NCBI GenBank assembly: GCA_024637045.1 | Contig: JAGXFX010000009.1 | Coordinates: 62,001 to 126,000 of the forward strand | Length of the DNA stretch: 64,000 bases | Source: Soehngenia sp. | GTDB lineage: Bacteria; Bacillota; Clostridia; Tissierellales; Tissierellaceae | Direction of reading: 5' to 3' | Shown here: positions 1-64,000 of the stretch, one piece after another | How positions within the stretch are numbered: position 1 is the first letter of the stretch | Layout: every line of letters starts with the position of its first letter | Translations under genes and position numbers: made by a program | The notes under the pieces: generated by a model | What the model was told of the DNA's origin: nothing | Databases searched by the model: none | What the model saw: the letters and a program-made list of their open reading frames with translations, nothing else

Positions 1-1
1 T

Positions 2-1093
2 ATGGCGCTTGAGAGAATGGTAACTGTTATGGTCATTACTTGTCCCCATGCTTTGGGGCTTGCATCACCTCTTGTTGTTGCTGTATCAACAACACTTTCA
101 GCAAAGCAAGGTCTTCTTATCAGGAACCGGGCCAACTTTGAAGGCGCAAGAAATCTTGATGCAGTTGTATTTGACAAGACGGGGACTCTTACAAAAGGTG
201 AATTTGGCGTAACCGATATTGTACCATCTGAAGGATATGAAGAGGATAATGTATTAAGAATAGCAGCAAGCTTAGAGCAAAACTCTGAGCATCCAATAGC
301 AACAGGGATTGTTAATGAGGCCAAGGAAAGGGAAATCGATCTTGGAGAGATTCAGGAATTCCAGTCACTAACTGGAAAGGGGATCGAAGGTAAGGTTGAT
401 GGAGAGAAAATTAATGTAGTAAGCATTGGATATGTACAAGACAAGGAACTTTCATATGACGAAGAACATTTTAACAAGATGAGTGAAGAAGGAAAGACGG
501 TTGTATTCGTACTTCTTGAAGATGAGTTAATCGGTATGATCGGGGTTGCTGATATGGTGAGGGAGACTGCCAAGGAAGCCATTGCAACCTTGAAGGAAAT
601 GGGAATACACTCAATTATGCTTACAGGTGACAATCAGAAGGTTGCAGACTGGGTTGCCGACCAACTTGGCTTGGATGAAGTTTATGCTGGAGTACTTCCT
701 GATGATAAGGCAAATCAGATCAAGAAAATCATGGATAAGGGTTGGAAGGTTGCCATGACAGGAGATGGTGTTAACGATGCCCCTGCTCTTGCAACAGCTG
801 ATCTTGGTATCGCAATTGGTGCAGGAACCGATGTTGCAATGGAAACTGCTGATGTGGTTCTTGTAAAGAGCAATCCAAATGATGTTGTAGCATTGATAGA
901 CCTATCAAGAAAGACCTACAGAAAGATGATCCAGAATCTGTGGTGGGCTACTGGATACAATATTATTGCAATACCACTTGCTGCAGGAGTTCTCGCTCCA
1001 TGGGGAATAGTTCTTAGTCCTGCTGTTGGTGCAATATTAATGAGTATGAGTACTGTAATTGTTGCAATAAATGCAAAGATGTTAAAGGCATAA
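2..1093 (+). CDS. copB: Heavy-metal P1B-type ATPase, CopB-like, C-terminal part (5' end outside window)
   Basis: Catalytic half of a membrane ATPase that exports soft metal ions, most likely copper. Visible: the CPH transmembrane metal motif (residues 14-16 of this fragment), phosphorylation site DKTGT (Asp near residue 58), SEHP, the TGDN loop and GDGVNDAP hinge. The last two helices carry GYN..AIPLAAG and SPAVGA.LMSMST. In this family CPH with a terminal MSxST marks the CopB/P1B-3 subgroup, whereas CPC marks CopA. The reading frame is open to the left edge, so the N-terminal metal-binding region and first helices are missing here. Metal choice (Cu+, Cu2+ or Ag+) is inferred. It ends just before a strong terminator. 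Confidence 0.9.
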   Translation: MALERMVTVMVITCPHALGLASPLVVAVSTTLSAKQGLLIRNRANFEGARNLDAVVFDKTGTLTKGEFGVTDIVPSEGYEEDNVLRIAASLEQNSEHPIATGIVNEAKEREIDLGEIQEFQSLTGKGIEGKVDGEKINVVSIGYVQDKELSYDEEHFNKMSEEGKTVVFVLLEDELIGMIGVADMVRETAKEAIATLKEMGIHSIMLTGDNQKVADWVADQLGLDEVYAGVLPDDKANQIKKIMDKGWKVAMTGDGVNDAPALATADLGIAIGAGTDVAMETADVVLVKSNPNDVVALIDLSRKTYRKMIQNLWWATGYNIIAIPLAAGVLAPWGIVLSPAVGAILMSMSTVIVAINAKMLKA

Positions 1094-1100
1094 ATGTTAG

Positions 1101-1154
1101 AAAACCCAATACAATGGAGCTGAAAATGTTTAAGCTCCTGATGTACTGGGTTTT
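1101..1154. terminator. Bidirectional intrinsic terminator between copB and thiE
   Basis: AAAACCCA at 1101-1108 pairs with TGGGTTTT at 1147-1154; inner arms TACA/TGTA and GGAGC/GCTCC extend the stem. A-run on one side and T-run on the other suit both converging genes. Confidence 0.8.
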
Positions 1155-1160
1155 CTTCAT

Positions 1161-1757
1161 TTACATATTTCTTATTTTCTCAATCAATCTTTCAGGATTT
1201 GTATTGTTCATTAGTCCCTCGGACAGACATACACCTTCAATACCAGTGTTTTTTAGCTTTTCTACATTTTCTGCGTTTATCCCACCTATGGCAAAGACTG
1301 GGAGAGTGGTGATTGATATAATTCTGCTTAAATCTGTCAGGGTTATTGACTGTGCATCTTTTTTGGTATTTGTCTGAAAAACTGCTCCTGATCCAAAGTA
1401 GTTCGCTCCGAAGTTTTCTTTTTCCTTAACTATTTCAATGGTTTTTACAGAAACACCAATTATTTTATCTGGTCCGAGAATTTTTCTTGCTGCCTCCAAC
1501 GGAAGATCATCATTGCCAAGGTGTACTCCATCAGCATCAATGGCAAGACAAATATCCACCCTGTTGTTGATTATTAAGGGTGTCTTGTATTTGTCGCACA
1601 GGATTTTAAGTTTCTTAGAGATTTCATAGATTACAGCTGTTGTATTAAGCTTGTCCCTGTACTGGATATAGTCTACGCCTGCTTTAAGAATTCGCTCTGT
1701 TTTCCCAAACCATGCTTTTTCATCTCTCATATCACTTGTGATCAGATAGATTTTCAT
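1161..1757 (-). CDS. thiE: Thiamine-phosphate synthase
   Basis: Joins HMP diphosphate to the thiazole phosphate to give thiamine phosphate. The 198-aa protein is slightly short for the family (about 210). It shows the TIM-barrel landmarks: QYRDK near residue 32, IINNRVD, GVHLGNDDLP, a phosphate-binding GSGAVFQTNTKKD segment and AIGGI. QYRDK and GAVFQT are small variations of the commoner Q.REK and GP.F.T. The ATG at 1757 is preceded by GGAGGT. It is the last gene of the TPP-riboswitch operon and overlaps thiM by 26 bases. Confidence 0.93.
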   Translation of the reverse strand: MKIYLITSDMRDEKAWFGKTERILKAGVDYIQYRDKLNTTAVIYEISKKLKILCDKYKTPLIINNRVDICLAIDADGVHLGNDDLPLEAARKILGPDKIIGVSVKTIEIVKEKENFGANYFGSGAVFQTNTKKDAQSITLTDLSRIISITTLPVFAIGGINAENVEKLKNTGIEGVCLSEGLMNNTNPERLIEKIRNM

Positions 1758-2430
1758 TTGAAAGAACCTCCAATTCGTTTAATAATGTTTCCTGAATCTT
1801 TCCGTAGGGGAAATCTGAATGGATTTTTTCTGCAGCTCTCGCCATCATAAGAGAGGCGTGGATGCAAGCCTGATATGGGTCCAAACCTTTTATGATAAGG
1901 CAGCCTATCAAGGTTCCCAGTATGCATCCAGTGCCTGGAAGCTTATGAATTTTGCTCTTCGGCATTTGGATGTTTTCTTCCCTGTTTCCATTTGTGAGAT
2001 TAATAATCTTTCCAGTTGTGACCAATACGGTATTGAACTTTTCTGAGAAGAAACCCTTGGAATGATTTTGAATTAAGGCTTGAATCTCATTTGAATTGCC
2101 TTTTACAACTGAAATTTTACGATTTTTAAGAAGATTCAGCGCTAACTCAAGCCTTGTGTCAGACATGGATATTCCCACAGGGTCAAGTACAATGGGTTTG
2201 TTGTCGTTTTCATATACTGGTACTGTCTTTTTTATTGCTTCAAGCTTGTCGGGGTTTGGCATACCGAGGTTTAATACCAACCCCGATGATACATGAGCAA
2301 TTTCGTGGGCATCCAGGCTACTGTTAGCCATTATTGGCGACAATCCCATTAGTTCTGTAACTTGTGCCTGTAGATTTGAAGCTACTTCGTTAGTTATATG
2401 GTGGAGGACTCGGATTTTTTTAGTTTCCAT
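1732..2430 (-). CDS. thiM: Hydroxyethylthiazole kinase
   Basis: Phosphorylates the thiazole alcohol salvaged from degraded thiamine, feeding ThiE. Motifs: HHITNEV near the N-terminus, ASPIM-like LSPIMANS, VLDPVG, VKGN..EI, TTGK and the catalytic GTGC near the C-terminal third. I place the start at the ATG at 2430 (METKKI...). An upstream in-frame extension to 2559 would only read into cytX and is Cys/His-rich nonsense. At 232 aa it is shorter than the usual 260-270, with the shortening spread over loops rather than in motifs. It overlaps cytX by 37 bases, so translation is probably coupled. Confidence 0.9.
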   Translation of the reverse strand: METKKIRVLHHITNEVASNLQAQVTELMGLSPIMANSSLDAHEIAHVSSGLVLNLGMPNPDKLEAIKKTVPVYENDNKPIVLDPVGISMSDTRLELALNLLKNRKISVVKGNSNEIQALIQNHSKGFFSEKFNTVLVTTGKIINLTNGNREENIQMPKSKIHKLPGTGCILGTLIGCLIIKGLDPYQACIHASLMMARAAEKIHSDFPYGKIQETLLNELEVLSNENLSDHK

Positions 2431-3593
2431 CTTATCATTCCCTTCGATGATGTGAGGTATATCAGTGAAACAATTGCCATTACAGGAAGAGTGGTGCCTA
2501 TGGACAAGTCTACATTTACAAATATCCTGTATACAGCTACTCCTATGAGCCAGTTGCAAAGAGCGAGAATATCTGCTTTAATATGATTCTTAAGGATATA
2601 ATAGTCAGTAATCAGGATTGCAAACAAAGATACAAACAAGGCACCTATCCATAGAAGAAAGCTTTCGTAGGATGTCATGGGAAAGGTCAAGGCTATCAGC
2701 ATTGAGATTACAACTACGCCTGTTCCAAGATGCTTCTCCGAAAATCCAGGCAAAAGGTTTTTTATGGACAAGCCGGCGCTGTATGCATCCAGATACGTTG
2801 TGGAGATGGTTGAGAGCATTATGATAATTACTCCCACCAGACCATAGCCCTGTGCAAATAGTATCGAACCAATATCTGTACTTTGGAATCCCAATGCTGC
2901 AATAAGGCCAACGAAGTACATAAGAGAGCTACCTACAAAGTAACCAATAAATGTACCAAAATTAGCACCTGATTTGCTTTTGCTATCTCTTGTGTAATCT
3001 GCCACCAGTGGAACCCAGGATATTGGCATTACTATGGTCAGCTCAATTGCCAGACCAATGGAAATGGTATTCAGATTGGGCATGGTTGTGATACCTTCAG
3101 TTCCAAGTCCGATGCTTATAAGAATCATGGTTATCGCAAACATTGAGATTCCTATTATGATGTTTCCTATTTTCCACAAGCCTTTACCCACATATAGCCA
3201 TAAGGCTATAAATATGCCCAGGACTACAATCCATGTGGAGGTGCTGCCAAAGGAGAATATATGCTGGAGCAGTATTGCGGTTGCAGTGCCACCTGAAATA
3301 AGCATAATGACTGTCCACCCTATCAATTGGGTTGCATTGAGAAATGAGAACAAGGTTTTTCCGTACTTGCCGAAGGTGAGCTCGGTGGTTTCCATGCTTG
3401 CAAGCTTCTTTTCATATCCGATATTACCAGCAGCCACCATTACTAGGCCACCTATGATATGTCCGATTATGATTACCAAAAGTCCAAGTTTGAATCCCAG
3501 AGGGGCCAGCAAGCCTCCAGTCATTATTTCGGCTATTGAAATTGCAGCTCCAAACCACAGGGCGGTTAGGTTTAATCCGCTGAATTTATTCAT
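2394..3593 (-). CDS. cytX: Hydroxymethylpyrimidine transporter CytX (NCS1 family)
   Basis: A 399-aa polytopic permease of the cytosine/purine/allantoin (NCS1) family with about 12 hydrophobic segments. The N-terminus has LTALWFGAAISIAEIMTGGLLAP, and there is a central SWVPLVADYTR segment, both typical of the CytX subgroup. CytX members sit in thiamine operons and are predicted to take up hydroxymethylpyrimidine; the position between thiD and thiM supports that. The ATG at 3593 has AAGGAG about 9 bases upstream and overlaps the end of thiD by 8 bases. Confidence 0.9.
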   Translation of the reverse strand: MNKFSGLNLTALWFGAAISIAEIMTGGLLAPLGFKLGLLVIIIGHIIGGLVMVAAGNIGYEKKLASMETTELTFGKYGKTLFSFLNATQLIGWTVIMLISGGTATAILLQHIFSFGSTSTWIVVLGIFIALWLYVGKGLWKIGNIIIGISMFAITMILISIGLGTEGITTMPNLNTISIGLAIELTIVMPISWVPLVADYTRDSKSKSGANFGTFIGYFVGSSLMYFVGLIAALGFQSTDIGSILFAQGYGLVGVIIIMLSTISTTYLDAYSAGLSIKNLLPGFSEKHLGTGVVVISMLIALTFPMTSYESFLLWIGALFVSLFAILITDYYILKNHIKADILALCNWLIGVAVYRIFVNVDLSIGTTLPVMAIVSLIYLTSSKGMIRWKLKKSESSTI

Positions 3594-4389
3594 TATGGCT
3601 CGCTCCTTTATGGCAATTATGAAAATGATTTAATGCTCCAACACCTTTTCCAATAGGGAAGCCCTGCTTGATGCTTTCGTATACGTACATCTTGGATTTC
3701 GAAACAGCTTCCTCAAGAGTGTATCCCTTGGCCAAGTTGGAACAAATTGACGATGAAAGAGCACAGCCGGTCCCGTGATTGTTCTTTGAATCTATCCTGT
3801 CCACCACAAACTTTTTGATTTCAGTGCCATCATAAAGGATGTCAACAGCAGGTCCATCTAGATGACCTCCCTTTAGGAGTACGTTTTTACATCCAAGATT
3901 CATAAGAGCCTTGGCTGCTTCTATCATTTCTTCTTCGCTTTTTATTCTCATCCCCGTCAATACCTCTGCCTCCGGAATATTGGGAGTGATAAGGTATGCC
4001 ATAGGAACAAGGTGTTTCTTCAGTGCATGGATTGCATTAGGTTGAAGCAGGTTCGAACCGCTTTTAGATACCATGACCGGATCAAGCACAATTTCAGGGA
4101 GATTGAATTTTTTTAAAGTCGCAGCAATCATTTCTATTGTTTCTGGAATGGATACCATGCCTATTTTAATACCGTCTATTTCTATATCTTCAAAAAGTGT
4201 ATTTATCTGTGCTTCTATTGCTTCGCTTGGTATATCATGTACCAGAAACACTCCTTGGGTATTCTGAGCTGTTATTGCTGTTATTACACTCATCCCGAAT
4301 GTTTCGTTTGCAGAAAACGTCTTTAAATCTCCTTGTATTCCGGCTCCCCCTGATGAATCACTTCCGGCTATAGTCAATACCTTTTTCAT
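3586..4389 (-). CDS. thiD: HMP kinase / HMP-phosphate kinase
   Basis: Phosphorylates hydroxymethylpyrimidine twice to give the diphosphate used by ThiE. The 267-aa ribokinase-fold protein has the family signature TIAGSDSSGGAGIQGD at the start, ITAQNT, LDPVM, LITPNIPEA, LLKGGH and NNHGTGCALSS containing the catalytic Asp/GTGC region. The ATG at 4389 overlaps the thiW stop region by 4 bases (ATGA), which suggests coupled translation. Confidence 0.95.
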   Translation of the reverse strand: MKKVLTIAGSDSSGGAGIQGDLKTFSANETFGMSVITAITAQNTQGVFLVHDIPSEAIEAQINTLFEDIEIDGIKIGMVSIPETIEMIAATLKKFNLPEIVLDPVMVSKSGSNLLQPNAIHALKKHLVPMAYLITPNIPEAEVLTGMRIKSEEEMIEAAKALMNLGCKNVLLKGGHLDGPAVDILYDGTEIKKFVVDRIDSKNNHGTGCALSSSICSNLAKGYTLEEAVSKSKMYVYESIKQGFPIGKGVGALNHFHNCHKGASHNE

Positions 4390-4874
4390 TTTAACAATAC
4401 CCCCCTCTTTAGATTTTTCAGTGACTTGACGACTAAGACTCCAAGAACTGCTCCACCGAGGCTTGAAATGATAAAAGGTGGGATAAAGAAGAATGCACCT
4501 GTTTCAGAACCCAGAAGGAACTTTGACAGAGGAAATGCAGCCAGGCTTCCAATCAGGCCTGTGCCAATCACTTCGCCAATTCCTGCTGCATATGTTTTTT
4601 TGAATTGTTTGTAGGCAATCCCCGCAAGCATTGCACCGAAGATACTTCCAGGGAATGCCAATATTGATCCAACTCCCAAAATGTTTCTCAATAGTGAAAT
4701 CAGAAAAGCATTGGCCACAGCATAGCCAGGTCCCAACAAGATTGCACCTATAACGTTTATTGTATGTTGCAGGGGATATGCCTTTGCAACGTTAATTGGA
4801 ATAACAATTATGTGACTTGCAAGTACACCGATCGATACCAGTAATCCACTTAATACGAGTTTCCTTGTTCGCAT
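4386..4874 (-). CDS. thiW: ThiW, thiamine-precursor (thiazole) ECF-type S component
   Basis: Small integral membrane protein (162 aa, about five helices) that binds a thiamine precursor, by family prediction hydroxyethylthiazole, and works with a shared energizing module encoded elsewhere. Diagnostic stretches are RKLVLSGLLVSIGVLAS, AYPLQHTINVIGAILLGP and GSILAFPGSIFGAMLAG. The start at 4874 has an ideal CAAGGAGGT 7 bases upstream. A second in-frame ATG at 4940 directly abuts another AGGAGGT with no spacing and would add 22 unrelated residues, so I reject it. First gene after the TPP riboswitch. Confidence 0.88.
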   Translation of the reverse strand: MRTRKLVLSGLLVSIGVLASHIIVIPINVAKAYPLQHTINVIGAILLGPGYAVANAFLISLLRNILGVGSILAFPGSIFGAMLAGIAYKQFKKTYAAGIGEVIGTGLIGSLAAFPLSKFLLGSETGAFFFIPPFIISSLGGAVLGVLVVKSLKNLKRGVLLK

Positions 4875-4880
4875 AAAAAA

Positions 4881-4950
4881 ACCTCCTTGTATTTTATGTA
4901 CTAGAAGGTTAGGCCTCTGCAAGGTAAAAAATAAATGCATACCTCCTTGC
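4881..4950 (-). promoter_or_regulatory. Probable expression platform between TPP aptamer and thiW
   Basis: Read on the minus strand, GCAAGG (complement of 4945-4950) can pair with CCTTGC (complement of 4919-4924). The first arm contains a decoy AGGAGGT, and the true thiW Shine-Dalgarno lies at 4881-4889. Segments CCTTCT and AGGAGG could also pair. Control of ribosome access is inferred; no strong U-run is visible. Confidence 0.45.
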
Positions 4951-4983
4951 GACGGAAATATGCATTATATGCAGTATGATACT

Positions 4984-5066
4984 TTCCTACGCTGGCATTA
5001 TCCAGATCAGGTATAAGAGTAAGAAACTTATGGGTTTCACTTTCAGCTGGCCTTTCCAGCTCCCCT
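4984..5066 (-). promoter_or_regulatory. TPP (THI-box) riboswitch
   Basis: On the minus strand the element begins AGGGGAGCTGG, contains the CTGA(A)A pyrimidine-sensor segment and ends with the near-invariant ACCTGATCTGGATAATGCC followed by AGCGTAGGAA. Binding of thiamine pyrophosphate should shut off the downstream thiW-thiD-cytX-thiM-thiE operon. Confidence 0.95.
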
Positions 5067-5094
5067 AGTACAATTGTATTATTAACTTGAGAAC

Positions 5095-5123
5095 AATATA
5101 CCAGAAATAGAACAGTGTGTCAA
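5095..5123 (-). promoter_or_regulatory. Sigma-70-type promoter of the thi operon
   Basis: On the minus strand TTGACA (5118-5123) and TATATT (5095-5100) are separated by exactly 17 bases. This places the transcription start some 20 bases before the TPP aptamer. Confidence 0.8.
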
Positions 5124-5301
5124 ACAGTAAAGTTCACAATTATTCTTCAAAATCAGGTAAATGTGAATAATAGCGTAGATGAAGCAAAACAAAGGGTATA
5201 AATTTAAAAGAAAGAGAAGCTTAATCAGAAAAAAATATTGGAAGCAAAGCAGAAACTCTGGCGATAAGCATTTACTTTTGGAGTGATTAAGGAGGGAGAC
5301 A

Positions 5302-6414
5302 ATGGATAAGAAAATCTATTTGCCTTGGGATTTGATTGGGGATTTTATGGTGGCTGCTTTTGAAGAGGTAGGCGTTCCAAGAGAGGATGCCTTGATTTGT
5401 GCTGATATTCTTATGGAAAGTGATATGAGAGGAATTGAAAGCCATGGCGTAAACAGGTTCAAGCCCATCTATATTGACAGGATAAATGAGGGGATACTTA
5501 ATCCTATTACAGAATTTGAAGTTGTAAGGGAAACCCCAACTACTGCAGTAGTTGATGGACATAACGGAATGGGAATGGTTGTGTCCTACAAGTCAATGAA
5601 GCTTGCAATTGAAAAGGCCAAGAAGTATGGCATGGGTATGGTAGCAGTTAGAAACTCCACCCACTACGGAATAGCAGGATATTATGCTACCATGGCAACA
5701 GAAGAGGATATGATTGGAATCACCGGTACCAATGCAAGGCCGTCCATTGCTCCTACCTTCGGTGTTGAGAATATGCTTGGCACTAATCCTCTGACCTTTG
5801 GGATGCCTACAGATGAGCACTTCCCATTTGTATTGGACTGTGCCACAAGCATAACCCAAAGGGGAAAGATTGAATACTATGCAAGGATGAGCAAGGATAC
5901 TCCTTCGGGTATGGTCATTGGAAGCGATGGTTCTGCAATGACCGACAGTGAAAAAATACTAAAGGATTTACTTTCAGGTGAGGCTGCATTTGCTCCTCTT
6001 GGAGGAATAGGCGAGGAGATGGGAGGCTACAAGGGTTATGGCTATGCCACAGTGGTGGAAATTCTGTCGGCTGCCTTGCAGGCGGGAAGCTTTTTAAGAA
6101 TGCTTTCTGGAATTGGTGAAAATGGCGAGAAGATATCGTATCCCCTTGGACACTTCTTCCTTGCAATTGATACTGAAGCCTTTATGGGTGCTGAAAGCTT
6201 TAAGCGTACAACGGGTAATATACTAAGAGAATTGAGAAGCTCCAAGGTTTCACCTGGTGAAGATAGAATTTACACAGCAGGAGAAAAAGAGTACCTTGAG
6301 TCTTTGGAAAGAAAGGACAAAGGAGTTCCTGTAAATGAAGGTGTGCAGAATGATCTGGTTAGGTTAAGGGATAGTCTGAATCTTGATTTCAGCTTTCCAT
6401 TTGAACAGGATTAG
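5302..6414 (+). CDS. Ldh2/malate dehydrogenase family NAD(P)-dependent oxidoreductase
   Basis: A 370-aa member of the second lactate/malate/ureidoglycolate dehydrogenase family, unrelated to the classical Rossmann LDH. Seen: SDMRGIESHGVNR near residue 48 with the conserved catalytic His, VDGHNGMG, RNSTHYGIAGYYA with the second His, GTNARPSIAP and GTNPLTFG, and GGYKGYG toward the C-terminus. It reduces or oxidises a 2-oxo/2-hydroxy acid in the cytoplasm; substrate cannot be told by eye. The ATG follows AAGGAGGG. It lies 54 bases before atpD with no terminator between, so co-transcription with the ATPase is possible but its role there is unclear. Confidence 0.85.
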   Translation: MDKKIYLPWDLIGDFMVAAFEEVGVPREDALICADILMESDMRGIESHGVNRFKPIYIDRINEGILNPITEFEVVRETPTTAVVDGHNGMGMVVSYKSMKLAIEKAKKYGMGMVAVRNSTHYGIAGYYATMATEEDMIGITGTNARPSIAPTFGVENMLGTNPLTFGMPTDEHFPFVLDCATSITQRGKIEYYARMSKDTPSGMVIGSDGSAMTDSEKILKDLLSGEAAFAPLGGIGEEMGGYKGYGYATVVEILSAALQAGSFLRMLSGIGENGEKISYPLGHFFLAIDTEAFMGAESFKRTTGNILRELRSSKVSPGEDRIYTAGEKEYLESLERKDKGVPVNEGVQNDLVRLRDSLNLDFSFPFEQD

Positions 6415-6441
6415 TTATAGAAGAGTTTGGGTAGATAGTAA

Positions 6442-8212
<1,771 letters not shown>

Positions 8213-8217
8213 TAGCT

Positions 8218-8517
8218 TTGGATAAGAAAAAACCTACCCCTGAAGAAGAGCTTACTACCAAGATATCAGATGATGTAAAGAACAGGCTTAGGGCTAAAAA
8301 AGAAGGAAAAGAGATTATGTTTGGTATGGGCGTTTTCGGAATAATTGGCTGGTCCATAACCGTTCCAACGCTTCTTGGAGTTGCTCTGGGCATATATCTG
8401 GACAAAAGATTTCAGGTTGATTTTTCCTGGACCCTTACCCTTATGTTTGCAGGGTTGATCATGGGTTGTTATAATGCATGGCGCTGGGTTAACGAAAAAA
8501 GCAATAAAAGGAAGTGA
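8218..8517 (+). CDS. atpQ: N-ATPase accessory membrane protein AtpQ (AtpI/AtpZ-like)
   Basis: About 99 aa with a charged Lys/Glu-rich N-terminal 40 residues and two hydrophobic helices (GMGVFGIIGWSITVPTLLGVALGIYL, then FSWTLTLMFAGLIMGCYNAW). The motif PTLLGVALGIYLDKRF resembles AtpZ/AtpI proteins. Its place between epsilon and AtpR defines it as AtpQ in the N-ATPase nomenclature; proposed roles are c-ring assembly or cation handling. Start uncertain: TTG at 8218 has GGAG eight bases upstream; GTG at 8209 overlaps the atpC stop and adds three residues. Confidence 0.85.
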   Translation: MDKKKPTPEEELTTKISDDVKNRLRAKKEGKEIMFGMGVFGIIGWSITVPTLLGVALGIYLDKRFQVDFSWTLTLMFAGLIMGCYNAWRWVNEKSNKRK

Positions 8518-8521
8518 AAAT

Positions 8522-8779
8522 ATGGTAATAGCATTCCTGACTGGTATTTTGCTGGGGGGAGTCTTCTTTGGAGGTCTTTACTTTAGTGTCAATCGAATGG
8601 CAGATATGAAGCATCCAGCAGTATTTATGATAGCAAGCTTGATTATCAGGATGTTAATTGTAGTGTTGGGATTATATCTTATCAGAGGAGATAATTACTA
8701 CAATATTCCCCTGGCATTGGTGGGGATAATATTGGCAAGAATTTATTTGACCTCGTGGGTAAAAAAGAAGGAAAGTTAG
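8522..8779 (+). CDS. atpR: N-ATPase accessory membrane protein AtpR
   Basis: An 85-aa protein with three predicted helices, placed between atpQ and atpB as in described N-ATPase operons. Arginines lie inside otherwise hydrophobic stretches (about residues 43 and 73). In this family they have been proposed to contact the ion-binding glutamates of the c subunit. AtpR has no counterpart in standard F-ATPase operons, so it is the best single marker of the N type. ATG at 8522 follows GGAAGTGA. Confidence 0.85.
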   Translation: MVIAFLTGILLGGVFFGGLYFSVNRMADMKHPAVFMIASLIIRMLIVVLGLYLIRGDNYYNIPLALVGIILARIYLTSWVKKKES

Positions 8780-8806
8780 GTTATATGAAAGGAATAGGAG
8801 AGAAAA

Positions 8807-9481
8807 ATGTCAATTGATCCTAGTAGCATAGTATATTTTGAATGGGGATTTGTCAGGATAACTGCGACCTTGGTGTTTACTTGGGTGACAATGTTGCTGC
8901 TGACAGTGGGAGGGTTGCTTTTGACGAGAAATCTGACCGAAGAAAGCGATATGTCCAAGAGCCAGTCTATCCTTGAAGCGACACTGATTACAATGAAAAA
9001 TCAGATCAGAAGTGTAAGTCAGCAGGACCCTGGAAGGTACCTGCCATTTATCAGCACTCTTTTCATTTTTATTATGACGGCAACGATTTTGTCGATTATA
9101 CCAGGCTTCCATGCCCCAACAGGGTCTTTAAATACAACAATAGCCTTGTCTCTTTATGTGTTCTTTGCAGTTCCTTTTTACGGGATACAGAGCATTGGTA
9201 TAAAGAACTACCTTAAAGAATATACAAAGCCGTCAATTGTAATGCTGCCATTTAACATTATAAGTGAATTTTCAAGAATTGTCTCACTGGCAGTCAGATT
9301 GTATGGAAATGTTATGAGTACAAGCGTAATAGTTATTATTCTATTGGGTGTAGTACCCTTTTTCTTTCCAGTAGTTATACAGTTGTTCGGGATTCTTACT
9401 GGAGCTATACAAGCATATATTTTTGCCATACTGGCAACTGTCTATATAGCTTCAGCTACAAGTGAAAATCAAGGAGGATGA
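8807..9481 (+). CDS. atpB: N-type ATPase, membrane subunit a
   Basis: Stator channel subunit, 224 aa with about five helices. Carries the essential arginine in AVRLYGN (Arg near residue 164), preceded by LPFNIISEFSRIVSLA, and ends AYIFAILATVYIASA, all as in family a subunits. With the c ring it forms the ion path. Follows atpR by 27 bases and is 3 bases before atpE. Confidence 0.95.
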   Translation: MSIDPSSIVYFEWGFVRITATLVFTWVTMLLLTVGGLLLTRNLTEESDMSKSQSILEATLITMKNQIRSVSQQDPGRYLPFISTLFIFIMTATILSIIPGFHAPTGSLNTTIALSLYVFFAVPFYGIQSIGIKNYLKEYTKPSIVMLPFNIISEFSRIVSLAVRLYGNVMSTSVIVIILLGVVPFFFPVVIQLFGILTGAIQAYIFAILATVYIASATSENQGG

Positions 9482-9484
9482 GTT

Positions 9485-9751
9485 ATGGATTCAATAACGG
9501 TTATAGGAATGACATCCATTGTAATGGCAGGATTTACAATAGCAATTGGATCAATTGCACCGGCCATAGGAGAAGGGAACGCGGTTGCACAGGCATTGAG
9601 GTCAATTGCCCAGCAGCCTGATGAGGCAAATACAATCTCCAGGACGCTTTTTGTAGGACTGGCAATGATAGAGTCTACGGCTATTTACTGTTTTGTAATA
9701 TCCATGATTCTTCTTTTCGCCAATCCGTTCTGGAATGCGATTATGGGGTGA
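9485..9751 (+). CDS. atpE: N-type ATPase, c subunit with Na+-binding signature
   Basis: An 88-aa helical hairpin that forms the rotor ring. The loop RSIAQQPDEANTI is typical of the family. Ion-site residues Glu30, Glu63, Ser64, Thr65 and Tyr68 line up with Gln32, Glu65, Ser66, Thr67 and Tyr70 of the Ilyobacter tartaricus sodium ring, so Na+ coupling is predicted. Having a carboxylate in helix 1 as well as helix 2 is a known N-ATPase trait. AAGGAGGA precedes the ATG; the gene is flanked tightly by atpB and atpF. Confidence 0.95.
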   Translation: MDSITVIGMTSIVMAGFTIAIGSIAPAIGEGNAVAQALRSIAQQPDEANTISRTLFVGLAMIESTAIYCFVISMILLFANPFWNAIMG

Positions 9752-9755
9752 TATC

Positions 9756-10508
9756 ATGCAAATAGAATGGTTTGAAATTTTAGCCCAAGTGTTCAACTTT
9801 TTTATTCTGTTGTTAATACTTAGGAAGATTTTCTACAAGCCTGTTAACCAGGTAATGGAAAACAGACAGGAAAAGATAGACCAGTTGATAGAGGAATCCG
9901 AAGAGAAAATGGCAGATGCCAGAAGCTTAATGGATGAATATGAGACAAAACTGTCCCAATTGGAGTCTGAAGAAGAGGCTACAATTAGGGAGGCCAGAAA
10001 AAAGGCTGAAGAAATAAAGGATGAACTTCTCGAAGAGTACAAAAATGAAGCTGATAGAAGAAGAGAAGAGTTTTTAAAGGAAATTGAAGATGACAAAAAT
10101 AAGCTGTCCAGAGAAATACAGACTACACTTGGAAAAAACTCAGTAAAGATTGCCCGGCAGATATTATCCTATATAACTGATGAAGAGCTGGAAGAAGAAT
10201 ATTTTGAGTCATTCTTAAATAAAATTGATAAGCTGGACAATGCAGCTTCCGAGTTTGAGATTTCCTTTGAAGAGGAAAAATTTGAATTTGTAAGCGCTGA
10301 TGAGATTTCAAAAGAAAAGAAAAAAACACTTGAGTCAGCTTTAAAGGAAAAGTTTAAGAATTTCAAGGAACTTCGATACTCGGTGAATGAGGAACTCGTT
10401 ATGGGATATGAATTGAGACTTGAATCCTATGTATTGAATAGTAGTCTGAAAAAATATCTAGAACAGACAGAGATTAACATTCTAAAGACTATTGAGGCAA
10501 AGAATTAG
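9756..10508 (+). CDS. atpF: N-type ATPase, b subunit with delta-like C-terminal tail
   Basis: Peripheral-stalk subunit, 250 aa against about 160 for ordinary b. Order: one N-terminal membrane helix (residues about 5-23), a long highly charged coiled coil to about residue 130, then a second region. Residues about 195-245 read KEKFKNFKELRYSVNEELVMGYELRLESYVLNSSL-like, resembling the C-terminal domain of delta/OSCP (D..LIGG..... ....D.S....L). The cluster has no separate atpH, so the tail probably supplies the delta contact to alpha. ATG at 9756 follows GGGGTGA; the extra seven in-frame upstream codons overlap atpE. Confidence 0.9.
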   Translation: MQIEWFEILAQVFNFFILLLILRKIFYKPVNQVMENRQEKIDQLIEESEEKMADARSLMDEYETKLSQLESEEEATIREARKKAEEIKDELLEEYKNEADRRREEFLKEIEDDKNKLSREIQTTLGKNSVKIARQILSYITDEELEEEYFESFLNKIDKLDNAASEFEISFEEEKFEFVSADEISKEKKKTLESALKEKFKNFKELRYSVNEELVMGYELRLESYVLNSSLKKYLEQTEINILKTIEAKN

Positions 10509-10525
10509 TAAAGGGGCAATTCACA

Positions 10526-12070
10526 ATGATTAAAGAACAATTAACCAAATTCGGTGAATTTGTTGATATTGCTTTGGATGAAAACCTCGATAAGTATGAA
10601 GTGGAGGAGATGGGTGAAGTAGTCTCTTTGGATCGGGGAATTGCCATTGTCAAGGGATTAAGAAAGGTCAAGTACCAGGAGTTGATACAATTTCCAAAGG
10701 GAACAAAAGGAATGGCCTTCAACCTGGGCACCGACAACGTAGGAGTCATACTATTGGGAGACTATAATCACATAAAATCCGGGGATACCGTAAAGAGGAC
10801 ATACAGCGTAGCAGAGATTCCAGTTGGGCATGAGTTTATTGGAAGAGCAATAAATCCCTTGGGAGAAGCGTTGGATGGTTCGGGAACTATATCTGTATCT
10901 AAAAGGCTGCCGATTGAACGGGAGGCTCCTTCCATACTGGACCGAGATCCTGTAGATAGCCCTCTGCAGACTGGATTAAAGGTAATCGACTCAATTGTGC
11001 CCATTGGAAAAGGACAACGTGAACTGATTGTGGGAGACAGACAGACCGGTAAGACGGCAATAGCAATTGATACCATAATCAATCAAAGGGACAAGGATGT
11101 TATTTGCATATATTGTGCAATCGGACAGCAAGCATCAACTATTGCAAAGCTAATGGAATCCCTTAAGGAGAACCAGGCCATGAGCCATACAATTGTTATT
11201 GTTGCACAGGCTGATGATCCACCGGGCCTTGCATATATTGCACCCTATGCTGCAACTGCAATGGGAGAGTACTTTATGGAGAATGGCGAAGATGTTTTGA
11301 TTGTCTATGATGATCTGACCAAGCATGCCAGGGCTTACAGGGAATTATCACTACTTTTGGAAAGACCACCAGGAAGAGAAGCGTATCCTGGGGATATATT
11401 TTATATTCACTCCAGACTACTTGAGCGCTCAACACATCTGAACGAGGACCTTGGAGATGGTAGTCTTACGGCTTTGCCTATTATCGAGACTCAGGCAGAG
11501 AATATTTCTGCATATATTCCTACCAATCTTATTTCAATTACAGATGGACAGATTTTCCTATCATCAAAAATTTTCAATAAGGGGAATATTCCAGCGCTGA
11601 ATATTGGAGATTCACTATCCAGAGTAGGTGGAAAAACTCAGCTACCTGTATACAGAAACATAACTAATGATTTGAAGCTTTCATTCTCGCAATTTGAAGA
11701 ACTTGAGATATTTGCAAGCTTTGGTACAAAACTCGACGATCAAACAAAAAAGATATTGGCAAGAGGTGAAAGGATTAGGACAGTATTCAACCAGTCTCAA
11801 TTTTCTCCTGTAGATGTAGTTGAACAAATTGGTATTTTCCTTGCGCTGACAGAAGGACTTTTTGATCAGGTGCCTCTTGAGAAAATTAAAGATGCAGAGT
11901 TATTGGTTAAAGATGTAGTGAGGGAATTTGATGAATTCAGAGACCATATCAGGTCAACCGATAAGATAGGCGAGGAAATCAAGTCGGAATTTAAAGCGAA
12001 AGTTTCCGAGCGAATAGAAGAGGAGTTGATTAGTGATGCAAACTCTGCAGAATCTTCGGAGGAGCATTGA
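10526..12070 (+). CDS. atpA: N-type ATPase, alpha subunit
   Basis: Non-catalytic nucleotide-binding subunit, 514 aa, full length. Shows EVVSLDRGIAIVKGL, P.GRAINPLGEALDG, Walker A GDRQTGKT near residue 170, DDLTKHARAYRELSLLLERPPGREAYPGD and TNLISITDGQIFL. It ends in an acidic Ser/Glu tail and overlaps atpG by 35 bases. Forms the hexamer with beta; regulatory rather than catalytic. Confidence 0.96.
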   Translation: MIKEQLTKFGEFVDIALDENLDKYEVEEMGEVVSLDRGIAIVKGLRKVKYQELIQFPKGTKGMAFNLGTDNVGVILLGDYNHIKSGDTVKRTYSVAEIPVGHEFIGRAINPLGEALDGSGTISVSKRLPIEREAPSILDRDPVDSPLQTGLKVIDSIVPIGKGQRELIVGDRQTGKTAIAIDTIINQRDKDVICIYCAIGQQASTIAKLMESLKENQAMSHTIVIVAQADDPPGLAYIAPYAATAMGEYFMENGEDVLIVYDDLTKHARAYRELSLLLERPPGREAYPGDIFYIHSRLLERSTHLNEDLGDGSLTALPIIETQAENISAYIPTNLISITDGQIFLSSKIFNKGNIPALNIGDSLSRVGGKTQLPVYRNITNDLKLSFSQFEELEIFASFGTKLDDQTKKILARGERIRTVFNQSQFSPVDVVEQIGIFLALTEGLFDQVPLEKIKDAELLVKDVVREFDEFRDHIRSTDKIGEEIKSEFKAKVSERIEEELISDANSAESSEEH

Positions 12071-12914
12071 TTCAGCAGAAAGTCTGAAATCCATTGTCAA
12101 GACAATGAAAGCTCATGCGTCCATGAATATTAACCAGTTCCAGAATGCAGCAGAAGCTTCTGGAAATTATCGTAAAATCCTGGATATGGGCATTTATATT
12201 GTGTTGTCTCAAGAGGAAGAAAGACCTGTTGAAAATATTAAACCCAAGGAGGGCTCAACTCTTCATATAGTTTTTGGGTCTGACCATGGATTGGCTGGCC
12301 GATTTAATGAAAATATTATAGATTATACCAAATCCATAGTGGAATCAAACAGTACGAATATCATTATTGTTGTTGGACAGCAAATCTTCAAACGACTTGA
12401 ACCTGAATATGATATATACAGTTTGTTGCCTGTACCTCAGACCAATGACGGAATAACATCAATTGTGCAGAAATTGCTAATAGAAATTGAGGAGCTGAGA
12501 AACAAGGAAAATATAAGTAACATAATGCTACATTATTGCAAGCCTGAAGCTCATACTAGCTATACTGAGCAAAGCAGTGTGCTTTTTCCAGTTGACTTTA
12601 GAAAATTTGTAAGTAAGGAAATGGAGTGGGAATCCAGGAGTCTTCCAACATATGAAATGGATAGGGATTTGTTGATTTCAGATATAATAAGACAGTACTT
12701 TTTCGTAACATTATTCAGAAGCTTTTGCTATTCCCTGGTTTCTGAAAATATAAGCAGGATAGAGTCAATGACTTCTGCAGAAAAAAATATCGATGAAAAA
12801 CTTGAACAACTTAATTTTTCATACAGCACTCAAAGACAAAATGGAATTACCGAAGAGCTAAATGATGTAGTCTCAGGATACAAAGCCATTAAAAGATCCC
12901 AAGAAAGCAGTTGA
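12036..12914 (+). CDS. atpG: N-type ATPase, gamma subunit
   Basis: Rotor shaft subunit, 292 aa. N-terminal helix LQNLRRSIDSAESLKSIVKTMKAHA and C-terminal helix with ENISRIESMTSAEKNIDEKLEQLN match the two coiled-coil ends of the family; the middle has FGSDHGLAGRFNENI. The C-terminus is more divergent than in housekeeping gammas, as in N-ATPases. The ATG at 12036 is preceded by AGGAG; a GTG directly before it is in frame but less well placed. Last gene of the operon, followed by terminators. Confidence 0.93.
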   Translation: MQTLQNLRRSIDSAESLKSIVKTMKAHASMNINQFQNAAEASGNYRKILDMGIYIVLSQEEERPVENIKPKEGSTLHIVFGSDHGLAGRFNENIIDYTKSIVESNSTNIIIVVGQQIFKRLEPEYDIYSLLPVPQTNDGITSIVQKLLIEIEELRNKENISNIMLHYCKPEAHTSYTEQSSVLFPVDFRKFVSKEMEWESRSLPTYEMDRDLLISDIIRQYFFVTLFRSFCYSLVSENISRIESMTSAEKNIDEKLEQLNFSYSTQRQNGITEELNDVVSGYKAIKRSQESS

Positions 12915-12970
12915 TACACCAAATTATTCGATTGGAATACAATCTTTTCGAATGACTTGGTGTATTTTGT
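12914..12970 (+). terminator. Terminator-like hairpin after atpG
   Basis: ATACACCAA (12914-12922) pairs with TTGGTGTAT (12957-12965), with an imperfect inner TTCGA arm and a short T-rich tail. Starts inside the atpG stop. Confidence 0.6.
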
Positions 12971-12983
12971 GCAGAAAAAAATC

Positions 12984-13017
12984 AAAAGAGCTCATCATAA
13001 AAGTGATGAGCCCTTTT
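12984..13017. terminator. Bidirectional terminator between atpG and mscS
   Basis: AAAAGAGCTCATCA pairs with TGATGAGCCCTTTT around a TAAAAG loop; works for both converging transcripts. Confidence 0.8.
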
Positions 13018-13030
13018 GCAGATAGTATAT

Positions 13031-14092
13031 TTATTTGTCTGTTTTTGAAAACTGATTTTCAAGTAAATCCTTATCAACTGATCGAAGGTGAAGATCTCGT
13101 TGTGGAAATGGTATTTCAATATTGTTCTCTTTAAAGATACGGAAGATCTTAAAATTAATATTTGTCTTTACCTTGATAAGATCTCTTGGGTCTGAGACCC
13201 ATACAAATATTTCAAAGTCCAGGGATGAGTTTCCGAATCCCACAAAATGGATATAGGGCTTTGGTTCGAGGAGAACAGCCGGGTTTACCTTTGCTTCGTC
13301 ATAAGCTACCTGAAGCAGTAACTCCTTGACCTTGTCTGGATCAGAATCGTAAGACACGCCCACCGGTGCAACAAGTCTCATAAAGGGTGATCCAAATGAA
13401 CGGTTAATAACATGCTCCTCAAGAAAATATGAGTTGGGAACAATAATATGCTCGTTGTTAACAGAACGGATAATTGTTGCACGCATATTTATTTGCTCAA
13501 CATCACCGATTATATCCTCCACAATAACACGGTCTCCAATTTTTATTGGTCTTTCAAATAAAAGGATTATACCTGAGATGAAGTTTGATGTTATATTCTG
13601 CAATCCAAATCCGACACCAACACCAAGGACTCCGGCAAAGACTGTCAGTGCACTAAGCTGAATACCAACCACTGAAGCAGTCATAAATATTGCGATTATC
13701 ATGATTACATAGTGGAAAAGTCTGTTGAAGGTAAACTGAATACCTTTATCTAGCTGGTATCTGCTGTATACACTGGGTAAAAATTGCTTTGTAAAAACCT
13801 TTGAGATATGAAAGGCCATGGTGATAATAAGGAATGATACAATCAAGAGGTTAAGATTTATGCCAACCGAACCAAAGGAAATAAATGGATGGAGTAACCA
13901 GGTTGAGTTCTGGTAGTAGCTTAGAAAAAAGATCAGAAAAGCATAGAGAATAATCCAGTTTCCAAGCCGGGAGTATGTTTCTTTTTTTCTCAAGAACTTG
14001 TTTATCAAAGGTCTTGTAAAAAACAATACTACTATTACAATTGCAGGTACTATTAAATGATTTTTTAGAATTGTATAAATGGAATCCAGCAT
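13031..14092 (-). CDS. Small-conductance mechanosensitive channel (MscS/MscK family)
   Basis: A 353-aa inner-membrane channel that opens on osmotic down-shock. Four or five N-terminal helices are followed by the pore helix VFAGVLGVGVGFGLQNITSN (near residue 150-170) with its Gly/Ala repeat, LFERPIKIGDRV at the start of the beta domain, and a C-terminal IPFPQRDLHL. The N-terminus is longer than E. coli MscS. The ATG at 14092 follows AAGGAGA. It is a single gene closed by the shared terminator. Confidence 0.92.
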   Translation of the reverse strand: MLDSIYTILKNHLIVPAIVIVVLFFTRPLINKFLRKKETYSRLGNWIILYAFLIFFLSYYQNSTWLLHPFISFGSVGINLNLLIVSFLIITMAFHISKVFTKQFLPSVYSRYQLDKGIQFTFNRLFHYVIMIIAIFMTASVVGIQLSALTVFAGVLGVGVGFGLQNITSNFISGIILLFERPIKIGDRVIVEDIIGDVEQINMRATIIRSVNNEHIIVPNSYFLEEHVINRSFGSPFMRLVAPVGVSYDSDPDKVKELLLQVAYDEAKVNPAVLLEPKPYIHFVGFGNSSLDFEIFVWVSDPRDLIKVKTNINFKIFRIFKENNIEIPFPQRDLHLRSVDKDLLENQFSKTDK

Positions 14093-14195
14093 ATTATGTC
14101 TCCTTTTTTGTATAGTTATGTGTTCATTTTACTGGAAGAAGGGGGGGATTGCAAGGAAATGACAAATTATATTGAATGTATTATTCATCTTTTCC

Positions 14196-14224
14196 TTGCA
14201 TTAATTAGGGATGTTGTATAAAAT
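14196..14224 (+). promoter_or_regulatory. Candidate promoter of the LacI-family regulator gene
   Basis: TTGCAT (14196-14201), 17-base spacer, TAAAAT (14219-14224). The operator at 14280 lies downstream of the expected start, where it would act as a roadblock. Confidence 0.5.
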
Positions 14225-14279
14225 AGACTAAAGAGAAAAGAATATGAAATTAGCGAAAGCTATATTTTTTTAACCGGAA

Positions 14280-14293
14280 TGTAAACGGTTACA
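14280..14293. promoter_or_regulatory. LacI-family operator, copy 1 (upstream of regulator)
   Basis: TGTAAACGGTTACA, a near-perfect palindrome centred on CG as is usual for LacI-type repressors, 18 bases before the regulator ATG. It matches the second copy at 15322 except for one base, which points to autoregulation. Confidence 0.8.
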
Positions 14294-14311
14294 TTTAAAT
14301 GGAGGCATATT

Positions 14312-15304
14312 ATGAAGGTAACAATTAGAGATGTTGCATTAAAATGCGGAGTATCCGTTGCTACAGTATCAAGGGTAATCAATAACAGCGACCAGGTAAC
14401 TGATGAAACAAAAAAAAGAGTCATGAAGGTTATTGATGAGTTTGGATTTATACCAAATACAAACGCAAGGGGCTTATCCACAAGAAGCACCAATACTGTG
14501 GGAATCATTGTTCCCAACGTATCAAATCCTTTTTTCGGAGAATTGATTGAAGGAGCGGAAAGAGCTGCCAGCGAAAATGGATACCAAATTATTATCCTGA
14601 ATTCTGGGTATAACACGGAAAAGACATTAAGAGATATAATGGTTCTTCAAAGCAGAGATGTTGATGGTATTATAATGTCAACTGCTGATATCGATGAAAA
14701 GACCTTGGATCACCTTCATGAGAATGAGATTCCTTTTGTCCTGATGGGGCCGATTCAGTACAAGTATCCAGTAAATTACGTATCCGTTGACAACATGGAA
14801 GGCGCTCGAATGGCTGTGGAGCATCTTGTGAAACTGGGGCACAAAAAAATTGCATATTGCACTGAGAAATATGACAACTACCTGAACCAATTAAGATATG
14901 AAGGCTACAAGAAAGCTTTTGATTCCAACGGATTGGAGATTCAAAAGGGTCTTTACCTTGAGGATTCTGTGACTGAGAATGTAAAGAATATAATCTCAAT
15001 GAATAAAGAGGAAAGACCTACTGCAATATTTGCGTTTAATGACAATATCGCTCTCTCACATATGGAAGCGCTTGAGAGAAATGGAATCAGGATACCTGAG
15101 GATATGGCTGTTGTTGGATTTGACAATATCAGATTTGCATCATACTTCTCAATACAGCTTACTACAATAGACAACAGACAAGAGGAGTTCGGAAAAAAAG
15201 GATTTGAAATCCTTCTGGACATATTAAAGAATGATGGAACCAAGACGCAGCAGATAGTTACAAAGCCTCAACTGGTAGTAAGAAAAAGCTGCGGTTCAAA
15301 ATAA
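14312..15304 (+). CDS. LacI-family transcriptional regulator of the nucleoside operon
   Basis: A 330-aa repressor: N-terminal helix-turn-helix TIRDVALKCGVSVATVSRVINNS, hinge with RGLSTRSTNTVGIIVPNVSNPFF, then a periplasmic-binding-protein-like sensor domain ending VVGFDNI. Operators with the same palindrome sit just before this gene and just before the following operon, so it probably controls itself and the downstream genes. The inducer is not visible in sequence; ribose-1-phosphate or a nucleoside is a reasonable inference. ATG after GGAGG. Confidence 0.92.
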   Translation: MKVTIRDVALKCGVSVATVSRVINNSDQVTDETKKRVMKVIDEFGFIPNTNARGLSTRSTNTVGIIVPNVSNPFFGELIEGAERAASENGYQIIILNSGYNTEKTLRDIMVLQSRDVDGIIMSTADIDEKTLDHLHENEIPFVLMGPIQYKYPVNYVSVDNMEGARMAVEHLVKLGHKKIAYCTEKYDNYLNQLRYEGYKKAFDSNGLEIQKGLYLEDSVTENVKNIISMNKEERPTAIFAFNDNIALSHMEALERNGIRIPEDMAVVGFDNIRFASYFSIQLTTIDNRQEEFGKKGFEILLDILKNDGTKTQQIVTKPQLVVRKSCGSK

Positions 15305-15321
15305 TTTTTTTTTAAATGCGA

Positions 15322-15335
15322 TGTAACCGGTTACA
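15322..15335. promoter_or_regulatory. LacI-family operator, copy 2 (upstream of xapX operon)
   Basis: TGTAACCGGTTACA is a perfect 14-base palindrome. A possible promoter TTACAA (15331-15336)-17-TATCTA (15354-15359) would have its -35 box inside the operator, so bound repressor would block polymerase. Confidence 0.82.
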
Positions 15336-15387
15336 ATACCGGAAATAATAAAATATCTAAACAAAATATTTAAGGCAGGTGATACAG

Positions 15388-15546
15388 ATGAATTTAACAA
15401 TATTGGCACTTATAACAGGACTGGTTGCAGGGGGGGTGTTTTCATTATTAAAACTTCCATTACCGGCACCACCTACACTACCTGGAGTGGTGGGAATAGT
15501 TGGAATATTTCTTGGTGCAAAGATAGTTGAGTTCTTTAAATTTTAG
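15388..15546 (+). CDS. XapX-domain small membrane protein
   Basis: A 52-aa protein of two hydrophobic helices, LTILALITGLVAGGVFSLL and LPGVVGIVGIFLGAKIVEFF, joined by a proline-rich LPLPAPPTL turn. That layout is the XapX domain, found beside nucleoside-use genes in E. coli and others; molecular function unknown. AGGCAGGTGATACAG precedes the ATG. First gene after the second operator and 51 bases before the isomerase gene. Confidence 0.8.
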   Translation: MNLTILALITGLVAGGVFSLLKLPLPAPPTLPGVVGIVGIFLGAKIVEFFKF

Positions 15547-15597
15547 AATAGATAATGCGGATACTACTAACTAACGATACAGCAAGGAGTGTTGATA

Positions 15598-16662
15598 ATG
15601 GATCAATTATTGAAGGATTATGTTGAAAAACTGAAAAACGATGATCTTCTTTTACCTGCATGGTATGAAGATGGCAAAATTGTTATGCTTGATCAGTTAA
15701 AGCTTCCTAAGGAAGAGTATGTTGAGCTTGAAGACATGGAAGCCGTTGCAAAATCGATCAAAACTATGGTTATTAGAGGTTCTGGAGCAATTGCACTTGC
15801 TGGGATCTATGGAATAATCATGGCTACATTCAGCAGCAAAGGTGATGCAGCTGAAATAAAGAAGGCAGGAGAGTATCTAAAAGCAACAAGACCAACTGCT
15901 ATAAACATGCACAGAACTGTAGATATGCTATGTAAAGATATAGATGGATTAAGTAGCGAAGAGCTCGTTCAGGAAATGCAAAAAAGAGCAATTGACATTA
16001 TGGAAAAGCAGCTTGATGTTGAAAGAAAAATTGGGAAAGCCGGCGCGGACCTTATCAAAGAAGGAGAGACAATCCTTACAATTTGTCATGCCGGAGGAGT
16101 TGCAGGATTTGGATTTGGAGGAAGAACCCTTTCCGTATTTAGAACTGCAATGGATCAAGGAAAAAACATCAAGGTTATTGCCTGTGAGACAAGACCGTAT
16201 TTCCAAGGTGCAAGAATCACTGCATGGGAATTGAAAAAACTGGGTATTCCCGTTACTTTGATTACTGACAACATGGTGGGTGCAATAGCACAAAAGGGAA
16301 TGTTCGACAGAGTTATTACTGGATCTGACCGTCTTGCAATCAATGGGGACACCGCAAACAAGATTGGAACATATATGATTTCACTTGTTGCAAGGGATCA
16401 TGGAATACCATTTCATATATCAACATCAAAATATAATATTGACATGAATGCAGAAAGCGGAAAAGACATAGAAATTGAAATGAGAGACAGCAGCGAAGTT
16501 ACAATGATAAATGGAGTTAGAATCGCAGCCGAAGGTGTGGAAGCACTTTATCCTGGATTTGATATTACACCGAATGAGTATATTACAGCAATTATCACTG
16601 AAGCCGGAGCTTTGGAAAAACCATTTAAGGAGAAATTGACCAAGCTGGCTAATGAAGACTAG
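15598..16662 (+). CDS. MtnA-like sugar-1-phosphate isomerase (ribose-1-P / methylthioribose-1-P type)
   Basis: A 354-aa member of the eIF2B-alpha-like isomerase family, which turns aldose-1-phosphates into ketose-1-phosphates. Seen: VIRGSGAIALAGIYG, RPTAINM, catalytic Cys163 in ILTICHAGG, ETRPYFQGARITAWEL and catalytic Asp244 in TGSDRLAINGDTANKIGTY. These equal the Cys/Asp pair of MtnA. Context (two nucleoside phosphorylases and a class II aldolase) suggests ribose-1-P, 5-deoxyribose-1-P and/or methylthioribose-1-P as substrate. ATG at 15598 with AAGGAG eight bases upstream; a GTG at 15589 overlaps that site. Confidence 0.85.
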   Translation: MDQLLKDYVEKLKNDDLLLPAWYEDGKIVMLDQLKLPKEEYVELEDMEAVAKSIKTMVIRGSGAIALAGIYGIIMATFSSKGDAAEIKKAGEYLKATRPTAINMHRTVDMLCKDIDGLSSEELVQEMQKRAIDIMEKQLDVERKIGKAGADLIKEGETILTICHAGGVAGFGFGGRTLSVFRTAMDQGKNIKVIACETRPYFQGARITAWELKKLGIPVTLITDNMVGAIAQKGMFDRVITGSDRLAINGDTANKIGTYMISLVARDHGIPFHISTSKYNIDMNAESGKDIEIEMRDSSEVTMINGVRIAAEGVEALYPGFDITPNEYITAIITEAGALEKPFKEKLTKLANED

Positions 16663-16704
16663 GAATATGTTTTAATAGCATCTTTAACAAGAGGAGGAGT
16701 TTAA

Positions 16705-17553
16705 ATGTCAGAGAATAGTAACTGGAACTCACAAGCTGAAAGACCGGAACTGGAAGGAAGACTTCAATATCATATAAGATGTCGTCCAGGTGATGTAGCT
16801 GAAACAGTATTACTCCCTGGAGATCCTGACAGGGTACCAAAGATGTCAGAATTATGGGATGAATCAAGAGAAATAGCTGCCTACAGGGAGCACGTAACTC
16901 ACACTGGGAAAATCAGAGGAATGGATATATCGGCATGTTCAACAGGAGCAGGCGGTGGATCAACTGCAAGTGCACTTGAAGAACTGGCTGAAGTTGGGGC
17001 AAAGAAGTTTATTCGTGTTGGAACAACTTCTGCTATTCAGCCTCATATTAGACCTGGAGATTTAATTATTTCATCAGGGGCAGTAAGATATGACGGAACA
17101 AGTGAAAACTACGTTAACCTAAACTATCCTGCGATTGCTGATTACGAAGTGGTTGCTGCTTTGGTTGAAGCATGTGAAAGACTTGGATACACTTACCATG
17201 TTGGAATAACAGCAACAGCTGCATCATTCTTCTGCGGTCAGAACAGACCGGGATTTGGAGGATACAGACAAAGCTGGTTTGATGACAGATATCAGGATCT
17301 TAGAGCTGCAAATGTGTTAAACTACGAAATGGAAGCAGCAACCGTATTGACTCTGTCAAGCCTTTTCAAGATCAAGGCTGGGGCAATATTTGCCGTAATT
17401 GGAAACAGAGTTACAGATGAATTTGTATACGGTGGAGTTGAAAAAAGCATTGAGGCTGCAACGGAAGCTGCAGTGATTCTACACGAATGGGAGCAGCTTA
17501 AGAAAGAAAATAACAAGAATTATTGGCATCCATCACTTGGAAAAGATAAATAG
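16705..17553 (+). CDS. Nucleoside phosphorylase, uridine-phosphorylase-like
   Basis: Splits a nucleoside with phosphate into base and (deoxy)ribose-1-phosphate. The 282-aa sequence has VLLPGDPDRVPK near residue 38, CSTGAGGGSTASALEELAEVGAKKFIRVGTTSAI and NYEMEAATVLTLS, the NP-I hexameric phosphorylase pattern closest to Udp. The base-recognition loop CGQNRPGFGGYRQSW differs from standard Udp, so substrate range is open. GAGGAGG lies before the ATG. The product is the natural substrate of the preceding isomerase. Confidence 0.82.
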   Translation: MSENSNWNSQAERPELEGRLQYHIRCRPGDVAETVLLPGDPDRVPKMSELWDESREIAAYREHVTHTGKIRGMDISACSTGAGGGSTASALEELAEVGAKKFIRVGTTSAIQPHIRPGDLIISSGAVRYDGTSENYVNLNYPAIADYEVVAALVEACERLGYTYHVGITATAASFFCGQNRPGFGGYRQSWFDDRYQDLRAANVLNYEMEAATVLTLSSLFKIKAGAIFAVIGNRVTDEFVYGGVEKSIEAATEAAVILHEWEQLKKENNKNYWHPSLGKDK

Positions 17554-17564
17554 GAGGTATTAAA

Positions 17565-18140
17565 ATGGATATTTTAAAATTAAAGGAAGAACTGGTTGAA
17601 TACAGTAGAAAATGCTATGACAGAGGTATGATTTGTGCAACGGGCGGAAATATAAGCTGTAGAGTACCTGGAGAAGACGCAATTCTTATAAAGGGTACGG
17701 GAAGTGCATTTAGTGATATGACTGTTGATGATGTAGTTAAAATTGACCTTGATGGAAATCATCTCGAAGGTTCAGTTCAAAAATCAAAAGAGTGGAGATT
17801 CCACGCAGGAATCTACAAGGTAAGACCGGATGTAAATGCAGTAATCCATATTCATCCACCTTATGCGACAGCAGTTGCAGCAAATCACGATGAGCTGCCC
17901 CTTGTAACAAACCACGCAAAGGGATACTTGAAAAAAGTTCCAACCGTTGGTATCGCTGGATCAGGATCTGAAGATCTGGCTGCAAATGTTCTTGAAGAAT
18001 ACAAGAATCCTGAGAGAATTGTAATCCTTATGAAGGAGCATGGTTTGACATCAGTAGGTCCTGACTTCAGAAAGGCATTCTTTATGGCTGAAATGGCTGA
18101 AGACACTGCAAAGATTGCACTCTTTAGCAAACTTAAGTAA
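17565..18140 (+). CDS. Class II aldolase (fuculose-1-P / 5-deoxyribulose-1-P type)
   Basis: A 191-aa Zn-dependent aldolase. Shown by ATGGNIS, IKGTG, KSKEWRFHAGIY with the catalytic Glu, zinc ligands in VIHIHPPYA and the third His in LMKEHGLTSVG. It would cleave a ketose-1-phosphate into DHAP and an aldehyde. With the phosphorylases and isomerase upstream this makes a DHAP-shunt sequence. It starts 11 bases after the phosphorylase stop with GGAGG. A regulator or sugar specificity is not readable from the protein alone. Confidence 0.87.
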   Translation: MDILKLKEELVEYSRKCYDRGMICATGGNISCRVPGEDAILIKGTGSAFSDMTVDDVVKIDLDGNHLEGSVQKSKEWRFHAGIYKVRPDVNAVIHIHPPYATAVAANHDELPLVTNHAKGYLKKVPTVGIAGSGSEDLAANVLEEYKNPERIVILMKEHGLTSVGPDFRKAFFMAEMAEDTAKIALFSKLK

Positions 18141-18179
18141 ACCAGGAAAAACTGTTTAAATAATCGCGGAGGTGACTGT

Positions 18180-18953
18180 ATGAAAATAGCAATAATCGGA
18201 GGGACGGGTCTTTATGATACAAGTTTTTTAAAAGATCCTGAAGAAAGAGTAATTGATACTGAATATGGCCAGACAAAAGTATATGTATCACAAATGGATG
18301 ATCGTGAAATAATATTTTTACCAAGACATGGTATTCAGCACGGAGTACTTGCATACCAGGTAAATTACCATGCAAATATGAAGGCATTGGAGCAGTTGGG
18401 AGTAAAAAGAGCTATTTCAATGAATGCAGTTGGATCACTTAATCCTGAAATGAAGGTTGGGGACCTGGTTTTGATTGACCAGTTCATGGACTTTGCATGG
18501 AACAGGGAGTCAACATTCGGACAGCATTCTGTAAATATGACAAATCCTTACTGTCCGGAACTTAGAAATCTCTTTATTGAATCAGCCAAAGAGCTTCAAA
18601 TTGAGCTCCATGAAAAGGGTAACTATATCTGTACTGGTGGACCAAGGTATGAAACAGCTCTTGAAGTTAAAGTATTCAGAAGCTGGGGTATGGATGTAGT
18701 GGGAATGACAAATTCAACAGAGGCCACTTTGGCCAGAGAAGTCGGAATCTGTTACTCAACAGTAAATCTTGTAACTGACATGGCTGCAGGCATTACCGAT
18801 GTTGAACCGGATCTTGCACTTCACAGAAGTGTTGTTAAGGACAACAATGAAAAGCTTAAGAAACTTCTATTTACAACAGCTATGAAGGTTGAAGAAAACC
18901 ATGAATGCGTATGTCAGGAGCTTCACAGAAAAGCTGTTGAAGCAAGAAAGTAA
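18180..18953 (+). CDS. mtnP: S-methyl-5'-thioadenosine phosphorylase (MTAP family)
   Basis: Splits methylthioadenosine (and possibly 5'-deoxyadenosine or inosine) with phosphate. 257 aa. Family marks: AIIGGTGLYD at the N-terminus, LPRHG..H, VNYHANMKALEQLGV, NAVGSLNPEMKVGDLVLIDQFMDF, GPRYETALE, VGMTNSTEATLARE and CYSTVNLVTDMAAG. Its sugar product would enter the isomerase and aldolase encoded upstream. MTA versus 6-oxopurine preference inside this family cannot be settled here. AGGTGA precedes the ATG. Confidence 0.85.
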   Translation: MKIAIIGGTGLYDTSFLKDPEERVIDTEYGQTKVYVSQMDDREIIFLPRHGIQHGVLAYQVNYHANMKALEQLGVKRAISMNAVGSLNPEMKVGDLVLIDQFMDFAWNRESTFGQHSVNMTNPYCPELRNLFIESAKELQIELHEKGNYICTGGPRYETALEVKVFRSWGMDVVGMTNSTEATLAREVGICYSTVNLVTDMAAGITDVEPDLALHRSVVKDNNEKLKKLLFTTAMKVEENHECVCQELHRKAVEARK

Positions 18954-18967
18954 ATTTTAATACAGGT

Positions 18968-19004
18968 ATTCCTGGCAAATCATAGATTGCCGGGAATATT
19001 TTCT
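18968..19004 (+). terminator. Weak terminator-like hairpin between mtnP and add
   Basis: ATTCCTGGCAA (18968-18978) pairs with TTGCCGGGAAT (18987-18997), followed by ATTTTCT. The short tail suggests partial read-through into add. Confidence 0.5.
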
Positions 19005-19022
19005 ATGAAAGGTTGATTCTGG

Positions 19023-20054
19023 ATGAACAATACAGAAATTATCAAGGAATTGCCAAAATTGGATTTGCACTGTCACCTAAGTGGAAGCATCAGACCGGAG
19101 ACTATACTGGAAATAGTAAAAAAAGAAGGCATTCCCCATTACACGGATGACCTTAATGAGTTTAAGGGTCATGTTCAGGCACATGAAGAATGCACGTCTC
19201 TTAAAGAGTATCTGGAGAGATTCCAGCTTACCCTAAGCGTTATGCAGAAAAAAGAACATCTTACCCGTATTGCCTACGAGCTTATTGAAGATTTAAGCAA
19301 GCAGAATGTGTATTATATTGAGATAAGGTTTGCACCCTTTTTCCACTTGAATGAAGGTCTCAGCTTTGATGAAGCAGTTGAGGCGGTGCTTAAGGGCATG
19401 GAGGATGGAAAGAGAGATTTTGGTGTAATATCAAATCTGATTTTAATCCTGATGAGGCATCATTCTCCAGAAAAGAGTCTGGAAGTTGTAAGACAGGGAA
19501 GAAAATTCCTTGGAAAAGGTGTAGTTGCAATTGACCTTGCAGGAAATGAGCAGGACTATCCACCTGAACTTCACAAAGAAGCCTTTCAGCTTGCAAAAGA
19601 GTACGGATTCCACAGAACAGTTCATGCAGGTGAGACAGGGTTACCAGAAAACATTTTAACTTCAGTTAATGAGTTGCATGCAGAGAGAATAGGACATGGT
19701 GTCCATGCATATATGAACGATGAGGTTTATCGGTTTGTCAAGGAGAACAGGATTCCATTGGAGCTTTGTGTAACAAGCAATATTCAAACCAAGGCAATCG
19801 ATTCTTACGAAGAGCATCCAATTAAAAGATATCTGGAGGATGGTATCATCGTAACTGCAAATACAGATAATATGACGGTTTCAAATACAGACTTGATTGA
19901 GGAATATGAAAAGCTGGTTACTAAGATCGACTTTAGTCTGGATGATCTTCGACGAGTGATTCTAAACGGAGTGGAAGTTTCCTTTGCTTCAGTTGAGGAC
20001 AAAAAATATTTAAGAAAACTGTTTAATGAAAAATTCAATACCCTCCTTAAGTGA
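19023..20054 (+). CDS. add: Adenosine deaminase family protein
   Basis: Zn-dependent hydrolase converting adenosine or deoxyadenosine to (deoxy)inosine. 343 aa. LHCHLSGS carries the HxH zinc pair, HAGETG the third His and catalytic Glu, ERIGHGVHA the next His, and ITANTDNMTVSNT the terminal zinc Asp. The variant TDN in place of TDD is common in bacterial members. It would convert adenosine into a form that phosphorylases accept. ATG at 19023 follows GGTTGATT, a weak ribosome site. Confidence 0.9.
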   Translation: MNNTEIIKELPKLDLHCHLSGSIRPETILEIVKKEGIPHYTDDLNEFKGHVQAHEECTSLKEYLERFQLTLSVMQKKEHLTRIAYELIEDLSKQNVYYIEIRFAPFFHLNEGLSFDEAVEAVLKGMEDGKRDFGVISNLILILMRHHSPEKSLEVVRQGRKFLGKGVVAIDLAGNEQDYPPELHKEAFQLAKEYGFHRTVHAGETGLPENILTSVNELHAERIGHGVHAYMNDEVYRFVKENRIPLELCVTSNIQTKAIDSYEEHPIKRYLEDGIIVTANTDNMTVSNTDLIEEYEKLVTKIDFSLDDLRRVILNGVEVSFASVEDKKYLRKLFNEKFNTLLK

Positions 20055-20058
20055 GTAA

Positions 20059-20096
20059 GAAAATGCTGTTACCGGATTGGTAACAGCATTTCTTCT
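20059..20096. terminator. Bidirectional terminator after add
   Basis: AAATGCTGTTACC (20061-20073) and GGTAACAGCATTT (20079-20091) form a 13-bp perfect stem with a GGATT loop, T-rich on both strands. Confidence 0.88.
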
Positions 20097-20104
20097 AAAT
20101 TGTT

Positions 20105-21535
20105 TTAATATGTGAATTTATTTTGTAATTCTTTGAATATCTTTTGGAACGGTTCCTTATTCTTTGATGCTTTTTGGAGAGCCTCTTTCATTAACTCTTC
20201 CAGCTCTCGCTTTCTCTGAGCAATCTCCATTCTTAAATCTTTTTCTGATAATCCGTATATTTCTCCATCCTTCATCACAAATCGACCATTTATAAGCACA
20301 TGTTTGACTTGGAGAGAGGATGTATTAAAAATCAACTGGGTTGGCAGGGATGAGTGAAGAATATCCAGAAGCTGAGTTTTATCAACAACTACAATATCAG
20401 CAGCATGATCTACTTTTATCTCACCAGCTGGCTTTGAGAAACCGAGAATTGAACTACCGTTTTTGGTAATCATTTCATAGCCTCTTTTCACACTTATCCA
20501 GTTATTAAAATCAGGATTTGAATTTCGCTCAGTCAGCATAAAGAATCTCAATATCTCCAGCATATTATGATTTGTACCACAGTTAACTCCATCTGACCCA
20601 ATAGTGATGGGGATATTCCTGTTCATAAACTTCCTGGCGGGGAATACTCCACTTCCAAGAAAATAGTTGCTCGTTGGGTTGGTAATTGCAGTTGCACCTC
20701 TTTTGGATATAATGTCCAGCTCTGAATCAGTCAACCAAACACAATGCGCCAGAGATGTATTTTCTCCAAGTAATCCGAATTGGTCCATCTTTACCACGGG
20801 GGAGTAGGTGTTATCAGCTGTAAGCCTTTGCCACCTGGATTCAAGCAAATGGCTATGAACTGGGAGGTCAAATTCACTGGCCAAATCAGAAGATACCTTC
20901 AATAAATCATCATCTGTCCTTTGAGGGGAGTTGATACCTACCATAACCCTTGTGGTTTCATCTGGATTGTTGAATTTTGATATAAAGTCTTTATAAAATT
21001 CTATATATTCGTCTGTTGATGGGAATGGACTTGGACCTTCTGCTTTTGGGATTTCTTTGTCCATCTGGTATAGCAGGTCACTGTCCTTTATATTGTGAAG
21101 CATAGGAGCAAGTCCTGCTTTAAAACCAGTTGATTTGTAAACCTGGGCTATTGCGTGAGCATTTGCCAGATGGGGGATATGATCAACACATGCTGTAACT
21201 CCAGCTTTTAGCATCTCAATTATTCCAAGAAAGGCTGAAAGAGTCATATCCTTTTCAGAGAGAACTCCACCAAGTGCCACCGTATCGTTTGACCACATTT
21301 CAAGTGGCTCTCCAAATGATGTTCCACGGATGATATTGGTGTAGGAGTGATAATGACTGTTTACCATCCCCGGAAGTACAATGTCTCCGTCAAGATCAAT
21401 ATGTTCCTCATTTGAGTTAGGGGCAAGGTCAGTTCCAATTTCTGTTATTTCACTGTTCTCAACTCGGATGTCCAAAGTTTTAAAAAAAATATCATTCTTA
21501 TCAGTTTGCAATACATATCCATTTTTTAGCAGCAT
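20105..21535 (-). CDS. Amidohydrolase (nucleobase/nucleoside deaminase type)
   Basis: A 476-aa member of the TrzA/SsnA/MtaD-like amidohydrolases. Metal-site residues: VNSHYHSY (HxH), PVHSHLLES, LAHCVWL and TIGSDGVNC. The C-terminus adds a 50-residue Lys/Glu-rich helix with no known role. Deamination of adenine/guanine-type bases, 5'-deoxyadenosine or MTA would suit the nucleoside neighbourhood, but the exact substrate is not readable. The ATG at 21535 follows AGGTATGCT, a weak site. Stands alone between the add terminator and the GntR gene, on the same strand as the latter. Confidence 0.8.
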   Translation of the reverse strand: MLLKNGYVLQTDKNDIFFKTLDIRVENSEITEIGTDLAPNSNEEHIDLDGDIVLPGMVNSHYHSYTNIIRGTSFGEPLEMWSNDTVALGGVLSEKDMTLSAFLGIIEMLKAGVTACVDHIPHLANAHAIAQVYKSTGFKAGLAPMLHNIKDSDLLYQMDKEIPKAEGPSPFPSTDEYIEFYKDFISKFNNPDETTRVMVGINSPQRTDDDLLKVSSDLASEFDLPVHSHLLESRWQRLTADNTYSPVVKMDQFGLLGENTSLAHCVWLTDSELDIISKRGATAITNPTSNYFLGSGVFPARKFMNRNIPITIGSDGVNCGTNHNMLEILRFFMLTERNSNPDFNNWISVKRGYEMITKNGSSILGFSKPAGEIKVDHAADIVVVDKTQLLDILHSSLPTQLIFNTSSLQVKHVLINGRFVMKDGEIYGLSEKDLRMEIAQRKRELEELMKEALQKASKNKEPFQKIFKELQNKFTY

Positions 21536-21620
21536 AGCATACCTCGATTTCTTGATAATAAGTTGGTCGTCCTACATCTTAAATATTAAAAAAATATATT
21601 CTACATATAAAAGAGTAGAA

Positions 21621-22346
21621 CTAGTCAATAAATCTCCGTATTACGTTGAATTCCAACTTTTCCGTTAAAAAATAACTGTCTGAGTAAAAAACTGGTATCC
21701 CTTGTGAGGAATAATGAATCTGCTGCAGAAGAAGAAGAGCTTTTGGTTTATCCAGGCAGAGTTTATCCATCAGTCTTTCATCACTTAATACTGCGTGTAT
21801 TGAGCAGCTTGAAAATGACACAGGTGTGTATTTATCAATGAATTTAAAAAGTGAGGCGTTCCCATTCTTCTCGAATTTTTCCATCATATCGTCCTGATAG
21901 GGGATATAGTCCTCAACAAAAACTATGGGCACATTGTCAGCAGTTCTGACACGCTCGATATAAAACACATCCATGGGGACATCACTCCCAAGATCCCTGG
22001 AAATGGCTTCGTTGGAAGTCCGAACATCATAGCTTACGCTTTTTGTTCCTGGCTCGTAACCATGCTCTGAAATAATTTTTGTGGTGCTGTCCAGTTGTGC
22101 AATATTATATCTGATATTATCGTTGCTATTATAACTGGTTACAAAGGTTCCAATTCCATGACGCAAAATTACCAGTCCCTGGGTTTCCAGGATCTTCAGT
22201 GCTTCCCGAACAGTGTTACGACTGACGCCCAGCTGGGCTGCAAGCTTGTTCTCTGAAGGTAATTTGCTCATAAAACTTGACTCATTGATCATAGCCAAAA
22301 TAGCCTCTTTAACCTGTGAAGACAGGCTCTTTGTGGTCAATTTCAT
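21621..22346 (-). CDS. GntR-family (HutC/YvoA subfamily) transcriptional regulator
   Basis: 241 aa. Winged helix SKLPSENKLAAQLGVSRNTVREALKILETQGLVILRHGIGTFV, then a chorismate-lyase-like (UTRA) effector domain with YIERVRTADNVPIVFVEDYIPY and VFYSDSYFL. I start at the ATG at 22346 because AAGGAGT precedes it; a TTG at 22370 has none. It sits between the deaminase-like gene and the divergent nucleoside importer, so it may control one or both. The effector is not visible. Confidence 0.88.
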   Translation of the reverse strand: MKLTTKSLSSQVKEAILAMINESSFMSKLPSENKLAAQLGVSRNTVREALKILETQGLVILRHGIGTFVTSYNSNDNIRYNIAQLDSTTKIISEHGYEPGTKSVSYDVRTSNEAISRDLGSDVPMDVFYIERVRTADNVPIVFVEDYIPYQDDMMEKFEKNGNASLFKFIDKYTPVSFSSCSIHAVLSDERLMDKLCLDKPKALLLLQQIHYSSQGIPVFYSDSYFLTEKLEFNVIRRFID

Positions 22347-22548
22347 GAATACAACACTCCTTACAGTCAAATATGTTGACTTAAGTTTAGTATATAAACA
22401 AACATATTGTCAAGAGCTGGTAATTTAGGAACCACTGAAATATTGCGAACTTAGTGGACAATCAACTGGGAAAAGATACTGAACTACAACATAAATCAGA
22501 CATTATTTAATAAATTGAAGAAACTTTTGAAATATTGTGGCAGATTAA

Positions 22549-22578
22549 TTGACAAGGGATTTAACAACATGATATTAT
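22549..22578 (+). promoter_or_regulatory. Promoter of the nucleoside ABC importer operon
   Basis: TTGACA (22549-22554), 18-base spacer, TATTAT (22573-22578). It predicts a start near 22585 and hence a leader of about 335 bases before the lipoprotein gene. Confidence 0.7.
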
Positions 22579-22590
22579 AGATTCATAGTA

Positions 22591-22804
22591 GTTGTTGGAC
22601 AACCAATGACCAACCAGAATATTTTGAATTTAGCAAATTTTGACCCGTAAGTATAGTTGTTCATCAATTGGGTAACAATTGTATCAACTACATACGAAAA
22701 TATTTGATTTTGCTGACCTTATCGGCAAAGTCAAACCGTATGATATTTAATCTTTGGAATCAATGACTCTGTAGTAGTAGATAGTTTTCTACTCAGTGTA
22801 GTCA
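22591..22804 (+). ncRNA. Structured 5' leader of the nucleoside importer, riboswitch-like, class not recognised
   Basis: The stretch between gntR and the binding-protein gene (22371-22920) holds no gene but four consecutive inverted repeats. They are GTTGT/ACAAC at 22591-22603; a TAGTTG..CAATTG/CAATTG..CAACTA hairpin at 22654-22690; CATACG/CGTATG (22691-22696 with 22737-22742) enclosing an 11-bp stem (22703-22713 with 22725-22735, one G-U); and TGACT..AGTAGA/TCTACT..AGTCA at 22764-22804. It lacks the purine and 2'-dG aptamer cores as I know them. Function as an RNA switch is inferred. Confidence 0.5.
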
Positions 22805-22920
22805 AATAGCTTGAAATTATTCAAAGGGGGAATGCAGGTCATAGGAAAACGATTTTGTATATAATGCAAATGTGATTCTTGGGAGAAAATATTAAAACTA
22901 AAATGTTTGGAGGAGAACTA

Positions 22921-24000
22921 ATGAATAAAAAAATTATATTAGGTTTAATCGTAAGCGTATTATTAATAGGACTACTAACAGGTTGTGGTGGACAAACTCC
23001 GGAGGTTCCTGAAGAAGGTAACGGCGGAGAAAGTGATAAATTGAAGTTCGCAGCTATCCTAGGCGTAGGTGGACTTGGAGACAACGGATTTAATGACGAG
23101 GTATTCTACGGAGTTGAGACTGCAGCTGAAAAATATGACGCTGAGTTTGATTACGCTGAACCAAAAGATATATCAGAGTTTGAAACACAACTTAGAATGT
23201 TTGCAGATTCAGGAGAATATGCAACTATCATAGCGGTAAGTACGGAGCAGGTTGAAGCTTTGAAAATGGTTGCAGAAGATTATCCTGAGCAAAGATTTAC
23301 AATGCTTGACCAAAAGATTGAAGGATATGACAATATCCACAGTATAGCATCATCAAATCCAGGTCAGCATTTCCTTTCAGGAGTACTTGCAGGAATTGCA
23401 ACACAGGATGAAAGATTCCCACTTAGCAACCCAGAAAATGTATTAGGATTTACAATAGCAATGGACACTCCAGTGTCAAGAGCGCAGGCAACAGGATTTA
23501 TTGCAGGAGCAAAATATATCAACCCAGAAGTTGAAATGCTTACAAACTTTATCGGTGGATACAATGACCCGGTAACTGCTAAGGAATTGGCATTGGTTAT
23601 GTATGAGAGAGGCGCAGACATAGTAAGTGCCAACGCAGGAAGCTCATCACAAGGAGTATTCGCAGCAGCTAAAGAAAAGAACAGATACGTAATTGGTACT
23701 TCTCTTGCAATGGTTGACCCTGAGGTAAGCTTAAGTACCTCCGTCAAAAAGGTTTGGGTATTTGTAGACCAGGAAATAAAATCCCTTAGCGAAGGAACCT
23801 GGGAGCCAGGATTCTCAGAACTAAGCATGGCTGAAGGTGTTGTTGACTACAATGTAGAGGGATTGGATGTTGAAATCCCAGAGGATGTAACTGCAACAAT
23901 CGAAGACATAAGACAACAGATTATAGATGGAGAGATTGTACTTCCAACTGATCTTGACCAATTGGATGATTGGACTGCAAACAACAGATACGAAGATTAA
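22921..24000 (+). CDS. BMP-family nucleoside-binding lipoprotein of an ABC importer
   Basis: 359-aa surface lipoprotein: short basic N-terminus, hydrophobic signal and lipobox LLTGC with the acylated Cys near residue 22, then a PEVPEEGNGGE linker. The mature part starts AAILGVGGLGDNGFND, the usual opening of BMP/PnrA/TmpC purine-nucleoside receptors, and contains ADIVSANAGSSSQGVFAAAKE. It should deliver nucleosides to the two permeases encoded downstream. I start at ATG 22921, preceded by GGAGGAGAACTA; an upstream ATG at 22879 would bury the signal peptide. Confidence 0.92.
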   Translation: MNKKIILGLIVSVLLIGLLTGCGGQTPEVPEEGNGGESDKLKFAAILGVGGLGDNGFNDEVFYGVETAAEKYDAEFDYAEPKDISEFETQLRMFADSGEYATIIAVSTEQVEALKMVAEDYPEQRFTMLDQKIEGYDNIHSIASSNPGQHFLSGVLAGIATQDERFPLSNPENVLGFTIAMDTPVSRAQATGFIAGAKYINPEVEMLTNFIGGYNDPVTAKELALVMYERGADIVSANAGSSSQGVFAAAKEKNRYVIGTSLAMVDPEVSLSTSVKKVWVFVDQEIKSLSEGTWEPGFSELSMAEGVVDYNVEGLDVEIPEDVTATIEDIRQQIIDGEIVLPTDLDQLDDWTANNRYED

Positions 24001-24037
24001 TTATATGTGTTTAAGATAAAGCTCGGAGGTGAATTTA

Positions 24038-25561
24038 GTGGAAATAGTGAGAATGGAAAAAATCACTAAGGTCTATCCCGGAACAGTTGCTCTGAAAAAT
24101 GTAAATTTCACACTTAATGAGGGAGAGATACTTTCTCTTCTTGGAGAAAACGGTGCTGGAAAATCTACATTGATGAAAATTTTATACGGTATGACTGAAC
24201 CCACCTCTGGAGATGTTTACTATCGTGGCGAGCCAATTGATTTCAGACGTCCGGTAGATGCAATTGAAAAGGGAATCTGTATGGTGCACCAGCATTTTAT
24301 GCTGGTGCCTGCATTTACTGTTACGGAAAATATTATTGCTGGTAGCGAACCCGGGAAAAATGGCTTTGTCGATATGAAAGAAGCCAGAAAGGTAGTTAAG
24401 GATCTTATTTCACAGTTCAAGTTCAATATTGATCCTGACACCAAGGTTGAAAACCTTTCTGTTGGAGAGCAGCAAAGAGTTGAGATTCTTAAGGTTCTAT
24501 ACAGAAAAGCTGATATAATTATACTTGACGAACCAACAGCTGTTTTAACACCCCAGGAGGTAGACGACCTGTTTATTATATTGAGGAGACTAAGGGCTGA
24601 AGGAAAGAGTATAATCATCATCACCCATAAGTTAAAGGAAACAATAGCTTTGGCTGACAGGGTAATGATTCTTAGAGATGGTGAGCTAATCAGAGACGAT
24701 GTTGATCCGTCAGAGGTATCGACAAATGAATTATCAGAAATGATGGTAGGCCGAGAGGTTGACCTTCAGGAGAGACACCCTGCAAAGAATATCGGAGAGG
24801 TTGCTCTTCGCGTTTCAGGACTGACAGTTGAGGAAGACGGAAAGAAAAAAGTAAACAATGTATCGTTTGAGGTAAAAGCTGGTGAGATTCTCGGAATAGC
24901 TGGAGTTGAAGGCAACGGACAGACTCAGTTGATTGAAGCTTTGACAGGGCTTAGAAGAGTGAATTCCATGGAGCTGTTGCTAAATGGAGAAAAAATCTCG
25001 GGAACAAGTAATAAATTTCTCAGAGCAGGAATTGCACACGTTCCTGAAGACAGGACATCAATGGGATTGGTAAAGGAAATGTCAATCAAGTACAATTTGA
25101 TACTTGGATATCACAGAGAAGATGATTGTTGTGACAGCAGGGGAATCCTTAAGAGAAAAGACATCGAGGAGAAGGGAAACAGGTTAAAGACCCAATTTCT
25201 TATAAAGGCACCAAGTGTTGATGCAAAAATAGAAGAATTGTCAGGTGGAAACCAGCAAAAGGTTGTAATAGCAAGAGCTTTCAGCCATGACCCAAAGGCA
25301 ATCATAATCGCACATCCCACAAGAGGTGTAGATGTAGGTGCAATGGAGTATATTCACCAACAGATGATTGAACTTAGGGACAAGGGAGCTGCAATTCTGT
25401 TGATTTCTGCAGATCTTGATGAAGTCAAGACACTTAGTGATAGACTTTTGGTAATGTTTGAAGGTGAAATTGTATCTGAAACAATGCCAGGTAAACTCAG
25501 CGATATAGAAATGGGATTATTGATGACTGGCGGCAGATCAATGATTGAGGGGGAATTATAA
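24038..25561 (+). CDS. Nucleoside ABC importer ATPase (double ABC domain)
   Basis: 507-aa protein with two fused ATP-binding domains, as in sugar/nucleoside CUT2-type importers. Domain 1: Walker A GENGAGKS near residue 37, signature LSVGEQQ, Walker B IIILDEPTA. Domain 2: GVEGNGQT (degenerate Walker A), LSGGNQQK, and AHPTRGVD in place of the usual catalytic DEPTRGVD, a typical feature of the second half. GTG at 24038 is seven bases after GGAGGT. It overlaps the next gene by one base (TAATG). Confidence 0.94.
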   Translation: MEIVRMEKITKVYPGTVALKNVNFTLNEGEILSLLGENGAGKSTLMKILYGMTEPTSGDVYYRGEPIDFRRPVDAIEKGICMVHQHFMLVPAFTVTENIIAGSEPGKNGFVDMKEARKVVKDLISQFKFNIDPDTKVENLSVGEQQRVEILKVLYRKADIIILDEPTAVLTPQEVDDLFIILRRLRAEGKSIIIITHKLKETIALADRVMILRDGELIRDDVDPSEVSTNELSEMMVGREVDLQERHPAKNIGEVALRVSGLTVEEDGKKKVNNVSFEVKAGEILGIAGVEGNGQTQLIEALTGLRRVNSMELLLNGEKISGTSNKFLRAGIAHVPEDRTSMGLVKEMSIKYNLILGYHREDDCCDSRGILKRKDIEEKGNRLKTQFLIKAPSVDAKIEELSGGNQQKVVIARAFSHDPKAIIIAHPTRGVDVGAMEYIHQQMIELRDKGAAILLISADLDEVKTLSDRLLVMFEGEIVSETMPGKLSDIEMGLLMTGGRSMIEGEL

Positions 25562-26667
25562 TGAGATTGGATAATTTGAAGAGTAGTAAGTATTCAAATC
25601 TAAGAACCTCAGTCGTAAATTCCTTTTTTGCATTGGTTTTTTCATTGGTTCTGGGAGCAATATTTATTTCAATAACAGGGTATTCACCTTTTGAAACCTA
25701 CAAGGCAATTTTTTGGTTGTCATTCAGTACAATAAAGGGATTTGCCCTGACATTAAGTCAGGCTACACCCCTTATGTTTACAGGAATATCTTTTGCAATT
25801 GCATATAAGGTCAAAATGATCAATACTGGAGCAGAGGGACAACTTTATGCAGGTGCAATGGCAGCGGCCTTGGTAGGAGCATATGTAACGAATATACCAG
25901 GAATTGTTCATATTCCACTTGCGATGTTTGTGGCATTTATTGCAGGAGGAATTATCGCAGGGCTTGTAGCGATAGCCAAGATATATACTGGAGCCAGTGA
26001 AATAATTCTGACTCTAATGCTTAACAATGTCATAATCCTTTTTACTAGCTTTTTGGCAAACGGACCACTAAAGCCTGAAGGAAGCGGTATTGGACAGACT
26101 GAAAGAATTGCCGAGAGCGCAGAGTTGATGAGACTGGTACCCCAGACTCAGCTGACCATAGCACTTTTAATTGTTATTGCACTGGCAATAATAATTCAGT
26201 ATATGTTGGACAGAACAGTTTTCGGTTATGAAATCAAGGTAACTGGTAACAACAGAAAAGCTGCTGAAGTAGCAGGTATAAATGTATCAAAGATTTCAAT
26301 ACTTACATTTGCACTAAGTGGTGCAGTGGCAGGTATGGGTGGAGCGGCAATGGTTCTTGGTGTAAACTATAGATTTATTGAAGGCTTTTCATCTGGATAT
26401 GGATTTGCAGGAATATCAATAGCAGCTCTGGCAGCGTATAGTCCCTTCGGTGTTATACCAGCTGCATTTATGATAGGTATCCTGAGAGCGGGAACCATAA
26501 CTCTAAGTAGAACAACTTCAATACCAATCGAGTTTGTTGATGTTATTCAGGTATTGGTAATAATTTTTGTTGCTGCACCTGCAATGATCAGACAGATACT
26601 GAACTTATTCAAAAAAATTACCGGTAAGAACAAGAAAAAAGAGATAGCCGGAGGTGAGGTGCAATGA
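25561..26667 (+). CDS. Nucleoside ABC importer permease 1
   Basis: 368-aa membrane protein of the BPD_transp_2 (CUT2-like) family with about ten helices. Contains NTGAEGQLYAGAM and TGNNRKAAEVAGINVSK, the cytoplasmic loop that meets the ATPase, followed by FALSGAVAGMGGA. Equivalent to NupB/YufP-type subunits. Overlaps both neighbours (1 base and 4 bases), so the operon is tightly coupled. Confidence 0.93.
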   Translation: MRLDNLKSSKYSNLRTSVVNSFFALVFSLVLGAIFISITGYSPFETYKAIFWLSFSTIKGFALTLSQATPLMFTGISFAIAYKVKMINTGAEGQLYAGAMAAALVGAYVTNIPGIVHIPLAMFVAFIAGGIIAGLVAIAKIYTGASEIILTLMLNNVIILFTSFLANGPLKPEGSGIGQTERIAESAELMRLVPQTQLTIALLIVIALAIIIQYMLDRTVFGYEIKVTGNNRKAAEVAGINVSKISILTFALSGAVAGMGGAAMVLGVNYRFIEGFSSGYGFAGISIAALAAYSPFGVIPAAFMIGILRAGTITLSRTTSIPIEFVDVIQVLVIIFVAAPAMIRQILNLFKKITGKNKKKEIAGGEVQ

Positions 26668-27587
26668 TGATAGATGTGGATATGGCTTTAATTATTTCCA
26701 TTTTAGCATCAACATTAAGAAGAACTGTACCTTTGCTACTTGCGGCTACGGGAGGAAGCTTCTCGATGAGAGCAGGTGTAATTGATCTGGGTCTTGAAGG
26801 GATGATGCTGGCTGGTTCATTCTTTTCAATTATGGGGACATGGTTGACGGGAAGTCTCTGGATAGGCCTTCTTTTTGGTGTAGTATCCGGTGTACTTTTT
26901 TCGATGCTTCATGCTGTAATGCATATAAATTACAAAGTTAATGGATCAATCAGTGGTATGGCAGTCAATTTACTGGCAGCGGCAATGACTCCTTTGTTGT
27001 TGACAATAGTTTATGGATTGAGTGGGAAGTCGGAAATAGTTGAAAGCTTTTCAAACTTTGATCCAGATTGGCTTATGAATATACCTTTTATAGGACCTAT
27101 ACTAGCCTCACAAAATGCAATATTTTTCATTGCAATAGCACTGGTTATAATAAGTTGGATATTTATGTTCAAGACTACATTTGGTCTTAGGATGAGAATG
27201 GTTGGAGAAAACCCTCATGCTGCCAGTGCGGTTGGATTGAATGTAAAAGGATATAAATACTTTGGAGTTGCCATGAGTGGTGCTCTTGCAGGACTTGGTG
27301 GAGCGTATCTTTCATTGGGACAGATGGGAATGTTTGTCAAGGATATGACCGCTGGACGTGGATATATTGCCGTTGTAATCAACGCATTTGGAAGATACAA
27401 TCCTTTCGGTGCATTGGCCGGAAGTGCTTTCTTTGGATTCTTTGATGCGCTTCAGACAATATTCCAAAGTGTACTTCCTTCTCAGCTGGTAATGATGACC
27501 CCCTATGTAGTAACCATACTAGTAATAGTATTTGGACTTAAAGGCGGACGTGCACCGGCCGGAACTGGAAAACACGTAGAAGACTAG
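26664..27587 (+). CDS. Nucleoside ABC importer permease 2
   Basis: 307-aa partner permease. Shows MRAGVIDLGLEGMMLAGSFFS near the N-terminus, the coupling loop MVGENPHAASAVGLNVKGYKYFG and AMSGALAGLGGAYLSLGQM. It corresponds to NupC/YufQ-type subunits and would pair with permease 1 as a heterodimer. The ATG at 26664 overlaps the preceding stop; a second ATG follows one codon later. Last gene of the importer operon, followed by a strong terminator. Confidence 0.93.
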   Translation: MMIDVDMALIISILASTLRRTVPLLLAATGGSFSMRAGVIDLGLEGMMLAGSFFSIMGTWLTGSLWIGLLFGVVSGVLFSMLHAVMHINYKVNGSISGMAVNLLAAAMTPLLLTIVYGLSGKSEIVESFSNFDPDWLMNIPFIGPILASQNAIFFIAIALVIISWIFMFKTTFGLRMRMVGENPHAASAVGLNVKGYKYFGVAMSGALAGLGGAYLSLGQMGMFVKDMTAGRGYIAVVINAFGRYNPFGALAGSAFFGFFDALQTIFQSVLPSQLVMMTPYVVTILVIVFGLKGGRAPAGTGKHVED

Positions 27588-27622
27588 GATGTTCTCCCCT
27601 TAATGTATAGATAGGATAGCAT

Positions 27623-27671
27623 AAAAAGCGTACTGAACTCGCTCAATAGGAGCGAATTCAGTACGCTTTTT
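27623..27671. terminator. Strong bidirectional terminator after the nucleoside importer
   Basis: A stem of about 22 bp with one mismatch: AAAAAGCGTACTGAA..TCGCTC pairs with GAGCGA..TTCAGTACGCTTTTT around an AATAG loop. Serves the importer operon and the converging regulator gene. Confidence 0.95.
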
Positions 27672-27685
27672 GTGTCTTGTTTTGG

Positions 27686-28561
27686 TTATTTTTCTGCTAG
27701 CATGTCTTCTTGTAGGTTTCTCTCATATGGTGAGTGAACCCATAATAGCTTAGCAGTTTTTGTACCAATATTTTTCCAACTATGTTGGGTTGAAGATTTA
27801 AAATAAATTGAGTCGCCTTCCTTTAATTTATGATTGTCTTTTTCATCCAAAGTTATCCTGATTGTACCGGACAGTACATGAATAAACTCTTCCCCATTGT
27901 GTTTATGAGTATGGCTTGATCCACAATCAGGTTCAATGTAGAACATCATTGGAAATAAAACTCTCTCCTTTTGAGCGATCAGTGATTCCATCATTACACC
28001 GGTTAAACCGGTTTGAATCTTTTCGCCTTTTCCCTTTTCAACTACTGCTTTTGCCTCTTCCTCAGGTTCGAAGAAATGCAATATACTCTTACCGTAATAA
28101 ATTGCAAGTTTTTCCAGGATTTCATAGGAAACATTTGCTTGACCATTCTCAATTTTACTTAAATAAGATACTGAAATACCAACATCGTTGGCAACCTCTT
28201 CAAGAGTTTTATTGGTTTCTACTCTGTAGTCTTTCCATTTCTTGCCAAGCAGTTTTCTGCTGGGGGCTGAGGTAGGTGCGTTATCTTCAGCATCCTGCAT
28301 GATAGGTGGTGAAGACATTCTAGGGATCATTATATCTTTTATTGCTTGTGCGTTCATCTTGTAATTCTTCGAGTAATAGTTTATTTGCTTAAGTGCCTCA
28401 ATATCTTTGAGGCTATAAATCCTATAGGAATTGCTGCTCCTTTTAGCGACAAATAATTCTTGCTTTTCCCAGTTTCTGATTGTAGCAGCTGAAACTTCCA
28501 AAACATTTGCAACTTCAGTAATGCTGAAGTATATGTCGTTGTTATCTTCTATTTGAGTCAT
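27686..28561 (-). CDS. MerR-XRE-cupin fusion regulator
   Basis: 291 aa with three parts. Residues about 10-75 are a MerR-type winged helix (FSITEVANVLEVSAATIRNWEKQEL, then YRIYSLKDIEAL). Residues about 110-165 are an XRE/HTH_3 domain (WKDYRVETNKTLEEVANDVGISVSYLSKIENGQ). Residues about 195-285 form a cupin (MMFYIEPDCGSSHTHKHNGEEFIHVLSG..KEGDSIYF..QHSWKN) with metal-type His residues. XRE-cupin regulators are common; a MerR domain in front of one is not. It diverges from the amino-acid cluster that follows and is its likely regulator. Confidence 0.85.
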   Translation of the reverse strand: MTQIEDNNDIYFSITEVANVLEVSAATIRNWEKQELFVAKRSSNSYRIYSLKDIEALKQINYYSKNYKMNAQAIKDIMIPRMSSPPIMQDAEDNAPTSAPSRKLLGKKWKDYRVETNKTLEEVANDVGISVSYLSKIENGQANVSYEILEKLAIYYGKSILHFFEPEEEAKAVVEKGKGEKIQTGLTGVMMESLIAQKERVLFPMMFYIEPDCGSSHTHKHNGEEFIHVLSGTIRITLDEKDNHKLKEGDSIYFKSSTQHSWKNIGTKTAKLLWVHSPYERNLQEDMLAEK

Positions 28562-28681
28562 AGTGTTCCTCCGATACTTATTATTATTATTACATTTTTA
28601 CCATTTTAACATACAATCAATCTCTATAACAAATAAAAAGTTTGAATTCTAAAAAATAATTATACTAACACTAAAAAACCG

Positions 28682-28711
28682 TTGACAAGGTTAGTAAAAC
28701 AATGATAATCT
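28682..28711 (+). promoter_or_regulatory. Promoter of the synthase/aminotransferase cluster
   Basis: TTGACA (28682-28687), 18-base spacer, TAATCT (28706-28711). Similar segments TTAGTAAAACAATG (28691) and TTAGTAACATTG (28716) overlap the promoter and could be regulator sites. Confidence 0.6.
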
Positions 28712-28766
28712 TATTTTAGTAACATTGTAAAGCGTGTTACCAAGATAAGAAAAAAGGAGGACGAAA

Positions 28767-29975
28767 ATGGGTTATAGAGAAGAAGGAAAATGGTGGGTAA
28801 GTCAAGCTAACTATGCTGATGAAGTAATGAAGAAGTTTGAATTTCCAAAGAACATCGAAATCCTGGACACTACCCTAAGGGATGGTGAACAACAACCGGG
28901 AATCATACTAACAAGGAAAGAAAAAGTAGAGATAGCAAAGAAATTGGCTTATGCAGGAGTACATAGAATCGAAGCGGGAACTCCAGCTGCTTCACAAGAG
29001 GATGCAGATGCAATAAAAGAAATCGTAGAACTGAATCTTGGACCTAAGATATTTGCTTTTGTTAGAAATACGCCAGATGATATGAAGCTGGCTAAAGAGT
29101 GTGGCGTTAATCATGTTCTTGCAGAAATTCCAGGCAGTGAGCATTTACTTAAATTTGGCAAGAAATGGAGCCCTGAAAGAGCTATAAAAGCTGCTATTGA
29201 AGCGACACAAGCAGCCAAGGAATTGGGACTTTATGTGACTTTCTTTCCTGCAGACTCATCAAGAGCAAGTCTTGATTTTCTTATTGATGCCGTTCATCAA
29301 ATTTCAGAAGGCGGGCACATGGATTCACTGGCTTTGGTAGATACTTTTGGATGTTATTCACCAGAAGGTGCTGCTTATACTGTCAGAAAGCTTAAGAATG
29401 AATTTAGTGTACCAATAGAAGTTCATTTTCATAATGACTTTGGAATGGGAACAGCATCTACAATAGCAGGACTGGCAGCAGGTGCTGAAGTAGCTCATGT
29501 TACCGTTAATGGAATTGGTGAGAGAACAGGTAGTGTATCACTTGAGCAGGTGGCTTTGGCTTTAAGAGTTCTATATGATTATGATACTGGAATCAAATTG
29601 GATTCCTTGAAGGAATTGTCAAATTTTGTTGCTGAGAAAACAGGATATGGCATCTATCCAACGCAACCAGTTGTGGGAGACAGAATATTCGGTTGGGAAA
29701 CAGGAATGCCATCAAGTCTTTGGGCAAATTGCAAGGATGAAGAACCATTGGCAATGCTTCCATACCTATGGACACTAACTGGTCAAACAGAACCTAAATT
29801 GTACTTGGGAAAAAAGAGTGGTAAAGATAATATCAAGTCATGGATAGCAGAAAACAATTTAACATTATCCGAAGAACAAGAAAAGATTCTTCTAGCCAAG
29901 GTAAAAGATCTTTCATTAAAGCTTAAGAGAGATTTGAACAATGAGGAGTTTATTCAATTAACCAAAGAGGTTTAA
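28767..29975 (+). CDS. DRE-TIM metallolyase (isopropylmalate/homocitrate synthase-like), function unknown
   Basis: 402 aa. The HMGL-like TIM barrel is clear: LDTTLRDGEQQPG (residues about 33-45), RIEAGTPAAS, GVNHVLAEIPGS, TFFPADSSR and metal ligands in VEVHFHNDFGMGTAS-type IEVHFHND, then VNGIGERTGSVSLEQV. Relatives condense acetyl-CoA with a 2-oxo acid or run the reverse cleavage. It lacks the LeuA C-terminal regulatory domain and has a 30-residue extra N-terminus with WWVSQANYADEVMKKF. AAGGAGGACGAAA precedes the ATG. The neighbours (aminotransferase, Na+ amino-acid symporter, acyl-CoA synthetase) suggest amino-acid breakdown rather than leucine synthesis. Confidence 0.8.
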   Translation: MGYREEGKWWVSQANYADEVMKKFEFPKNIEILDTTLRDGEQQPGIILTRKEKVEIAKKLAYAGVHRIEAGTPAASQEDADAIKEIVELNLGPKIFAFVRNTPDDMKLAKECGVNHVLAEIPGSEHLLKFGKKWSPERAIKAAIEATQAAKELGLYVTFFPADSSRASLDFLIDAVHQISEGGHMDSLALVDTFGCYSPEGAAYTVRKLKNEFSVPIEVHFHNDFGMGTASTIAGLAAGAEVAHVTVNGIGERTGSVSLEQVALALRVLYDYDTGIKLDSLKELSNFVAEKTGYGIYPTQPVVGDRIFGWETGMPSSLWANCKDEEPLAMLPYLWTLTGQTEPKLYLGKKSGKDNIKSWIAENNLTLSEEQEKILLAKVKDLSLKLKRDLNNEEFIQLTKEV

Positions 29976-29987
29976 GGAGGCATTAAC

Positions 29988-31142
29988 ATGGCAAACATAC
30001 AGGTTTCAAATTTATTCAAGGAGGTAAAACCTTCACCGATGCTTCAGATGTTTGAAGCAGCTTCAAAATACACCGATCTTATCAGTCTAGGCATTGGAGA
30101 GCCCGATGCAAATACACATGAATCGATAATAAAGGCAGCAGCAGATGCGGGTAAGAATGGTTTCACTCATTATCCTCCTGTCAATGGATTTTTGGACTTA
30201 AGGCAAGCGGTTTCCCAGTATTGGGAAGAGAAGTACGGATTGGAGTCAACTCCTGATAATGTTATTATCAGTGCTGGAGCAACTCAAGCAATTTACCTGG
30301 TGCTACAAGCTCTAATAAACCCAGGAGATGAAGTAATTGTTCCAGATCCATGTTTTACACCTTATATGCAGGCAATTGAGTATGTATATGGTGTACCGGT
30401 TCCAGTATCACTAAAAGAAGAAGAAGGCTTCAATATGACAGCTGAAGCTCTCGAAGCCAAGATAACTCCCAAGACAAAAATTGTTATGCTTAATTCACCT
30501 GGCAATCCAACAGGTGCAGTTATTTCAAAGGAAGAAGCTTTGAAAGTGGCAGATGTTATCAAGAAGCATGATCTTGTTCTTATGTCAGATGAAATTTACG
30601 AGGCATTTATTTTCGATGGAGAGCATGTTTGCTTTGCAACCCTCCCAGATATGAAGGAAAGAACTTTTACTATTGCAGGTTTCTCAAAGACCTACGCAAT
30701 GTGTGGTTGGAGAGTAGGATATGCGATTGGTCCAAAAAACATAATCAACATAATGAAAATAATAAACATAGGAACAACAATGAGCATGAATTCAATATCT
30801 CAAAAAGCAGCACTTTATGCTATTCAAAATTGCGAATCTGAAGTTAATGAAATGGTAGAAGATTATTCCAAGAGAGTTGAGTATGCGTATGAAAGAATCA
30901 ATAAGATCAAGGGATTATCTTGTATAAAGCCAAAAGGAGCCTTTTATATATTCGTAAATATAAAAGAAACAGGAATGAAGTCCATGGAGTTTGGAATGAA
31001 GATGCTGGAAGAGGCAAGAGTAATTACTATCCCTGGTATCTCATTTGGTCCAAATAGTGATGACTATATCAGAGTTTCATGTACCATTCCAATAGAACAA
31101 ATGGAAGAAGCCTTCAATAGGATTGAAAAAGCACTATCTTAA
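29988..31142 (+). CDS. PLP-dependent aminotransferase (class I/II fold type I)
   Basis: Moves an amino group from an amino acid to a 2-oxo acid. 384 aa, complete. LISLGIGEPD near residue 31, HYPPVNGFLDLRQAV, NSPGNPTGAV, MSDEIYEAF, and the PLP lysine in GFSKTYAMCGWRVGY, then the Arg in DYIRVSC. Aspartate-aminotransferase superfamily; the amino-acid partner is not readable. It starts 12 bases after the DRE-TIM gene with AAGGAGG, so it is in the same operon and would make the oxo acid used by that enzyme. Confidence 0.9.
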   Translation: MANIQVSNLFKEVKPSPMLQMFEAASKYTDLISLGIGEPDANTHESIIKAAADAGKNGFTHYPPVNGFLDLRQAVSQYWEEKYGLESTPDNVIISAGATQAIYLVLQALINPGDEVIVPDPCFTPYMQAIEYVYGVPVPVSLKEEEGFNMTAEALEAKITPKTKIVMLNSPGNPTGAVISKEEALKVADVIKKHDLVLMSDEIYEAFIFDGEHVCFATLPDMKERTFTIAGFSKTYAMCGWRVGYAIGPKNIINIMKIINIGTTMSMNSISQKAALYAIQNCESEVNEMVEDYSKRVEYAYERINKIKGLSCIKPKGAFYIFVNIKETGMKSMEFGMKMLEEARVITIPGISFGPNSDDYIRVSCTIPIEQMEEAFNRIEKALS

Positions 31143-31158
31143 TTAAGGAGGGGAAACT

Positions 31159-32532
31159 ATGTCAAGAAACAAAAACGAAGTAGGAACCGAAAATACTGGT
31201 ATAGTTAGAGACAAGTTTGCATCAAGGCTGGGCTTTATATTCGCTGCTGCCGGATCTGCCATCGGTCTTGGAAATATATGGAGATTTCCATATATGACAG
31301 GAACAAACGGAGGAGGCGCTTTTGTATTCGTCTACATTGTTTGTATGATATTGGTAGGAATCAGTTTGTTGTTGGTAGAGTTTACAATAGGTAGACATGG
31401 TCAGGCTAATGCAATTGACAGTTATGCAAAAATAAGAAAAGGTGCAAAATGGATTGGTTTCCTAGGCTTCTTTTCAGCGTTTATCTTCTTGTCATACTAT
31501 TCAGTAGTAAGTGGATGGACATTATTCTATGCAATTCAATCATTCTTTGGTTTGGCGAATACTGCACCAGATCAGATGGGTGCATTCTTTGGAGCTTTTA
31601 TAGGGGATCCAGTGCAACCATTGATATACCATGCAATCTTTATGGGTCTTACGGTTTTCATAATTGCTAGAGGAGTTGCTCAAGGTATAGAAAAAGCCTC
31701 CAAGATTATGCTTCCGATGCTGTTTGTTCTGTTGATTATTCTTGTTGCGAGATCATTGACTTTACCTGGAGCAATGGAAGGCGTTAAATGGTATCTAACA
31801 CCTGATTTCTCTGTAATAACTGCAGGAGTTTGGATAGCAGCTTTGGGTCAGGTATTCTTTAGTCTAAGTGTTGGAATGTCTGGTATGGTTACATACGGAA
31901 GTTACCTTGATAAGGGAGAAAATCTTCCTAAATCATCTGGCATGATAGCAGTTATGGACCTATCAGTTGCCATTTTGGCAGGCTTGGTTATCTTCCCAGC
32001 TGTATTCTCATTTGGAATGGAACCTGGCAGTGGAGTTGGATTGGTATTTATGACTATACCTGCAGTTTTTAGTCAAATGCCATTTGGAGCATTATTTAGC
32101 TTCCTTTTCTTCTTCCTGCTCGCAATAGCAAACTTGACATCTGCCATATCAATTCTTGAAATGCCAGTTGCGTATCTTCTGGAAAAGAAAAACATGTCAA
32201 GAAAAGGCGCAGCATTATTAGTTGGAGCGATTGCTTATGTTATGGGAATAGCAGTATCCTTCAGTTTTGGTATCTGGGGAGACTTTACAATCCTTGGGAA
32301 AGGTATATTCGACTTGTTTGACTACTTCGGATCAAACATATCTCTACCACTAGGTGGGCTAGCGGCATCAATACTTGTAGGATGGTTCTGGGGAGAGAAA
32401 GCGGCGATTGGAGAAGTCAGCAATCAGGGCGAACTCAAGGGCTCAGTACTAAAAGGCTGGTTCTACATGGTTAAGTTTGTAGTTCCGGTAGTAATTATTG
32501 TAGTATTCCTCTCAAACTTAGGACTAGTATAG
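31159..32532 (+). CDS. Sodium-dependent amino-acid symporter (NSS/SNF family)
   Basis: 457-aa LeuT-fold carrier with about 12 helices. The family opening RDKFASRLGFIFAAAGSAIGLGNIWRFPY (written here in shortened form as SAIGLGNIWRFPYMTG) contains Na+ and substrate backbone contacts, followed by NGGGAFVFVY, and FFSLSVGMSGMVTYGSY in TM6-TM7. It would import a hydrophobic or aromatic amino acid with Na+. GGAGGGG precedes the ATG; the gap to the aminotransferase is 16 bases. Substrate unknown; most likely it supplies the amino acid for this operon. Confidence 0.92.
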   Translation: MSRNKNEVGTENTGIVRDKFASRLGFIFAAAGSAIGLGNIWRFPYMTGTNGGGAFVFVYIVCMILVGISLLLVEFTIGRHGQANAIDSYAKIRKGAKWIGFLGFFSAFIFLSYYSVVSGWTLFYAIQSFFGLANTAPDQMGAFFGAFIGDPVQPLIYHAIFMGLTVFIIARGVAQGIEKASKIMLPMLFVLLIILVARSLTLPGAMEGVKWYLTPDFSVITAGVWIAALGQVFFSLSVGMSGMVTYGSYLDKGENLPKSSGMIAVMDLSVAILAGLVIFPAVFSFGMEPGSGVGLVFMTIPAVFSQMPFGALFSFLFFFLLAIANLTSAISILEMPVAYLLEKKNMSRKGAALLVGAIAYVMGIAVSFSFGIWGDFTILGKGIFDLFDYFGSNISLPLGGLAASILVGWFWGEKAAIGEVSNQGELKGSVLKGWFYMVKFVVPVVIIVVFLSNLGLV

Positions 32533-32547
32533 AAGAAAGATTAGTTG

Positions 32548-32580
32548 CCAAGCTGGTGAATCCTTATTTCATCAGCTTGG
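32548..32580 (+). terminator. Hairpin between the NSS symporter and the acyl-CoA synthetase fusion
   Basis: CCAAGCTGGTGA (32548-32559) pairs with TCATCAGCTTGG (32569-32580) with one G-U pair, followed by ATTTATCTTA. The weak U-run suggests partial termination. Confidence 0.55.
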
Positions 32581-32648
32581 ATTTATCTTAGAGGAGTAAT
32601 ATATGAGCATTATAGTTTGAGACAGAAATCAGAAAACGGAGGTAAGGC

Positions 32649-35492
32649 ATGAATTCTAAATTAGTACATGACCCTGTAAATGGTCGGTTGAGAGTAATTG
32701 GATTTGTTTCTGGAAGTGGGAATACTCTTTGGAAAGCCTTGGAACTGGAGAGAGAAATCACCGCAAACGGAGAAGAAAGTCCATTTGAAATAGTAGGAGT
32801 GTTTTCCAGCAGACCTGATGCTAAAGCTCGGAATACAGCTGAAGCTGAAGGAATACCATACGCATCTTTGGACATCAAGGAATTTCATAAGAAACATGAT
32901 GCACCAATAAGCGATATAGATGTAAGAGCACTATTTGACACAGAGGTCGCAAAGCTGATTGAGCCATTTGGAGCAGATATAATACTTTTGGCTGGCTATG
33001 TGTGGGCTACGACAGATGTAATTCTTAGTAAATACAAGGCTGTAAACGTACATCCAGCAGACTTGTCAGTAATGGAAGGGAATGAGAGGATATTTGCAGG
33101 TGCAAATGGAGTTGGCGATACTATTTCACATAAGTATACAGATATTTGTTCAAGTTCACACATTGCAACTAATGAAGTTGATGGGGGACCATTGCTTATG
33201 TTGTCTCCATCATTTGAAATTGATTATGAAATTGAAGAGGAAGATACCCTTAAAAGGACTGTACTAAAGGAAGTCAATAATCAATCAAGACATCTAGGTG
33301 CCAGAACAATATATGAGATTGCCATGGGTAATTTTAGTCTGGATGAGCAAGGGAAAGTCTATTACAAGAATAATCCTGTGCCCAGGGGAGTTAAAATAAA
33401 TTCCTGGGAAGAAAATAAACCTGTACAGTTAAGAACCTTGGGTGGCTTTCTGAAACCAAAAAGTGTGGTTGTAATAGGTGCTTCTGCAAAAGGCGGAATA
33501 GGGAATGCATTAATTAAAAACATCAATAGATTCGGGTTTAAAGGGAATGTATATGTAATCAATAGAAGTGGAGATTCAGTGGATGGAGTACCGGCGTATA
33601 CATCAGTCGAAGACCTGGAAGAGACTCCAGATTTGGCAATAATAACAACACCTTCTTCTGGAGTTGAAAGTGCAGTGGAAGAATGTGGTATGAAAGGTAC
33701 AAAGTCCATTGTCTGCATAAGTGCAGGATTTAAGGAAACAGGAGAAGAAGGAGAAAAGGCGGAACTCAGAGTAAAGGAAATCGTAGACAAGTACAATATG
33801 AGGTTATTGGGGCCAAATGGAATGGGAATTCTAAATACTGACCCAGATGTAAACTTAAATGCAACTATGTTATATCACTTGCCAAGAAAAGGAAACATTG
33901 CCCTGGTTACTCAAAGTGGAGCGATTGGAGCAGCATTACTGGATTATGCAGATGAATTCAATCTCGGATTTTCAAAAATTGCTTCCCTTGGAAATCTGAT
34001 GGACATCGATGCGTCAGATCTAATGGAAGAATTGAAAGATGATCCTCAGACAAGTGTTATCATGCTATATCTTGAAACCATACCCAATGGACGAAGATTT
34101 TTAAAAGTTCTTAAGGAAACCTGCAAGAGCAAATCAGTTGTAGTACTTAAATCAGGCATAAGTGAAGCAGGTGCATTAGCTGCAACTTCACATACAGGTA
34201 GTATAGCTGGTAGTGACAGCGCAGTTGAGGCATTGATAGAAAAGGCGGGAGCGATTAGAGTTGATTCACTTGAAATGCTCTATATGACAGCCATGGCACT
34301 TAGCAAACTAAAGAGGTTCAAAGGGAAGAGGATTGGTGTAGTTACAAATGCCGGTGGTCCCGGGATACTTATCACGGATAGACTGGCGAAAAATGGATTT
34401 GAACTGCCGGTTATGTCTGATGAGACAAGATCATTACTGGCAGAAAAGCTTTATCCCGAAGCAGCCACTGGCAATCCGATTGATGTAATAGCTGCTGGTC
34501 CACCTGAGCATTATGCATTATCATTGGACATAATGGGCAAAAGTGGACTATACGACGCACTTGCGCTGGTTTGTGTACCACCAGCAACTATTGACACCGG
34601 AGAAGTAGCAGAAGCTTGTGTACCTGTTATATCAAACCTTGAGATACCTGTGTTAAGCTGCTTTATTGGACCTAGCTTAGGAAAGCCTGCCAGAAACGTG
34701 CTAAACAAACATGATCTTCCTGTTGTAGAATATCCAGAAATGGCAGCAGATATTTTGAAGCTAGTCAATGATAAAAGGGAACAATCGTCGATGGACTTAA
34801 ATAAAAAAATTGACTACACAAGAAAATCCAAAGCAAATTTATTGTTAAATGAGAAGTATTCATCAGGATATCTAAAGACTGAAAAAGCAATGGAATTACT
34901 CGAACTCTACGAAATACCTGTTGCTAAATGGACATTTGTAAGATATGAAGAAGAGGTTGAAAATATTCAGTTGAAATTTCCAATAGTAGCAAAAGTTGAG
35001 CATGAAAAAGTTATCCATAAATCTGATGAAGGTGGTGTAATCCTCAACATCAGGGATAAGGAAGATCTAAAAAATGCCGTTAAGAGCCTTTCTGAAAAAT
35101 TTGCTGGACTAGAGGGCATTTTCCTACAGGAACAGGCAAATATCGGCATGGAAATGATTGTAGGAGCAAAGTTTGAACCTACTGTTGGTCACATATGCTT
35201 ATTGGGTGCAGGTGGAGTGGCAGTTGAATTGTATAAGGATGTATCAATGAAAATTCCACCATTGGAAGATGTGGAAGTTAAAGAAATGCTTCAAAATCTT
35301 AAGAGCTATAAATTATTCAAAGGATTTAGGGGAAGCGAAAGTTTACCAGAAGATAAATTTATTGATCTTGTAGTATGTTTCAGTGATTTAATTATGGAGA
35401 ATCCCCAAATTACAGAGATGGATATAAACCCGGTTGCATGGGATAGTAGCAAAAAGCAATTTGTAGCATTGGATTGTAGAATAAAAGCGTAA
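32649..35492 (+). CDS. Fusion of a PurN-like formyltransferase domain with an ADP-forming acyl-CoA synthetase
   Basis: 947 aa. Residues about 15-250 follow phosphoribosylglycinamide formyltransferase: VIGFVSGSGNTL, VVGVFSS-type FEIVGVFSSRPDA, DIILLAGYVWATTDVIL, NVHPADL and HIATNEVDGGPLL. The triad Asn133, His135 and Asp178 is present. Residues about 263-740 form the CoA-binding and ligase domains (SVVVIGASAKGGIGN, LVTQSGAIGAALLDYA, and ATSHTGS with the phospho-His candidate His515). Residues about 740-947 form an ATP-grasp part (VIHKSDEGGV). The enzyme half makes ATP from acyl-CoA; the formyl half is unexplained. GGAGG before the ATG. Confidence 0.85.
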   Translation: MNSKLVHDPVNGRLRVIGFVSGSGNTLWKALELEREITANGEESPFEIVGVFSSRPDAKARNTAEAEGIPYASLDIKEFHKKHDAPISDIDVRALFDTEVAKLIEPFGADIILLAGYVWATTDVILSKYKAVNVHPADLSVMEGNERIFAGANGVGDTISHKYTDICSSSHIATNEVDGGPLLMLSPSFEIDYEIEEEDTLKRTVLKEVNNQSRHLGARTIYEIAMGNFSLDEQGKVYYKNNPVPRGVKINSWEENKPVQLRTLGGFLKPKSVVVIGASAKGGIGNALIKNINRFGFKGNVYVINRSGDSVDGVPAYTSVEDLEETPDLAIITTPSSGVESAVEECGMKGTKSIVCISAGFKETGEEGEKAELRVKEIVDKYNMRLLGPNGMGILNTDPDVNLNATMLYHLPRKGNIALVTQSGAIGAALLDYADEFNLGFSKIASLGNLMDIDASDLMEELKDDPQTSVIMLYLETIPNGRRFLKVLKETCKSKSVVVLKSGISEAGALAATSHTGSIAGSDSAVEALIEKAGAIRVDSLEMLYMTAMALSKLKRFKGKRIGVVTNAGGPGILITDRLAKNGFELPVMSDETRSLLAEKLYPEAATGNPIDVIAAGPPEHYALSLDIMGKSGLYDALALVCVPPATIDTGEVAEACVPVISNLEIPVLSCFIGPSLGKPARNVLNKHDLPVVEYPEMAADILKLVNDKREQSSMDLNKKIDYTRKSKANLLLNEKYSSGYLKTEKAMELLELYEIPVAKWTFVRYEEEVENIQLKFPIVAKVEHEKVIHKSDEGGVILNIRDKEDLKNAVKSLSEKFAGLEGIFLQEQANIGMEMIVGAKFEPTVGHICLLGAGGVAVELYKDVSMKIPPLEDVEVKEMLQNLKSYKLFKGFRGSESLPEDKFIDLVVCFSDLIMENPQITEMDINPVAWDSSKKQFVALDCRIKA

Positions 35493-35539
35493 AAAAGACT
35501 CCCTCATCGGAGGCCACTGAAAAAGTAAAAAAATATCTA

Positions 35540-35576
35540 AGAAAGTCCTGAAAGCAAAAAGGACTTTCTTTATTTA
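35540..35576 (+). terminator. Terminator after the acyl-CoA synthetase fusion
   Basis: AGAAAGTCCT (35540-35549) pairs with AGGACTTTCT (35560-35569), then TTATTTATG. Confidence 0.8.
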
Positions 35577-35945
35577 TGTCGAATATATATAGTATAGGAA
35601 AAATAATATTGGGAGGTCTTTACTATGCTTGATTTGTGTATAACAGAGAGAAAATCCAGTGCAATAAGAAGAAACTAAAAATATAGAATAATCAGTCAAT
35701 TAACAAATTCTTGTCAGCGGATAAGCCATACATTCATTGGTTGCTTGCCAACAAATATTTAAGCTACAATAATTAATTTCAATAAAGCTCAAGGATAATA
35801 AACAATTTCAACTAAAAATCAACATGAATTAAAAGGTTTTGTTAAGAGAATATCCAAATCAATCAATAGAATACCAGTATGATAGTTAAGACTAATTCTT
35901 AGGGTATAATTATAATAAACAATGACTTGTTAGGAGCTGAAAGAA
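35577..35945. other. Gap of about 370 bases with only a possible 17-codon remnant
   Basis: AT-rich. A GGGAGGT site precedes an ATG at 35625 that reads 17 codons (MLDLCITERKSSAIRRN) to a stop at 35678. The good ribosome site with such a short frame suggests a gene remnant or leader peptide. An extended AGGGTATAAT at about 35903 is a plausible -10 box for the protease gene. I see nothing else. Confidence 0.35.
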
Positions 35946-37076
35946 ATGAAAGGATCTTTTGTTCTAGGTAGCATCTTTGGAATTAAAATTGAGATTAATA
36001 TCAGTTGGCTCGTGGCATTTTTTCTAATAACCACTACACTTGCCACAGGTTTCTTCCCTGGGAGATACCCTGATTGGGAAGCTGAATTGTATTGGATTCT
36101 TGGTGGCACAATTGCACTGTTGCTTCTACTGTCAATTGTATTTCATGAGATGTCACACTCTATTGTTGCCAACAGGCTTGGAATTGGAGTTAGAAGAATA
36201 ACACTGTTCATATTTGGTGGTATTGCAGACCTTGAAAGGGAACCAGACACCCCGAAGAAGGAGTTTTTTATCTCTGTAGCAGGTCCAATTATGAGCTTGT
36301 TTCTAGTGGTTGTTTTTAGAAGTCTAGCTTATGTTTCAAATTCAATTGGTGCTCCTGAATACTACTCTGTTGTGTTTTCATACATTTCTTCAATTAATCT
36401 TATGCTTGCGATATTTAACATGTTTCCTGCTTTTCCATTGGATGGAGGAAGGGTGTTAAGGTCAGCCATCTGGCATTTTTCAGGAGACCTTCACAAGGCA
36501 ACTCGAATAGCATCTACAATCGGCCAGTGGTTTGGATATTTTCTTATGTTTATCGGTCTAACAAATATTTTCTACGGGTTTATGATAAATGGATTATGGA
36601 TCTTGTTTATAGGTTACTTTATGGTTCAGGCATCTCAGTCAAGTTATCAGAATACAATTGTATCCGATATATTCAGCAAGACTATTGTAGGTGAGTTTAT
36701 GACAGGAGATGTAGTGGTGATGGACCCTGAAATAACTGTCAGAAGGGGAGTTGAGGATTACTTTTTCAAATACAAATACAATTTATTTCCTGTAGGCAGT
36801 CTGGATAGAATTGATGGAGTTGTAAATGTTGACAATATAAAGAAAGTTCACAGAGATGATTGGGAAACTGTTAGAATAGAGGATGTTATGACGAGCCTAT
36901 CTCAGAACCTTGTTGTAGCACCTGATGAAACAGTATCTAGAGTAATGAGTAAAATATTCAGCAACGAGTTTGGCAGGGTTCTGGTAATGAACGAAGACAG
37001 GCTGGTTGGCATTGTTTCTAGAACAGATATAATGAACCATCTTAGAATTTATATGCAATTGAACAAAGTGAAATGA
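35946..37076 (+). CDS. Site-2 protease family zinc metalloprotease with CBS domains
   Basis: 376-aa membrane protease of the M50/SpoIVFB type. VFHEMSHSIVANRLG carries the HExxH zinc motif near residue 67, and NMFPAFPLDGGRVLRS the third zinc ligand Asp, inside six helices. The last 130 residues are two CBS repeats (FMTGDVVVMDPEITVRRGVEDYF, and MTSLSQNLVVAPDETVSRVM), which bind adenine nucleotides in other proteins and may gate activity by energy state. Substrate unknown; relatives cut membrane-bound regulators. It precedes galE by 32 bases. Confidence 0.92.
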   Translation: MKGSFVLGSIFGIKIEINISWLVAFFLITTTLATGFFPGRYPDWEAELYWILGGTIALLLLLSIVFHEMSHSIVANRLGIGVRRITLFIFGGIADLEREPDTPKKEFFISVAGPIMSLFLVVVFRSLAYVSNSIGAPEYYSVVFSYISSINLMLAIFNMFPAFPLDGGRVLRSAIWHFSGDLHKATRIASTIGQWFGYFLMFIGLTNIFYGFMINGLWILFIGYFMVQASQSSYQNTIVSDIFSKTIVGEFMTGDVVVMDPEITVRRGVEDYFFKYKYNLFPVGSLDRIDGVVNVDNIKKVHRDDWETVRIEDVMTSLSQNLVVAPDETVSRVMSKIFSNEFGRVLVMNEDRLVGIVSRTDIMNHLRIYMQLNKVK

Positions 37077-37108
37077 TACAATAGACTGGAGTGGAGGTGG
37101 TTTTGCAA

Positions 37109-38107
37109 ATGAAGATTCTAGTTACAGGTGGTTTGGGCTTTATCGGCAGTCATACAGCTCTTTTGCTTCTTGAAGAAGGACATGATGTTGTTATCTTGGA
37201 TAATTTATCCAATTCAAGAATTTCAACTCTAGAAAAAATCAACAGCTTAGGTGATAATAAAGCAGCATTTATTCGAGGAGATATTCTTGATGAAAAGATA
37301 GTGGATAAGGTTTTTTCAATTGGAGATTTTCATGGTGTGATCCATTTTGCTGCGCTTAAGTCAGCGGAGGAATCCAAGAATAATCCAATGAAATATTATT
37401 TCAATAATGTTGCGGGAACATTGACGCTCTTAAAAAAATGCCAGAAATATGGTGTCAGAAACTTTGTTTTCAGCTCTTCTGCATCTGTATATGGCGATGC
37501 TGAATCTCCGGTAAGTGAAGATACAATACCAGGTAAAAGATCAAATCCCTATGCCGAGTCAAAGGCTATGTGTGAGATAATTCTTAACGATATTGCCACT
37601 TCTGATAATAGCCTAAGACTAACCATACTTAGGTATTTCAATGTTATTGGAGCTCACAGGAGTGGAAGTTTGGGTGAAGAAGCATCAAAGGAGTTTGGGA
37701 ATATAATGCCCTATATAGTCAAGGTAGCCTCAGGTAAAATGGATAAGATTCTGGTATATGGAAATGACTACAATACTCCGGATGGAACTGGGATCAGGGA
37801 TTACATACATGTAATGGATGTTGCAAAAGCTCATATTAGGGCACTTGAAAAACAAAGAGAAGGCTGTCAGGTTTATAATCTTGGTACGGGAAAAGGAACA
37901 TCTGTATTGGAATTGATTCAAGCATTTGAAGAAGTTAGTGAACTAAAAATTCCCTATGAAATCGTCCAGCGAAGATATGGAGATATTGAGGTATCATTTT
38001 CCAACCCATACAAGGCCATGCACGAACTTGGATGGAAGGCTGAATTTGATATCACCGATATGGCAAAAGACACATGGAATTATGAAAATACCAAATTTAA
38101 GTATTGA
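37109..38107 (+). CDS. galE: UDP-glucose 4-epimerase
   Basis: Interconverts UDP-glucose and UDP-galactose (or the N-acetyl forms) with bound NAD. 332 aa, the usual length. Rossmann motif GGLGFIGSH at residues 7-15, VVILDNLSNS, FAALKSAEES, SSSASVYG with the catalytic Ser, NPYAESK with Tyr-x-x-x-Lys, and RDYIHVMDVAKAH. ATG at 37109 is eight bases after GGAGGTGG; a GTG upstream at 37091 overlaps that site. Probably in one operon with the protease gene; galE may serve cell-envelope glycans. Confidence 0.93.
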   Translation: MKILVTGGLGFIGSHTALLLLEEGHDVVILDNLSNSRISTLEKINSLGDNKAAFIRGDILDEKIVDKVFSIGDFHGVIHFAALKSAEESKNNPMKYYFNNVAGTLTLLKKCQKYGVRNFVFSSSASVYGDAESPVSEDTIPGKRSNPYAESKAMCEIILNDIATSDNSLRLTILRYFNVIGAHRSGSLGEEASKEFGNIMPYIVKVASGKMDKILVYGNDYNTPDGTGIRDYIHVMDVAKAHIRALEKQREGCQVYNLGTGKGTSVLELIQAFEEVSELKIPYEIVQRRYGDIEVSFSNPYKAMHELGWKAEFDITDMAKDTWNYENTKFKY

Positions 38108-38133
38108 CATGATTATTCAGAATGTGTTATTAT
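38104..38133 (+). promoter_or_regulatory. Promoter of the lysA operon
   Basis: TTGACA at 38104-38109 with TATTAT at 38128-38133 (18-base spacer), overlapping the galE stop. Transcription would start about 30 bases before the lysine aptamer. Confidence 0.7.
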
Positions 38134-38169
38134 CAACGACAAGTTAATAAAAATCCTCATCCCTTTGGG

Positions 38170-38347
38170 TGAGGTAGAGGCGCAGTTTCTATTAGTATCA
38201 ATACAGAGGACGGAATCCTTTGAAGTATTGTGAAAGGAGCGACTGCCGAAGCTTCAGACACCAAAGTCTGTTGCTGGGGCTGCATCTAACAGGTGTAGGA
38301 CTGTCATCCTGGTATTAAGCTCGATACCTTGATGTTGTGCTATCTCA
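38170..38347 (+). promoter_or_regulatory. Lysine riboswitch (L box)
   Basis: The conserved L-box sequence GGTAGAGGCGC opens the element. GGAGCGACTGCCGAAG, TTGCTGGGGCTGCAT and GGACTGTCA follow in order. The closing P1 helix TGAGGTAG (38170-38177) pairs with CTATCTCA (38340-38347). A hairpin just upstream (38155-38174, CCTCA/TGAGG) uses the same 5' strand and could compete with P1. With the terminator at 38401 it should repress lysA-dapF and the following carrier when lysine is plentiful. Confidence 0.95.
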
Positions 38348-38400
38348 CACTGAGCAAGAAGGGAGAGGGATTTGCCTTGGCATTGCCATGGAGAAAATCA

Positions 38401-38428
38401 CCTGACTAACTTGTCGGGTTTTTTATTT
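38401..38428 (+). terminator. Intrinsic terminator of the lysine riboswitch
   Basis: CCTGAC (38401-38406), loop TAACTT, GTCGGG (38413-38418), then TTTTTTATTTT. Loop plus 3' arm (38407-38416) is a perfect 10-base complement of 38137-38146 at the leader's 5' end, a possible antiterminator pairing. Confidence 0.85.
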
Positions 38429-38453
38429 TTTGAAATCATTTTGAAGGGAGAAA

Positions 38454-39755
38454 TTGAAATTGATCTACGAGGAAAGAGACGGAACACTTTATTTTGATGG
38501 ATGTAACACAGTTAACCTTGCAAAGAAGTATGGAACGCCATTATATGTTTATTCATTAACTGAAATTAAAAACAGGATAGAAGAGCTCAGAAATATTTTC
38601 TTGGATAAATACAAGGACACTAGGGTTGCATATGCTGCAAAAGCTTTCACATCATCTGCCATTTTCAAGGTAATCGAGGAAGAAGGACTAAGTCTAGATG
38701 TGGTTTCAGGTGGCGAACTTTACACGGCAATATCAGTGGGATTTCCTGCCGAGAGGATAGAATTCAATGGGAACAACAAGCTCTATGAAGAACTGGTCTT
38801 GGCAATTGAATATGGTGTGGGCAGGATAGTAGTTGATGGTTTGGAAGAACTGGATATGATCGAGGAAATATGTCAAAGTTATGATAAAAAAATCAAGGTG
38901 ATTTACAGGATAACTCCTGGTGTCAATAGTGACACTCATGATTATATTATCACTGGGAAAAAGGATTCAAAGTTTGGAATTCCACTGGATGAAGGGGTAT
39001 TCTATCCTGCAGTTAAGAATGCGATCGAGTCGCCTTTCGTTGAATTTTATGGATTGCACTTTCATGTGGGTTCTCAGCTGTTTGACAATGAATCACATCT
39101 TAAGGCATTGGATATTCTACTGAGTCATGTTGATGAAATAAGAAATAGATTCGATTTTGAAGTTAAAGAAATAAATATCGGAGGAGGATTCGGGATCAAA
39201 TATACTGATGAAGATAGAAGACCATTCGAGTATTTTATTGAACCCTCCATGAAAAAGATTAATGAGCATTACAGTGAGGTAAATATAGAAAGACCAACCG
39301 TTGTAATTGAACCTGGAAGAAGCATAGTGGGGGAAGCTGGAATGACCCTTTACACCATCGGAAGCATCAAGAATATAGAAGGAGTCAGAAAGTATGTATC
39401 CGTCGATGGTGGAATGTCTGATAATATAAGACCTGCGTTATACCAGGCAAAGCACAATGGTATGATTGCAAATAAAATGAACAAGGATAGGAATGATAAA
39501 GTCACAGTATGTGGTAAATCCTGCGAATCAGGGGATATACTCATTAGGGACCTCGATATTTCTAAACCAGAGATGGGAGACATATTCTGTGTATCTTCAA
39601 CAGGTGCATACGGGTATTCAATGGCAAGCAACTACAACAAAAATCCCATTCCTGCTGTTGTACTTGTAAAGGATGGAGAGGACAGCCTTATTGTAAAAAG
39701 ACAAACATACCAGGATATGCTTTTAAATGATATTGTGCCATCATGGATGGACTAA
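38454..39755 (+). CDS. lysA: Diaminopimelate decarboxylase
   Basis: Last step of lysine synthesis, meso-diaminopimelate to lysine. 433 aa. PLYVYSLTEIKNRI, PLP lysine in VAYAAKAF (near residue 60), LHFHVGSQLFD, NIGGGFG, VIEPGRSIVGEAG and the subunit-crossing CESGDIL with the substrate Cys/Glu. TTG at 38454 follows AAGGGAG by three bases; a second in-frame TTG at 38460 has better spacing and would remove two residues. Directly downstream of the lysine riboswitch. Confidence 0.95.
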   Translation: MKLIYEERDGTLYFDGCNTVNLAKKYGTPLYVYSLTEIKNRIEELRNIFLDKYKDTRVAYAAKAFTSSAIFKVIEEEGLSLDVVSGGELYTAISVGFPAERIEFNGNNKLYEELVLAIEYGVGRIVVDGLEELDMIEEICQSYDKKIKVIYRITPGVNSDTHDYIITGKKDSKFGIPLDEGVFYPAVKNAIESPFVEFYGLHFHVGSQLFDNESHLKALDILLSHVDEIRNRFDFEVKEINIGGGFGIKYTDEDRRPFEYFIEPSMKKINEHYSEVNIERPTVVIEPGRSIVGEAGMTLYTIGSIKNIEGVRKYVSVDGGMSDNIRPALYQAKHNGMIANKMNKDRNDKVTVCGKSCESGDILIRDLDISKPEMGDIFCVSSTGAYGYSMASNYNKNPIPAVVLVKDGEDSLIVKRQTYQDMLLNDIVPSWMD

Positions 39756-39767
39756 GGAGAAGTGATC

Positions 39768-40607
39768 ATGAAATACACTAAAATGCATGGCGCAGGCAAT
39801 GATTTTATAATTATCAACAATATTGTAGAAGAGATCCCTGAAGAGAGTTTTTCTGATATAGCCAAGACCCTTTGTACTAGACGAACTTCAATTGGTGCTG
39901 ATGGGATCATGTTTATTGATTATCCTGAAAGCTGCGGAGATTTCAGGATGCACTTCTTCAACGCTGATGGAACAGAGGGAGAGATGTGCGGAAACGGTGC
40001 GAGATGTATCTGCAGGTATGCCTTTGAGAATGACCTTTCCGGGGATAAGCAGAAGGTTGAAACAATATCAGGAGTGGTAAGAGGCTGGAGAGTTGACAAA
40101 GTGACCTACAAGGTACGACTGAACAACCCAACACATTTTATTGATGAGCTGGAACTAAAGCTCCATAATCAGGTATATCAATGTTCATATGTTGAACTCG
40201 GCAGCCCGGGTTTGCCACATCTACTCCTTAGGATGCCTGGATTCAATAAAATCGATGAGGAAGAATTATTTAAGATTGGAAAAGGATTAAGAAGCCATCC
40301 AAGCCTTACCAAGGGAGCAAATGTAAATTTCTATGATATTGATGAAGAAGGAAATATTTTTGCCAGGACCTTTGAAAGAGGGGTTGAGGATTTCACACTA
40401 GCCTGTGGAACAGGAGCAGGTTCAATAGGATATGTAATAAGCAAGAAGGAAAAAATAAAAAGTGAAATAATAACAATAAATATGCCGGGGGGAGAGCTTC
40501 GAACACAGATTGTTGACAATCTGGATGGAGTTGAAGATATCTTCTTAAGCGGTCCAGCAACAATGGTATCAGAAGGAATTGTTCTGGATGAGGACCTTAG
40601 ATTTTAA
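39768..40607 (+). CDS. dapF: Diaminopimelate epimerase
   Basis: Turns LL- into meso-diaminopimelate for peptidoglycan and lysine. 279 aa. N-terminal YTKMHGAGNDFIIINN, catalytic Cys in MCGNGARC, the second catalytic Cys in LACGTGAGS, and ERGVEDFTLA before it. ATG at 39768 is seven bases after AAGGAGA. Twelve bases after lysA, so both steps are co-expressed under the lysine riboswitch. Confidence 0.95.
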   Translation: MKYTKMHGAGNDFIIINNIVEEIPEESFSDIAKTLCTRRTSIGADGIMFIDYPESCGDFRMHFFNADGTEGEMCGNGARCICRYAFENDLSGDKQKVETISGVVRGWRVDKVTYKVRLNNPTHFIDELELKLHNQVYQCSYVELGSPGLPHLLLRMPGFNKIDEEELFKIGKGLRSHPSLTKGANVNFYDIDEEGNIFARTFERGVEDFTLACGTGAGSIGYVISKKEKIKSEIITINMPGGELRTQIVDNLDGVEDIFLSGPATMVSEGIVLDEDLRF

Positions 40608-40632
40608 AACATAAAATATTGGAGGTTACAAA

Positions 40633-41892
40633 ATGACAAATTCAAAGACAAGTTCAATTTGGAGAAGCTACAGATTTCCGATTATTCTACTTGCAGGTAT
40701 AATAATTGGTTCAATCATAGGATTGGTGTTTGGTGAAAGAGCAATGGTTCTGGCACCACTTGGGGATCTCTTCATTAATATGATGTTTACAGCAGTAGTA
40801 CCTCTTGTATTCTTAAGTATCAGCAGTGCTGTCGGCAGCATGATGAATATGAAAAGATTAGGGAAAATTCTTGGTAGCATGTTCTCTGTGTTCATAATAA
40901 CAGGAGCAATCGCAGCGGTTATTATTATATTTGTTGTAAAGATATTTCCACCTGCAGAGGGAGTAAACATTGTAATGGAGGCGGCAACACTGGACGAAAT
41001 AAGCGTAGGAGATGCTTTGGTAAATGCGTTTACTGTCAGTGACTTCCCACTTCTATTGTCAAGATCAAACATGCTGCCTTTGATAGTATTTTCAATACTA
41101 TTTGGCTTCAGTGTAAGTCTGGTTGGTGGTGAAGACAACAAGATAGCACAGGCATTGGATATGCTCAACAAGGTCATGATGAAAATGATCGGGATAATAA
41201 TGCTTTATGCACCAATCGGTCTTGGAGCATACTTTGCAGCCTTGATAGCTGAATATGGACCACAGCTGTTAGGAGCATACTTAAGAGCAATGGCAATTTA
41301 CTATCCCTTGTGCATTCTCTACTTCTTTATTGCATTCTTTGCATATTCGTACTGGGCTGGTGGTATGCAGGGAACCAAAATATTCTTCAAAAACATACTT
41401 AGCCCCGCGGTGACCTCTCTTGCTACCAGCAGCTCAATTGCAACACTGCCAGTAAACTTAACAGCCACTGAAAAAATGAATGTTCCAAAAGACATAAGAG
41501 AAATAGTTCTTCCAATTGGTGCTACAATGCACATGGATGGAACTGCACTTTCCTCAATACTTAAGATAGCATTTCTTTTTGGTATATTCGGACAGGACTT
41601 CTCAGGAATCGGTACATATGTCACAGCCGTTATGATAGCGATATTAGGCGGAGTTGTAATGTCAGGTGTTCCTGGTGGTGGACTTATTGGTGAAATGCTT
41701 ATAGTGACAATCTATGGATTTCCACCTGAGGCATTTCCAATTATTGCAACAATTGGATTCCTGGTAGATCCACCTGCAACTATGATAAATGCATCAGGAG
41801 ATGCAGTTGCATCGATGATGGTAACAAGAATAGTTGAAGGAAAAGATTGGCTTAACCAGAAGGTAGTTGACGCAATGCCATCAAAAGCATAA
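40633..41892 (+). CDS. Dicarboxylate/amino acid:cation symporter (DAACS family)
   Basis: 419-aa carrier of the GltP/GltT/SstT superfamily with about eight helices and two re-entrant loops. Motifs: TSLATSSSIATLPVNL (HP1), GATMHMDGTALSS (usual NMDGT with His for Asn), GVPGGGLIGEML (HP2), and DPPATMINASGDAVAS carrying the substrate-binding Asp/Asn of TM8. Couples uptake to Na+ or H+. It is 25 bases after dapF with GGAGG and no terminator between, so it falls under the lysine riboswitch; aspartate or another lysine-pathway input is a reasonable guess, not shown. Confidence 0.9.
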   Translation: MTNSKTSSIWRSYRFPIILLAGIIIGSIIGLVFGERAMVLAPLGDLFINMMFTAVVPLVFLSISSAVGSMMNMKRLGKILGSMFSVFIITGAIAAVIIIFVVKIFPPAEGVNIVMEAATLDEISVGDALVNAFTVSDFPLLLSRSNMLPLIVFSILFGFSVSLVGGEDNKIAQALDMLNKVMMKMIGIIMLYAPIGLGAYFAALIAEYGPQLLGAYLRAMAIYYPLCILYFFIAFFAYSYWAGGMQGTKIFFKNILSPAVTSLATSSSIATLPVNLTATEKMNVPKDIREIVLPIGATMHMDGTALSSILKIAFLFGIFGQDFSGIGTYVTAVMIAILGGVVMSGVPGGGLIGEMLIVTIYGFPPEAFPIIATIGFLVDPPATMINASGDAVASMMVTRIVEGKDWLNQKVVDAMPSKA

Positions 41893-41916
41893 TTGATTAT
41901 GTGATTTCAATGTGGT

Positions 41917-41958
41917 AAAAAATGTTCCGAAGAGCATTAACTCGTCGGAACATTTTTT
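41917..41958 (+). terminator. Terminator of the lysA operon
   Basis: AAAAAATGTTCCGA (41917-41930) is fully complementary to TCGGAACATTTTTT (41945-41958). Confidence 0.9.
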
Positions 41959-41987
41959 GTGACTGGAGTAAAAAGGAGGAATATTGA

Positions 41988-42968
41988 ATGAAGTTTATCG
42001 ACTTGCATTGTGATACATTAATGAAAACAGCTGATTCCAAAGAAAACATCAGCTTGCTTGAAAATGAAATAACCAGCGTTGATTTTAAAAGAATGAAAAA
42101 GGGAGGTTCACTTGCTCAATTTTTTGCTGTGTTTATGCCAACCGAAGAGATTTTTAAAGAATATATTGGGAAAGTTATAGACGATGATGAGTACATAGAC
42201 ACTCTCGTTTCAACCTTAAAAAGAGAGATTGATGCAAACAAGGATATCATATCTCTTGCAGTCAGTCATGATGACATTATTCGAAATGAAAAAGATGGAA
42301 GGATGTCAGCTATACTAACGATTGAGGACGGTAGAAGCGCCCAGGGCAGCATGGATAAGCTCAAGCACTACTATGACATGGGTATCAGATTAATCAGTCT
42401 TACATGGAATTTTGAGAACTGCTTCGGTTATCCCAATTCAGACGACAAGGAAGTTATGGGAAGGGGTATGAAGAAATTCGGAAAAGAAGCTGTGGAGTAT
42501 ATGAACGAGCTTGGAATGATTGTTGATGTTTCACATATTTCAGACGGCGGTTTTTACGATGTTGCCAAAATCAGCAAAAAACCTTTTGTGGCATCCCATT
42601 CAAATTCAAGGGAGCTATCCCCTCATAAAAGAAATCTCACAGACCATATGATAAGGACCTTGGCAGAAAAGGGAGGAGTGGCAGGTGTAAATTTTGCTCC
42701 ACCATTTTTACAGCCTGACACCACAACTGACAGGAGCACTGTTGAATTGATGGTAAGGCACCTGGATCATCTGAAGAACATTGGTGGTGAAGATGTTGTA
42801 GCGCTTGGTTCTGATTTTGATGGAATCGGAGGAGAACTAGAGATTGATAGCATTCACAAGATGCCCATGATATTTGAAGCTTTGGAAAAATCTGGCTGGA
42901 GCCATAGTCAAATTGAAAAGATTGCATATAAAAATACATTAAGGGTTATCAGGGAATCGATGAAATAG
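41988..42968 (+). CDS. Membrane dipeptidase family (M19, renal dipeptidase-like)
   Basis: 326-aa zinc peptidase that cleaves dipeptides, including ones with a D-residue. FIDLHCDTL at the N-terminus gives the HxD zinc pair, TIEDGRSAQG the bridging Glu, VDVSHISDGGFYDV and PFVASHSNSRELSPHKRNLTD further His ligands, and LGSDFDGIG the Asp. No signal peptide, so cytoplasmic. AAAGGAGGA precedes the ATG. A single-gene unit between terminators, useful to a peptide fermenter. Confidence 0.9.
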   Translation: MKFIDLHCDTLMKTADSKENISLLENEITSVDFKRMKKGGSLAQFFAVFMPTEEIFKEYIGKVIDDDEYIDTLVSTLKREIDANKDIISLAVSHDDIIRNEKDGRMSAILTIEDGRSAQGSMDKLKHYYDMGIRLISLTWNFENCFGYPNSDDKEVMGRGMKKFGKEAVEYMNELGMIVDVSHISDGGFYDVAKISKKPFVASHSNSRELSPHKRNLTDHMIRTLAEKGGVAGVNFAPPFLQPDTTTDRSTVELMVRHLDHLKNIGGEDVVALGSDFDGIGGELEIDSIHKMPMIFEALEKSGWSHSQIEKIAYKNTLRVIRESMK

Positions 42969-42969
42969 G

Positions 42970-42996
42970 AAAAAGCACGGCCTCGGTCGTGATTTT
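42970..42996. terminator. Terminator after the dipeptidase
   Basis: AAAAAGCACGGCC pairs with GGTCGTGATTTTT around a TC loop (one mismatch, one G-U). Confidence 0.7.
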
Positions 42997-43012
42997 TGTT
43001 CAGTCAACAATA

Positions 43013-43251
43013 CTACAGGGTTACAAGCTCAAGCTCTACAGGAATATACTCATCAACTGTTTCTCCTTCTAGAACCATCATTGCAGTATCAACACCGATT
43101 GAACCAATGTCCATTGGAAGTTGGCAGTTTGTTTAGCCACTACCACAATATCAGTTCCTTCGATAGCTGCATTGAATCCTTCGCCTCCTTCTCTTGCTGC
43201 TGATGCTCCTGGTATTCCTTCAAGCTCAACAACATTTCCGGATTCACCCAT
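43013..43251 (-). pseudogene. Decayed ribose-binding protein (RbsB-like) remnant
   Basis: Reading the minus strand from the ATG at 43251 gives GNVVELEGIPGASAAREGG and GEGFNAAIEGTDIVVVAKQTANF, like the middle of RbsB (VIELQGIAGTSAARERGEGFQQAV). The frame then shifts by one and reads PMDIGSIGVDTAMMVLEGE and TVDEYIPVELELVTL, like the RbsB C-terminus (IGAKGVETADKVLKGE.V). The N-terminal half, signal peptide and about 85 internal residues are gone. Two deletions plus a frameshift mean a dead gene. It lies in the 42969-43431 stretch, which otherwise holds only an operator-like palindrome. Confidence 0.88.
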
Positions 43252-43272
43252 ATGATCATCTCATTTCGAGTG

Positions 43273-43286
43273 GTTAAACGTTTAAC
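43273..43286. promoter_or_regulatory. Orphan LacI/RbsR-type operator palindrome
   Basis: GTTAAACGTTTAAC, a perfect 14-base palindrome centred on CG, 22 bases upstream of the rbsB remnant. Its half-site differs from the TGTAACC site at 14-15 kb, so it belonged to another LacI-family repressor. Confidence 0.65.
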
Positions 43287-43431
43287 TACACTTATGTTAT
43301 ATCACCAAAACCTATATTGAAAACAATTTACACATATTTTGAAAAATTTATGGTGATGATTTCTTAATCGTTCTTTGATATAATTGAATTATCAGACAGA
43401 TTATTTGGATAACTTAGAAAGGAGTTTATTT

Positions 43432-43692
43432 TTGGGAGAATACAGATATGAATATGGAAATAATGAACCAGTAGGTGTTTCAGAGTGGCTGATAACAGCA
43501 TTGATTATGGTGATTCCTTTGGTCAACATAGTCATGCCATTTGTATGGGCATTTGGCAATGGGACAAAAAGGAGCAAATCAAACTTTTTCAAAGCCCAGC
43601 TGGTTGTTGCACTGATTGGAGTGATATTCTACTTCCTTTTTGCCGGAATGATATTTTCATACATAAGAATGCCCAGTCAGATGATGTTCTAG
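43432..43692 (+). CDS. Small membrane protein of unknown function (two helices)
   Basis: 86 aa: short polar start GEYRYEYGNNEPVGVSEW, helix LITALIMVIPLVNIVMPFVWAF, basic loop GNGTKRSKSNFFKAQL, helix VVALIGVIFYFLFAGMIF. I do not recognise the family; the layout recalls small two-helix cytoplasmic-loop proteins. The TTG at 43432 is seven bases after GAAAGGAG; a further TTG upstream lies in the likely promoter (TATAAT at 43379). Confidence 0.6.
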   Translation: MGEYRYEYGNNEPVGVSEWLITALIMVIPLVNIVMPFVWAFGNGTKRSKSNFFKAQLVVALIGVIFYFLFAGMIFSYIRMPSQMMF

Positions 43693-43771
43693 GTTTTGTG
43701 TACATTCTTTATTAGCATAAAAAAATATAAGTGAAAAGAAAAATCTCAAAAATGTCTAGGAGATGAATGAA

Positions 43772-44314
43772 ATGAAAGCCTACAGCGATTGGGCTTCAGC
43801 AAGAAATATCGGTTTGATTATTCTTATCCTTATGGGTCTTGCGTTTCACGAATTGTATAAGGGAACTGGGATAACATTTTTAGGAATGATCAGCCCGGTA
43901 AATGAGAGCAAATGGGAGCATTGGAAGATGGCATTCTTTCCTATGATTATCATTGGAGGAATTGAATATTTTCTATTGGGTCTTCGTGGTAATAATTACA
44001 TTTTCGCATTGGCAGCGGGAGCTGCTGCATTCCTCGTCGTAACTTTTGGCGGAATCGAGCTTTACGAAATAATTATCGCTCAGTCACACCTTGGTGTACA
44101 TGTGACTACGTTTATTTTAGGCGCTTGGGCAGGACAGACTACCAGATATTATGTAATGAGTCAGACAAGACCATCATCACTGCTTCTCATTGTGGGGATA
44201 GCAGTGATTGGGTTAATGATTTCGATATTTATAATATTTACATTTAACCCACCAATGCATGACTACTTCAGAGATTCAATAACAGGCAGCTATGGAATTT
44301 ATAAAATCAAGTAG
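43772..44314 (+). CDS. Polytopic membrane protein, DUF6512-like
   Basis: 180 aa with about five helices. It has ISPVNESKWEHWKMAFFP after the first helix, a stretch I associate with the DUF6512 group of uncharacterised Firmicute membrane proteins, and later SHLGVHVTTFILGAWAGQ. ATG at 43772 is nine bases after AGGAG; the ATG at 43763 abuts it. Function unknown. Eleven bases before the kinase-like gene, probably one operon. Confidence 0.6.
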   Translation: MKAYSDWASARNIGLIILILMGLAFHELYKGTGITFLGMISPVNESKWEHWKMAFFPMIIIGGIEYFLLGLRGNNYIFALAAGAAAFLVVTFGGIELYEIIIAQSHLGVHVTTFILGAWAGQTTRYYVMSQTRPSSLLLIVGIAVIGLMISIFIIFTFNPPMHDYFRDSITGSYGIYKIK

Positions 44315-44325
44315 AGGATGATATT

Positions 44326-44877
44326 ATGATAAATATTGTGGCATTTGTGGGACCAAGTGGTTCCGGTAAAACAACTCTTGCAAAATACATGAATTTAAGA
44401 AAAGTCACAACTTTTACCACAAGACCCATTAGAAATGGTGAAAGGGATGGTATTGACTACTTTTTCATGGAGGACAAGGAATTCCGGCGTCTCTATGATG
44501 AAGGAGAGCTTCTTGAATACACAGAGTATAATGGGCACCTATACGGTATGGGAATAAAACCCTTGAGAGATTCAATCTCAAAGGGAGAGCTGCTTTCAAT
44601 TGTTGTGGACAAAAATGGCGCAACAAGGCTTAAAGAGCTATTTCCGGATAATCTTCTTGTTATTGGAATAAGGACACCACTTGAAGAATGTATTGAGAGA
44701 ATGGAAGAAAGAGGAGAGCCTGATGTATTAAGCAGAAGCAAACTATATAGTGAAGAGATTGATGCAATGACAGATATCGCTCATGTTATTATTCTTAATT
44801 CAAAAGACAATTGGTGGATGTCCAGGATAATAATAGAGGGAATTGGTAGTAAATTAGAAGAGACAAATGGGGTATAG
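44326..44877 (+). CDS. Guanylate-kinase-like protein
   Basis: 183-aa P-loop kinase. Walker A FVGPSGSGKTT at residues 6-16, then TTFTTRPIRNGERDGIDYFFM (GMP-binding Arg and Tyr region) and LEYTEYNGHLYG, as in guanylate kinase. The Walker A lacks the GKST ending of true Gmk (here GKTT), and the lid and C-terminus are divergent (GEPDVLSRSKLYSEEID). It may therefore be a second nucleotide kinase rather than the housekeeping enzyme. GAGGATG precedes the ATG. Confidence 0.72.
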   Translation: MINIVAFVGPSGSGKTTLAKYMNLRKVTTFTTRPIRNGERDGIDYFFMEDKEFRRLYDEGELLEYTEYNGHLYGMGIKPLRDSISKGELLSIVVDKNGATRLKELFPDNLLVIGIRTPLEECIERMEERGEPDVLSRSKLYSEEIDAMTDIAHVIILNSKDNWWMSRIIIEGIGSKLEETNGV

Positions 44878-44906
44878 GTTAAATATAATACAGAATGCAT
44901 CATTCT

Positions 44907-45452
44907 TTATGGGAAAATCATTCTTCCAATTATATTATCGCGAGGAAGCGCTTCGTACTCACGGCTGTCTGAGGATATAAGTCTGTTGTCACCCAGGATA
45001 TAAACGTGATTTTCAGGTACTGTATAGCTGTACTCCATGTCCCACTCAGGCATTTTTTCTTCATCTGCCTGTAGATTCAGTGGTAGTGTCATGCCGTTGA
45101 CATATTCCTCGTAAAGAGGAGTACCATTTCTATAGACAAGCCCGTTTTCAATAGTAATTTCATCGTGTTCAAGACCGATAATCCTTTTTATCATAAGAAC
45201 ATTATCCATGGAATCGGGAGCAGAGATAACGATTATATCTCCATAATGGAGTTTTTCATCTGGCATTCCGGGAAGGTAAGGAAGACTCCATACAACTACT
45301 TTATCACCGTCTGATAGAGTCGGAACCATTGAGTCTCCATTTATTCCAATAGTATCAAATGAAATTACTACCCCAGTAGTTAAGATTGCAGCTATCACGA
45401 AAAATATTATCAGTTTGCTGTTGAGACTTATTTTTGAGCTATCTGTATTCAT
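44907..45452 (-). CDS. lepB: Signal peptidase I
   Basis: Membrane-anchored serine protease that removes signal peptides outside the cytoplasm. 181 aa: one N-terminal helix (LIIFFVIAAILTTGVVI), catalytic Ser in GDSMVPTL, YGDIIVI, catalytic Lys in MIKRIIG and the box GDNRLISSDSREYEAL. ATG at 45452 has AAGGAGAAAACA upstream; the ATG at 45500 adds 16 residues without a ribosome site. Probably one of several signal peptidases in the genome. Confidence 0.92.
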   Translation of the reverse strand: MNTDSSKISLNSKLIIFFVIAAILTTGVVISFDTIGINGDSMVPTLSDGDKVVVWSLPYLPGMPDEKLHYGDIIVISAPDSMDNVLMIKRIIGLEHDEITIENGLVYRNGTPLYEEYVNGMTLPLNLQADEEKMPEWDMEYSYTVPENHVYILGDNRLISSDSREYEALPRDNIIGRMIFP

Positions 45453-45544
45453 TGTTTTCTCCTTGTCATTGTCAAATTTTAAGACAGTATAATTATACAT
45501 CTTGTTTGGTTTCAGTTCAACAAAGATGTGAAATGAAAGAAATT

Positions 45545-45573
45545 TTGAGAAAAAAACCTAGAATTGATATAAT
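45545..45573 (+). promoter_or_regulatory. Promoter of the XRE-cupin gene
   Basis: TTGAGA (45545-45550), 17-base spacer, TATAAT (45568-45573), about 30 bases before the start codon. Confidence 0.78.
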
Positions 45574-45603
45574 AGAAGTATAAATAAAGAAAAGGTGATT
45601 AAA

Positions 45604-46155
45604 ATGACAGATCCATCTACAAATGTCGGTACAGTACTAAGGAGAGTAAGGTCGGAAAGAGGATTGACTTTGGAGGGAACATCAGAACTGACAGGTGTCA
45701 GCAAAGCGATGCTTGGACAGATTGAAAGAGGAGAGTCCAATCCTAGAATATCAACGTTGTGGAAGATTTCTACTGGTCTTGGAATATCTTTTTCTGAACT
45801 TTTTGAGACAAAAGAGGAAGAAAAACTAGGTGTTGTGAATTTTGAAGAACAAGATCCTGTTTATGAATCAGAGGAGAAGATGATTCTGTACAATGTATTT
45901 CCATTTAATCCAGTAACGGGTTTTGAATATTTTTATATTAAGCTGCTTCCCAGTGCATTCCACAAATCGGCACCTCATAGAAGGTCGAGTCGCGAATATA
46001 TTGTGGTAACTGAAGGCAGACTGATAGTACAGGTAGATGATGAAAGCTATCAGATCAAAGCTCCTGCAGCATTTTCATTTAAGGCTGACAGGGAACACAG
46101 CTACTCCAATCCATTCGTTGAACCGGTGGTTTTTCAAAACATAATAAAATATTAG
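45604..46155 (+). CDS. XRE-family regulator with cupin domain
   Basis: 183 aa. N-terminal helix-turn-helix TVLRRVRSERGLTLEGTSELTGVSKAMLGQIERGESNPRISTLWKI (shown in part: GVSKAMLGQIERGESNP) and a C-terminal cupin with HKSAPHRRSSREYIVVTEGRL. Relatives sense small molecules such as polyamines or amino-acid products. ATG at 45604 sits seven bases after AAAGGTG. Stand-alone gene with its own promoter and terminator; target not visible. Confidence 0.85.
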   Translation: MTDPSTNVGTVLRRVRSERGLTLEGTSELTGVSKAMLGQIERGESNPRISTLWKISTGLGISFSELFETKEEEKLGVVNFEEQDPVYESEEKMILYNVFPFNPVTGFEYFYIKLLPSAFHKSAPHRRSSREYIVVTEGRLIVQVDDESYQIKAPAAFSFKADREHSYSNPFVEPVVFQNIIKY

Positions 46156-46184
46156 GGAATACTAGCAAAGAAATATCTATCATC

Positions 46185-46216
46185 ACTCCCGGATTTATTT
46201 TTCCGGGAGTTTTTTG
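46185..46216 (+). terminator. Terminator after the XRE-cupin gene
   Basis: ACTCCCGG (46185-46192) pairs with CCGGGAGT (46203-46210), then TTTTTT. Confidence 0.9.
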
Positions 46217-46261
46217 CATTCTATTTTGATGGGTATATTTTATATGTGAGGGGGTTGTTAT

Positions 46262-47704
46262 ATGCCGGGGGATGGAGAAAAACTTTTGGAAGCTGACAGA
46301 AATATTTCTGTTTTTATTGAGTATATGAAAAGTAGAGATAATGAGAGTCTGATCCTTGCAAGAAAAGCTTTAAGAAATATAAAAAGCTATTCCAGTACAA
46401 GAAAAGATAGGCAGGGGTACAGAATAAGAATAAAGTGCAAAAATGAAGAAAAGGTATTCAACTATTCTTTTCCGCATATATATGGGGAGTTTCTAAATGC
46501 AATAGTTGATAATATGGACCTGGAAAATGGTAAGACTGGATATCTTGAGAACACTGGCGGATTTTTACTGAATTATATGACTCCGAGAGGCTTCGATTCA
46601 CTTGGTTTAACACTTGATGATGATGAATGGGAAAAAAGTATTTTTGCTAATTTTCCAGTAATCAGAAGGGAATATTTGAAAAGAGAGCTTTCTCCTTTGA
46701 TGGATGGGAATGAGAATCCTCAAAAAGTGGACCGGTTAATTTGGATAGTTGACGATTACACTAGCGAAAAGAAATTCTTGGATAAATATCTTAAGAATCA
46801 AGATGTTGATATTATTATGCTGGTACCAGAAGGCATAAACATAAATCCAGAAGAGTTCCGTAAGAAGATTTTGTTGGGTAGGTCATTGGTATCTGAAAAA
46901 AATGATTTTCAAATTTTGATTCTGTCATCCAAGGATGAGATTGATCAGGAAGAGACAAGGATTCCTGAAGGGCTAGAGGTACTAAAGAGCAATTCTGCAA
47001 TACTTAAAGTAGACATGGACAAGTGCAGAGACAATAATGGATTTATGTACACAGAGGAAGGACACTATTTCGTTGAAACCTTGAAACAGTATGAAAATAA
47101 CGAGGATTTAAGATATGAGGAATCGTATCTTAAGGAATATTATGAAAAGTTTCAACCTGACAATCGAAGAGACAATTACCTTTGGGAAGAGGGATTAGAT
47201 TGTTTTCCAATGGATCATGGATGGTTGTATGATCCATGGAGAAGAACGGCCAATCCCCCTTTGAGAAAAAAGAGATTCGAAACAAGAAAGGGAGGAAATC
47301 ATAATATCGGTCCAAATACTGAAGAATTCGGTCATGCTGAGTTCAATAGGCTAAAAGGAGCTTATAATGCATTGAAGGAGAAGGGCTATAATCCGGATTT
47401 CTTTGTAGATGGATATATTACGGGATATTTACTCGTTCGGAAGGACGATTATAGATTCGTTGCCAGCGAAGGTCAGCACAGGATAGCTGCTCTTGCAGCG
47501 CTGGGATATGATAGCTTTATCTGCAGATTTGATCTCAAACCCTGGACAAACGAGACGGTATTCTATAACCAGGCAAGTAAGTGGCCTCAGGTAAAGGCTG
47601 GGATTTTCACACCAAGAGTTGCAAAGATGTGCTTCGAACATTTTTTTAGAATAGACAACAACACGAGGCTAATAGAACATCTAAAAAGGATGTCTTCAAA
47701 TTGA
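46262..47704 (+). CDS. Unrecognised 480-aa protein with ParB/sulfiredoxin-like C-terminal motif
   Basis: No family recognised for the first 350 residues, which are hydrophilic, rich in Asp/Glu/Lys/Asn and without signal or membrane segments. They include a possible Rossmann-like stretch (VDRLIWIVDDYTSEKKF..DVDIIMLVPEG). Residues about 365-430 read GHAEFNRLKGAYNALKEKGYNPD, YITGYLLVRKDDYRFVASEGQHRIAALAALGYD (key GQHRIAAL). That resembles the ParB/Srx fold, whose G.HR loop binds nucleotide. Enzyme or nucleotide-binding switch is inferred only. A short GAGGGGG precedes the ATG. It ends inside a terminator shared with the opposite gene. Confidence 0.6.
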   Translation: MPGDGEKLLEADRNISVFIEYMKSRDNESLILARKALRNIKSYSSTRKDRQGYRIRIKCKNEEKVFNYSFPHIYGEFLNAIVDNMDLENGKTGYLENTGGFLLNYMTPRGFDSLGLTLDDDEWEKSIFANFPVIRREYLKRELSPLMDGNENPQKVDRLIWIVDDYTSEKKFLDKYLKNQDVDIIMLVPEGININPEEFRKKILLGRSLVSEKNDFQILILSSKDEIDQEETRIPEGLEVLKSNSAILKVDMDKCRDNNGFMYTEEGHYFVETLKQYENNEDLRYEESYLKEYYEKFQPDNRRDNYLWEEGLDCFPMDHGWLYDPWRRTANPPLRKKRFETRKGGNHNIGPNTEEFGHAEFNRLKGAYNALKEKGYNPDFFVDGYITGYLLVRKDDYRFVASEGQHRIAALAALGYDSFICRFDLKPWTNETVFYNQASKWPQVKAGIFTPRVAKMCFEHFFRIDNNTRLIEHLKRMSSN

Positions 47705-47720
47705 AGACATCCAAATTTTT
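47688..47720. terminator. Bidirectional terminator overlapping the 480-aa gene stop
   Basis: GGATGTCTTCAA (47688-47699) and TTGAAGACATCC (47701-47712) form a 12-bp perfect stem followed by AAATTTTT. Confidence 0.85.
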
Positions 47721-48519
47721 AGTATTTAAACGATATTGTCTTTGTTGCCTCATCCCAGAATACTTCCGCTCCAAGGGTTTCAGCCACAAATCTTACTGGG
47801 ACCATGGTCCTGCCTGTCCCTGGGATTATTTTTGCTCTGACACTGTCATTATCAGGGTCTACTAGTTGGAAATCTCCGTTGACCCTTGCAAGGTTACTAT
47901 CTATCCAAAGCTCAATCATATCATCGCCTTTTTGAATTGTAACTCTCCTGTCTTCAGCATCCCACAGTACTTCTGCACCCATTGCCTGTGCAATAAATCT
48001 TACTGGTAGTATGGTTCTGCCTTCCTCAATCATTGGAGGAGCATCCAATCTTGCTCTTTCGTCATTTACAAAGTAGAATTCCCTGTCTACTCTTAATAGA
48101 GCCATGTTTGTTCTGTCGGTTCTAAGATCAAATACTCTTTCATCTGTATCCCACTCATTTTGAATTTCATCTGAATATTCATCAGAAAAGTCATACATTG
48201 AGTAGTCTGAGATTCCATCAGTATTCTCGTCAGAGATTTCATCATCCATCATTTCATCTGATATATCGTCCATTGTTTCATCCATCATTTCATCAGATGA
48301 ATCATCAACTAACATTGCAACTTCACTTTGAGGTGAAATCTCGTTGGTGTAGGTTGAGCTGGCTTCAACTGCTGATGCTGGTGTCATAAGCTTTGCAGCT
48401 ATGAGAGCAGTAGCCATTGTAGTGGCTGCAGACCTCTTTATCAACCTTCTTCTTTTTTCCTGTGTCTGTTTCCAAATTTTATTCTGTCTTTCCAGGTGAT
48501 TCGATAGTCTTTTTGACAT
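47719..48519 (-). CDS. Copper-amine-oxidase N-terminal-domain surface protein with acidic Met-rich linker
   Basis: 266 aa. The basic N-terminus (KRRRLIKRS) leads into a signal sequence ending near PASA/VEA. Residues about 70-125 are a linker of repeats on the theme SDEMMDD (SDEMMDETMDDISDEMMDDE). The rest is two copies of the stalk domain: FDLRTD..LPVRFIAQAMGAEVLWDAEDRRVTI and ARVNGD..VPVRFVAETLGAEVFWDEATKTISF. Such domains decorate Firmicute envelope proteins and are not oxidases. The ATG follows AAGGAGAAGTT. Function unknown; the Met/Asp cluster could bind metal. Confidence 0.8.
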   Translation of the reverse strand: MSKRLSNHLERQNKIWKQTQEKRRRLIKRSAATTMATALIAAKLMTPASAVEASSTYTNEISPQSEVAMLVDDSSDEMMDETMDDISDEMMDDEISDENTDGISDYSMYDFSDEYSDEIQNEWDTDERVFDLRTDRTNMALLRVDREFYFVNDERARLDAPPMIEEGRTILPVRFIAQAMGAEVLWDAEDRRVTIQKGDDMIELWIDSNLARVNGDFQLVDPDNDSVRAKIIPGTGRTMVPVRFVAETLGAEVFWDEATKTISFKY

Positions 48520-48718
48520 TTTAACTTCTCCTTTCGTGGTACAAGTATTATAGGTTTACATAATACCTAACTTACTTATACCCGGAGAAGGTATTAACAA
48601 ACAAAAAATCATAATTTGTCGCTTGTTGTGTAAATCCAGGGTATAATCATTGGAAAGAGAATAAAATTAACAAAAGACAACTGAGCTTTATAAATACATA
48701 GAAGTGGTAGGTGTAAAT

Positions 48719-49876
48719 ATGAATAATATTATGGATTACCTTGATTGGAGAGGAGACCTTGATTTTTCACGGGATCCCTTGAATGAAGTAGACAGTTTGA
48801 TACTTTCGATCCTCAGCTACAATGATTTTGAAGGAATAGTTCCCGGACCGGGAGAAAAGGGTACAATAAGCTTAAGGGAAGCAGCCAAGATATTTAAGGA
48901 ACAAAAAGATGTTTCCCATCTGGAGGATATACCTTTCCTTAATGAAATTCCTGATTTACTCCATAAAGCTGCTGAAACAGAACGGTTTGGAAATCTTGCC
49001 GCAACATGGTACATAAACCAAATTGATCCAGAGGCAACCAAGCAATTTGCAGCTGTGTTTTTTAAACTTACAAATAAGATCAATTATATTGCATTCAGAG
49101 GAACAGATGACTCCCTTGCAGGATGGAAGGAGGATCTTCAGATGAGCTTTATGGAAGAGGTCCAGTCCCAAAAGGAGGCAGTTGCATATACCAAAAGGGC
49201 TATAATGGCAATGAAAGGTGATTTTATCCTGGGAGGACATTCAAAGGGAGGGAATCTAGCAATTTACGCTGCATTGAAGATGAACGAGTTGAATAAATCG
49301 AGAATAATCGAAATATATAACAATGACGGGCCGGGTTTTCAGTCGGAGGTAGTTGAGGGGGAAAATTACAGAAGTATAAGGGACATGATACACACATTCC
49401 TGCCGGAGTCATCAATAGTGGGAATGCTTCTTGAACAGGGAACATACTATGACATAGTAAAAAGCACGGGCCTTGCCGTAACCCAGCATAATCCTTTTCT
49501 GTGGGAAGTTGCCGGAAATGGATTTGTTCTGGCGAACAGTTTAACCAAGGAAAGTCTTAATATCAACACGACTATTAGGGCTTGGGTAACAAAGTTATCC
49601 AAGGATGAAAAGAAAGCCTTTGTTGATGCATTGTTTGATGTGTTGAATGAAACTGGAGCCAATTCGTTGGCAGAACTAAACCATGAAAGACTCGGTGCTG
49701 CAGATGCAATGATTAAGGCACTGAAGACCATGGATCCTGTAACAAAGGATCACCTAAAGGATACAATTGACATTCTTTTTCAAGAGGCAAGAAAGGTAAT
49801 TAAAAAGTCTATTGCAGATGATTTTGACGCCCTGCTTTCCCGTAGGAAATCCAGGAAGAAGAAAGAACAGGAGTAG
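48719..49876 (+). CDS. Lipase-like alpha/beta hydrolase (DUF2974/Mbeg1-like)
   Basis: 385 aa, no signal peptide. The N-terminus has DWRGDLDFSRDPLNEVDSLILSILSYNDF, typical of this group; IAFRGTDDSLAGWKEDL resembles the class 3 lipase strand; GGHSKGGNLAIYAA contains the nucleophile elbow Ser. IEIYNNDGPGF supplies the likely catalytic Asp. The last 100 residues are helical and Lys-rich. Cytosolic esterase of unknown substrate. ATG at 48719 follows AGGTG by five bases. Confidence 0.8.
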   Translation: MNNIMDYLDWRGDLDFSRDPLNEVDSLILSILSYNDFEGIVPGPGEKGTISLREAAKIFKEQKDVSHLEDIPFLNEIPDLLHKAAETERFGNLAATWYINQIDPEATKQFAAVFFKLTNKINYIAFRGTDDSLAGWKEDLQMSFMEEVQSQKEAVAYTKRAIMAMKGDFILGGHSKGGNLAIYAALKMNELNKSRIIEIYNNDGPGFQSEVVEGENYRSIRDMIHTFLPESSIVGMLLEQGTYYDIVKSTGLAVTQHNPFLWEVAGNGFVLANSLTKESLNINTTIRAWVTKLSKDEKKAFVDALFDVLNETGANSLAELNHERLGAADAMIKALKTMDPVTKDHLKDTIDILFQEARKVIKKSIADDFDALLSRRKSRKKKEQE

Positions 49877-49922
49877 ACTGCTGGATGATACTAGAGGACC
49901 TTACTATTAAAGGAGATGAAAA

Positions 49923-51383
49923 ATGATTAATTATGATGCAATCAAAGGACTGGAAGAAAAAAACTTCTGGAAGCATTTTGCAGACATTTCAGTGATTCCA
50001 AGGGGATCTGGAGTGCCATCAAATCAAAAAGGCATTAGCAACTATATTTTCTCCTTTGTACAAGGTTTAGGTCTTGATTCATACCAAGATGATCATCTTA
50101 ATGTGGTTGCAAGAAAACCTGCATCAAAAGGATACGAGGAGGAACCACCTGTTATGATTCAGGCACATCTGGATATGGTGTGTGAAAAGGAACTGTACTC
50201 TAATCATGATTTTAAAAGAGACCCAATTAGACTGATAAGGGAGGGCGATACCATCATGGCGGATGGTACGACTCTTGGAGCTGACGATGGCATTGGAGTG
50301 GCATTCATTATGTCAATTCTTGAAGATCAAAATCTTAAGCATCCAGAGATTGAGGCAGTATTTACAACAGATGAAGAGACTGACATGGGAGGAGCCTTCA
50401 ATCTGGATTATTCAAAAATAAAGAGCAGGCTTATTCTAAATCTTGATGCTGAGGCAATCGGGGTGTGTGGTTCGGGAGAGCTCGAGTTTGAGATGAGTAT
50501 TCCTATTAAAAGAGAACCTGTCATGAAGAAATCTGAATTATGCAGAATAAAAATTGGAGGTCTTAAGGGTGGACACTCTGGGATGAATTCCATGGATGAA
50601 AGAGGCAATGCAATACTTATACTAACGAGATTGATTCTTGCGTTACAAAATAAGGTTGACTTCAGACTGGCTGATATAACAGGTGGACAAGGAATGTCTT
50701 CGGCATTTGCAAGAAATTCAACCTGTGTTATTTCTTATCCAGCCGTTGCAAGAGATGATGTCACAAGAATCTTGGAAGAAGAATTTGCAGTTATAAAAAA
50801 AGAGTTGGAAAGAAGAGACCCTGGGGTTAAAATGGATTTGATCCCTGAAGTTGAGATTTATGACTATGTAATTGATGAGAAGTCCCAAAATAAATTATTG
50901 GATCTCTTAACAATCCTGCCAGATGGTCTATTCTCATTGAATAGAGAGTTTCAAGGAGCCATGGAGTCTGCTACAAATATTGGAGTAATTGAAACAGATG
51001 AAAAAATGGTATTCGTAACAATGCTTATCAGAAGCTTTCTTCCAGGCAAGAAGTACTTTTTGCTTCGAAAGGCAGTACGATTATGTGAGCTGTTGGGAAT
51101 AAGACACAGTATTGGAAGAGATCTACCACACTGGGAATATAATGTTAGTGAAAAGCTGATGAAAATATTAAATGATGTGTATCCTGATACTGAATTCCAC
51201 GCTAGTCAGGGTACCTTGGAAGCGGGTATATTTAATATGAATATTTCTGAGTCAACTGTAATATCCCTGGGTTCACCATACTACGAAGCGCATTCACCCA
51301 GCGAATATCTTTCCATAGCGGAAACCGAAGATTACTGGGATATGCTTGTAAGCTTCCTTGAAAGACTGAAGAATGGGGAATAG
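49923..51383 (+). CDS. pepD: Aminoacyl-histidine dipeptidase (Xaa-His dipeptidase, M20C)
   Basis: 486-aa cytosolic zinc dipeptidase. Metal and catalytic residues appear in MIQAHLDMVCEK (His, Asp), GTTLGADDGIGVA (bridging Asp), TTDEETDMGGA (general base Glu-Glu) and the terminal SPYYEAHSPSEYLS His. GGLKGGHSGMN is the dimerisation-domain signature of PepD. It breaks imported dipeptides, including carnosine-type ones. AAGGAGATGAAAA precedes the ATG. Confidence 0.94.
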   Translation: MINYDAIKGLEEKNFWKHFADISVIPRGSGVPSNQKGISNYIFSFVQGLGLDSYQDDHLNVVARKPASKGYEEEPPVMIQAHLDMVCEKELYSNHDFKRDPIRLIREGDTIMADGTTLGADDGIGVAFIMSILEDQNLKHPEIEAVFTTDEETDMGGAFNLDYSKIKSRLILNLDAEAIGVCGSGELEFEMSIPIKREPVMKKSELCRIKIGGLKGGHSGMNSMDERGNAILILTRLILALQNKVDFRLADITGGQGMSSAFARNSTCVISYPAVARDDVTRILEEEFAVIKKELERRDPGVKMDLIPEVEIYDYVIDEKSQNKLLDLLTILPDGLFSLNREFQGAMESATNIGVIETDEKMVFVTMLIRSFLPGKKYFLLRKAVRLCELLGIRHSIGRDLPHWEYNVSEKLMKILNDVYPDTEFHASQGTLEAGIFNMNISESTVISLGSPYYEAHSPSEYLSIAETEDYWDMLVSFLERLKNGE

Positions 51384-51418
51384 CAACATGATTTGCTTAA
51401 GCAAAAGGAGATAGATAT

Positions 51419-51871
51419 ATGTTTGGAAAAAAGACACCTTGGTTACTTGTGCTCGCCTGGATGGCTCTAATATTTTTCCTAAGTAGTCAGCAGGCTGCTG
51501 ATTCAAATCAGCTGAGTACAGGTATTACAAAAATCATTGTCGATTTGATTTCTGGAGTGTTCCCTGGACTTTCACCCCAGCTCGAGTGGCTTAATCACAT
51601 CGTAAGAAAAAACGCTCATTTTATTGCATATTTTATCTTGGGATTGTTGCAGATAAATGCATTATATGCAAATGGTCTGAGAGGCAGGAAGGCATTTATT
51701 ATTGCTCTTCTTATATGTTTTCTATATGCTGCATCAGATGAATTCCACCAGACACTTGTTCCCGGCAGAAGCGGTGAGTTGAGGGATGTTTTCATAGACA
51801 CCACAGGAGCCCTTTCAGCAATAGGAGTATATACTATTGGAAGAATGAAATTGAGAAAATCAATCACTTAG
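51419..51871 (+). CDS. VanZ-family membrane protein
   Basis: 150 aa, four helices. It has the VanZ pattern LSSQQAADSNQLS after helix 1, HIVRKNAHFIAYFILG, and ASDEFHQTLVPGRSGELRDVFIDTTGA. Founding member VanZ confers low-level teicoplanin resistance; most homologues are uncharacterised. It follows pepD by 35 bases with AAAGGAG and precedes the SOUL gene by 13, so these three are likely co-transcribed. Confidence 0.88.
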   Translation: MFGKKTPWLLVLAWMALIFFLSSQQAADSNQLSTGITKIIVDLISGVFPGLSPQLEWLNHIVRKNAHFIAYFILGLLQINALYANGLRGRKAFIIALLICFLYAASDEFHQTLVPGRSGELRDVFIDTTGALSAIGVYTIGRMKLRKSIT

Positions 51872-51884
51872 GGAGGAACTAGAT

Positions 51885-52403
51885 ATGGGCATTTATGAAA
51901 GCCCGGAGTATAAGGTCGTTAAAGAATTTGGAGATGTTGAAATTAGAAAATACTCGTCATATAGCATAGTTACCTATGAGAATCCCGATGACCGGAACTC
52001 AAACCAGGGTTTCTCAAATCTATTTTCATATATTTCAAAGGACAACGAAAAAAAAGAAAAAATCAGTATGACAGTTCCTGTAATTGATGAAAAGAAGCCA
52101 GGGATTAAAACCATGTCATTTGTTGTACCTTCGAAATTCAATCAAGATGAAATTCCACTGCCAAAGAGTGATTTTCTAAGCGTAAAAACGATTGAAGAAG
52201 GATACTTTGCAGTTATAAGATTCAGGGGTAATCCTACAGAAAATAAGATATTGGAAAATGAAGAGAAGCTCAAGGAATTTGTTGAAAAGAAGGGATACAA
52301 AGAGTTGTCCAATTATTACAATGCATTCTTCGATCCACCATTTCAGCTGCCGTTTCTAAAGAAGAGTGAAATAATGGTTAGAATAGAGTATCAGGATGAA
52401 TAG
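51885..52403 (+). CDS. SOUL heme-binding family protein
   Basis: 172 aa. YESPEYKVVKEFGDVEIRKY is the characteristic opening, followed by FSNLFSYISKDNEKKEKISMTVPV and FVVPSKF, and the family's SEIMVRI end. SOUL proteins bind heme or porphyrin in some eukaryotes; role in anaerobic bacteria is not known. GGGAGGAACTAGAT precedes the ATG. Followed by a terminator. Confidence 0.87.
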   Translation: MGIYESPEYKVVKEFGDVEIRKYSSYSIVTYENPDDRNSNQGFSNLFSYISKDNEKKEKISMTVPVIDEKKPGIKTMSFVVPSKFNQDEIPLPKSDFLSVKTIEEGYFAVIRFRGNPTENKILENEEKLKEFVEKKGYKELSNYYNAFFDPPFQLPFLKKSEIMVRIEYQDE

Positions 52404-52422
52404 AACTGAACAAGCAATTTAT

Positions 52423-52449
52423 GGCCTGCTGAGGATAGCAGGTCTTTTT
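52423..52449 (+). terminator. Terminator after the SOUL gene
   Basis: GGCCTGCT (52423-52430) pairs with AGCAGGTC (52437-52444), then TTTTTG. Confidence 0.85.
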
Positions 52450-52592
52450 GTGTAATTAAGTTTTTTTATAAGGAAAATAGGTTTATAGAAAAATCTAATA
52501 TCTGTTTCATAAGAAAACATAAGATGGTAGTATAGATTTTAGGAGTAGTTATATGCTTAATTTTGAAATACACTATACATAAGGGGTAGATC

Positions 52593-53435
52593 ATGAGAAT
52601 TGAATTTCATTCAGATACAGCAAAAAAGAGTAATGAGGATATATATGGATTAACCAAGATGAGTGCATATGTAATAGATGGTGCATCTGCATTGACAGAT
52701 AGAAGTTTTACACCAGATGGAAACGATGTAAGCTGGATGGTTCATTGGTGGAAAGGTTATTTGGACAACAACATCGATGATATGACAAAAACCATACAGG
52801 AGATTTTAAGAGAGGGAATAAGAAGACTAAACAGTGAATATCGTAAATTTGTGGATTTAGATACTTTAGAGCCACATGAACAATTATCAGCTGGAATAGC
52901 CATTGTTAGAAAGAATGGTGAGACCCTGGAAGCATACGTTCTTGGAGATGTTGAAATAACCATTGAGGATAAATCCGGTGAATGCAGTATTGTCACAGAC
53001 AACTCAATCAAAGGGCTTGATCTGGAAGTGATTGAGTTGATGAGGAGGAATCACCAAAGAGAGCATCAGGTTGTTTTTCGAGGATTCACTCAGGAAGAGT
53101 TGAGCTTTCTTGTTAACAACAGGAAAAAGATGAATTCCCCAGGTGGTTACTTTATATTAAGCCATAATATAGATGCCGTTGACATGGGAATATTCAAGTC
53201 GTTTCAAATCAGTGAAATTGAAAAATGCCTACTTGCAACAGATGGAATTGTCCCTCTCAATGTTAAATATTCGAGAAAAAACCTACTTGAGCGAATAAGA
53301 TCTAATGGAGTAAGGGAGATAATAAAGGAGTTAAGAAGACTTGAAGTTTCTGATAGAGAGAAACAGGCCATAGGACGTCTAAAGACTCATGATGATGCCA
53401 CTTTGGTTTATCTGGATTTTGGATTCCAGCCATAA
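52593..53435 (+). CDS. PP2C-like protein phosphatase domain protein
   Basis: 280 aa. The order KKSNEDIYG, AYVIDGASALTD, YVLGDVEITIED, CLLATDGIVPL and KTHDDATLVYLDF follows PP2C metal-binding motifs: Asp in DGA, GD before the mid strand, ATDG, and HDDAT at the end. It may therefore dephosphorylate Ser/Thr or act on another phosphate. No partner kinase lies nearby. The start ATG has GGGGTAGATC upstream. Confidence 0.75.
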   Translation: MRIEFHSDTAKKSNEDIYGLTKMSAYVIDGASALTDRSFTPDGNDVSWMVHWWKGYLDNNIDDMTKTIQEILREGIRRLNSEYRKFVDLDTLEPHEQLSAGIAIVRKNGETLEAYVLGDVEITIEDKSGECSIVTDNSIKGLDLEVIELMRRNHQREHQVVFRGFTQEELSFLVNNRKKMNSPGGYFILSHNIDAVDMGIFKSFQISEIEKCLLATDGIVPLNVKYSRKNLLERIRSNGVREIIKELRRLEVSDREKQAIGRLKTHDDATLVYLDFGFQP

Positions 53436-53473
53436 AGAAAATATAAAAGATTAAAAAAATGAATTACTAACAT

Positions 53474-53496
53474 GGGGCCATAAGGCTCCTTTTTTG
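53474..53496 (+). terminator. Terminator after the phosphatase gene
   Basis: GGGGCC (53474-53479), ATAA loop, GGCTCC (53484-53489), then TTTTTT. Confidence 0.82.
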
Positions 53497-53554
53497 TGTA
53501 AAGACAGATTATAGAAGGGTATAAGAGAAGTATAGAAAAAAAGGGGGTAAATTG

Positions 53555-54322
53555 ATGACAGTGATTAATGACACCATAAAAATGCAATTGGGACATAGAA
53601 CCATCAGGGAATTTACAAAGCAATCGGTTCCAGAGGAAATATTCGACACACTTATCCATGTTGCACAGAGGACCGCTACATCCAACGGAATGCAGACTTA
53701 CACGATAATGAGGATAACGGATCAGGCAAAGAAGGATGAAATATCAACAGTTTGCAGACAGGAATATATCGCAAGGGCACCAGAGCTTCTGATCTTTATT
53801 GTAGACCAGTTTAGAAATGCAAAAATTGCAGAAGAAAAGGGAGTAGAGTCAGTAAATGCAAGAGATATGGACAAGTTTTTTCAGGGTTTTACAGATTCAG
53901 CCCTTGCCGCCCAGAACCTTGTAGTAGCAGCAGAATCATTAGGATTGGGAGCGAATTATCTTGGAAGCATCCTTAATGATGCTGAAAAGATATGTGAAAT
54001 ATTGGGGCTGCCTGAACTGACATTTCCTGTTGTAGGAGTTAGCTTTGGTTATCCAAATCAGGATCCACAAATCAAACCAAGAATGGACATGAGTTTAAGA
54101 GTGTTTGAAAACACCTACAAGGTACAGGAGGATTATCTAAGGGAGCTAAAGGATTATGATGAACAGATGCAGGCTTACTATGACCTTAGAAATGCAAACA
54201 AGAGGGTGGATAGCTTCACTGATCAGGTGGCTGCAAAAACAATGAGCGTAATAGATAAAAGACAGTTGCTGGTTAATGTAATAAGAAAGCAGGGTTTTGA
54301 ATTAATGATTGAAGAAGAATAG
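53555..54322 (+). CDS. Nitroreductase family (NfsA-like) FMN oxidoreductase
   Basis: 255 aa. N-terminal LGHRTIREFTKQSVPEEIFDTLI with the FMN-phosphate Arg, TATSNGMQTYTIMRI, and SLGLGANYLGSILND then VVGVSFGYPNQDPQIKPRMD, as in NADPH-nitroreductase NfsA/FRase types. It reduces flavins, quinones or nitro compounds in the cytoplasm; the natural substrate is unknown. AAGGGGGT ends six bases before the ATG at 53555. Separate from its neighbours. Confidence 0.87.
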   Translation: MTVINDTIKMQLGHRTIREFTKQSVPEEIFDTLIHVAQRTATSNGMQTYTIMRITDQAKKDEISTVCRQEYIARAPELLIFIVDQFRNAKIAEEKGVESVNARDMDKFFQGFTDSALAAQNLVVAAESLGLGANYLGSILNDAEKICEILGLPELTFPVVGVSFGYPNQDPQIKPRMDMSLRVFENTYKVQEDYLRELKDYDEQMQAYYDLRNANKRVDSFTDQVAAKTMSVIDKRQLLVNVIRKQGFELMIEEE

Positions 54323-54389
54323 AATTTTATAATTCCTCCATGTTTAGCAGTGGGTATAAATATCTTAAGCTAAATATGGGGGAATTTAT

Positions 54390-55478
54390 ATGTTTAAAAA
54401 TAGATTTAAGAGTATAATAATAGTGTTGATAGCATTGACAATGATTCTGTCATCCTGTGCGCCTGCAATACCTGCAATAGTTGAAGAGGAAAAGACTGAA
54501 AAAATAAGCCTGACGCCTGACTATTCAAACAGCAGATATAAGGAAATATATCTGGCTGGTGGATGTTTTTGGGGAGTTGAGGCATATTTTGAGAGAATAA
54601 TTGGAGTGGAATATACAAACGTAGGTTATGCAAATGGAGAGTCAGATACGACAAACTATAATAAAATAGAAGAAACTGGACATGCTGAAACAATTTATCT
54701 GGTTTATGACCCTGAAATCATAAGTCTCCAAAGTTTACTTACCTACTTTTATGGTATAATTGAACCTACAAGTGTTAATAAACAGGGAAATGATGTTGGC
54801 ACTCAGTACAGATCAGGAATATATTATGTAGATGATGATGACCTTGATGTAATTCAGACTGTCACAGAAATTGAGCAGGAAAAACATTCTGAGCCAATCG
54901 CTACAGAAATTCAGAAGCTAGAAAATTACGTTCTTGCAGAGGACTATCACCAGGATTATTTGTATAAGAATCCCAATGGTTACTGTCATGTGGATTTAAG
55001 CAATATTCCATCTGAAAGACCATCAATAAGAGCTTCAGATTATCCTAAGCCAACGGATGATGAAATAAGCGAAAAGCTGACTGATCTTCAGTACAGCATA
55101 ACCCAGGAGGGAGCAACTGAAACGGCTTTTCAGAACCCATTCTGGAACAATCATGATGAAGGACTTTATGTTGATATCGTAACGGGAGAGCCGATGTTTC
55201 TTTCAACGGATAAGTTTGATTCAGGATCAGGGTGGCCAAGTTTTACTAGACCAATTGATTGGAATGTGGTTACACTTCACGGGGATGCAAGTGTTGGTAT
55301 GGAGAGAATTGAAGTAAGAAGCAGATCAGGAGACACTCATTTGGGACATGTATTTGCTGATGGTCCTGTTGAAGAGGGTGGACTTAGATTTTGTATAAAT
55401 AGTGGTGCATTGGAGTTTATATACCTGGAAGAGTTGGAAGAGAATGGTTACGGGAAATATCTGATGTACTTTCAATAA
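54390..55478 (+). CDS. msrAB: Bifunctional methionine sulfoxide reductase MsrA-MsrB, lipoprotein
   Basis: 362 aa. Signal with lipobox LSSC (Cys near residue 23) anchors it outside the membrane. MsrA domain: GGCFWGVEAYF with catalytic Cys, GHAETIYLVYDP, GTQYRSGIYY, EDYHQDYL. MsrB domain from about residue 225: FDSGSGWPSFTRP, RSRSGDTHLGHVF, and catalytic Cys in GGLRFCINSG. The zinc-binding CxxC pairs of many MsrB are missing. Repairs both sulfoxide stereoisomers in surface proteins. Electron donor for an extracellular reductase is not encoded here. Confidence 0.93.
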   Translation: MFKNRFKSIIIVLIALTMILSSCAPAIPAIVEEEKTEKISLTPDYSNSRYKEIYLAGGCFWGVEAYFERIIGVEYTNVGYANGESDTTNYNKIEETGHAETIYLVYDPEIISLQSLLTYFYGIIEPTSVNKQGNDVGTQYRSGIYYVDDDDLDVIQTVTEIEQEKHSEPIATEIQKLENYVLAEDYHQDYLYKNPNGYCHVDLSNIPSERPSIRASDYPKPTDDEISEKLTDLQYSITQEGATETAFQNPFWNNHDEGLYVDIVTGEPMFLSTDKFDSGSGWPSFTRPIDWNVVTLHGDASVGMERIEVRSRSGDTHLGHVFADGPVEEGGLRFCINSGALEFIYLEELEENGYGKYLMYFQ

Positions 55479-55493
55479 TGAGGAGGAGAATAA

Positions 55494-56360
55494 TTGATAA
55501 AGATTATGGCAGATTCAACCTGTGATCTATCACAGGAAATAATCGATAAGTACCACATAGGAGTCGCGCCACTTAATATTGAGATTGGTGATAAGACCTA
55601 CAAAGATAAAATTGATATAACCCCGGATAGATTTTATGAGATGCTACCAACACTCCAGAAATTGCCAAGCACATCGATGCCTAGTCCTGAGGAATACCTA
55701 AGTATAATTGACGAAGCTATTTCACAAGGCTATGATGAGTTTTTGATAATATGCATGTCAAGCGGTACAAGTGGATCATATCAGTCAGCAGAGATTGCTA
55801 AAGGATACTTTTATGATAAAAACCCTGATTCCGAAATAAGGATTCATGTAGTAGATTCCTTGTCAATGAGCCATGGCAGTGGATGGCTTATTATGAAATC
55901 TTCTCAGTTGATTCAGGAAGGCTATGTCTTTGATCAACTCGTTAAGTTTAGCGAGGACAACAAGAAAAGGGTAAAACATTTTCTGTGCGTTGATGACCTA
56001 AATAACCTTATAAAGAGCGGAAGATTGTCAAATTCCAGTGCATTTATTGGCAAACTTTTAAGGGTTAAACCCATTATGACCATGAAAAAAGGAAAAGGTG
56101 CTATTGTTGCCAAAGAGCGAGGTTGGAACAAGGTTTTAAGGTATTTTATAAGTGAATTTATGAAGAGGATGGACAGGGAGAATACAAATTTTATCATAAT
56201 CGGCTACACGTCAGATATTCACATTGCCAATGCCCTGAGGGACAAGGTAATCCAGGACACTGATTTTAAAGGTGAGATATACATCATGCAGATGGGAGTT
56301 GCCGTGGGTACACATGTTGGACTTGGTGGACTTTCAATGTTCTTTATGGAAAATAATTGA
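55494..56360 (+). CDS. DegV family fatty-acid-binding protein
   Basis: 288 aa. Opening IMADSTCDLSQEII, then GVAPLNIEIGDKTYKD, LPSTSMPSPEEYL, ICMSSGTSGSYQSAEIA and GRLSNSSAFIGKLLRVKPIMTMKKG, the full DegV signature. FakB-type members carry a fatty acid for phosphorylation by FakA. TTG start at 55494 follows AGGAGGAG. It is 15 bases after msrAB and may be co-transcribed. Confidence 0.93.
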   Translation: MIKIMADSTCDLSQEIIDKYHIGVAPLNIEIGDKTYKDKIDITPDRFYEMLPTLQKLPSTSMPSPEEYLSIIDEAISQGYDEFLIICMSSGTSGSYQSAEIAKGYFYDKNPDSEIRIHVVDSLSMSHGSGWLIMKSSQLIQEGYVFDQLVKFSEDNKKRVKHFLCVDDLNNLIKSGRLSNSSAFIGKLLRVKPIMTMKKGKGAIVAKERGWNKVLRYFISEFMKRMDRENTNFIIIGYTSDIHIANALRDKVIQDTDFKGEIYIMQMGVAVGTHVGLGGLSMFFMENN

Positions 56361-56368
56361 AGAAATTC

Positions 56369-56397
56369 AAGGGTGTATTAGGTTTACGCCCTTTTTC
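56369..56397 (+). terminator. Terminator after degV
   Basis: AAGGGTGTA (56369-56377) pairs with TACGCCCTT (56385-56393), then TTTCTGTTTT. Confidence 0.8.
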
Positions 56398-56451
56398 TGT
56401 TTTAAATTAGGGGTATAATAGACATATATACAAAAATTTGGAGGTGCTATG

Positions 56452-57342
56452 ATGAAATTTGTAACGTATAAGCTAAGAGATAAAGAGTATCCTGGAGTAT
56501 TGGATAATGAAGAAAAGTCAGTTTACAGTTTGGATAGTGTATTTGGAGTTGGAAGATTTAATACCCTTGTTGATTTTATTGGAAATGCAAAAGAAGAGCA
56601 CATAAAGAAGATAGAAAATACATTAAAGGAAAAATCAATAAAGACAATATCAATTGATGATGTCACCTTGCTGTCACCTATAACAAAGCCAATTCATGAT
56701 ATTATTTGTGTTGGAGTAAACTATGCAGACCATTTAAAGGAAGCGCAGTCTGCCATAAAAGATGGCAACCTTGATAAGGTTACAAAACCTGTTTATTTCT
56801 CCAAGAGGACAACTAGAATAATAGGTCCAGATGAGGAAATTAAAGGTGAATTTGATTTTGACAAAGAGATTGATTATGAGGTTGAACTTGCGGTAATAAT
56901 CGGAAAAACTGGTAGGGACATACCTGAGGATAAGGTAGAAGATTATATTTTTGGATATTCCATTTTCAACGATCTATCCTCAAGAAGACTTCAAAGAGAC
57001 CATATTCAGTGGTTCAAGGGTAAAAGTCTGGATGGGTATTCTGTTATGGGCCCTGTAATACTTCATAAATCACAACTTCCATTTCCTATGGAAGTCGATG
57101 TTGTATCAAAAGTAAATGGTGAATTAAGACAAAACTCAAATACTAGAATGTTAATACAAGACATTGCAGATATTATATCAGATTTCTCAAAGGGTATAAC
57201 TTTGGAGCCTGGGGACATTATTGCAACCGGAACTCCTGCCGGAGTTGGAATGGGATTGAATCCTCCTAGATACATGGTCAAAGGGGATGTAGTTCAATGC
57301 GAAATTCCAGAAATTGGAGTTCTAAGAAATAAAATTATCTAG
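56452..57342 (+). CDS. Fumarylacetoacetate hydrolase family protein
   Basis: 296 aa. C-terminal FAH fold from about residue 85: CVGVNYADHLKEA, PVYFSKRTTRIIGP, the metal-binding IDYEVELAVIIGK (E-x-E), FNDLSSRRLQ, KSLDGYSVMGP and TGTPAGVGMG. Acts on 2-oxo/enol acids (acylpyruvate hydrolase, isomerase or decarboxylase). ATG at 56452 is best spaced from GGAGGT (the ATG just before is also possible). It lies directly before the sigma-54 activator gene and may be co-transcribed with it. Confidence 0.88.
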   Translation: MKFVTYKLRDKEYPGVLDNEEKSVYSLDSVFGVGRFNTLVDFIGNAKEEHIKKIENTLKEKSIKTISIDDVTLLSPITKPIHDIICVGVNYADHLKEAQSAIKDGNLDKVTKPVYFSKRTTRIIGPDEEIKGEFDFDKEIDYEVELAVIIGKTGRDIPEDKVEDYIFGYSIFNDLSSRRLQRDHIQWFKGKSLDGYSVMGPVILHKSQLPFPMEVDVVSKVNGELRQNSNTRMLIQDIADIISDFSKGITLEPGDIIATGTPAGVGMGLNPPRYMVKGDVVQCEIPEIGVLRNKII

Positions 57343-57360
57343 CGGTATCGGAGGGGTTTG

Positions 57361-59067
57361 ATGGACTTTAAGACCGTAGGGATTATATTGGAAAGGTTTA
57401 CACCTCTATCTTTGATAGCTGATATGGAAGGAAAAATACTATGGAAAAGCACTTCAATGGAAGGGCTTTTTTCCCATGGATTAAAAAACGTCACTGAAAT
57501 TCTTGGAGTCCATGAAGATGATCTAAGGAAGATTTCAGATAAGGATGAGCTTAATATTCTTATAGAGAAAAAGGATTACCTGGCTCTGCTTTTTAGAATA
57601 GATTCAATGTATGTTATGGATTTACGAGAGTTGGGAGACTACAAAGACCCAAAAGTGAGAGCCGAAAGTTTGTTGCAGGTTATTGAAAATCTCTATGATG
57701 GGGTTCTCTTAAGTGACAATAATGGACGGGTGATGGTTTATAACAAGGCGATGGAAGAACTGGAAAAAAGAAAAGCTGAAGATATGATTGGGAAATTTAT
57801 CTGGGATGCATATGGATACAGTGACAAGAAAAAATCCGAGCATATGGAAGTATTTGAAAGCGGAAAGGCAATTATAAATAAATATGCTGCCCATGCATAC
57901 AACAAAGGCAAGCCAGTTTATAAATCGTATTCAACCATACCAATCAAGCATGGTGTATCAACCATAGGTGTTTTTTCAATAAGCAAGGATGAAACCAAGC
58001 TTCAAAACCTCTTGACTCAGATAATGGAAATGAAAAAGGAATCATATGCTCTAGAAGAAAGAGAAGGAGCATTCCTAAACGGAACAAGATTCACTTTTAC
58101 GGATATAATCGGGTCAAGCGATGCAATCAAGAAAGTTATAAGGGAAGCTCAGGCGATTGCCTGGCTTGATAACAGCATACTCCTTGTAGGAGATACCGGT
58201 ACTGGAAAAGAGGTGTTTGCTCAGAGTATTCATAACTTCAGCAAACGAAAAGCTCATCCCTTTATAGGAATAAACTGCTCGGCAATACCGGAAAATCTTC
58301 TTGAAAGCATCCTTTTTGGTGCCGTGAAGGGAGCATATACGGGAGCTGTTGATTCACCGGGACTTTTTGAGGAAGCAGGTCAGGGTACCTTATTCCTAGA
58401 TGAAATAGACTCTATGCCCATAAATATGCAGACAAAACTGCTGCGGGTACTGCAGGAGAGAAATACCCGTAGAGTCGGAGGTAAGGACAGTTACCCAATC
58501 AAGTGCCGTGTAATAAGTGCCATGAACACTGATCCATATAAACTTATAGATGCAGGAAAACTAAGACTCGATTTATTCTATAGAATTGCGGGATACAATC
58601 TATATATTCCTCCACTTAAAGATAGAGGTGACGATATATTCCACATCAGCCATCACTATATCAAGAGATACAATCTGGTTATGGAAAAAATCATCTCCAG
58701 CATTGGAGAAGATTTGAAAAATATGATGAAAAGCTATCCATGGCCCGGAAATATCAGAGAGCTTGAGCACTTAATTGAAAATACCATGGTCAGATCAGGA
58801 GACGATGAAAAGGTACTTAAGCTGGAAAATACTCCTGATTACATCCTTGAAGCTATGAAGTGGAGCGATTCAAACAAGGATGAGAGGGAAATTGTAACAG
58901 AGAATCTCCAAAATAGTCTGGATGGACTTGAAAAAAGACTTGTAAGAGGAGCGCTTGAAAAGAATTTATGGAATGTTACAAGAACTGCAAAAACACTTGG
59001 AATCACAAGACAAAGCTTGATTTACAGGATGAGAAAATTCGATTTAAAGAGAGAAAACAATGACTAG
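57361..59067 (+). CDS. Sigma-54-dependent transcriptional activator with PAS domain
   Basis: 568 aa. Residues 1-100 are an unrecognised sensor part, 105-220 a PAS domain (LLQVIENLYDGVLLSDNNGRVMVYNKAMEEL, cited in part), then the AAA+ domain: FTDIIGSSDAIKKV, Walker A GDTGTGKE near residue 277, the sigma-54 contact loop GAYTGA, and Walker B GTLFLDEIDS. The end is a Fis-type helix-turn-helix (WNVTRTAKTLGITRQSLIYRM). It likely binds the repeats just downstream and drives hutI-hutU from the -24/-12 promoter. GGAGGGG before the ATG. Confidence 0.94.
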   Translation: MDFKTVGIILERFTPLSLIADMEGKILWKSTSMEGLFSHGLKNVTEILGVHEDDLRKISDKDELNILIEKKDYLALLFRIDSMYVMDLRELGDYKDPKVRAESLLQVIENLYDGVLLSDNNGRVMVYNKAMEELEKRKAEDMIGKFIWDAYGYSDKKKSEHMEVFESGKAIINKYAAHAYNKGKPVYKSYSTIPIKHGVSTIGVFSISKDETKLQNLLTQIMEMKKESYALEEREGAFLNGTRFTFTDIIGSSDAIKKVIREAQAIAWLDNSILLVGDTGTGKEVFAQSIHNFSKRKAHPFIGINCSAIPENLLESILFGAVKGAYTGAVDSPGLFEEAGQGTLFLDEIDSMPINMQTKLLRVLQERNTRRVGGKDSYPIKCRVISAMNTDPYKLIDAGKLRLDLFYRIAGYNLYIPPLKDRGDDIFHISHHYIKRYNLVMEKIISSIGEDLKNMMKSYPWPGNIRELEHLIENTMVRSGDDEKVLKLENTPDYILEAMKWSDSNKDEREIVTENLQNSLDGLEKRLVRGALEKNLWNVTRTAKTLGITRQSLIYRMRKFDLKRENND

Positions 59068-59149
59068 TGTTTTAAAATAAAACAAAGTGATTGAAAATAA
59101 AACGCAAGTAAACGACTAATAGAGACAGATGTGTTTGAAAATAAAACAC
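59067..59149. promoter_or_regulatory. Three enhancer-like repeats (upstream activating sites) for the sigma-54 activator
   Basis: Related sites GTGTTTTAAAATAAAACA (59067), GTGATTGAAAATAAAACGC (59087) and GTGTTTGAAAATAAAACACC (59131). Copies 1 and 3 are imperfect palindromes around an A/T core. Start-to-start spacing is 20 and 44 bases, near whole helical turns, and they lie 70-155 bases before the -24 box, the usual UAS distance. Confidence 0.75.
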
Positions 59150-59168
59150 CACTGTCTTTTTTATTTTT
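59123..59168 (+). terminator. Terminator of the sigma-54 activator gene, containing the third repeat
   Basis: AGACAG (59123-59128) pairs with CTGTCT (59152-59157), and GTGTTT with AAAACAC inside it; TTTTTATTTTTTG follows. Confidence 0.7.
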
Positions 59169-59220
59169 TGTTTGTAATATGCAATGGCTATTTAAGCTGG
59201 TTTAAGCATCCCAATAAACT

Positions 59221-59236
59221 TGGCACGTATATTGCA
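59221..59236 (+). promoter_or_regulatory. Sigma-54 (-24/-12) promoter of hutI-hutU
   Basis: TGGCACGTATATTGCA matches the consensus TGGCAC-N5-TTGCA exactly, with GG (59222-59223) and GC (59234-59235) ten bases apart. It is 50 bases upstream of hutI and downstream of the enhancer repeats. Confidence 0.93.
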
Positions 59237-59285
59237 ACAATAAGTTATTAAGATTATAATGCAGCATTTGAAAAGGAGGAGTTCC

Positions 59286-60542
59286 ATGAAGGCATCACTG
59301 GTTATTAAAAACATAAAGACCTTGGTTACTGTTAGGGGAGGGGAAAAGCCTCGAAGCGGCAAAGCCCAAGGGCAAGCAGGTATAATTGAAAATGGAATTA
59401 TAGCAGTGAAGGATGGAAAGATAATATTTGTAGGTGAAGGGAATCTACCAGAAGGAATTGAAATCAGCGAGGAAACAGTAGTAATTAACGGTACAGGAAA
59501 AACCGTCACTCCTGGATTGATCGACTGCCACACTCACCTGGTTCACGGAGGAAGCAGGGAGAACGAACTTGCAATGAAATTGGAAGGAAAAGGATATCTC
59601 GAAATCCTGGCAGCAGGTGGAGGGATTCATTCCACAACAAAAGCCACTGAACGGGCCACTAGGGAAGAGCTATACGAGAAAGCCTGGAAAAGTCTTGATA
59701 CAATGCTGGGATTTGGAGTTACAACAGTGGAAGCTAAATCTGGGTATGGTATTGGAAGCTTCGAAACAGAATTAAAGCAGATTGAAGTTGCAAACAAGCT
59801 TAATCAGGATCACCCGGTTGATATCCTTCCAACATTTATGGGGGCACATGCAGTGCCGGCTGAATACAAGGAAAATTCCGAGCAGTTTGTGGACAAGCTG
59901 GTAAATGAAATGATTCCTCATATTGCAGAAAACAAGCTTGCAAAGTTCTGTGATGTATTTTGTGAAGAGGGAGTATTCAGTGTTGACCAGTCCAGAAGAA
60001 TTATTCTTGCTGCAAAAGAGAATGGATTGATTGCAAAGATTCATGCTGATGAAATCGTATCATTGGGAGGAGCTGAACTGGCAGCTGAAACAGGATGTAT
60101 CTCAGCAGAACACCTTATCGGTGCCAGTGATCAGGGGATTAAAGATATGGCAAAAGCTGACACAATAGCAGTATTACTTCCTGGTACGAGCTTTAATCTT
60201 CAAAAGAATGGTGCAAGAGCAAGAGACATGATCCAAGCTGGAGTTCCTGTGGCAGTATCCACAGACTACAACCCGGGAAGCTGTCCAAGTGAAAACCTTC
60301 AATTGATGATGTCTCTGGCATCCCTCACATTGAAGATGCTTCCTGAGGAAGTTATAACAGCAGTAACACTAAATGCAGCTGCAGCGCTTGGAATATCAGA
60401 CCACACAGGATCGCTTGAAATAGGAAAGAACGCAGATATCGCAATATTTGACGCCCCAAATCTTGACTATATGATATATCACTTTGGTATCAATCATACA
60501 GACATGGTGATAAAGGGCGGAAAAGTAGTATTTGAGAAATAA
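59286..60542 (+). CDS. hutI: Imidazolonepropionase
   Basis: Third step of histidine degradation, imidazolonepropionate to formiminoglutamate. 418 aa. Amidohydrolase motifs: DCHTHLVHGGSRENE (metal HxH), GGGIHSTTKATR-like GGGIHSTTKAT, GVTTVEAKSGYG, FMGAHAVP, KIHADEI and VSTDYNPGS, all typical of HutI. ATG at 59286 follows AAGGAGGA. First gene behind the sigma-54 promoter. Confidence 0.96.
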   Translation: MKASLVIKNIKTLVTVRGGEKPRSGKAQGQAGIIENGIIAVKDGKIIFVGEGNLPEGIEISEETVVINGTGKTVTPGLIDCHTHLVHGGSRENELAMKLEGKGYLEILAAGGGIHSTTKATERATREELYEKAWKSLDTMLGFGVTTVEAKSGYGIGSFETELKQIEVANKLNQDHPVDILPTFMGAHAVPAEYKENSEQFVDKLVNEMIPHIAENKLAKFCDVFCEEGVFSVDQSRRIILAAKENGLIAKIHADEIVSLGGAELAAETGCISAEHLIGASDQGIKDMAKADTIAVLLPGTSFNLQKNGARARDMIQAGVPVAVSTDYNPGSCPSENLQLMMSLASLTLKMLPEEVITAVTLNAAAALGISDHTGSLEIGKNADIAIFDAPNLDYMIYHFGINHTDMVIKGGKVVFEK

Positions 60543-60555
60543 AGGAGGCCGAATT

Positions 60556-62580
60556 ATGTGGAATAACAAAAATATTGGTGAAGCAATGGAGATAAAGCTG
60601 GACAATTACCTTCCAGAGTATCCTGAGTTCAGCAAATTTATTAGAAGAGCTCCAAAAAGAGAGTTTACTCTTACTCAGAAGGAGACAGAAGTTGCTCTTA
60701 AAAATGCACTTAGATATGTTCCTGAAGAACTTCATGAAGAGCTTGCACCTGAGTTTCTTGATGAGCTTTTGACTATGGGAAGAGTCTACGGATACAGATT
60801 CAGACCAGATGAGCAAATTTATGGAAAGCCACTTGATGAATACGAAGGAAAATGTATTGAAGGCAAGGCATTCCAGGTTATGATCGACAACAACCTTTCC
60901 TTTGATGTGGCGCTCTATCCATATGAGCTTGTTACTTATGGCGAGACAGGACAGGTATTCCAGAACTGGATGCAGTATAGACTTACAATGAAGTATCTTG
61001 AGGAGCTAACTGATCAGCAGACTTTGGTCCTTCAGTCAGGTCATCCCTTGGGACTATTCAAGTCACACAAGAACAGTCCAAGGGTTATAATCACAAATGC
61101 ACTTATGATTGGGGCATTTGATGATCAGGAGCACTGGATCAAGGCTCAGGCTATGGGAGTTGCAAATTACGGTCAGATGACTGCCGGTGGGTGGATGTAT
61201 ATTGGGCCACAGGGAATTGTACACGGAACATACAATACAATTCTTAATGCAGGAAGATTAAAACTTGGCATTCCAGATGAGGAGGACCTTAAAGGGCATA
61301 TGTTTGTGAGCTCAGGACTTGGTGGAATGAGTGGTGCTCAAGGCAAGGCTGCAAAGATTGCAGGTGGTGTAGGTATAATTGCTGAGGTCGATATTTCAAG
61401 AATCAATACAAGACTTGAGCAAGGGTGGATTGATGAGTTCCATGAAGACCTCGGTGAGCTGTTCAATTCAGCCCACAAGTCAATGGAAGAGAAGAAAGCA
61501 ACGGCAATTGCATATCATGGAAACATAATTGACCTTCTTGAGTATGCAATTGAGAATGACATCCACATTGAGCTTCTTTCTGACCAGACTTCATGTCATG
61601 CTGCCTACGATGGTGGTTATTGTCCGCAAGGATTATCATTTGAGGGAAGAACAAAGATGCTTCTTGAAGACAAGGCAAGCTTTATAAAGGAAGTTGACAA
61701 GAGCCTTAAGCATCACTTCCATCTGATTCAGAAGCTTGCTGACAAGGGAACATACTTCTTTGACTATGGAAACAGCTTTATGAAGGCTATTTATGATGCT
61801 GGAGTTATGGAAATATCAGCAAATGGAATTGATGATACAGACGGATTTATCTTCCCGTCATATGTTGAGGATATTATGGGACCAATGTTGTTTGACTACG
61901 GGTATGGACCATTCAGATGGGTTTGCCTAAGCGGTAAGCATGAGGATCTAACCAAGACTGACAAGGCTGCCATGGATTGCATTGATCCAGACAGAAGAGG
62001 ACAGGACAGAGACAACTACAACTGGATCAGGGATGCTGAAAAGAACAAGCTTGTAGTTGGAACTCAGGCAAGAATCCTCTATCAGGACGAAGTGGGAAGA
62101 ACAGAAATTGCACTTAAGTTCAATGAAATGGTAAGAAATGGAGAAGTTGGTCCAATTATGCTTGGAAGAGACCATCATGACGTATCAGGAACTGATTCAC
62201 CATTTAGAGAAACTGCAAATATCAAGGACGGAAGTAATGTCATGGCAGATATGGCAACTCACTGCTTCGCTGGAAATGCAGCTAGGGGAATGAGCTTGAT
62301 TGCGCTGCACAATGGTGGAGGAGTAGGAATCGGAAAATCCATCAACGGCGGATTTGGAATGGTTCTTGATGGATCAGAAAGAGTTGACAACATCCTTAAA
62401 CTTGCAATGCCATGGGATGTTATAAGTGGAGTTGCAAGAAGAGCATGGGCAAGGAATGACAACTCACTTGATACAATAATTGAGTTCAATAAGAACAACA
62501 AGGATACAGACCATATTACATTGCCATATGTTGCTGATGATAATCTTGTCAAGAATCTTGTAGAGAAGAAATACAAGTAA
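60556..62580 (+). CDS. hutU: Urocanate hydratase (long form)
   Basis: Second step of histidine degradation, urocanate to imidazolonepropionate, using tightly bound NAD+ as electrophile. 674 aa, the longer urocanase type (classical HutU about 550). Seen: VLQSGHPLGLFKSH, GQMTAGGWMYIGPQGIVHGTYNT, SSGLGGMSGAQGKA, the active-site region DQTSCHAAYDGGYCP and LGRDHHDVSGTDSPFRET, HNGGGVGIGKSINGGFG. ATG at 60556 follows AAAGGAGG. Starts 13 bases after hutI. Histidine ammonia-lyase (hutH) is not in the window. Confidence 0.96.
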   Translation: MWNNKNIGEAMEIKLDNYLPEYPEFSKFIRRAPKREFTLTQKETEVALKNALRYVPEELHEELAPEFLDELLTMGRVYGYRFRPDEQIYGKPLDEYEGKCIEGKAFQVMIDNNLSFDVALYPYELVTYGETGQVFQNWMQYRLTMKYLEELTDQQTLVLQSGHPLGLFKSHKNSPRVIITNALMIGAFDDQEHWIKAQAMGVANYGQMTAGGWMYIGPQGIVHGTYNTILNAGRLKLGIPDEEDLKGHMFVSSGLGGMSGAQGKAAKIAGGVGIIAEVDISRINTRLEQGWIDEFHEDLGELFNSAHKSMEEKKATAIAYHGNIIDLLEYAIENDIHIELLSDQTSCHAAYDGGYCPQGLSFEGRTKMLLEDKASFIKEVDKSLKHHFHLIQKLADKGTYFFDYGNSFMKAIYDAGVMEISANGIDDTDGFIFPSYVEDIMGPMLFDYGYGPFRWVCLSGKHEDLTKTDKAAMDCIDPDRRGQDRDNYNWIRDAEKNKLVVGTQARILYQDEVGRTEIALKFNEMVRNGEVGPIMLGRDHHDVSGTDSPFRETANIKDGSNVMADMATHCFAGNAARGMSLIALHNGGGVGIGKSINGGFGMVLDGSERVDNILKLAMPWDVISGVARRAWARNDNSLDTIIEFNKNNKDTDHITLPYVADDNLVKNLVEKKYK

Positions 62581-62606
62581 GACCAAGAAAATATTTTAGG
62601 TATAAT

Positions 62607-62634
62607 AAAAGCTGACCAAACGGTCAGCTTTTAT
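62607..62634. terminator. Bidirectional terminator after hutU
   Basis: AAAAGCTGACC (62607-62617), AAAC loop, GGTCAGCTTTT (62622-62632). The stop codon of the opposite-strand gene lies inside its 3' arm. Confidence 0.92.
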
Positions 62635-63751
62635 TATGGTTTTCAAGAAAATATGGAAGCGATGATCTTACAAGCGCTCGTTCATAAGGGTCATCAGATT
62701 GAATTTTAAGATTTTCAGGATCCTTGGAAATCAATTCTCTAAGGAAGTATATAAGTTGTTTGCTGTAAAGTGTCATACAGCCAATTGGATCAACTCCAGG
62801 CCATGCGTTACAGCTTACAACAGTTCTTCTGTGGGTTGTATCAACGCCTTCTGGAATGCTGTCAAATGCAGGATCTTCTGGATTAAAGACAAGTTGATCC
62901 AGCGTTCCAGTTGGAATGCCTTCAATTCCCTTCACCTGAATAGGGGAAATATCCGTATTGTATGGATCAGCTGATAAATCAAGTATTATACCATGAGAAG
63001 GCATTTCTTCAAGCCAACTATTCTCAATTATGTACTGGGAAGGGTCTCTTCTCCTACTTGCATCTACAAGTATATCCATGGACTCGAGCTGTTCCTTAAG
63101 AATTTTAGGATTTTCGGTTATACTTCTGGGATAAAGATTTATTATCATTCCTGGTGTTTCTGATTTATTGTTTAAGAAATAATTGTCACTGTAATATTTA
63201 AGAGCCTTTGCAGCTTCAAGACCAACTGCACCAAAACCCAGTATTCCTGCATAAACAGGTCTGCTGCCAGGAACTTTAAAGTGGTCTGTTCGTTTATTTA
63301 GTTCATTGAATGCTATTTCAACTCCTGAGTAGGAAGTTCCACTGTAGTTTACAACCATTCTCTTGTTCCAGTCATCTTCAATTCCATCCATTGAAAATGG
63401 AATTAATTGAAGTTCCTGGAGAAGGTTGTTTCTGCTTTCGCGGGTATCGTAATGAAGCATTGAAAAAAGTACAGCGCGGGGTTTCATCCATTTCAGTTCA
63501 TCTTCTTCAGGGGTTCTCAACACAACGACCATATCTGCACTAAAGACTTCTCTTCTTGGAAGGAATTTGATCTTGTCATTGGCTAAAAGATAGTCATTGA
63601 TTCCAAAACCCATTCCTATTCCGTAGTCCTCTTCGACTAGAATTTCTATATCTTGATTTATTTGGAGCAATCTGAAAAGCAAGGGTACAAAATCCCTTCG
63701 CTCACTTTCTTCTTTGTTCATCCTTGGAAATCCGATAGAATGTATCTTCAT
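62624..63751 (-). CDS. Alanine dehydrogenase/PNT-like NAD-binding protein
   Basis: 375 aa. N-terminal IHSIGFPRMNKEESERRDFVP and VEEDYGIGMGFGINDYL resemble the catalytic domain of alanine dehydrogenase, transhydrogenase and saccharopine-type dehydrogenases. The Rossmann core is AGILGFGAVGLEAAKAL near residue 170, and VVNYSGTSYSGVEIA precedes it. The second half diverges: DILVDASRRRDPSQYI, DLSADPYNTDISP, VSCNAWPGVDPIGC. It probably oxidises an amino acid or imino acid, but the exact substrate is uncertain. Single gene running toward hutU. ATG preceded by AAAGGACGGTGACTCA. Confidence 0.65.
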   Translation of the reverse strand: MKIHSIGFPRMNKEESERRDFVPLLFRLLQINQDIEILVEEDYGIGMGFGINDYLLANDKIKFLPRREVFSADMVVVLRTPEEDELKWMKPRAVLFSMLHYDTRESRNNLLQELQLIPFSMDGIEDDWNKRMVVNYSGTSYSGVEIAFNELNKRTDHFKVPGSRPVYAGILGFGAVGLEAAKALKYYSDNYFLNNKSETPGMIINLYPRSITENPKILKEQLESMDILVDASRRRDPSQYIIENSWLEEMPSHGIILDLSADPYNTDISPIQVKGIEGIPTGTLDQLVFNPEDPAFDSIPEGVDTTHRRTVVSCNAWPGVDPIGCMTLYSKQLIYFLRELISKDPENLKIQSDDPYERALVRSSLPYFLENHNKS

Positions 63752-63910
63752 TGAGTCACCGTCCTTTAGGGTATTTCCTATATCATACCTAACCTACTCA
63801 GTAATGGCAACTTTTGTCAAGGTAAATATCACACAATAACCTGTAAAAGCAAACGAGAATCTGGTAATATTAAGATAGCAGAAAATACTAATATATTATG
63901 GGAGGTACAT

Positions 63911-64000
63911 ATGAGTATATTTGAAGTACTTATGTTGTTATGTTTTGGAGCGGCCTGGCCGTTTTCAATCTACAAGTCATATACATCCAGGTCAATAAAT
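63911..64000 (+). CDS. Small membrane protein, N-terminal part (runs off window)
   Basis: ATG at 63911 after GGAGGT gives 30 codons to the window edge: MSIFEVLMLLCFGAAWPFSI then YKSYTSRSIN. One hydrophobic helix followed by a basic turn. The pattern LLCFGAAWPFSIYKSY...S fits a family of small three-helix membrane proteins common in Clostridia, of unknown function. Confidence 0.65.
   Translation, partial: MSIFEVLMLLCFGAAWPFSIYKSYTSRSIN

Follow-up and report, generated by a model that had tools for sequence, protein, structure and literature searches.

The window, a 64,000-nucleotide stretch of Soehngenia sp. DNA, contains the genes and sites listed in Table 1, among them a gene that joins a PurN-like formyltransferase domain (FT) to an ADP-forming acyl-CoA synthetase (ACD). 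A Shine-Dalgarno-like ggagg lies a short way 5' of the fusion's ATG. The stem-loop ahead of the fusion gene might act as an attenuator or as a partial terminator; neither terminator-like sites (5 found vs. 4.6 expected) nor promoter-like sites (24 vs. 23.5) are enriched in the region.

Table 1. Genes, candidate sites and protein domains of the locus
Feature	Position	Strand	Remarks
Regulator, divergent; MerR-type and XRE-type HTH plus cupin	27686..28561	-	homologue in 17/32 loci
Promoter-like sites, overlapping and divergent, 11/12 each	28659..28709	.	between regulator and DRE-TIM gene
DRE-TIM metallolyase, HMGL-like, 402 aa	28767..29975	+	isopropylmalate/homocitrate-synthase-like, without Claisen base
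PLP aminotransferase	29988..31142	+	nearest solved relatives 1gd9/1gde, 1dju
Na+-dependent transporter, SNF/NSS family	31159..32532	+	nearest solved relative 4us3
Stem-loop, 13 pairs	32548..32580	+	between transporter and fusion gene
FT-ACD fusion gene	32649..35492	+	947 aa; one ATG ORF
FT, PurN-like formyltransferase domain	fusion residues 1-~250		Pfam, AlphaFold2 model, structure comparison
ACD, complete ADP-forming acyl-CoA synthetase	fusion residues ~262-946		Pfam, candidate phospho-His515

A fusion family in bacteria

Pfam places Formyl_trans_N at residues 15–204 of the fusion (E 2.5e-11), followed by CoA_binding_2 (271–396), Succ_CoA_lig (414–551), a partial Ligase_CoA_2 (564–627) and ATP-grasp_5 (739–946, E 2e-53); the ACD set (CoA-binding, Succ_CoA_lig, Ligase_CoA and ATP-grasp_5) lies above the Pfam cut-offs throughout. 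AlphaFold2 returned a single continuous, confident model of the full-length protein (pLDDT 87.9, pTM 0.83), and the FT domain modeled alone (pLDDT 95.3, pTM 0.92) matched PurN structures with a VIA Z of up to 25.9. A sequence-only reading had proposed a formyltransferase fused to an ADP-forming acyl-CoA synthetase. The ORF, Pfam, AlphaFold2 and the alignment agree with it: the N-terminal part is formyltransferase-like by profile, N133, H135, D178-G179-G180-P181 and H515 are all where that reading had put them, and the results support a CoA ligase of an energy-conserving type that bears a genuine FT domain. The fusion is a new architecture built from known parts.

A contig search was seeded with two peptides, so the family size given here is a lower bound. 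The 32 loci examined comprise 26 full-length fusions, four cut by contig ends and two stand-alone FT domains; five more carriers (G865, G915, G918, G976 and G997) came to light beyond these. Carriers are mostly Bacillota and Synergistota, with one named strain, Lactonifactor longoviformis DSM 17459, among them, and several record titles mention goat gut, sheep rumen or sediment. The full-length fusions are 43–58% identical to that of the window. Because all 26 (the window's included), from different genomes, can be aligned over their whole length, and the model is continuous, a chance fusion or an artefact of assembly or ORF calling can be dismissed as a negligible prospect. The family is rare but conserved in bacteria.

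More distant matches to FT were weak. The class search matched 54 other genomes at E <=1e-5, with scores of 35 bits at most; two of the matches (G245, G365) fall within frames 520 and 656 aa long. The phylum search added one weak, PurN-like match (G796, 45.5 bits, 211-aa frame), and the plasmid search returned 18 records, the 10 matches listed being PurN-like and 22–31% identical. No description of the fusion was found in the open-access full-text literature among the matches listed; the sequence-only reading had likewise been aware of no described formyltransferase fusion.

Divergence of FT from PurN and of ACD from known ligases

FT and PurN share a fold (3tqr: Z 25.9, rmsd 2.1, 24% identity) and, in the window protein, the Asn/His/Asp triad. 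His135, Asp178 and Gly180-Pro181 are kept in 28/28 aligned FT domains. However, the triad Asn, present in 15/15 PurN-clade rows, is found in only 21/28 FT domains, which means that the triad varies within the family; the other seven, all from Synergistaceae, have Gly at position 133. The triad described earlier as intact is so in the window protein but not across the family: 20/26 fusions have Asn133, and the six with Gly also carry Tyr in place of His171, as does the stand-alone FT of locus L060, likewise Gly at 133. The Asn of the PurN substrate phosphate loop, which we take to be E. coli Asn13, is Asn in all 15 PurN-clade rows used and Thr or Ser in 28/28 FT domains. Invariants found only in FT include W119, D138, R147 and N210; W28 is invariant as well.

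FT forms its own clade apart from PurN (support 93/91, rising to 100/99 once six poor comparison rows were removed from the tree). On TIGR00639 the window FT scores 58 bits against a cut-off of 150.1, and FT domains of the family score 45–82 bits in the genome search. PurN above the model cut-off is encoded elsewhere in 27/32 carrier genomes, and the window's genome has a separate PurN at 204.6 bits. Among the other five carriers, three have a stand-alone frame at 100–146 bits; G806 (L044) and G808 (L046) show, besides the fusion, one weak 62–70-bit match in a longer frame, perhaps Fmt. Given its own clade and the separate PurN, FT is not the purine enzyme, at least for most carriers. The FT fold also occurs in the hydrolase domain of 10-formyl-THF dehydrogenase (4qpd, Z 19.7; THF, tetrahydrofolate), which is fused to carrier and dehydrogenase domains and has no ligase, unlike the FT here.

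In the ACD part, H515 (SHTG motif), H790, K791, D793, E860 and D864 are present in 26/26 fusions; we take H515 to be the phospho-His and presume the ATP-grasp residues to have their usual roles. Foldseek matches it to 8wzu, a 4-hydroxybutyrate-CoA ligase (E 1.4e-55, 32% identity). Known ACDs (8wzu, Korarchaeum ACD1, PatZ and DddX) have the same domains and phospho-His, but only the fusion has an N-terminal FT, and it falls below NCBIfam equivalog cut-offs, with 479.6 of 1300 bits on the 4-hydroxybutyrate-CoA ligase model and 456 of 567.15 bits on TIGR02717 (acetate--CoA ligase ADP-forming, alpha). PatZ bears a GNAT domain; Pfam detected none in the window fusion at E 0.001, which sets it apart from PatZ-type fusions.

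The sequence-only reading had suggested that a formyl unit and an acyl-CoA are handled by one polypeptide. A need for both activities on one chain is not supported, as in L060 and L065 FT stands alone, without ACD, beside the same partner genes. In L065, whose genome is a MAG, there is no ACD match anywhere and a class III CoA-transferase gene close to FT. The ligase is thus replaceable, and FT with the DRE-TIM enzyme is the core. A second, plain ACD is present in 5/32 loci.

The DRE-TIM partner and the surrounding genes

The strongest partner of FT is the DRE-TIM gene, present in 29/32 loci and, for two of the three exceptions, elsewhere in the genome. Among 185 Synergistota genomes, 14 have both genes, 169 have neither, and one each has FT without DRE-TIM (G819) or DRE-TIM without FT (G986) (Fisher p 6e-19). 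The sequence-only reading had named the three upstream genes as a subject for a co-occurrence survey; the locus survey supports conservation of the fusion together with upstream genes and places the close pairing with one of them, the DRE-TIM gene.

The best NCBIfam matches of the DRE-TIM enzyme are isopropylmalate and homocitrate synthase models. Like these enzymes and methylthioalkylmalate synthases (MAMS), it has an HMGL-like (DRE-TIM) domain with RDGEQ, HxH and GER motifs; its metal and Arg residues are preserved. Unlike them, it lacks the catalytic His and supporting Glu: in the window Pro315 stands at MAMS His388 and Ala162 at MAMS Glu227, with Pro for the Claisen His and Ala or Ser for the Glu in 30/30 copies. 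Both residues are also missing in 8/8 aligned paralogues. F98, F160, W310 and W319 are invariant in 30/30 copies. From the missing residues one might guess at a retro-Claisen role.

Among the other neighbors, an aminotransferase of either of two families is found in 17/32 loci, an SNF transporter in 12/32, TRAP parts in 14/32 and a D-2-hydroxyacid dehydrogenase in 7/32 (two of these just 29–31% identical to the query). Formate-THF ligase (fhs) lies in 4/32 loci, which stem from few lineages, and is the sole fhs match in three of those genomes. Genome-wide, fhs shows neither absence nor enrichment (27/32 carriers vs. 138/148 class genomes), which rules out, as a general rule, the fusion as a stand-in for an absent formate-THF ligase. 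The transporter, with the aminotransferase or hydroxyacid dehydrogenase and, in four loci, fhs, makes the cluster catabolic-looking.

The window transporter scores 385 bits against 4us3, presumably MhsT, with the next group (LeuT) at 203; the substrate range of MhsT fits hydrophobic or aromatic substrates. The window aminotransferase scores 299 bits against 1gd9/1gde and 298 against 1dju, titled aromatic aminotransferase, and for the second aminotransferase family the solved structures that come nearest are of multiple-substrate, 2-aminoadipate and kynurenine types. Relatedness to 4us3, to 1dju and of the second family suggests hydrophobic or aromatic substrates; against an aromatic one, 1gd9/1gde, the top relative of the window aminotransferase, is titled aspartate aminotransferase.

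A tentative catabolic module and its alternatives

Our preferred reading, to which we assign a probability of roughly 0.4, is that an undescribed catabolic module ends with the FT-ACD fusion as its energy-conserving enzyme. What is observed are the domain identities, the conservation and the pairing of FT with DRE-TIM; from them we infer a substrate, direction and order of steps. In the window an amino acid would be imported and transaminated to a 2-oxo acid; in other loci an acid may enter by TRAP uptake, a 2-hydroxy acid being oxidised to the 2-oxo acid where the dehydrogenase is present. The DRE-TIM enzyme would then bind the 2-oxo acid through its metal and cleave it to an acyl-CoA, most likely with CoA as nucleophile, since its metal and Arg residues are retained but a base to deprotonate acetyl-CoA is missing. 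FT would pass the substrate's formyl unit to THF, from which formate-THF ligase could regain formate and ATP, and ACD would convert the acyl-CoA to the free acid and ATP via phospho-His515.

Several observations sit uneasily with this module. Gly133/Tyr171, in six fusions and the L060 FT, are ill-suited to ordinary PurN-type chemistry; fhs gives no genome-wide signal; the absence of ACD from L065 is an absence from a MAG; G819 and G986 each have one gene of the FT/DRE-TIM pair without the other; the top relative of the window aminotransferase speaks against an aromatic substrate; and expression of transporter and fusion could be uncoupled by the stem-loop that separates them. Other schemes (hydroxypyruvate, homoserine/formaldehyde, malate-type and alpha-oxidation) were set aside on explanatory grounds because none accounted for both FT and the uptake genes.

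The simplest account of the fusion itself is a formyl-CoA bridge, which we consider doubtful as a whole. FT would shuttle formyl between 10-formyl-THF and CoA, and ACD would interconvert formyl-CoA + ADP + Pi and formate + CoA + ATP, making the fusion a CoA-dependent counterpart of formate-THF ligase. For HypX, whose FT domain is likewise coupled to a CoA domain, PMC6802093 gives a proposal that the N-domain forms formyl-CoA from 10-formyl-THF and CoA, and it states that in 10-formyl-THF dehydrogenase the formyl is handed to a phosphopantetheine thiol. The second, plain ACD of some loci would also fit, as if two acyl-CoAs were handled. HypX itself differs from the fusion: its C-terminal half is enoyl-CoA-hydratase-like, whereas that of the fusion is ACD with no such Pfam match, and the catalytic triad given for HypX (His74, Asp80 and Asp109) is a different one. 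HypX does not figure among the 50 structural matches listed for FT, which does not speak against a HypX-like FT domain. Against the bridge, FT is tied more tightly to DRE-TIM than to ACD and, with Asn in most domains, is closer to PurN, which has an amine acceptor, than to hydrolase or thiol types. Most carriers already have Fhs, and the bridge offers no explanation for the transporter, aminotransferase or DRE-TIM genes.

FT might instead transfer no formyl at all, serving as a scaffold, as a ligand sensor for the ligase or in another acquired reaction. The loss of Asn133 in 7/28 domains, the Thr or Ser in the phosphate loop and the several FT-only invariants argue for this; the invariance of His135, Asp178 and Gly180-Pro181 and the retention of FT alone in L060 and L065 argue against it, and we regard it as unlikely.

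A more specific proposal is a new anaerobic fermentation of aromatic 4-oxo amino acids that are N-formylated, N-formylkynurenine for example. Transamination would give a 2,4-dioxo acid whose formylated aryl amine prevents cyclisation; with CoA, the non-Claisen DRE-TIM enzyme would split this acid into pyruvate and N-formylanthraniloyl-CoA; FT would move the aryl-N-formyl group to THF, whose N10 is itself an aryl amine; and ACD would make ATP from anthraniloyl-CoA and Fhs more from formyl-THF. This would explain FT and ACD on one chain. Consistent with it are the relatives of one aminotransferase family (multiple-substrate and kynurenine types), the transporter's likeness to MhsT and the invariant aromatic residues of DRE-TIM. 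Loci of the TRAP/hydroxyacid kind, in which Asn133 can be absent, are left unexplained, and we judge the proposal improbable. Candidate kynurenine-formamidase neighbors give it little support: esterases are the closest relatives of the L049 alpha/beta hydrolase, and for the L080 cyclase, encoded next to a DRE-TIM paralogue, isatin hydrolase comes first and kynurenine formamidase lower down. No anaerobic N-formylkynurenine fermentation was found in the open-access literature among the matches listed.

Finally, PurN-type FTs formylate amines and ACD reactions are reversible, so ACD could activate an acid with ATP and FT could formylate an amine on the resulting CoA ester. This anabolic direction is very improbable, as loci with uptake systems, a regulator and either an aminotransferase or a 2-hydroxyacid dehydrogenase have the composition usual for a catabolic cluster and no biosynthetic core enzyme was conspicuous among the neighbors examined, many of them known as ORFs only.

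If the preferred module is correct, anaerobes would have a direct link between folate one-carbon chemistry and the substrate-level phosphorylation carried out by a CoA ligase. The fusion and its unusual aldolase-like partner point to an undescribed route by which anaerobes may gain energy from amino or hydroxy acids. The survey also exposes a DRE-TIM subfamily best matched in NCBIfam by isopropylmalate and homocitrate synthase models, yet without the residues for such a reaction, and the FT/DRE-TIM pairing makes the pathway testable using two purified proteins.

Domain architecture of the fusion protein

The fusion gene is a single ORF with an ATG start, and its Pfam domains bear out the sequence-only reading of a PurN-like formyltransferase domain (FT) joined to an ADP-forming acyl-CoA synthetase (ACD). 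The NCBIfam PurN model scored 58 bits (cut-off 150.1), and models for ACD-type ligases likewise fell short of their equivalog cut-offs. Among solved structures, the ligase part is related to 4-hydroxybutyrate-CoA ligase, PatZ, DddX and ACD1. AlphaFold2 gave a confident full-length model (pLDDT 87.9, pTM 0.83), and the FT domain modelled alone reached a pLDDT of 95.3. PurN was the best match of FT both in sequence profile and in structure (Foldseek; VIA Z 25.9). FT thus shares the PurN fold; however, it scores under the PurN cut-off, and the phosphate-loop Asn found in 15 PurN-clade rows picked from the tree is replaced by Thr/Ser. FT further has W119, D138, R147 and N210 invariant at positions where the PurN rows carry different residues or a mixture. 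All FT domains share W28 and nearly all share K29, an observation confined to FT since the alignment is gapped there in PurN.

Features of the window and neighbours of the fusion. L numbers are loci around FT or DRE-TIM homologues; counts are lower bounds (19 queries mapped on 32 loci, recounted; several loci end at contig ends)
Feature	Position (strand)	Loci (of 32)	Remarks
BMP-type lipoprotein and ABC transporter	22879-27587		Directly upstream of regulator; similar set near fusion in L036
MerR/XRE-cupin regulator		17	Divergent
DRE-TIM gene	28767-29975 (+)	29	Absent from L034, L046, L057
Aminotransferase	29988-31142	17	6 of window's family (at least 47% identity), 11 of second family (at least 51%)
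SNF transporter	31159-32532	12
Five-codon ORF	32602-32619		Shine-Dalgarno-like sequence; between stem-loop and fusion gene; possible leader peptide (by eye)
Fusion gene	32649-35492 (+)		947 residues
Formyl_trans_N	Fusion residues 15-204		Pfam
CoA_binding_2, Succ_CoA_lig, Ligase_CoA_2 (partial), ATP-grasp_5	Rest of fusion		Pfam
TRAP parts		14	Large permease alone in L047
D-2-hydroxyacid dehydrogenase		7	Two at 29-31% identity
Alpha/beta hydrolase		4
fhs (formate-THF ligase)		4	L039, L040, L041, L045
Second, plain ACD		5	L039, L040, L044, L045, L047; divergent from aminotransferase-fusion pair
Second DRE-TIM paralogue, window's genome	G000:C25:86633-87805 (L076:8625-9836, -)		45%

Distribution and conservation of the family

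The window's family is represented by 27 further genomes, three from the same genus, and the FT query matched none of them at E 1e-12. Among 391 genomes of the class, the window's own held the only family-level match, with 54 others at 35 bits or less; among 398 of the phylum, the fusion was present in the window's own genome and one other, and a third gave a weak PurN-like match. Scanning 84,980 species genomes with two seed peptides returned 31 loci. With L034 and L037 counted once (the same contig, by sequence identity) and the window included, there are 32 distinct loci: 26 full-length fusions, four truncated at contig ends (L057, L061-L063) and two stand-alone FT domains (L060, L065). In Synergistota, FT occurs in 15/185 genomes. 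This patchy pattern suggests horizontal transfer. The L034/L037 contig, SLNR01000005.1, is labelled Candidatus Sumerlaeota, yet it lies within genome G437, placed in the window's phylum, and is probably a mislabel or mixed MAG; the genes around its fusion include one like cysteine dioxygenase and, by eye, some like hydantoinases.

The catalytic triad proposed from sequence is intact in the window's protein, and its His135 and Asp178 are invariant in 26/26 fusions, as are the candidate phospho-His515, H790, K791, D793, E860 and D864. Asn133 is less general, being Asn in 20/26 fusions and Gly in six (21/28 FT domains keep it once the two stand-alone domains are added); position 171 is His in 20/26 and Tyr in 6/26. 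In a tree of 55 rows, a branch supported at 93/91 set the 28 FT domains apart, with long-branch warnings and several poor comparison rows (admitted by pattern or short match). With six poor rows removed (49 rows), support was 100/99, the bootstrap being unsettled and long branches still flagged.

The folds are known, and their combination is apparently without prior description: none was found in open-access titles and abstract listings. We class the fusion with ACD and not as PurN or HypX, because a defining feature of each was tested and is absent.

Pairing with the DRE-TIM enzyme

In the window, the regulator is followed by the DRE-TIM gene, aminotransferase, SNF transporter and fusion; these four genes are separated by 12, 16 and 116 bp. 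Co-occurrence with these three upstream genes, surveyed over 32 loci, recurs to the extents tabulated. Where DRE-TIM is missing from the locus, it lies elsewhere in the genomes of L034 (66%) and L046 (61%), and was not found in that of L057 at E 1e-40. Among Synergistota genomes, queried with two joined DRE-TIM sequences, 14 had both FT and DRE-TIM, one FT alone, one DRE-TIM alone and 169 neither (Fisher p 6e-19, genomes treated as independent though they are not).

Domains, conserved catalytic residues, the fusion family and partner genes are directly observed. We propose that the cluster runs in the catabolic direction: the DRE-TIM enzyme would carry out a CoA-dependent cleavage, FT would pass the substrate's formyl unit to folate, and ACD would gain ATP from the acyl-CoA. 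The main rival, which we keep, is a formyl-CoA route. Its precedent is HypX, whose formyl-CoA route is likewise a proposal (PMC6802093). Against it, FT is separable from ACD: L060 has FT without ligase, its genome encoding a plain ACD at another place; L065 has FT without ligase and no ACD match genome-wide (a MAG, whose completeness limits this absence), and past its regulator lies a gene for a CaiB-type CoA-transferase. The notion that both activities are needed in one polypeptide is therefore not supported. FT pairs with DRE-TIM and the ligase is detachable, which argues against the simplest formyl-CoA reading, with FT and ACD as an inseparable pair, and favours an FT that acts on a compound made or used by the DRE-TIM enzyme.

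The DRE-TIM protein is similar to the synthases of isopropylmalate and homocitrate, and it retains the RDGEQ, HxH and GER residues. In methylthioalkylmalate synthase, His388 is most likely the general base, supported by Glu227 (PMC11532901). In contrast, alignment to the structure of that enzyme (6e1j) places Pro315 and Ala162 there in the window's protein, with Pro in 30/30 and Ala or Ser in 30/30, respectively, and 8/8 paralogues lack both His and Glu. Condensation of acetyl-CoA by the known mechanism thus appears unlikely, because the base and its supporting Glu are missing.

FT was not found in the paralogue genomes except the window's own. Paralogue neighbours (10 scanned with models, the remainder by eye) are TAXI/TRAP-type transporters, aldehyde-ferredoxin-oxidoreductase-like proteins and a formate-dehydrogenase-like molybdoenzyme, or a LarA-type racemase, hydroxyacid dehydrogenase and acetate/propionate kinase; such surroundings could be sources of 2-oxo acids. 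By eye, the paralogue in the window's genome is beside a likely TAXI-type TRAP transporter and an aminotransferase, a few genes upstream of an apparent electron-bifurcating formate dehydrogenase whose large subunit is in two frames, perhaps through a selenocysteine codon. In L077, L078 and L079 (models run on L078, the others by eye), the paralogue sits in what looks like another hydroxyacid cluster, including a LarA-type racemase, D-2-hydroxyacid dehydrogenase, galactarate-dehydratase-like protein and acetate/propionate kinase. Paralogues in L080 (by eye) and L083 (by model, under cut-off) adjoin aldehyde ferredoxin oxidoreductase-like proteins.

Other folate genes and likely substrates

FT as the genome's purine PurN is ruled out for most carriers, 27/32 having a separate PurN over the model's cut-off; in three more a stand-alone frame scores 100-146 bits, and the last two have, besides the fusion, only weak PurN-model matches. 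Fhs substitution is rejected as a general rule: fhs is present in 27/32 carriers versus 138/148 genomes of the class, frequencies so alike that presence alone carries no signal. L039, L040 and L045 come from genomes where the cluster's fhs is the sole fhs match. In five genomes (G803, G809, G812, G818, G826), fhs matches are broken across several contig ends, as if repeated copies had split the assemblies.

The SNF transporter is closest to 4us3 (MhsT, a hydrophobic amino acid transporter), well ahead of LeuT. The window's aminotransferase is closest to 1gd9 (titled aspartate aminotransferase), with 1dju (titled aromatic aminotransferase) almost equal, and the second family to 1x0m, to PH0207 and to a multiple-substrate aminotransferase; 2-aminoadipate and kynurenine enzymes rank lower. 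Together these matches point to, without proving, hydrophobic or aromatic amino acids as the substrates.
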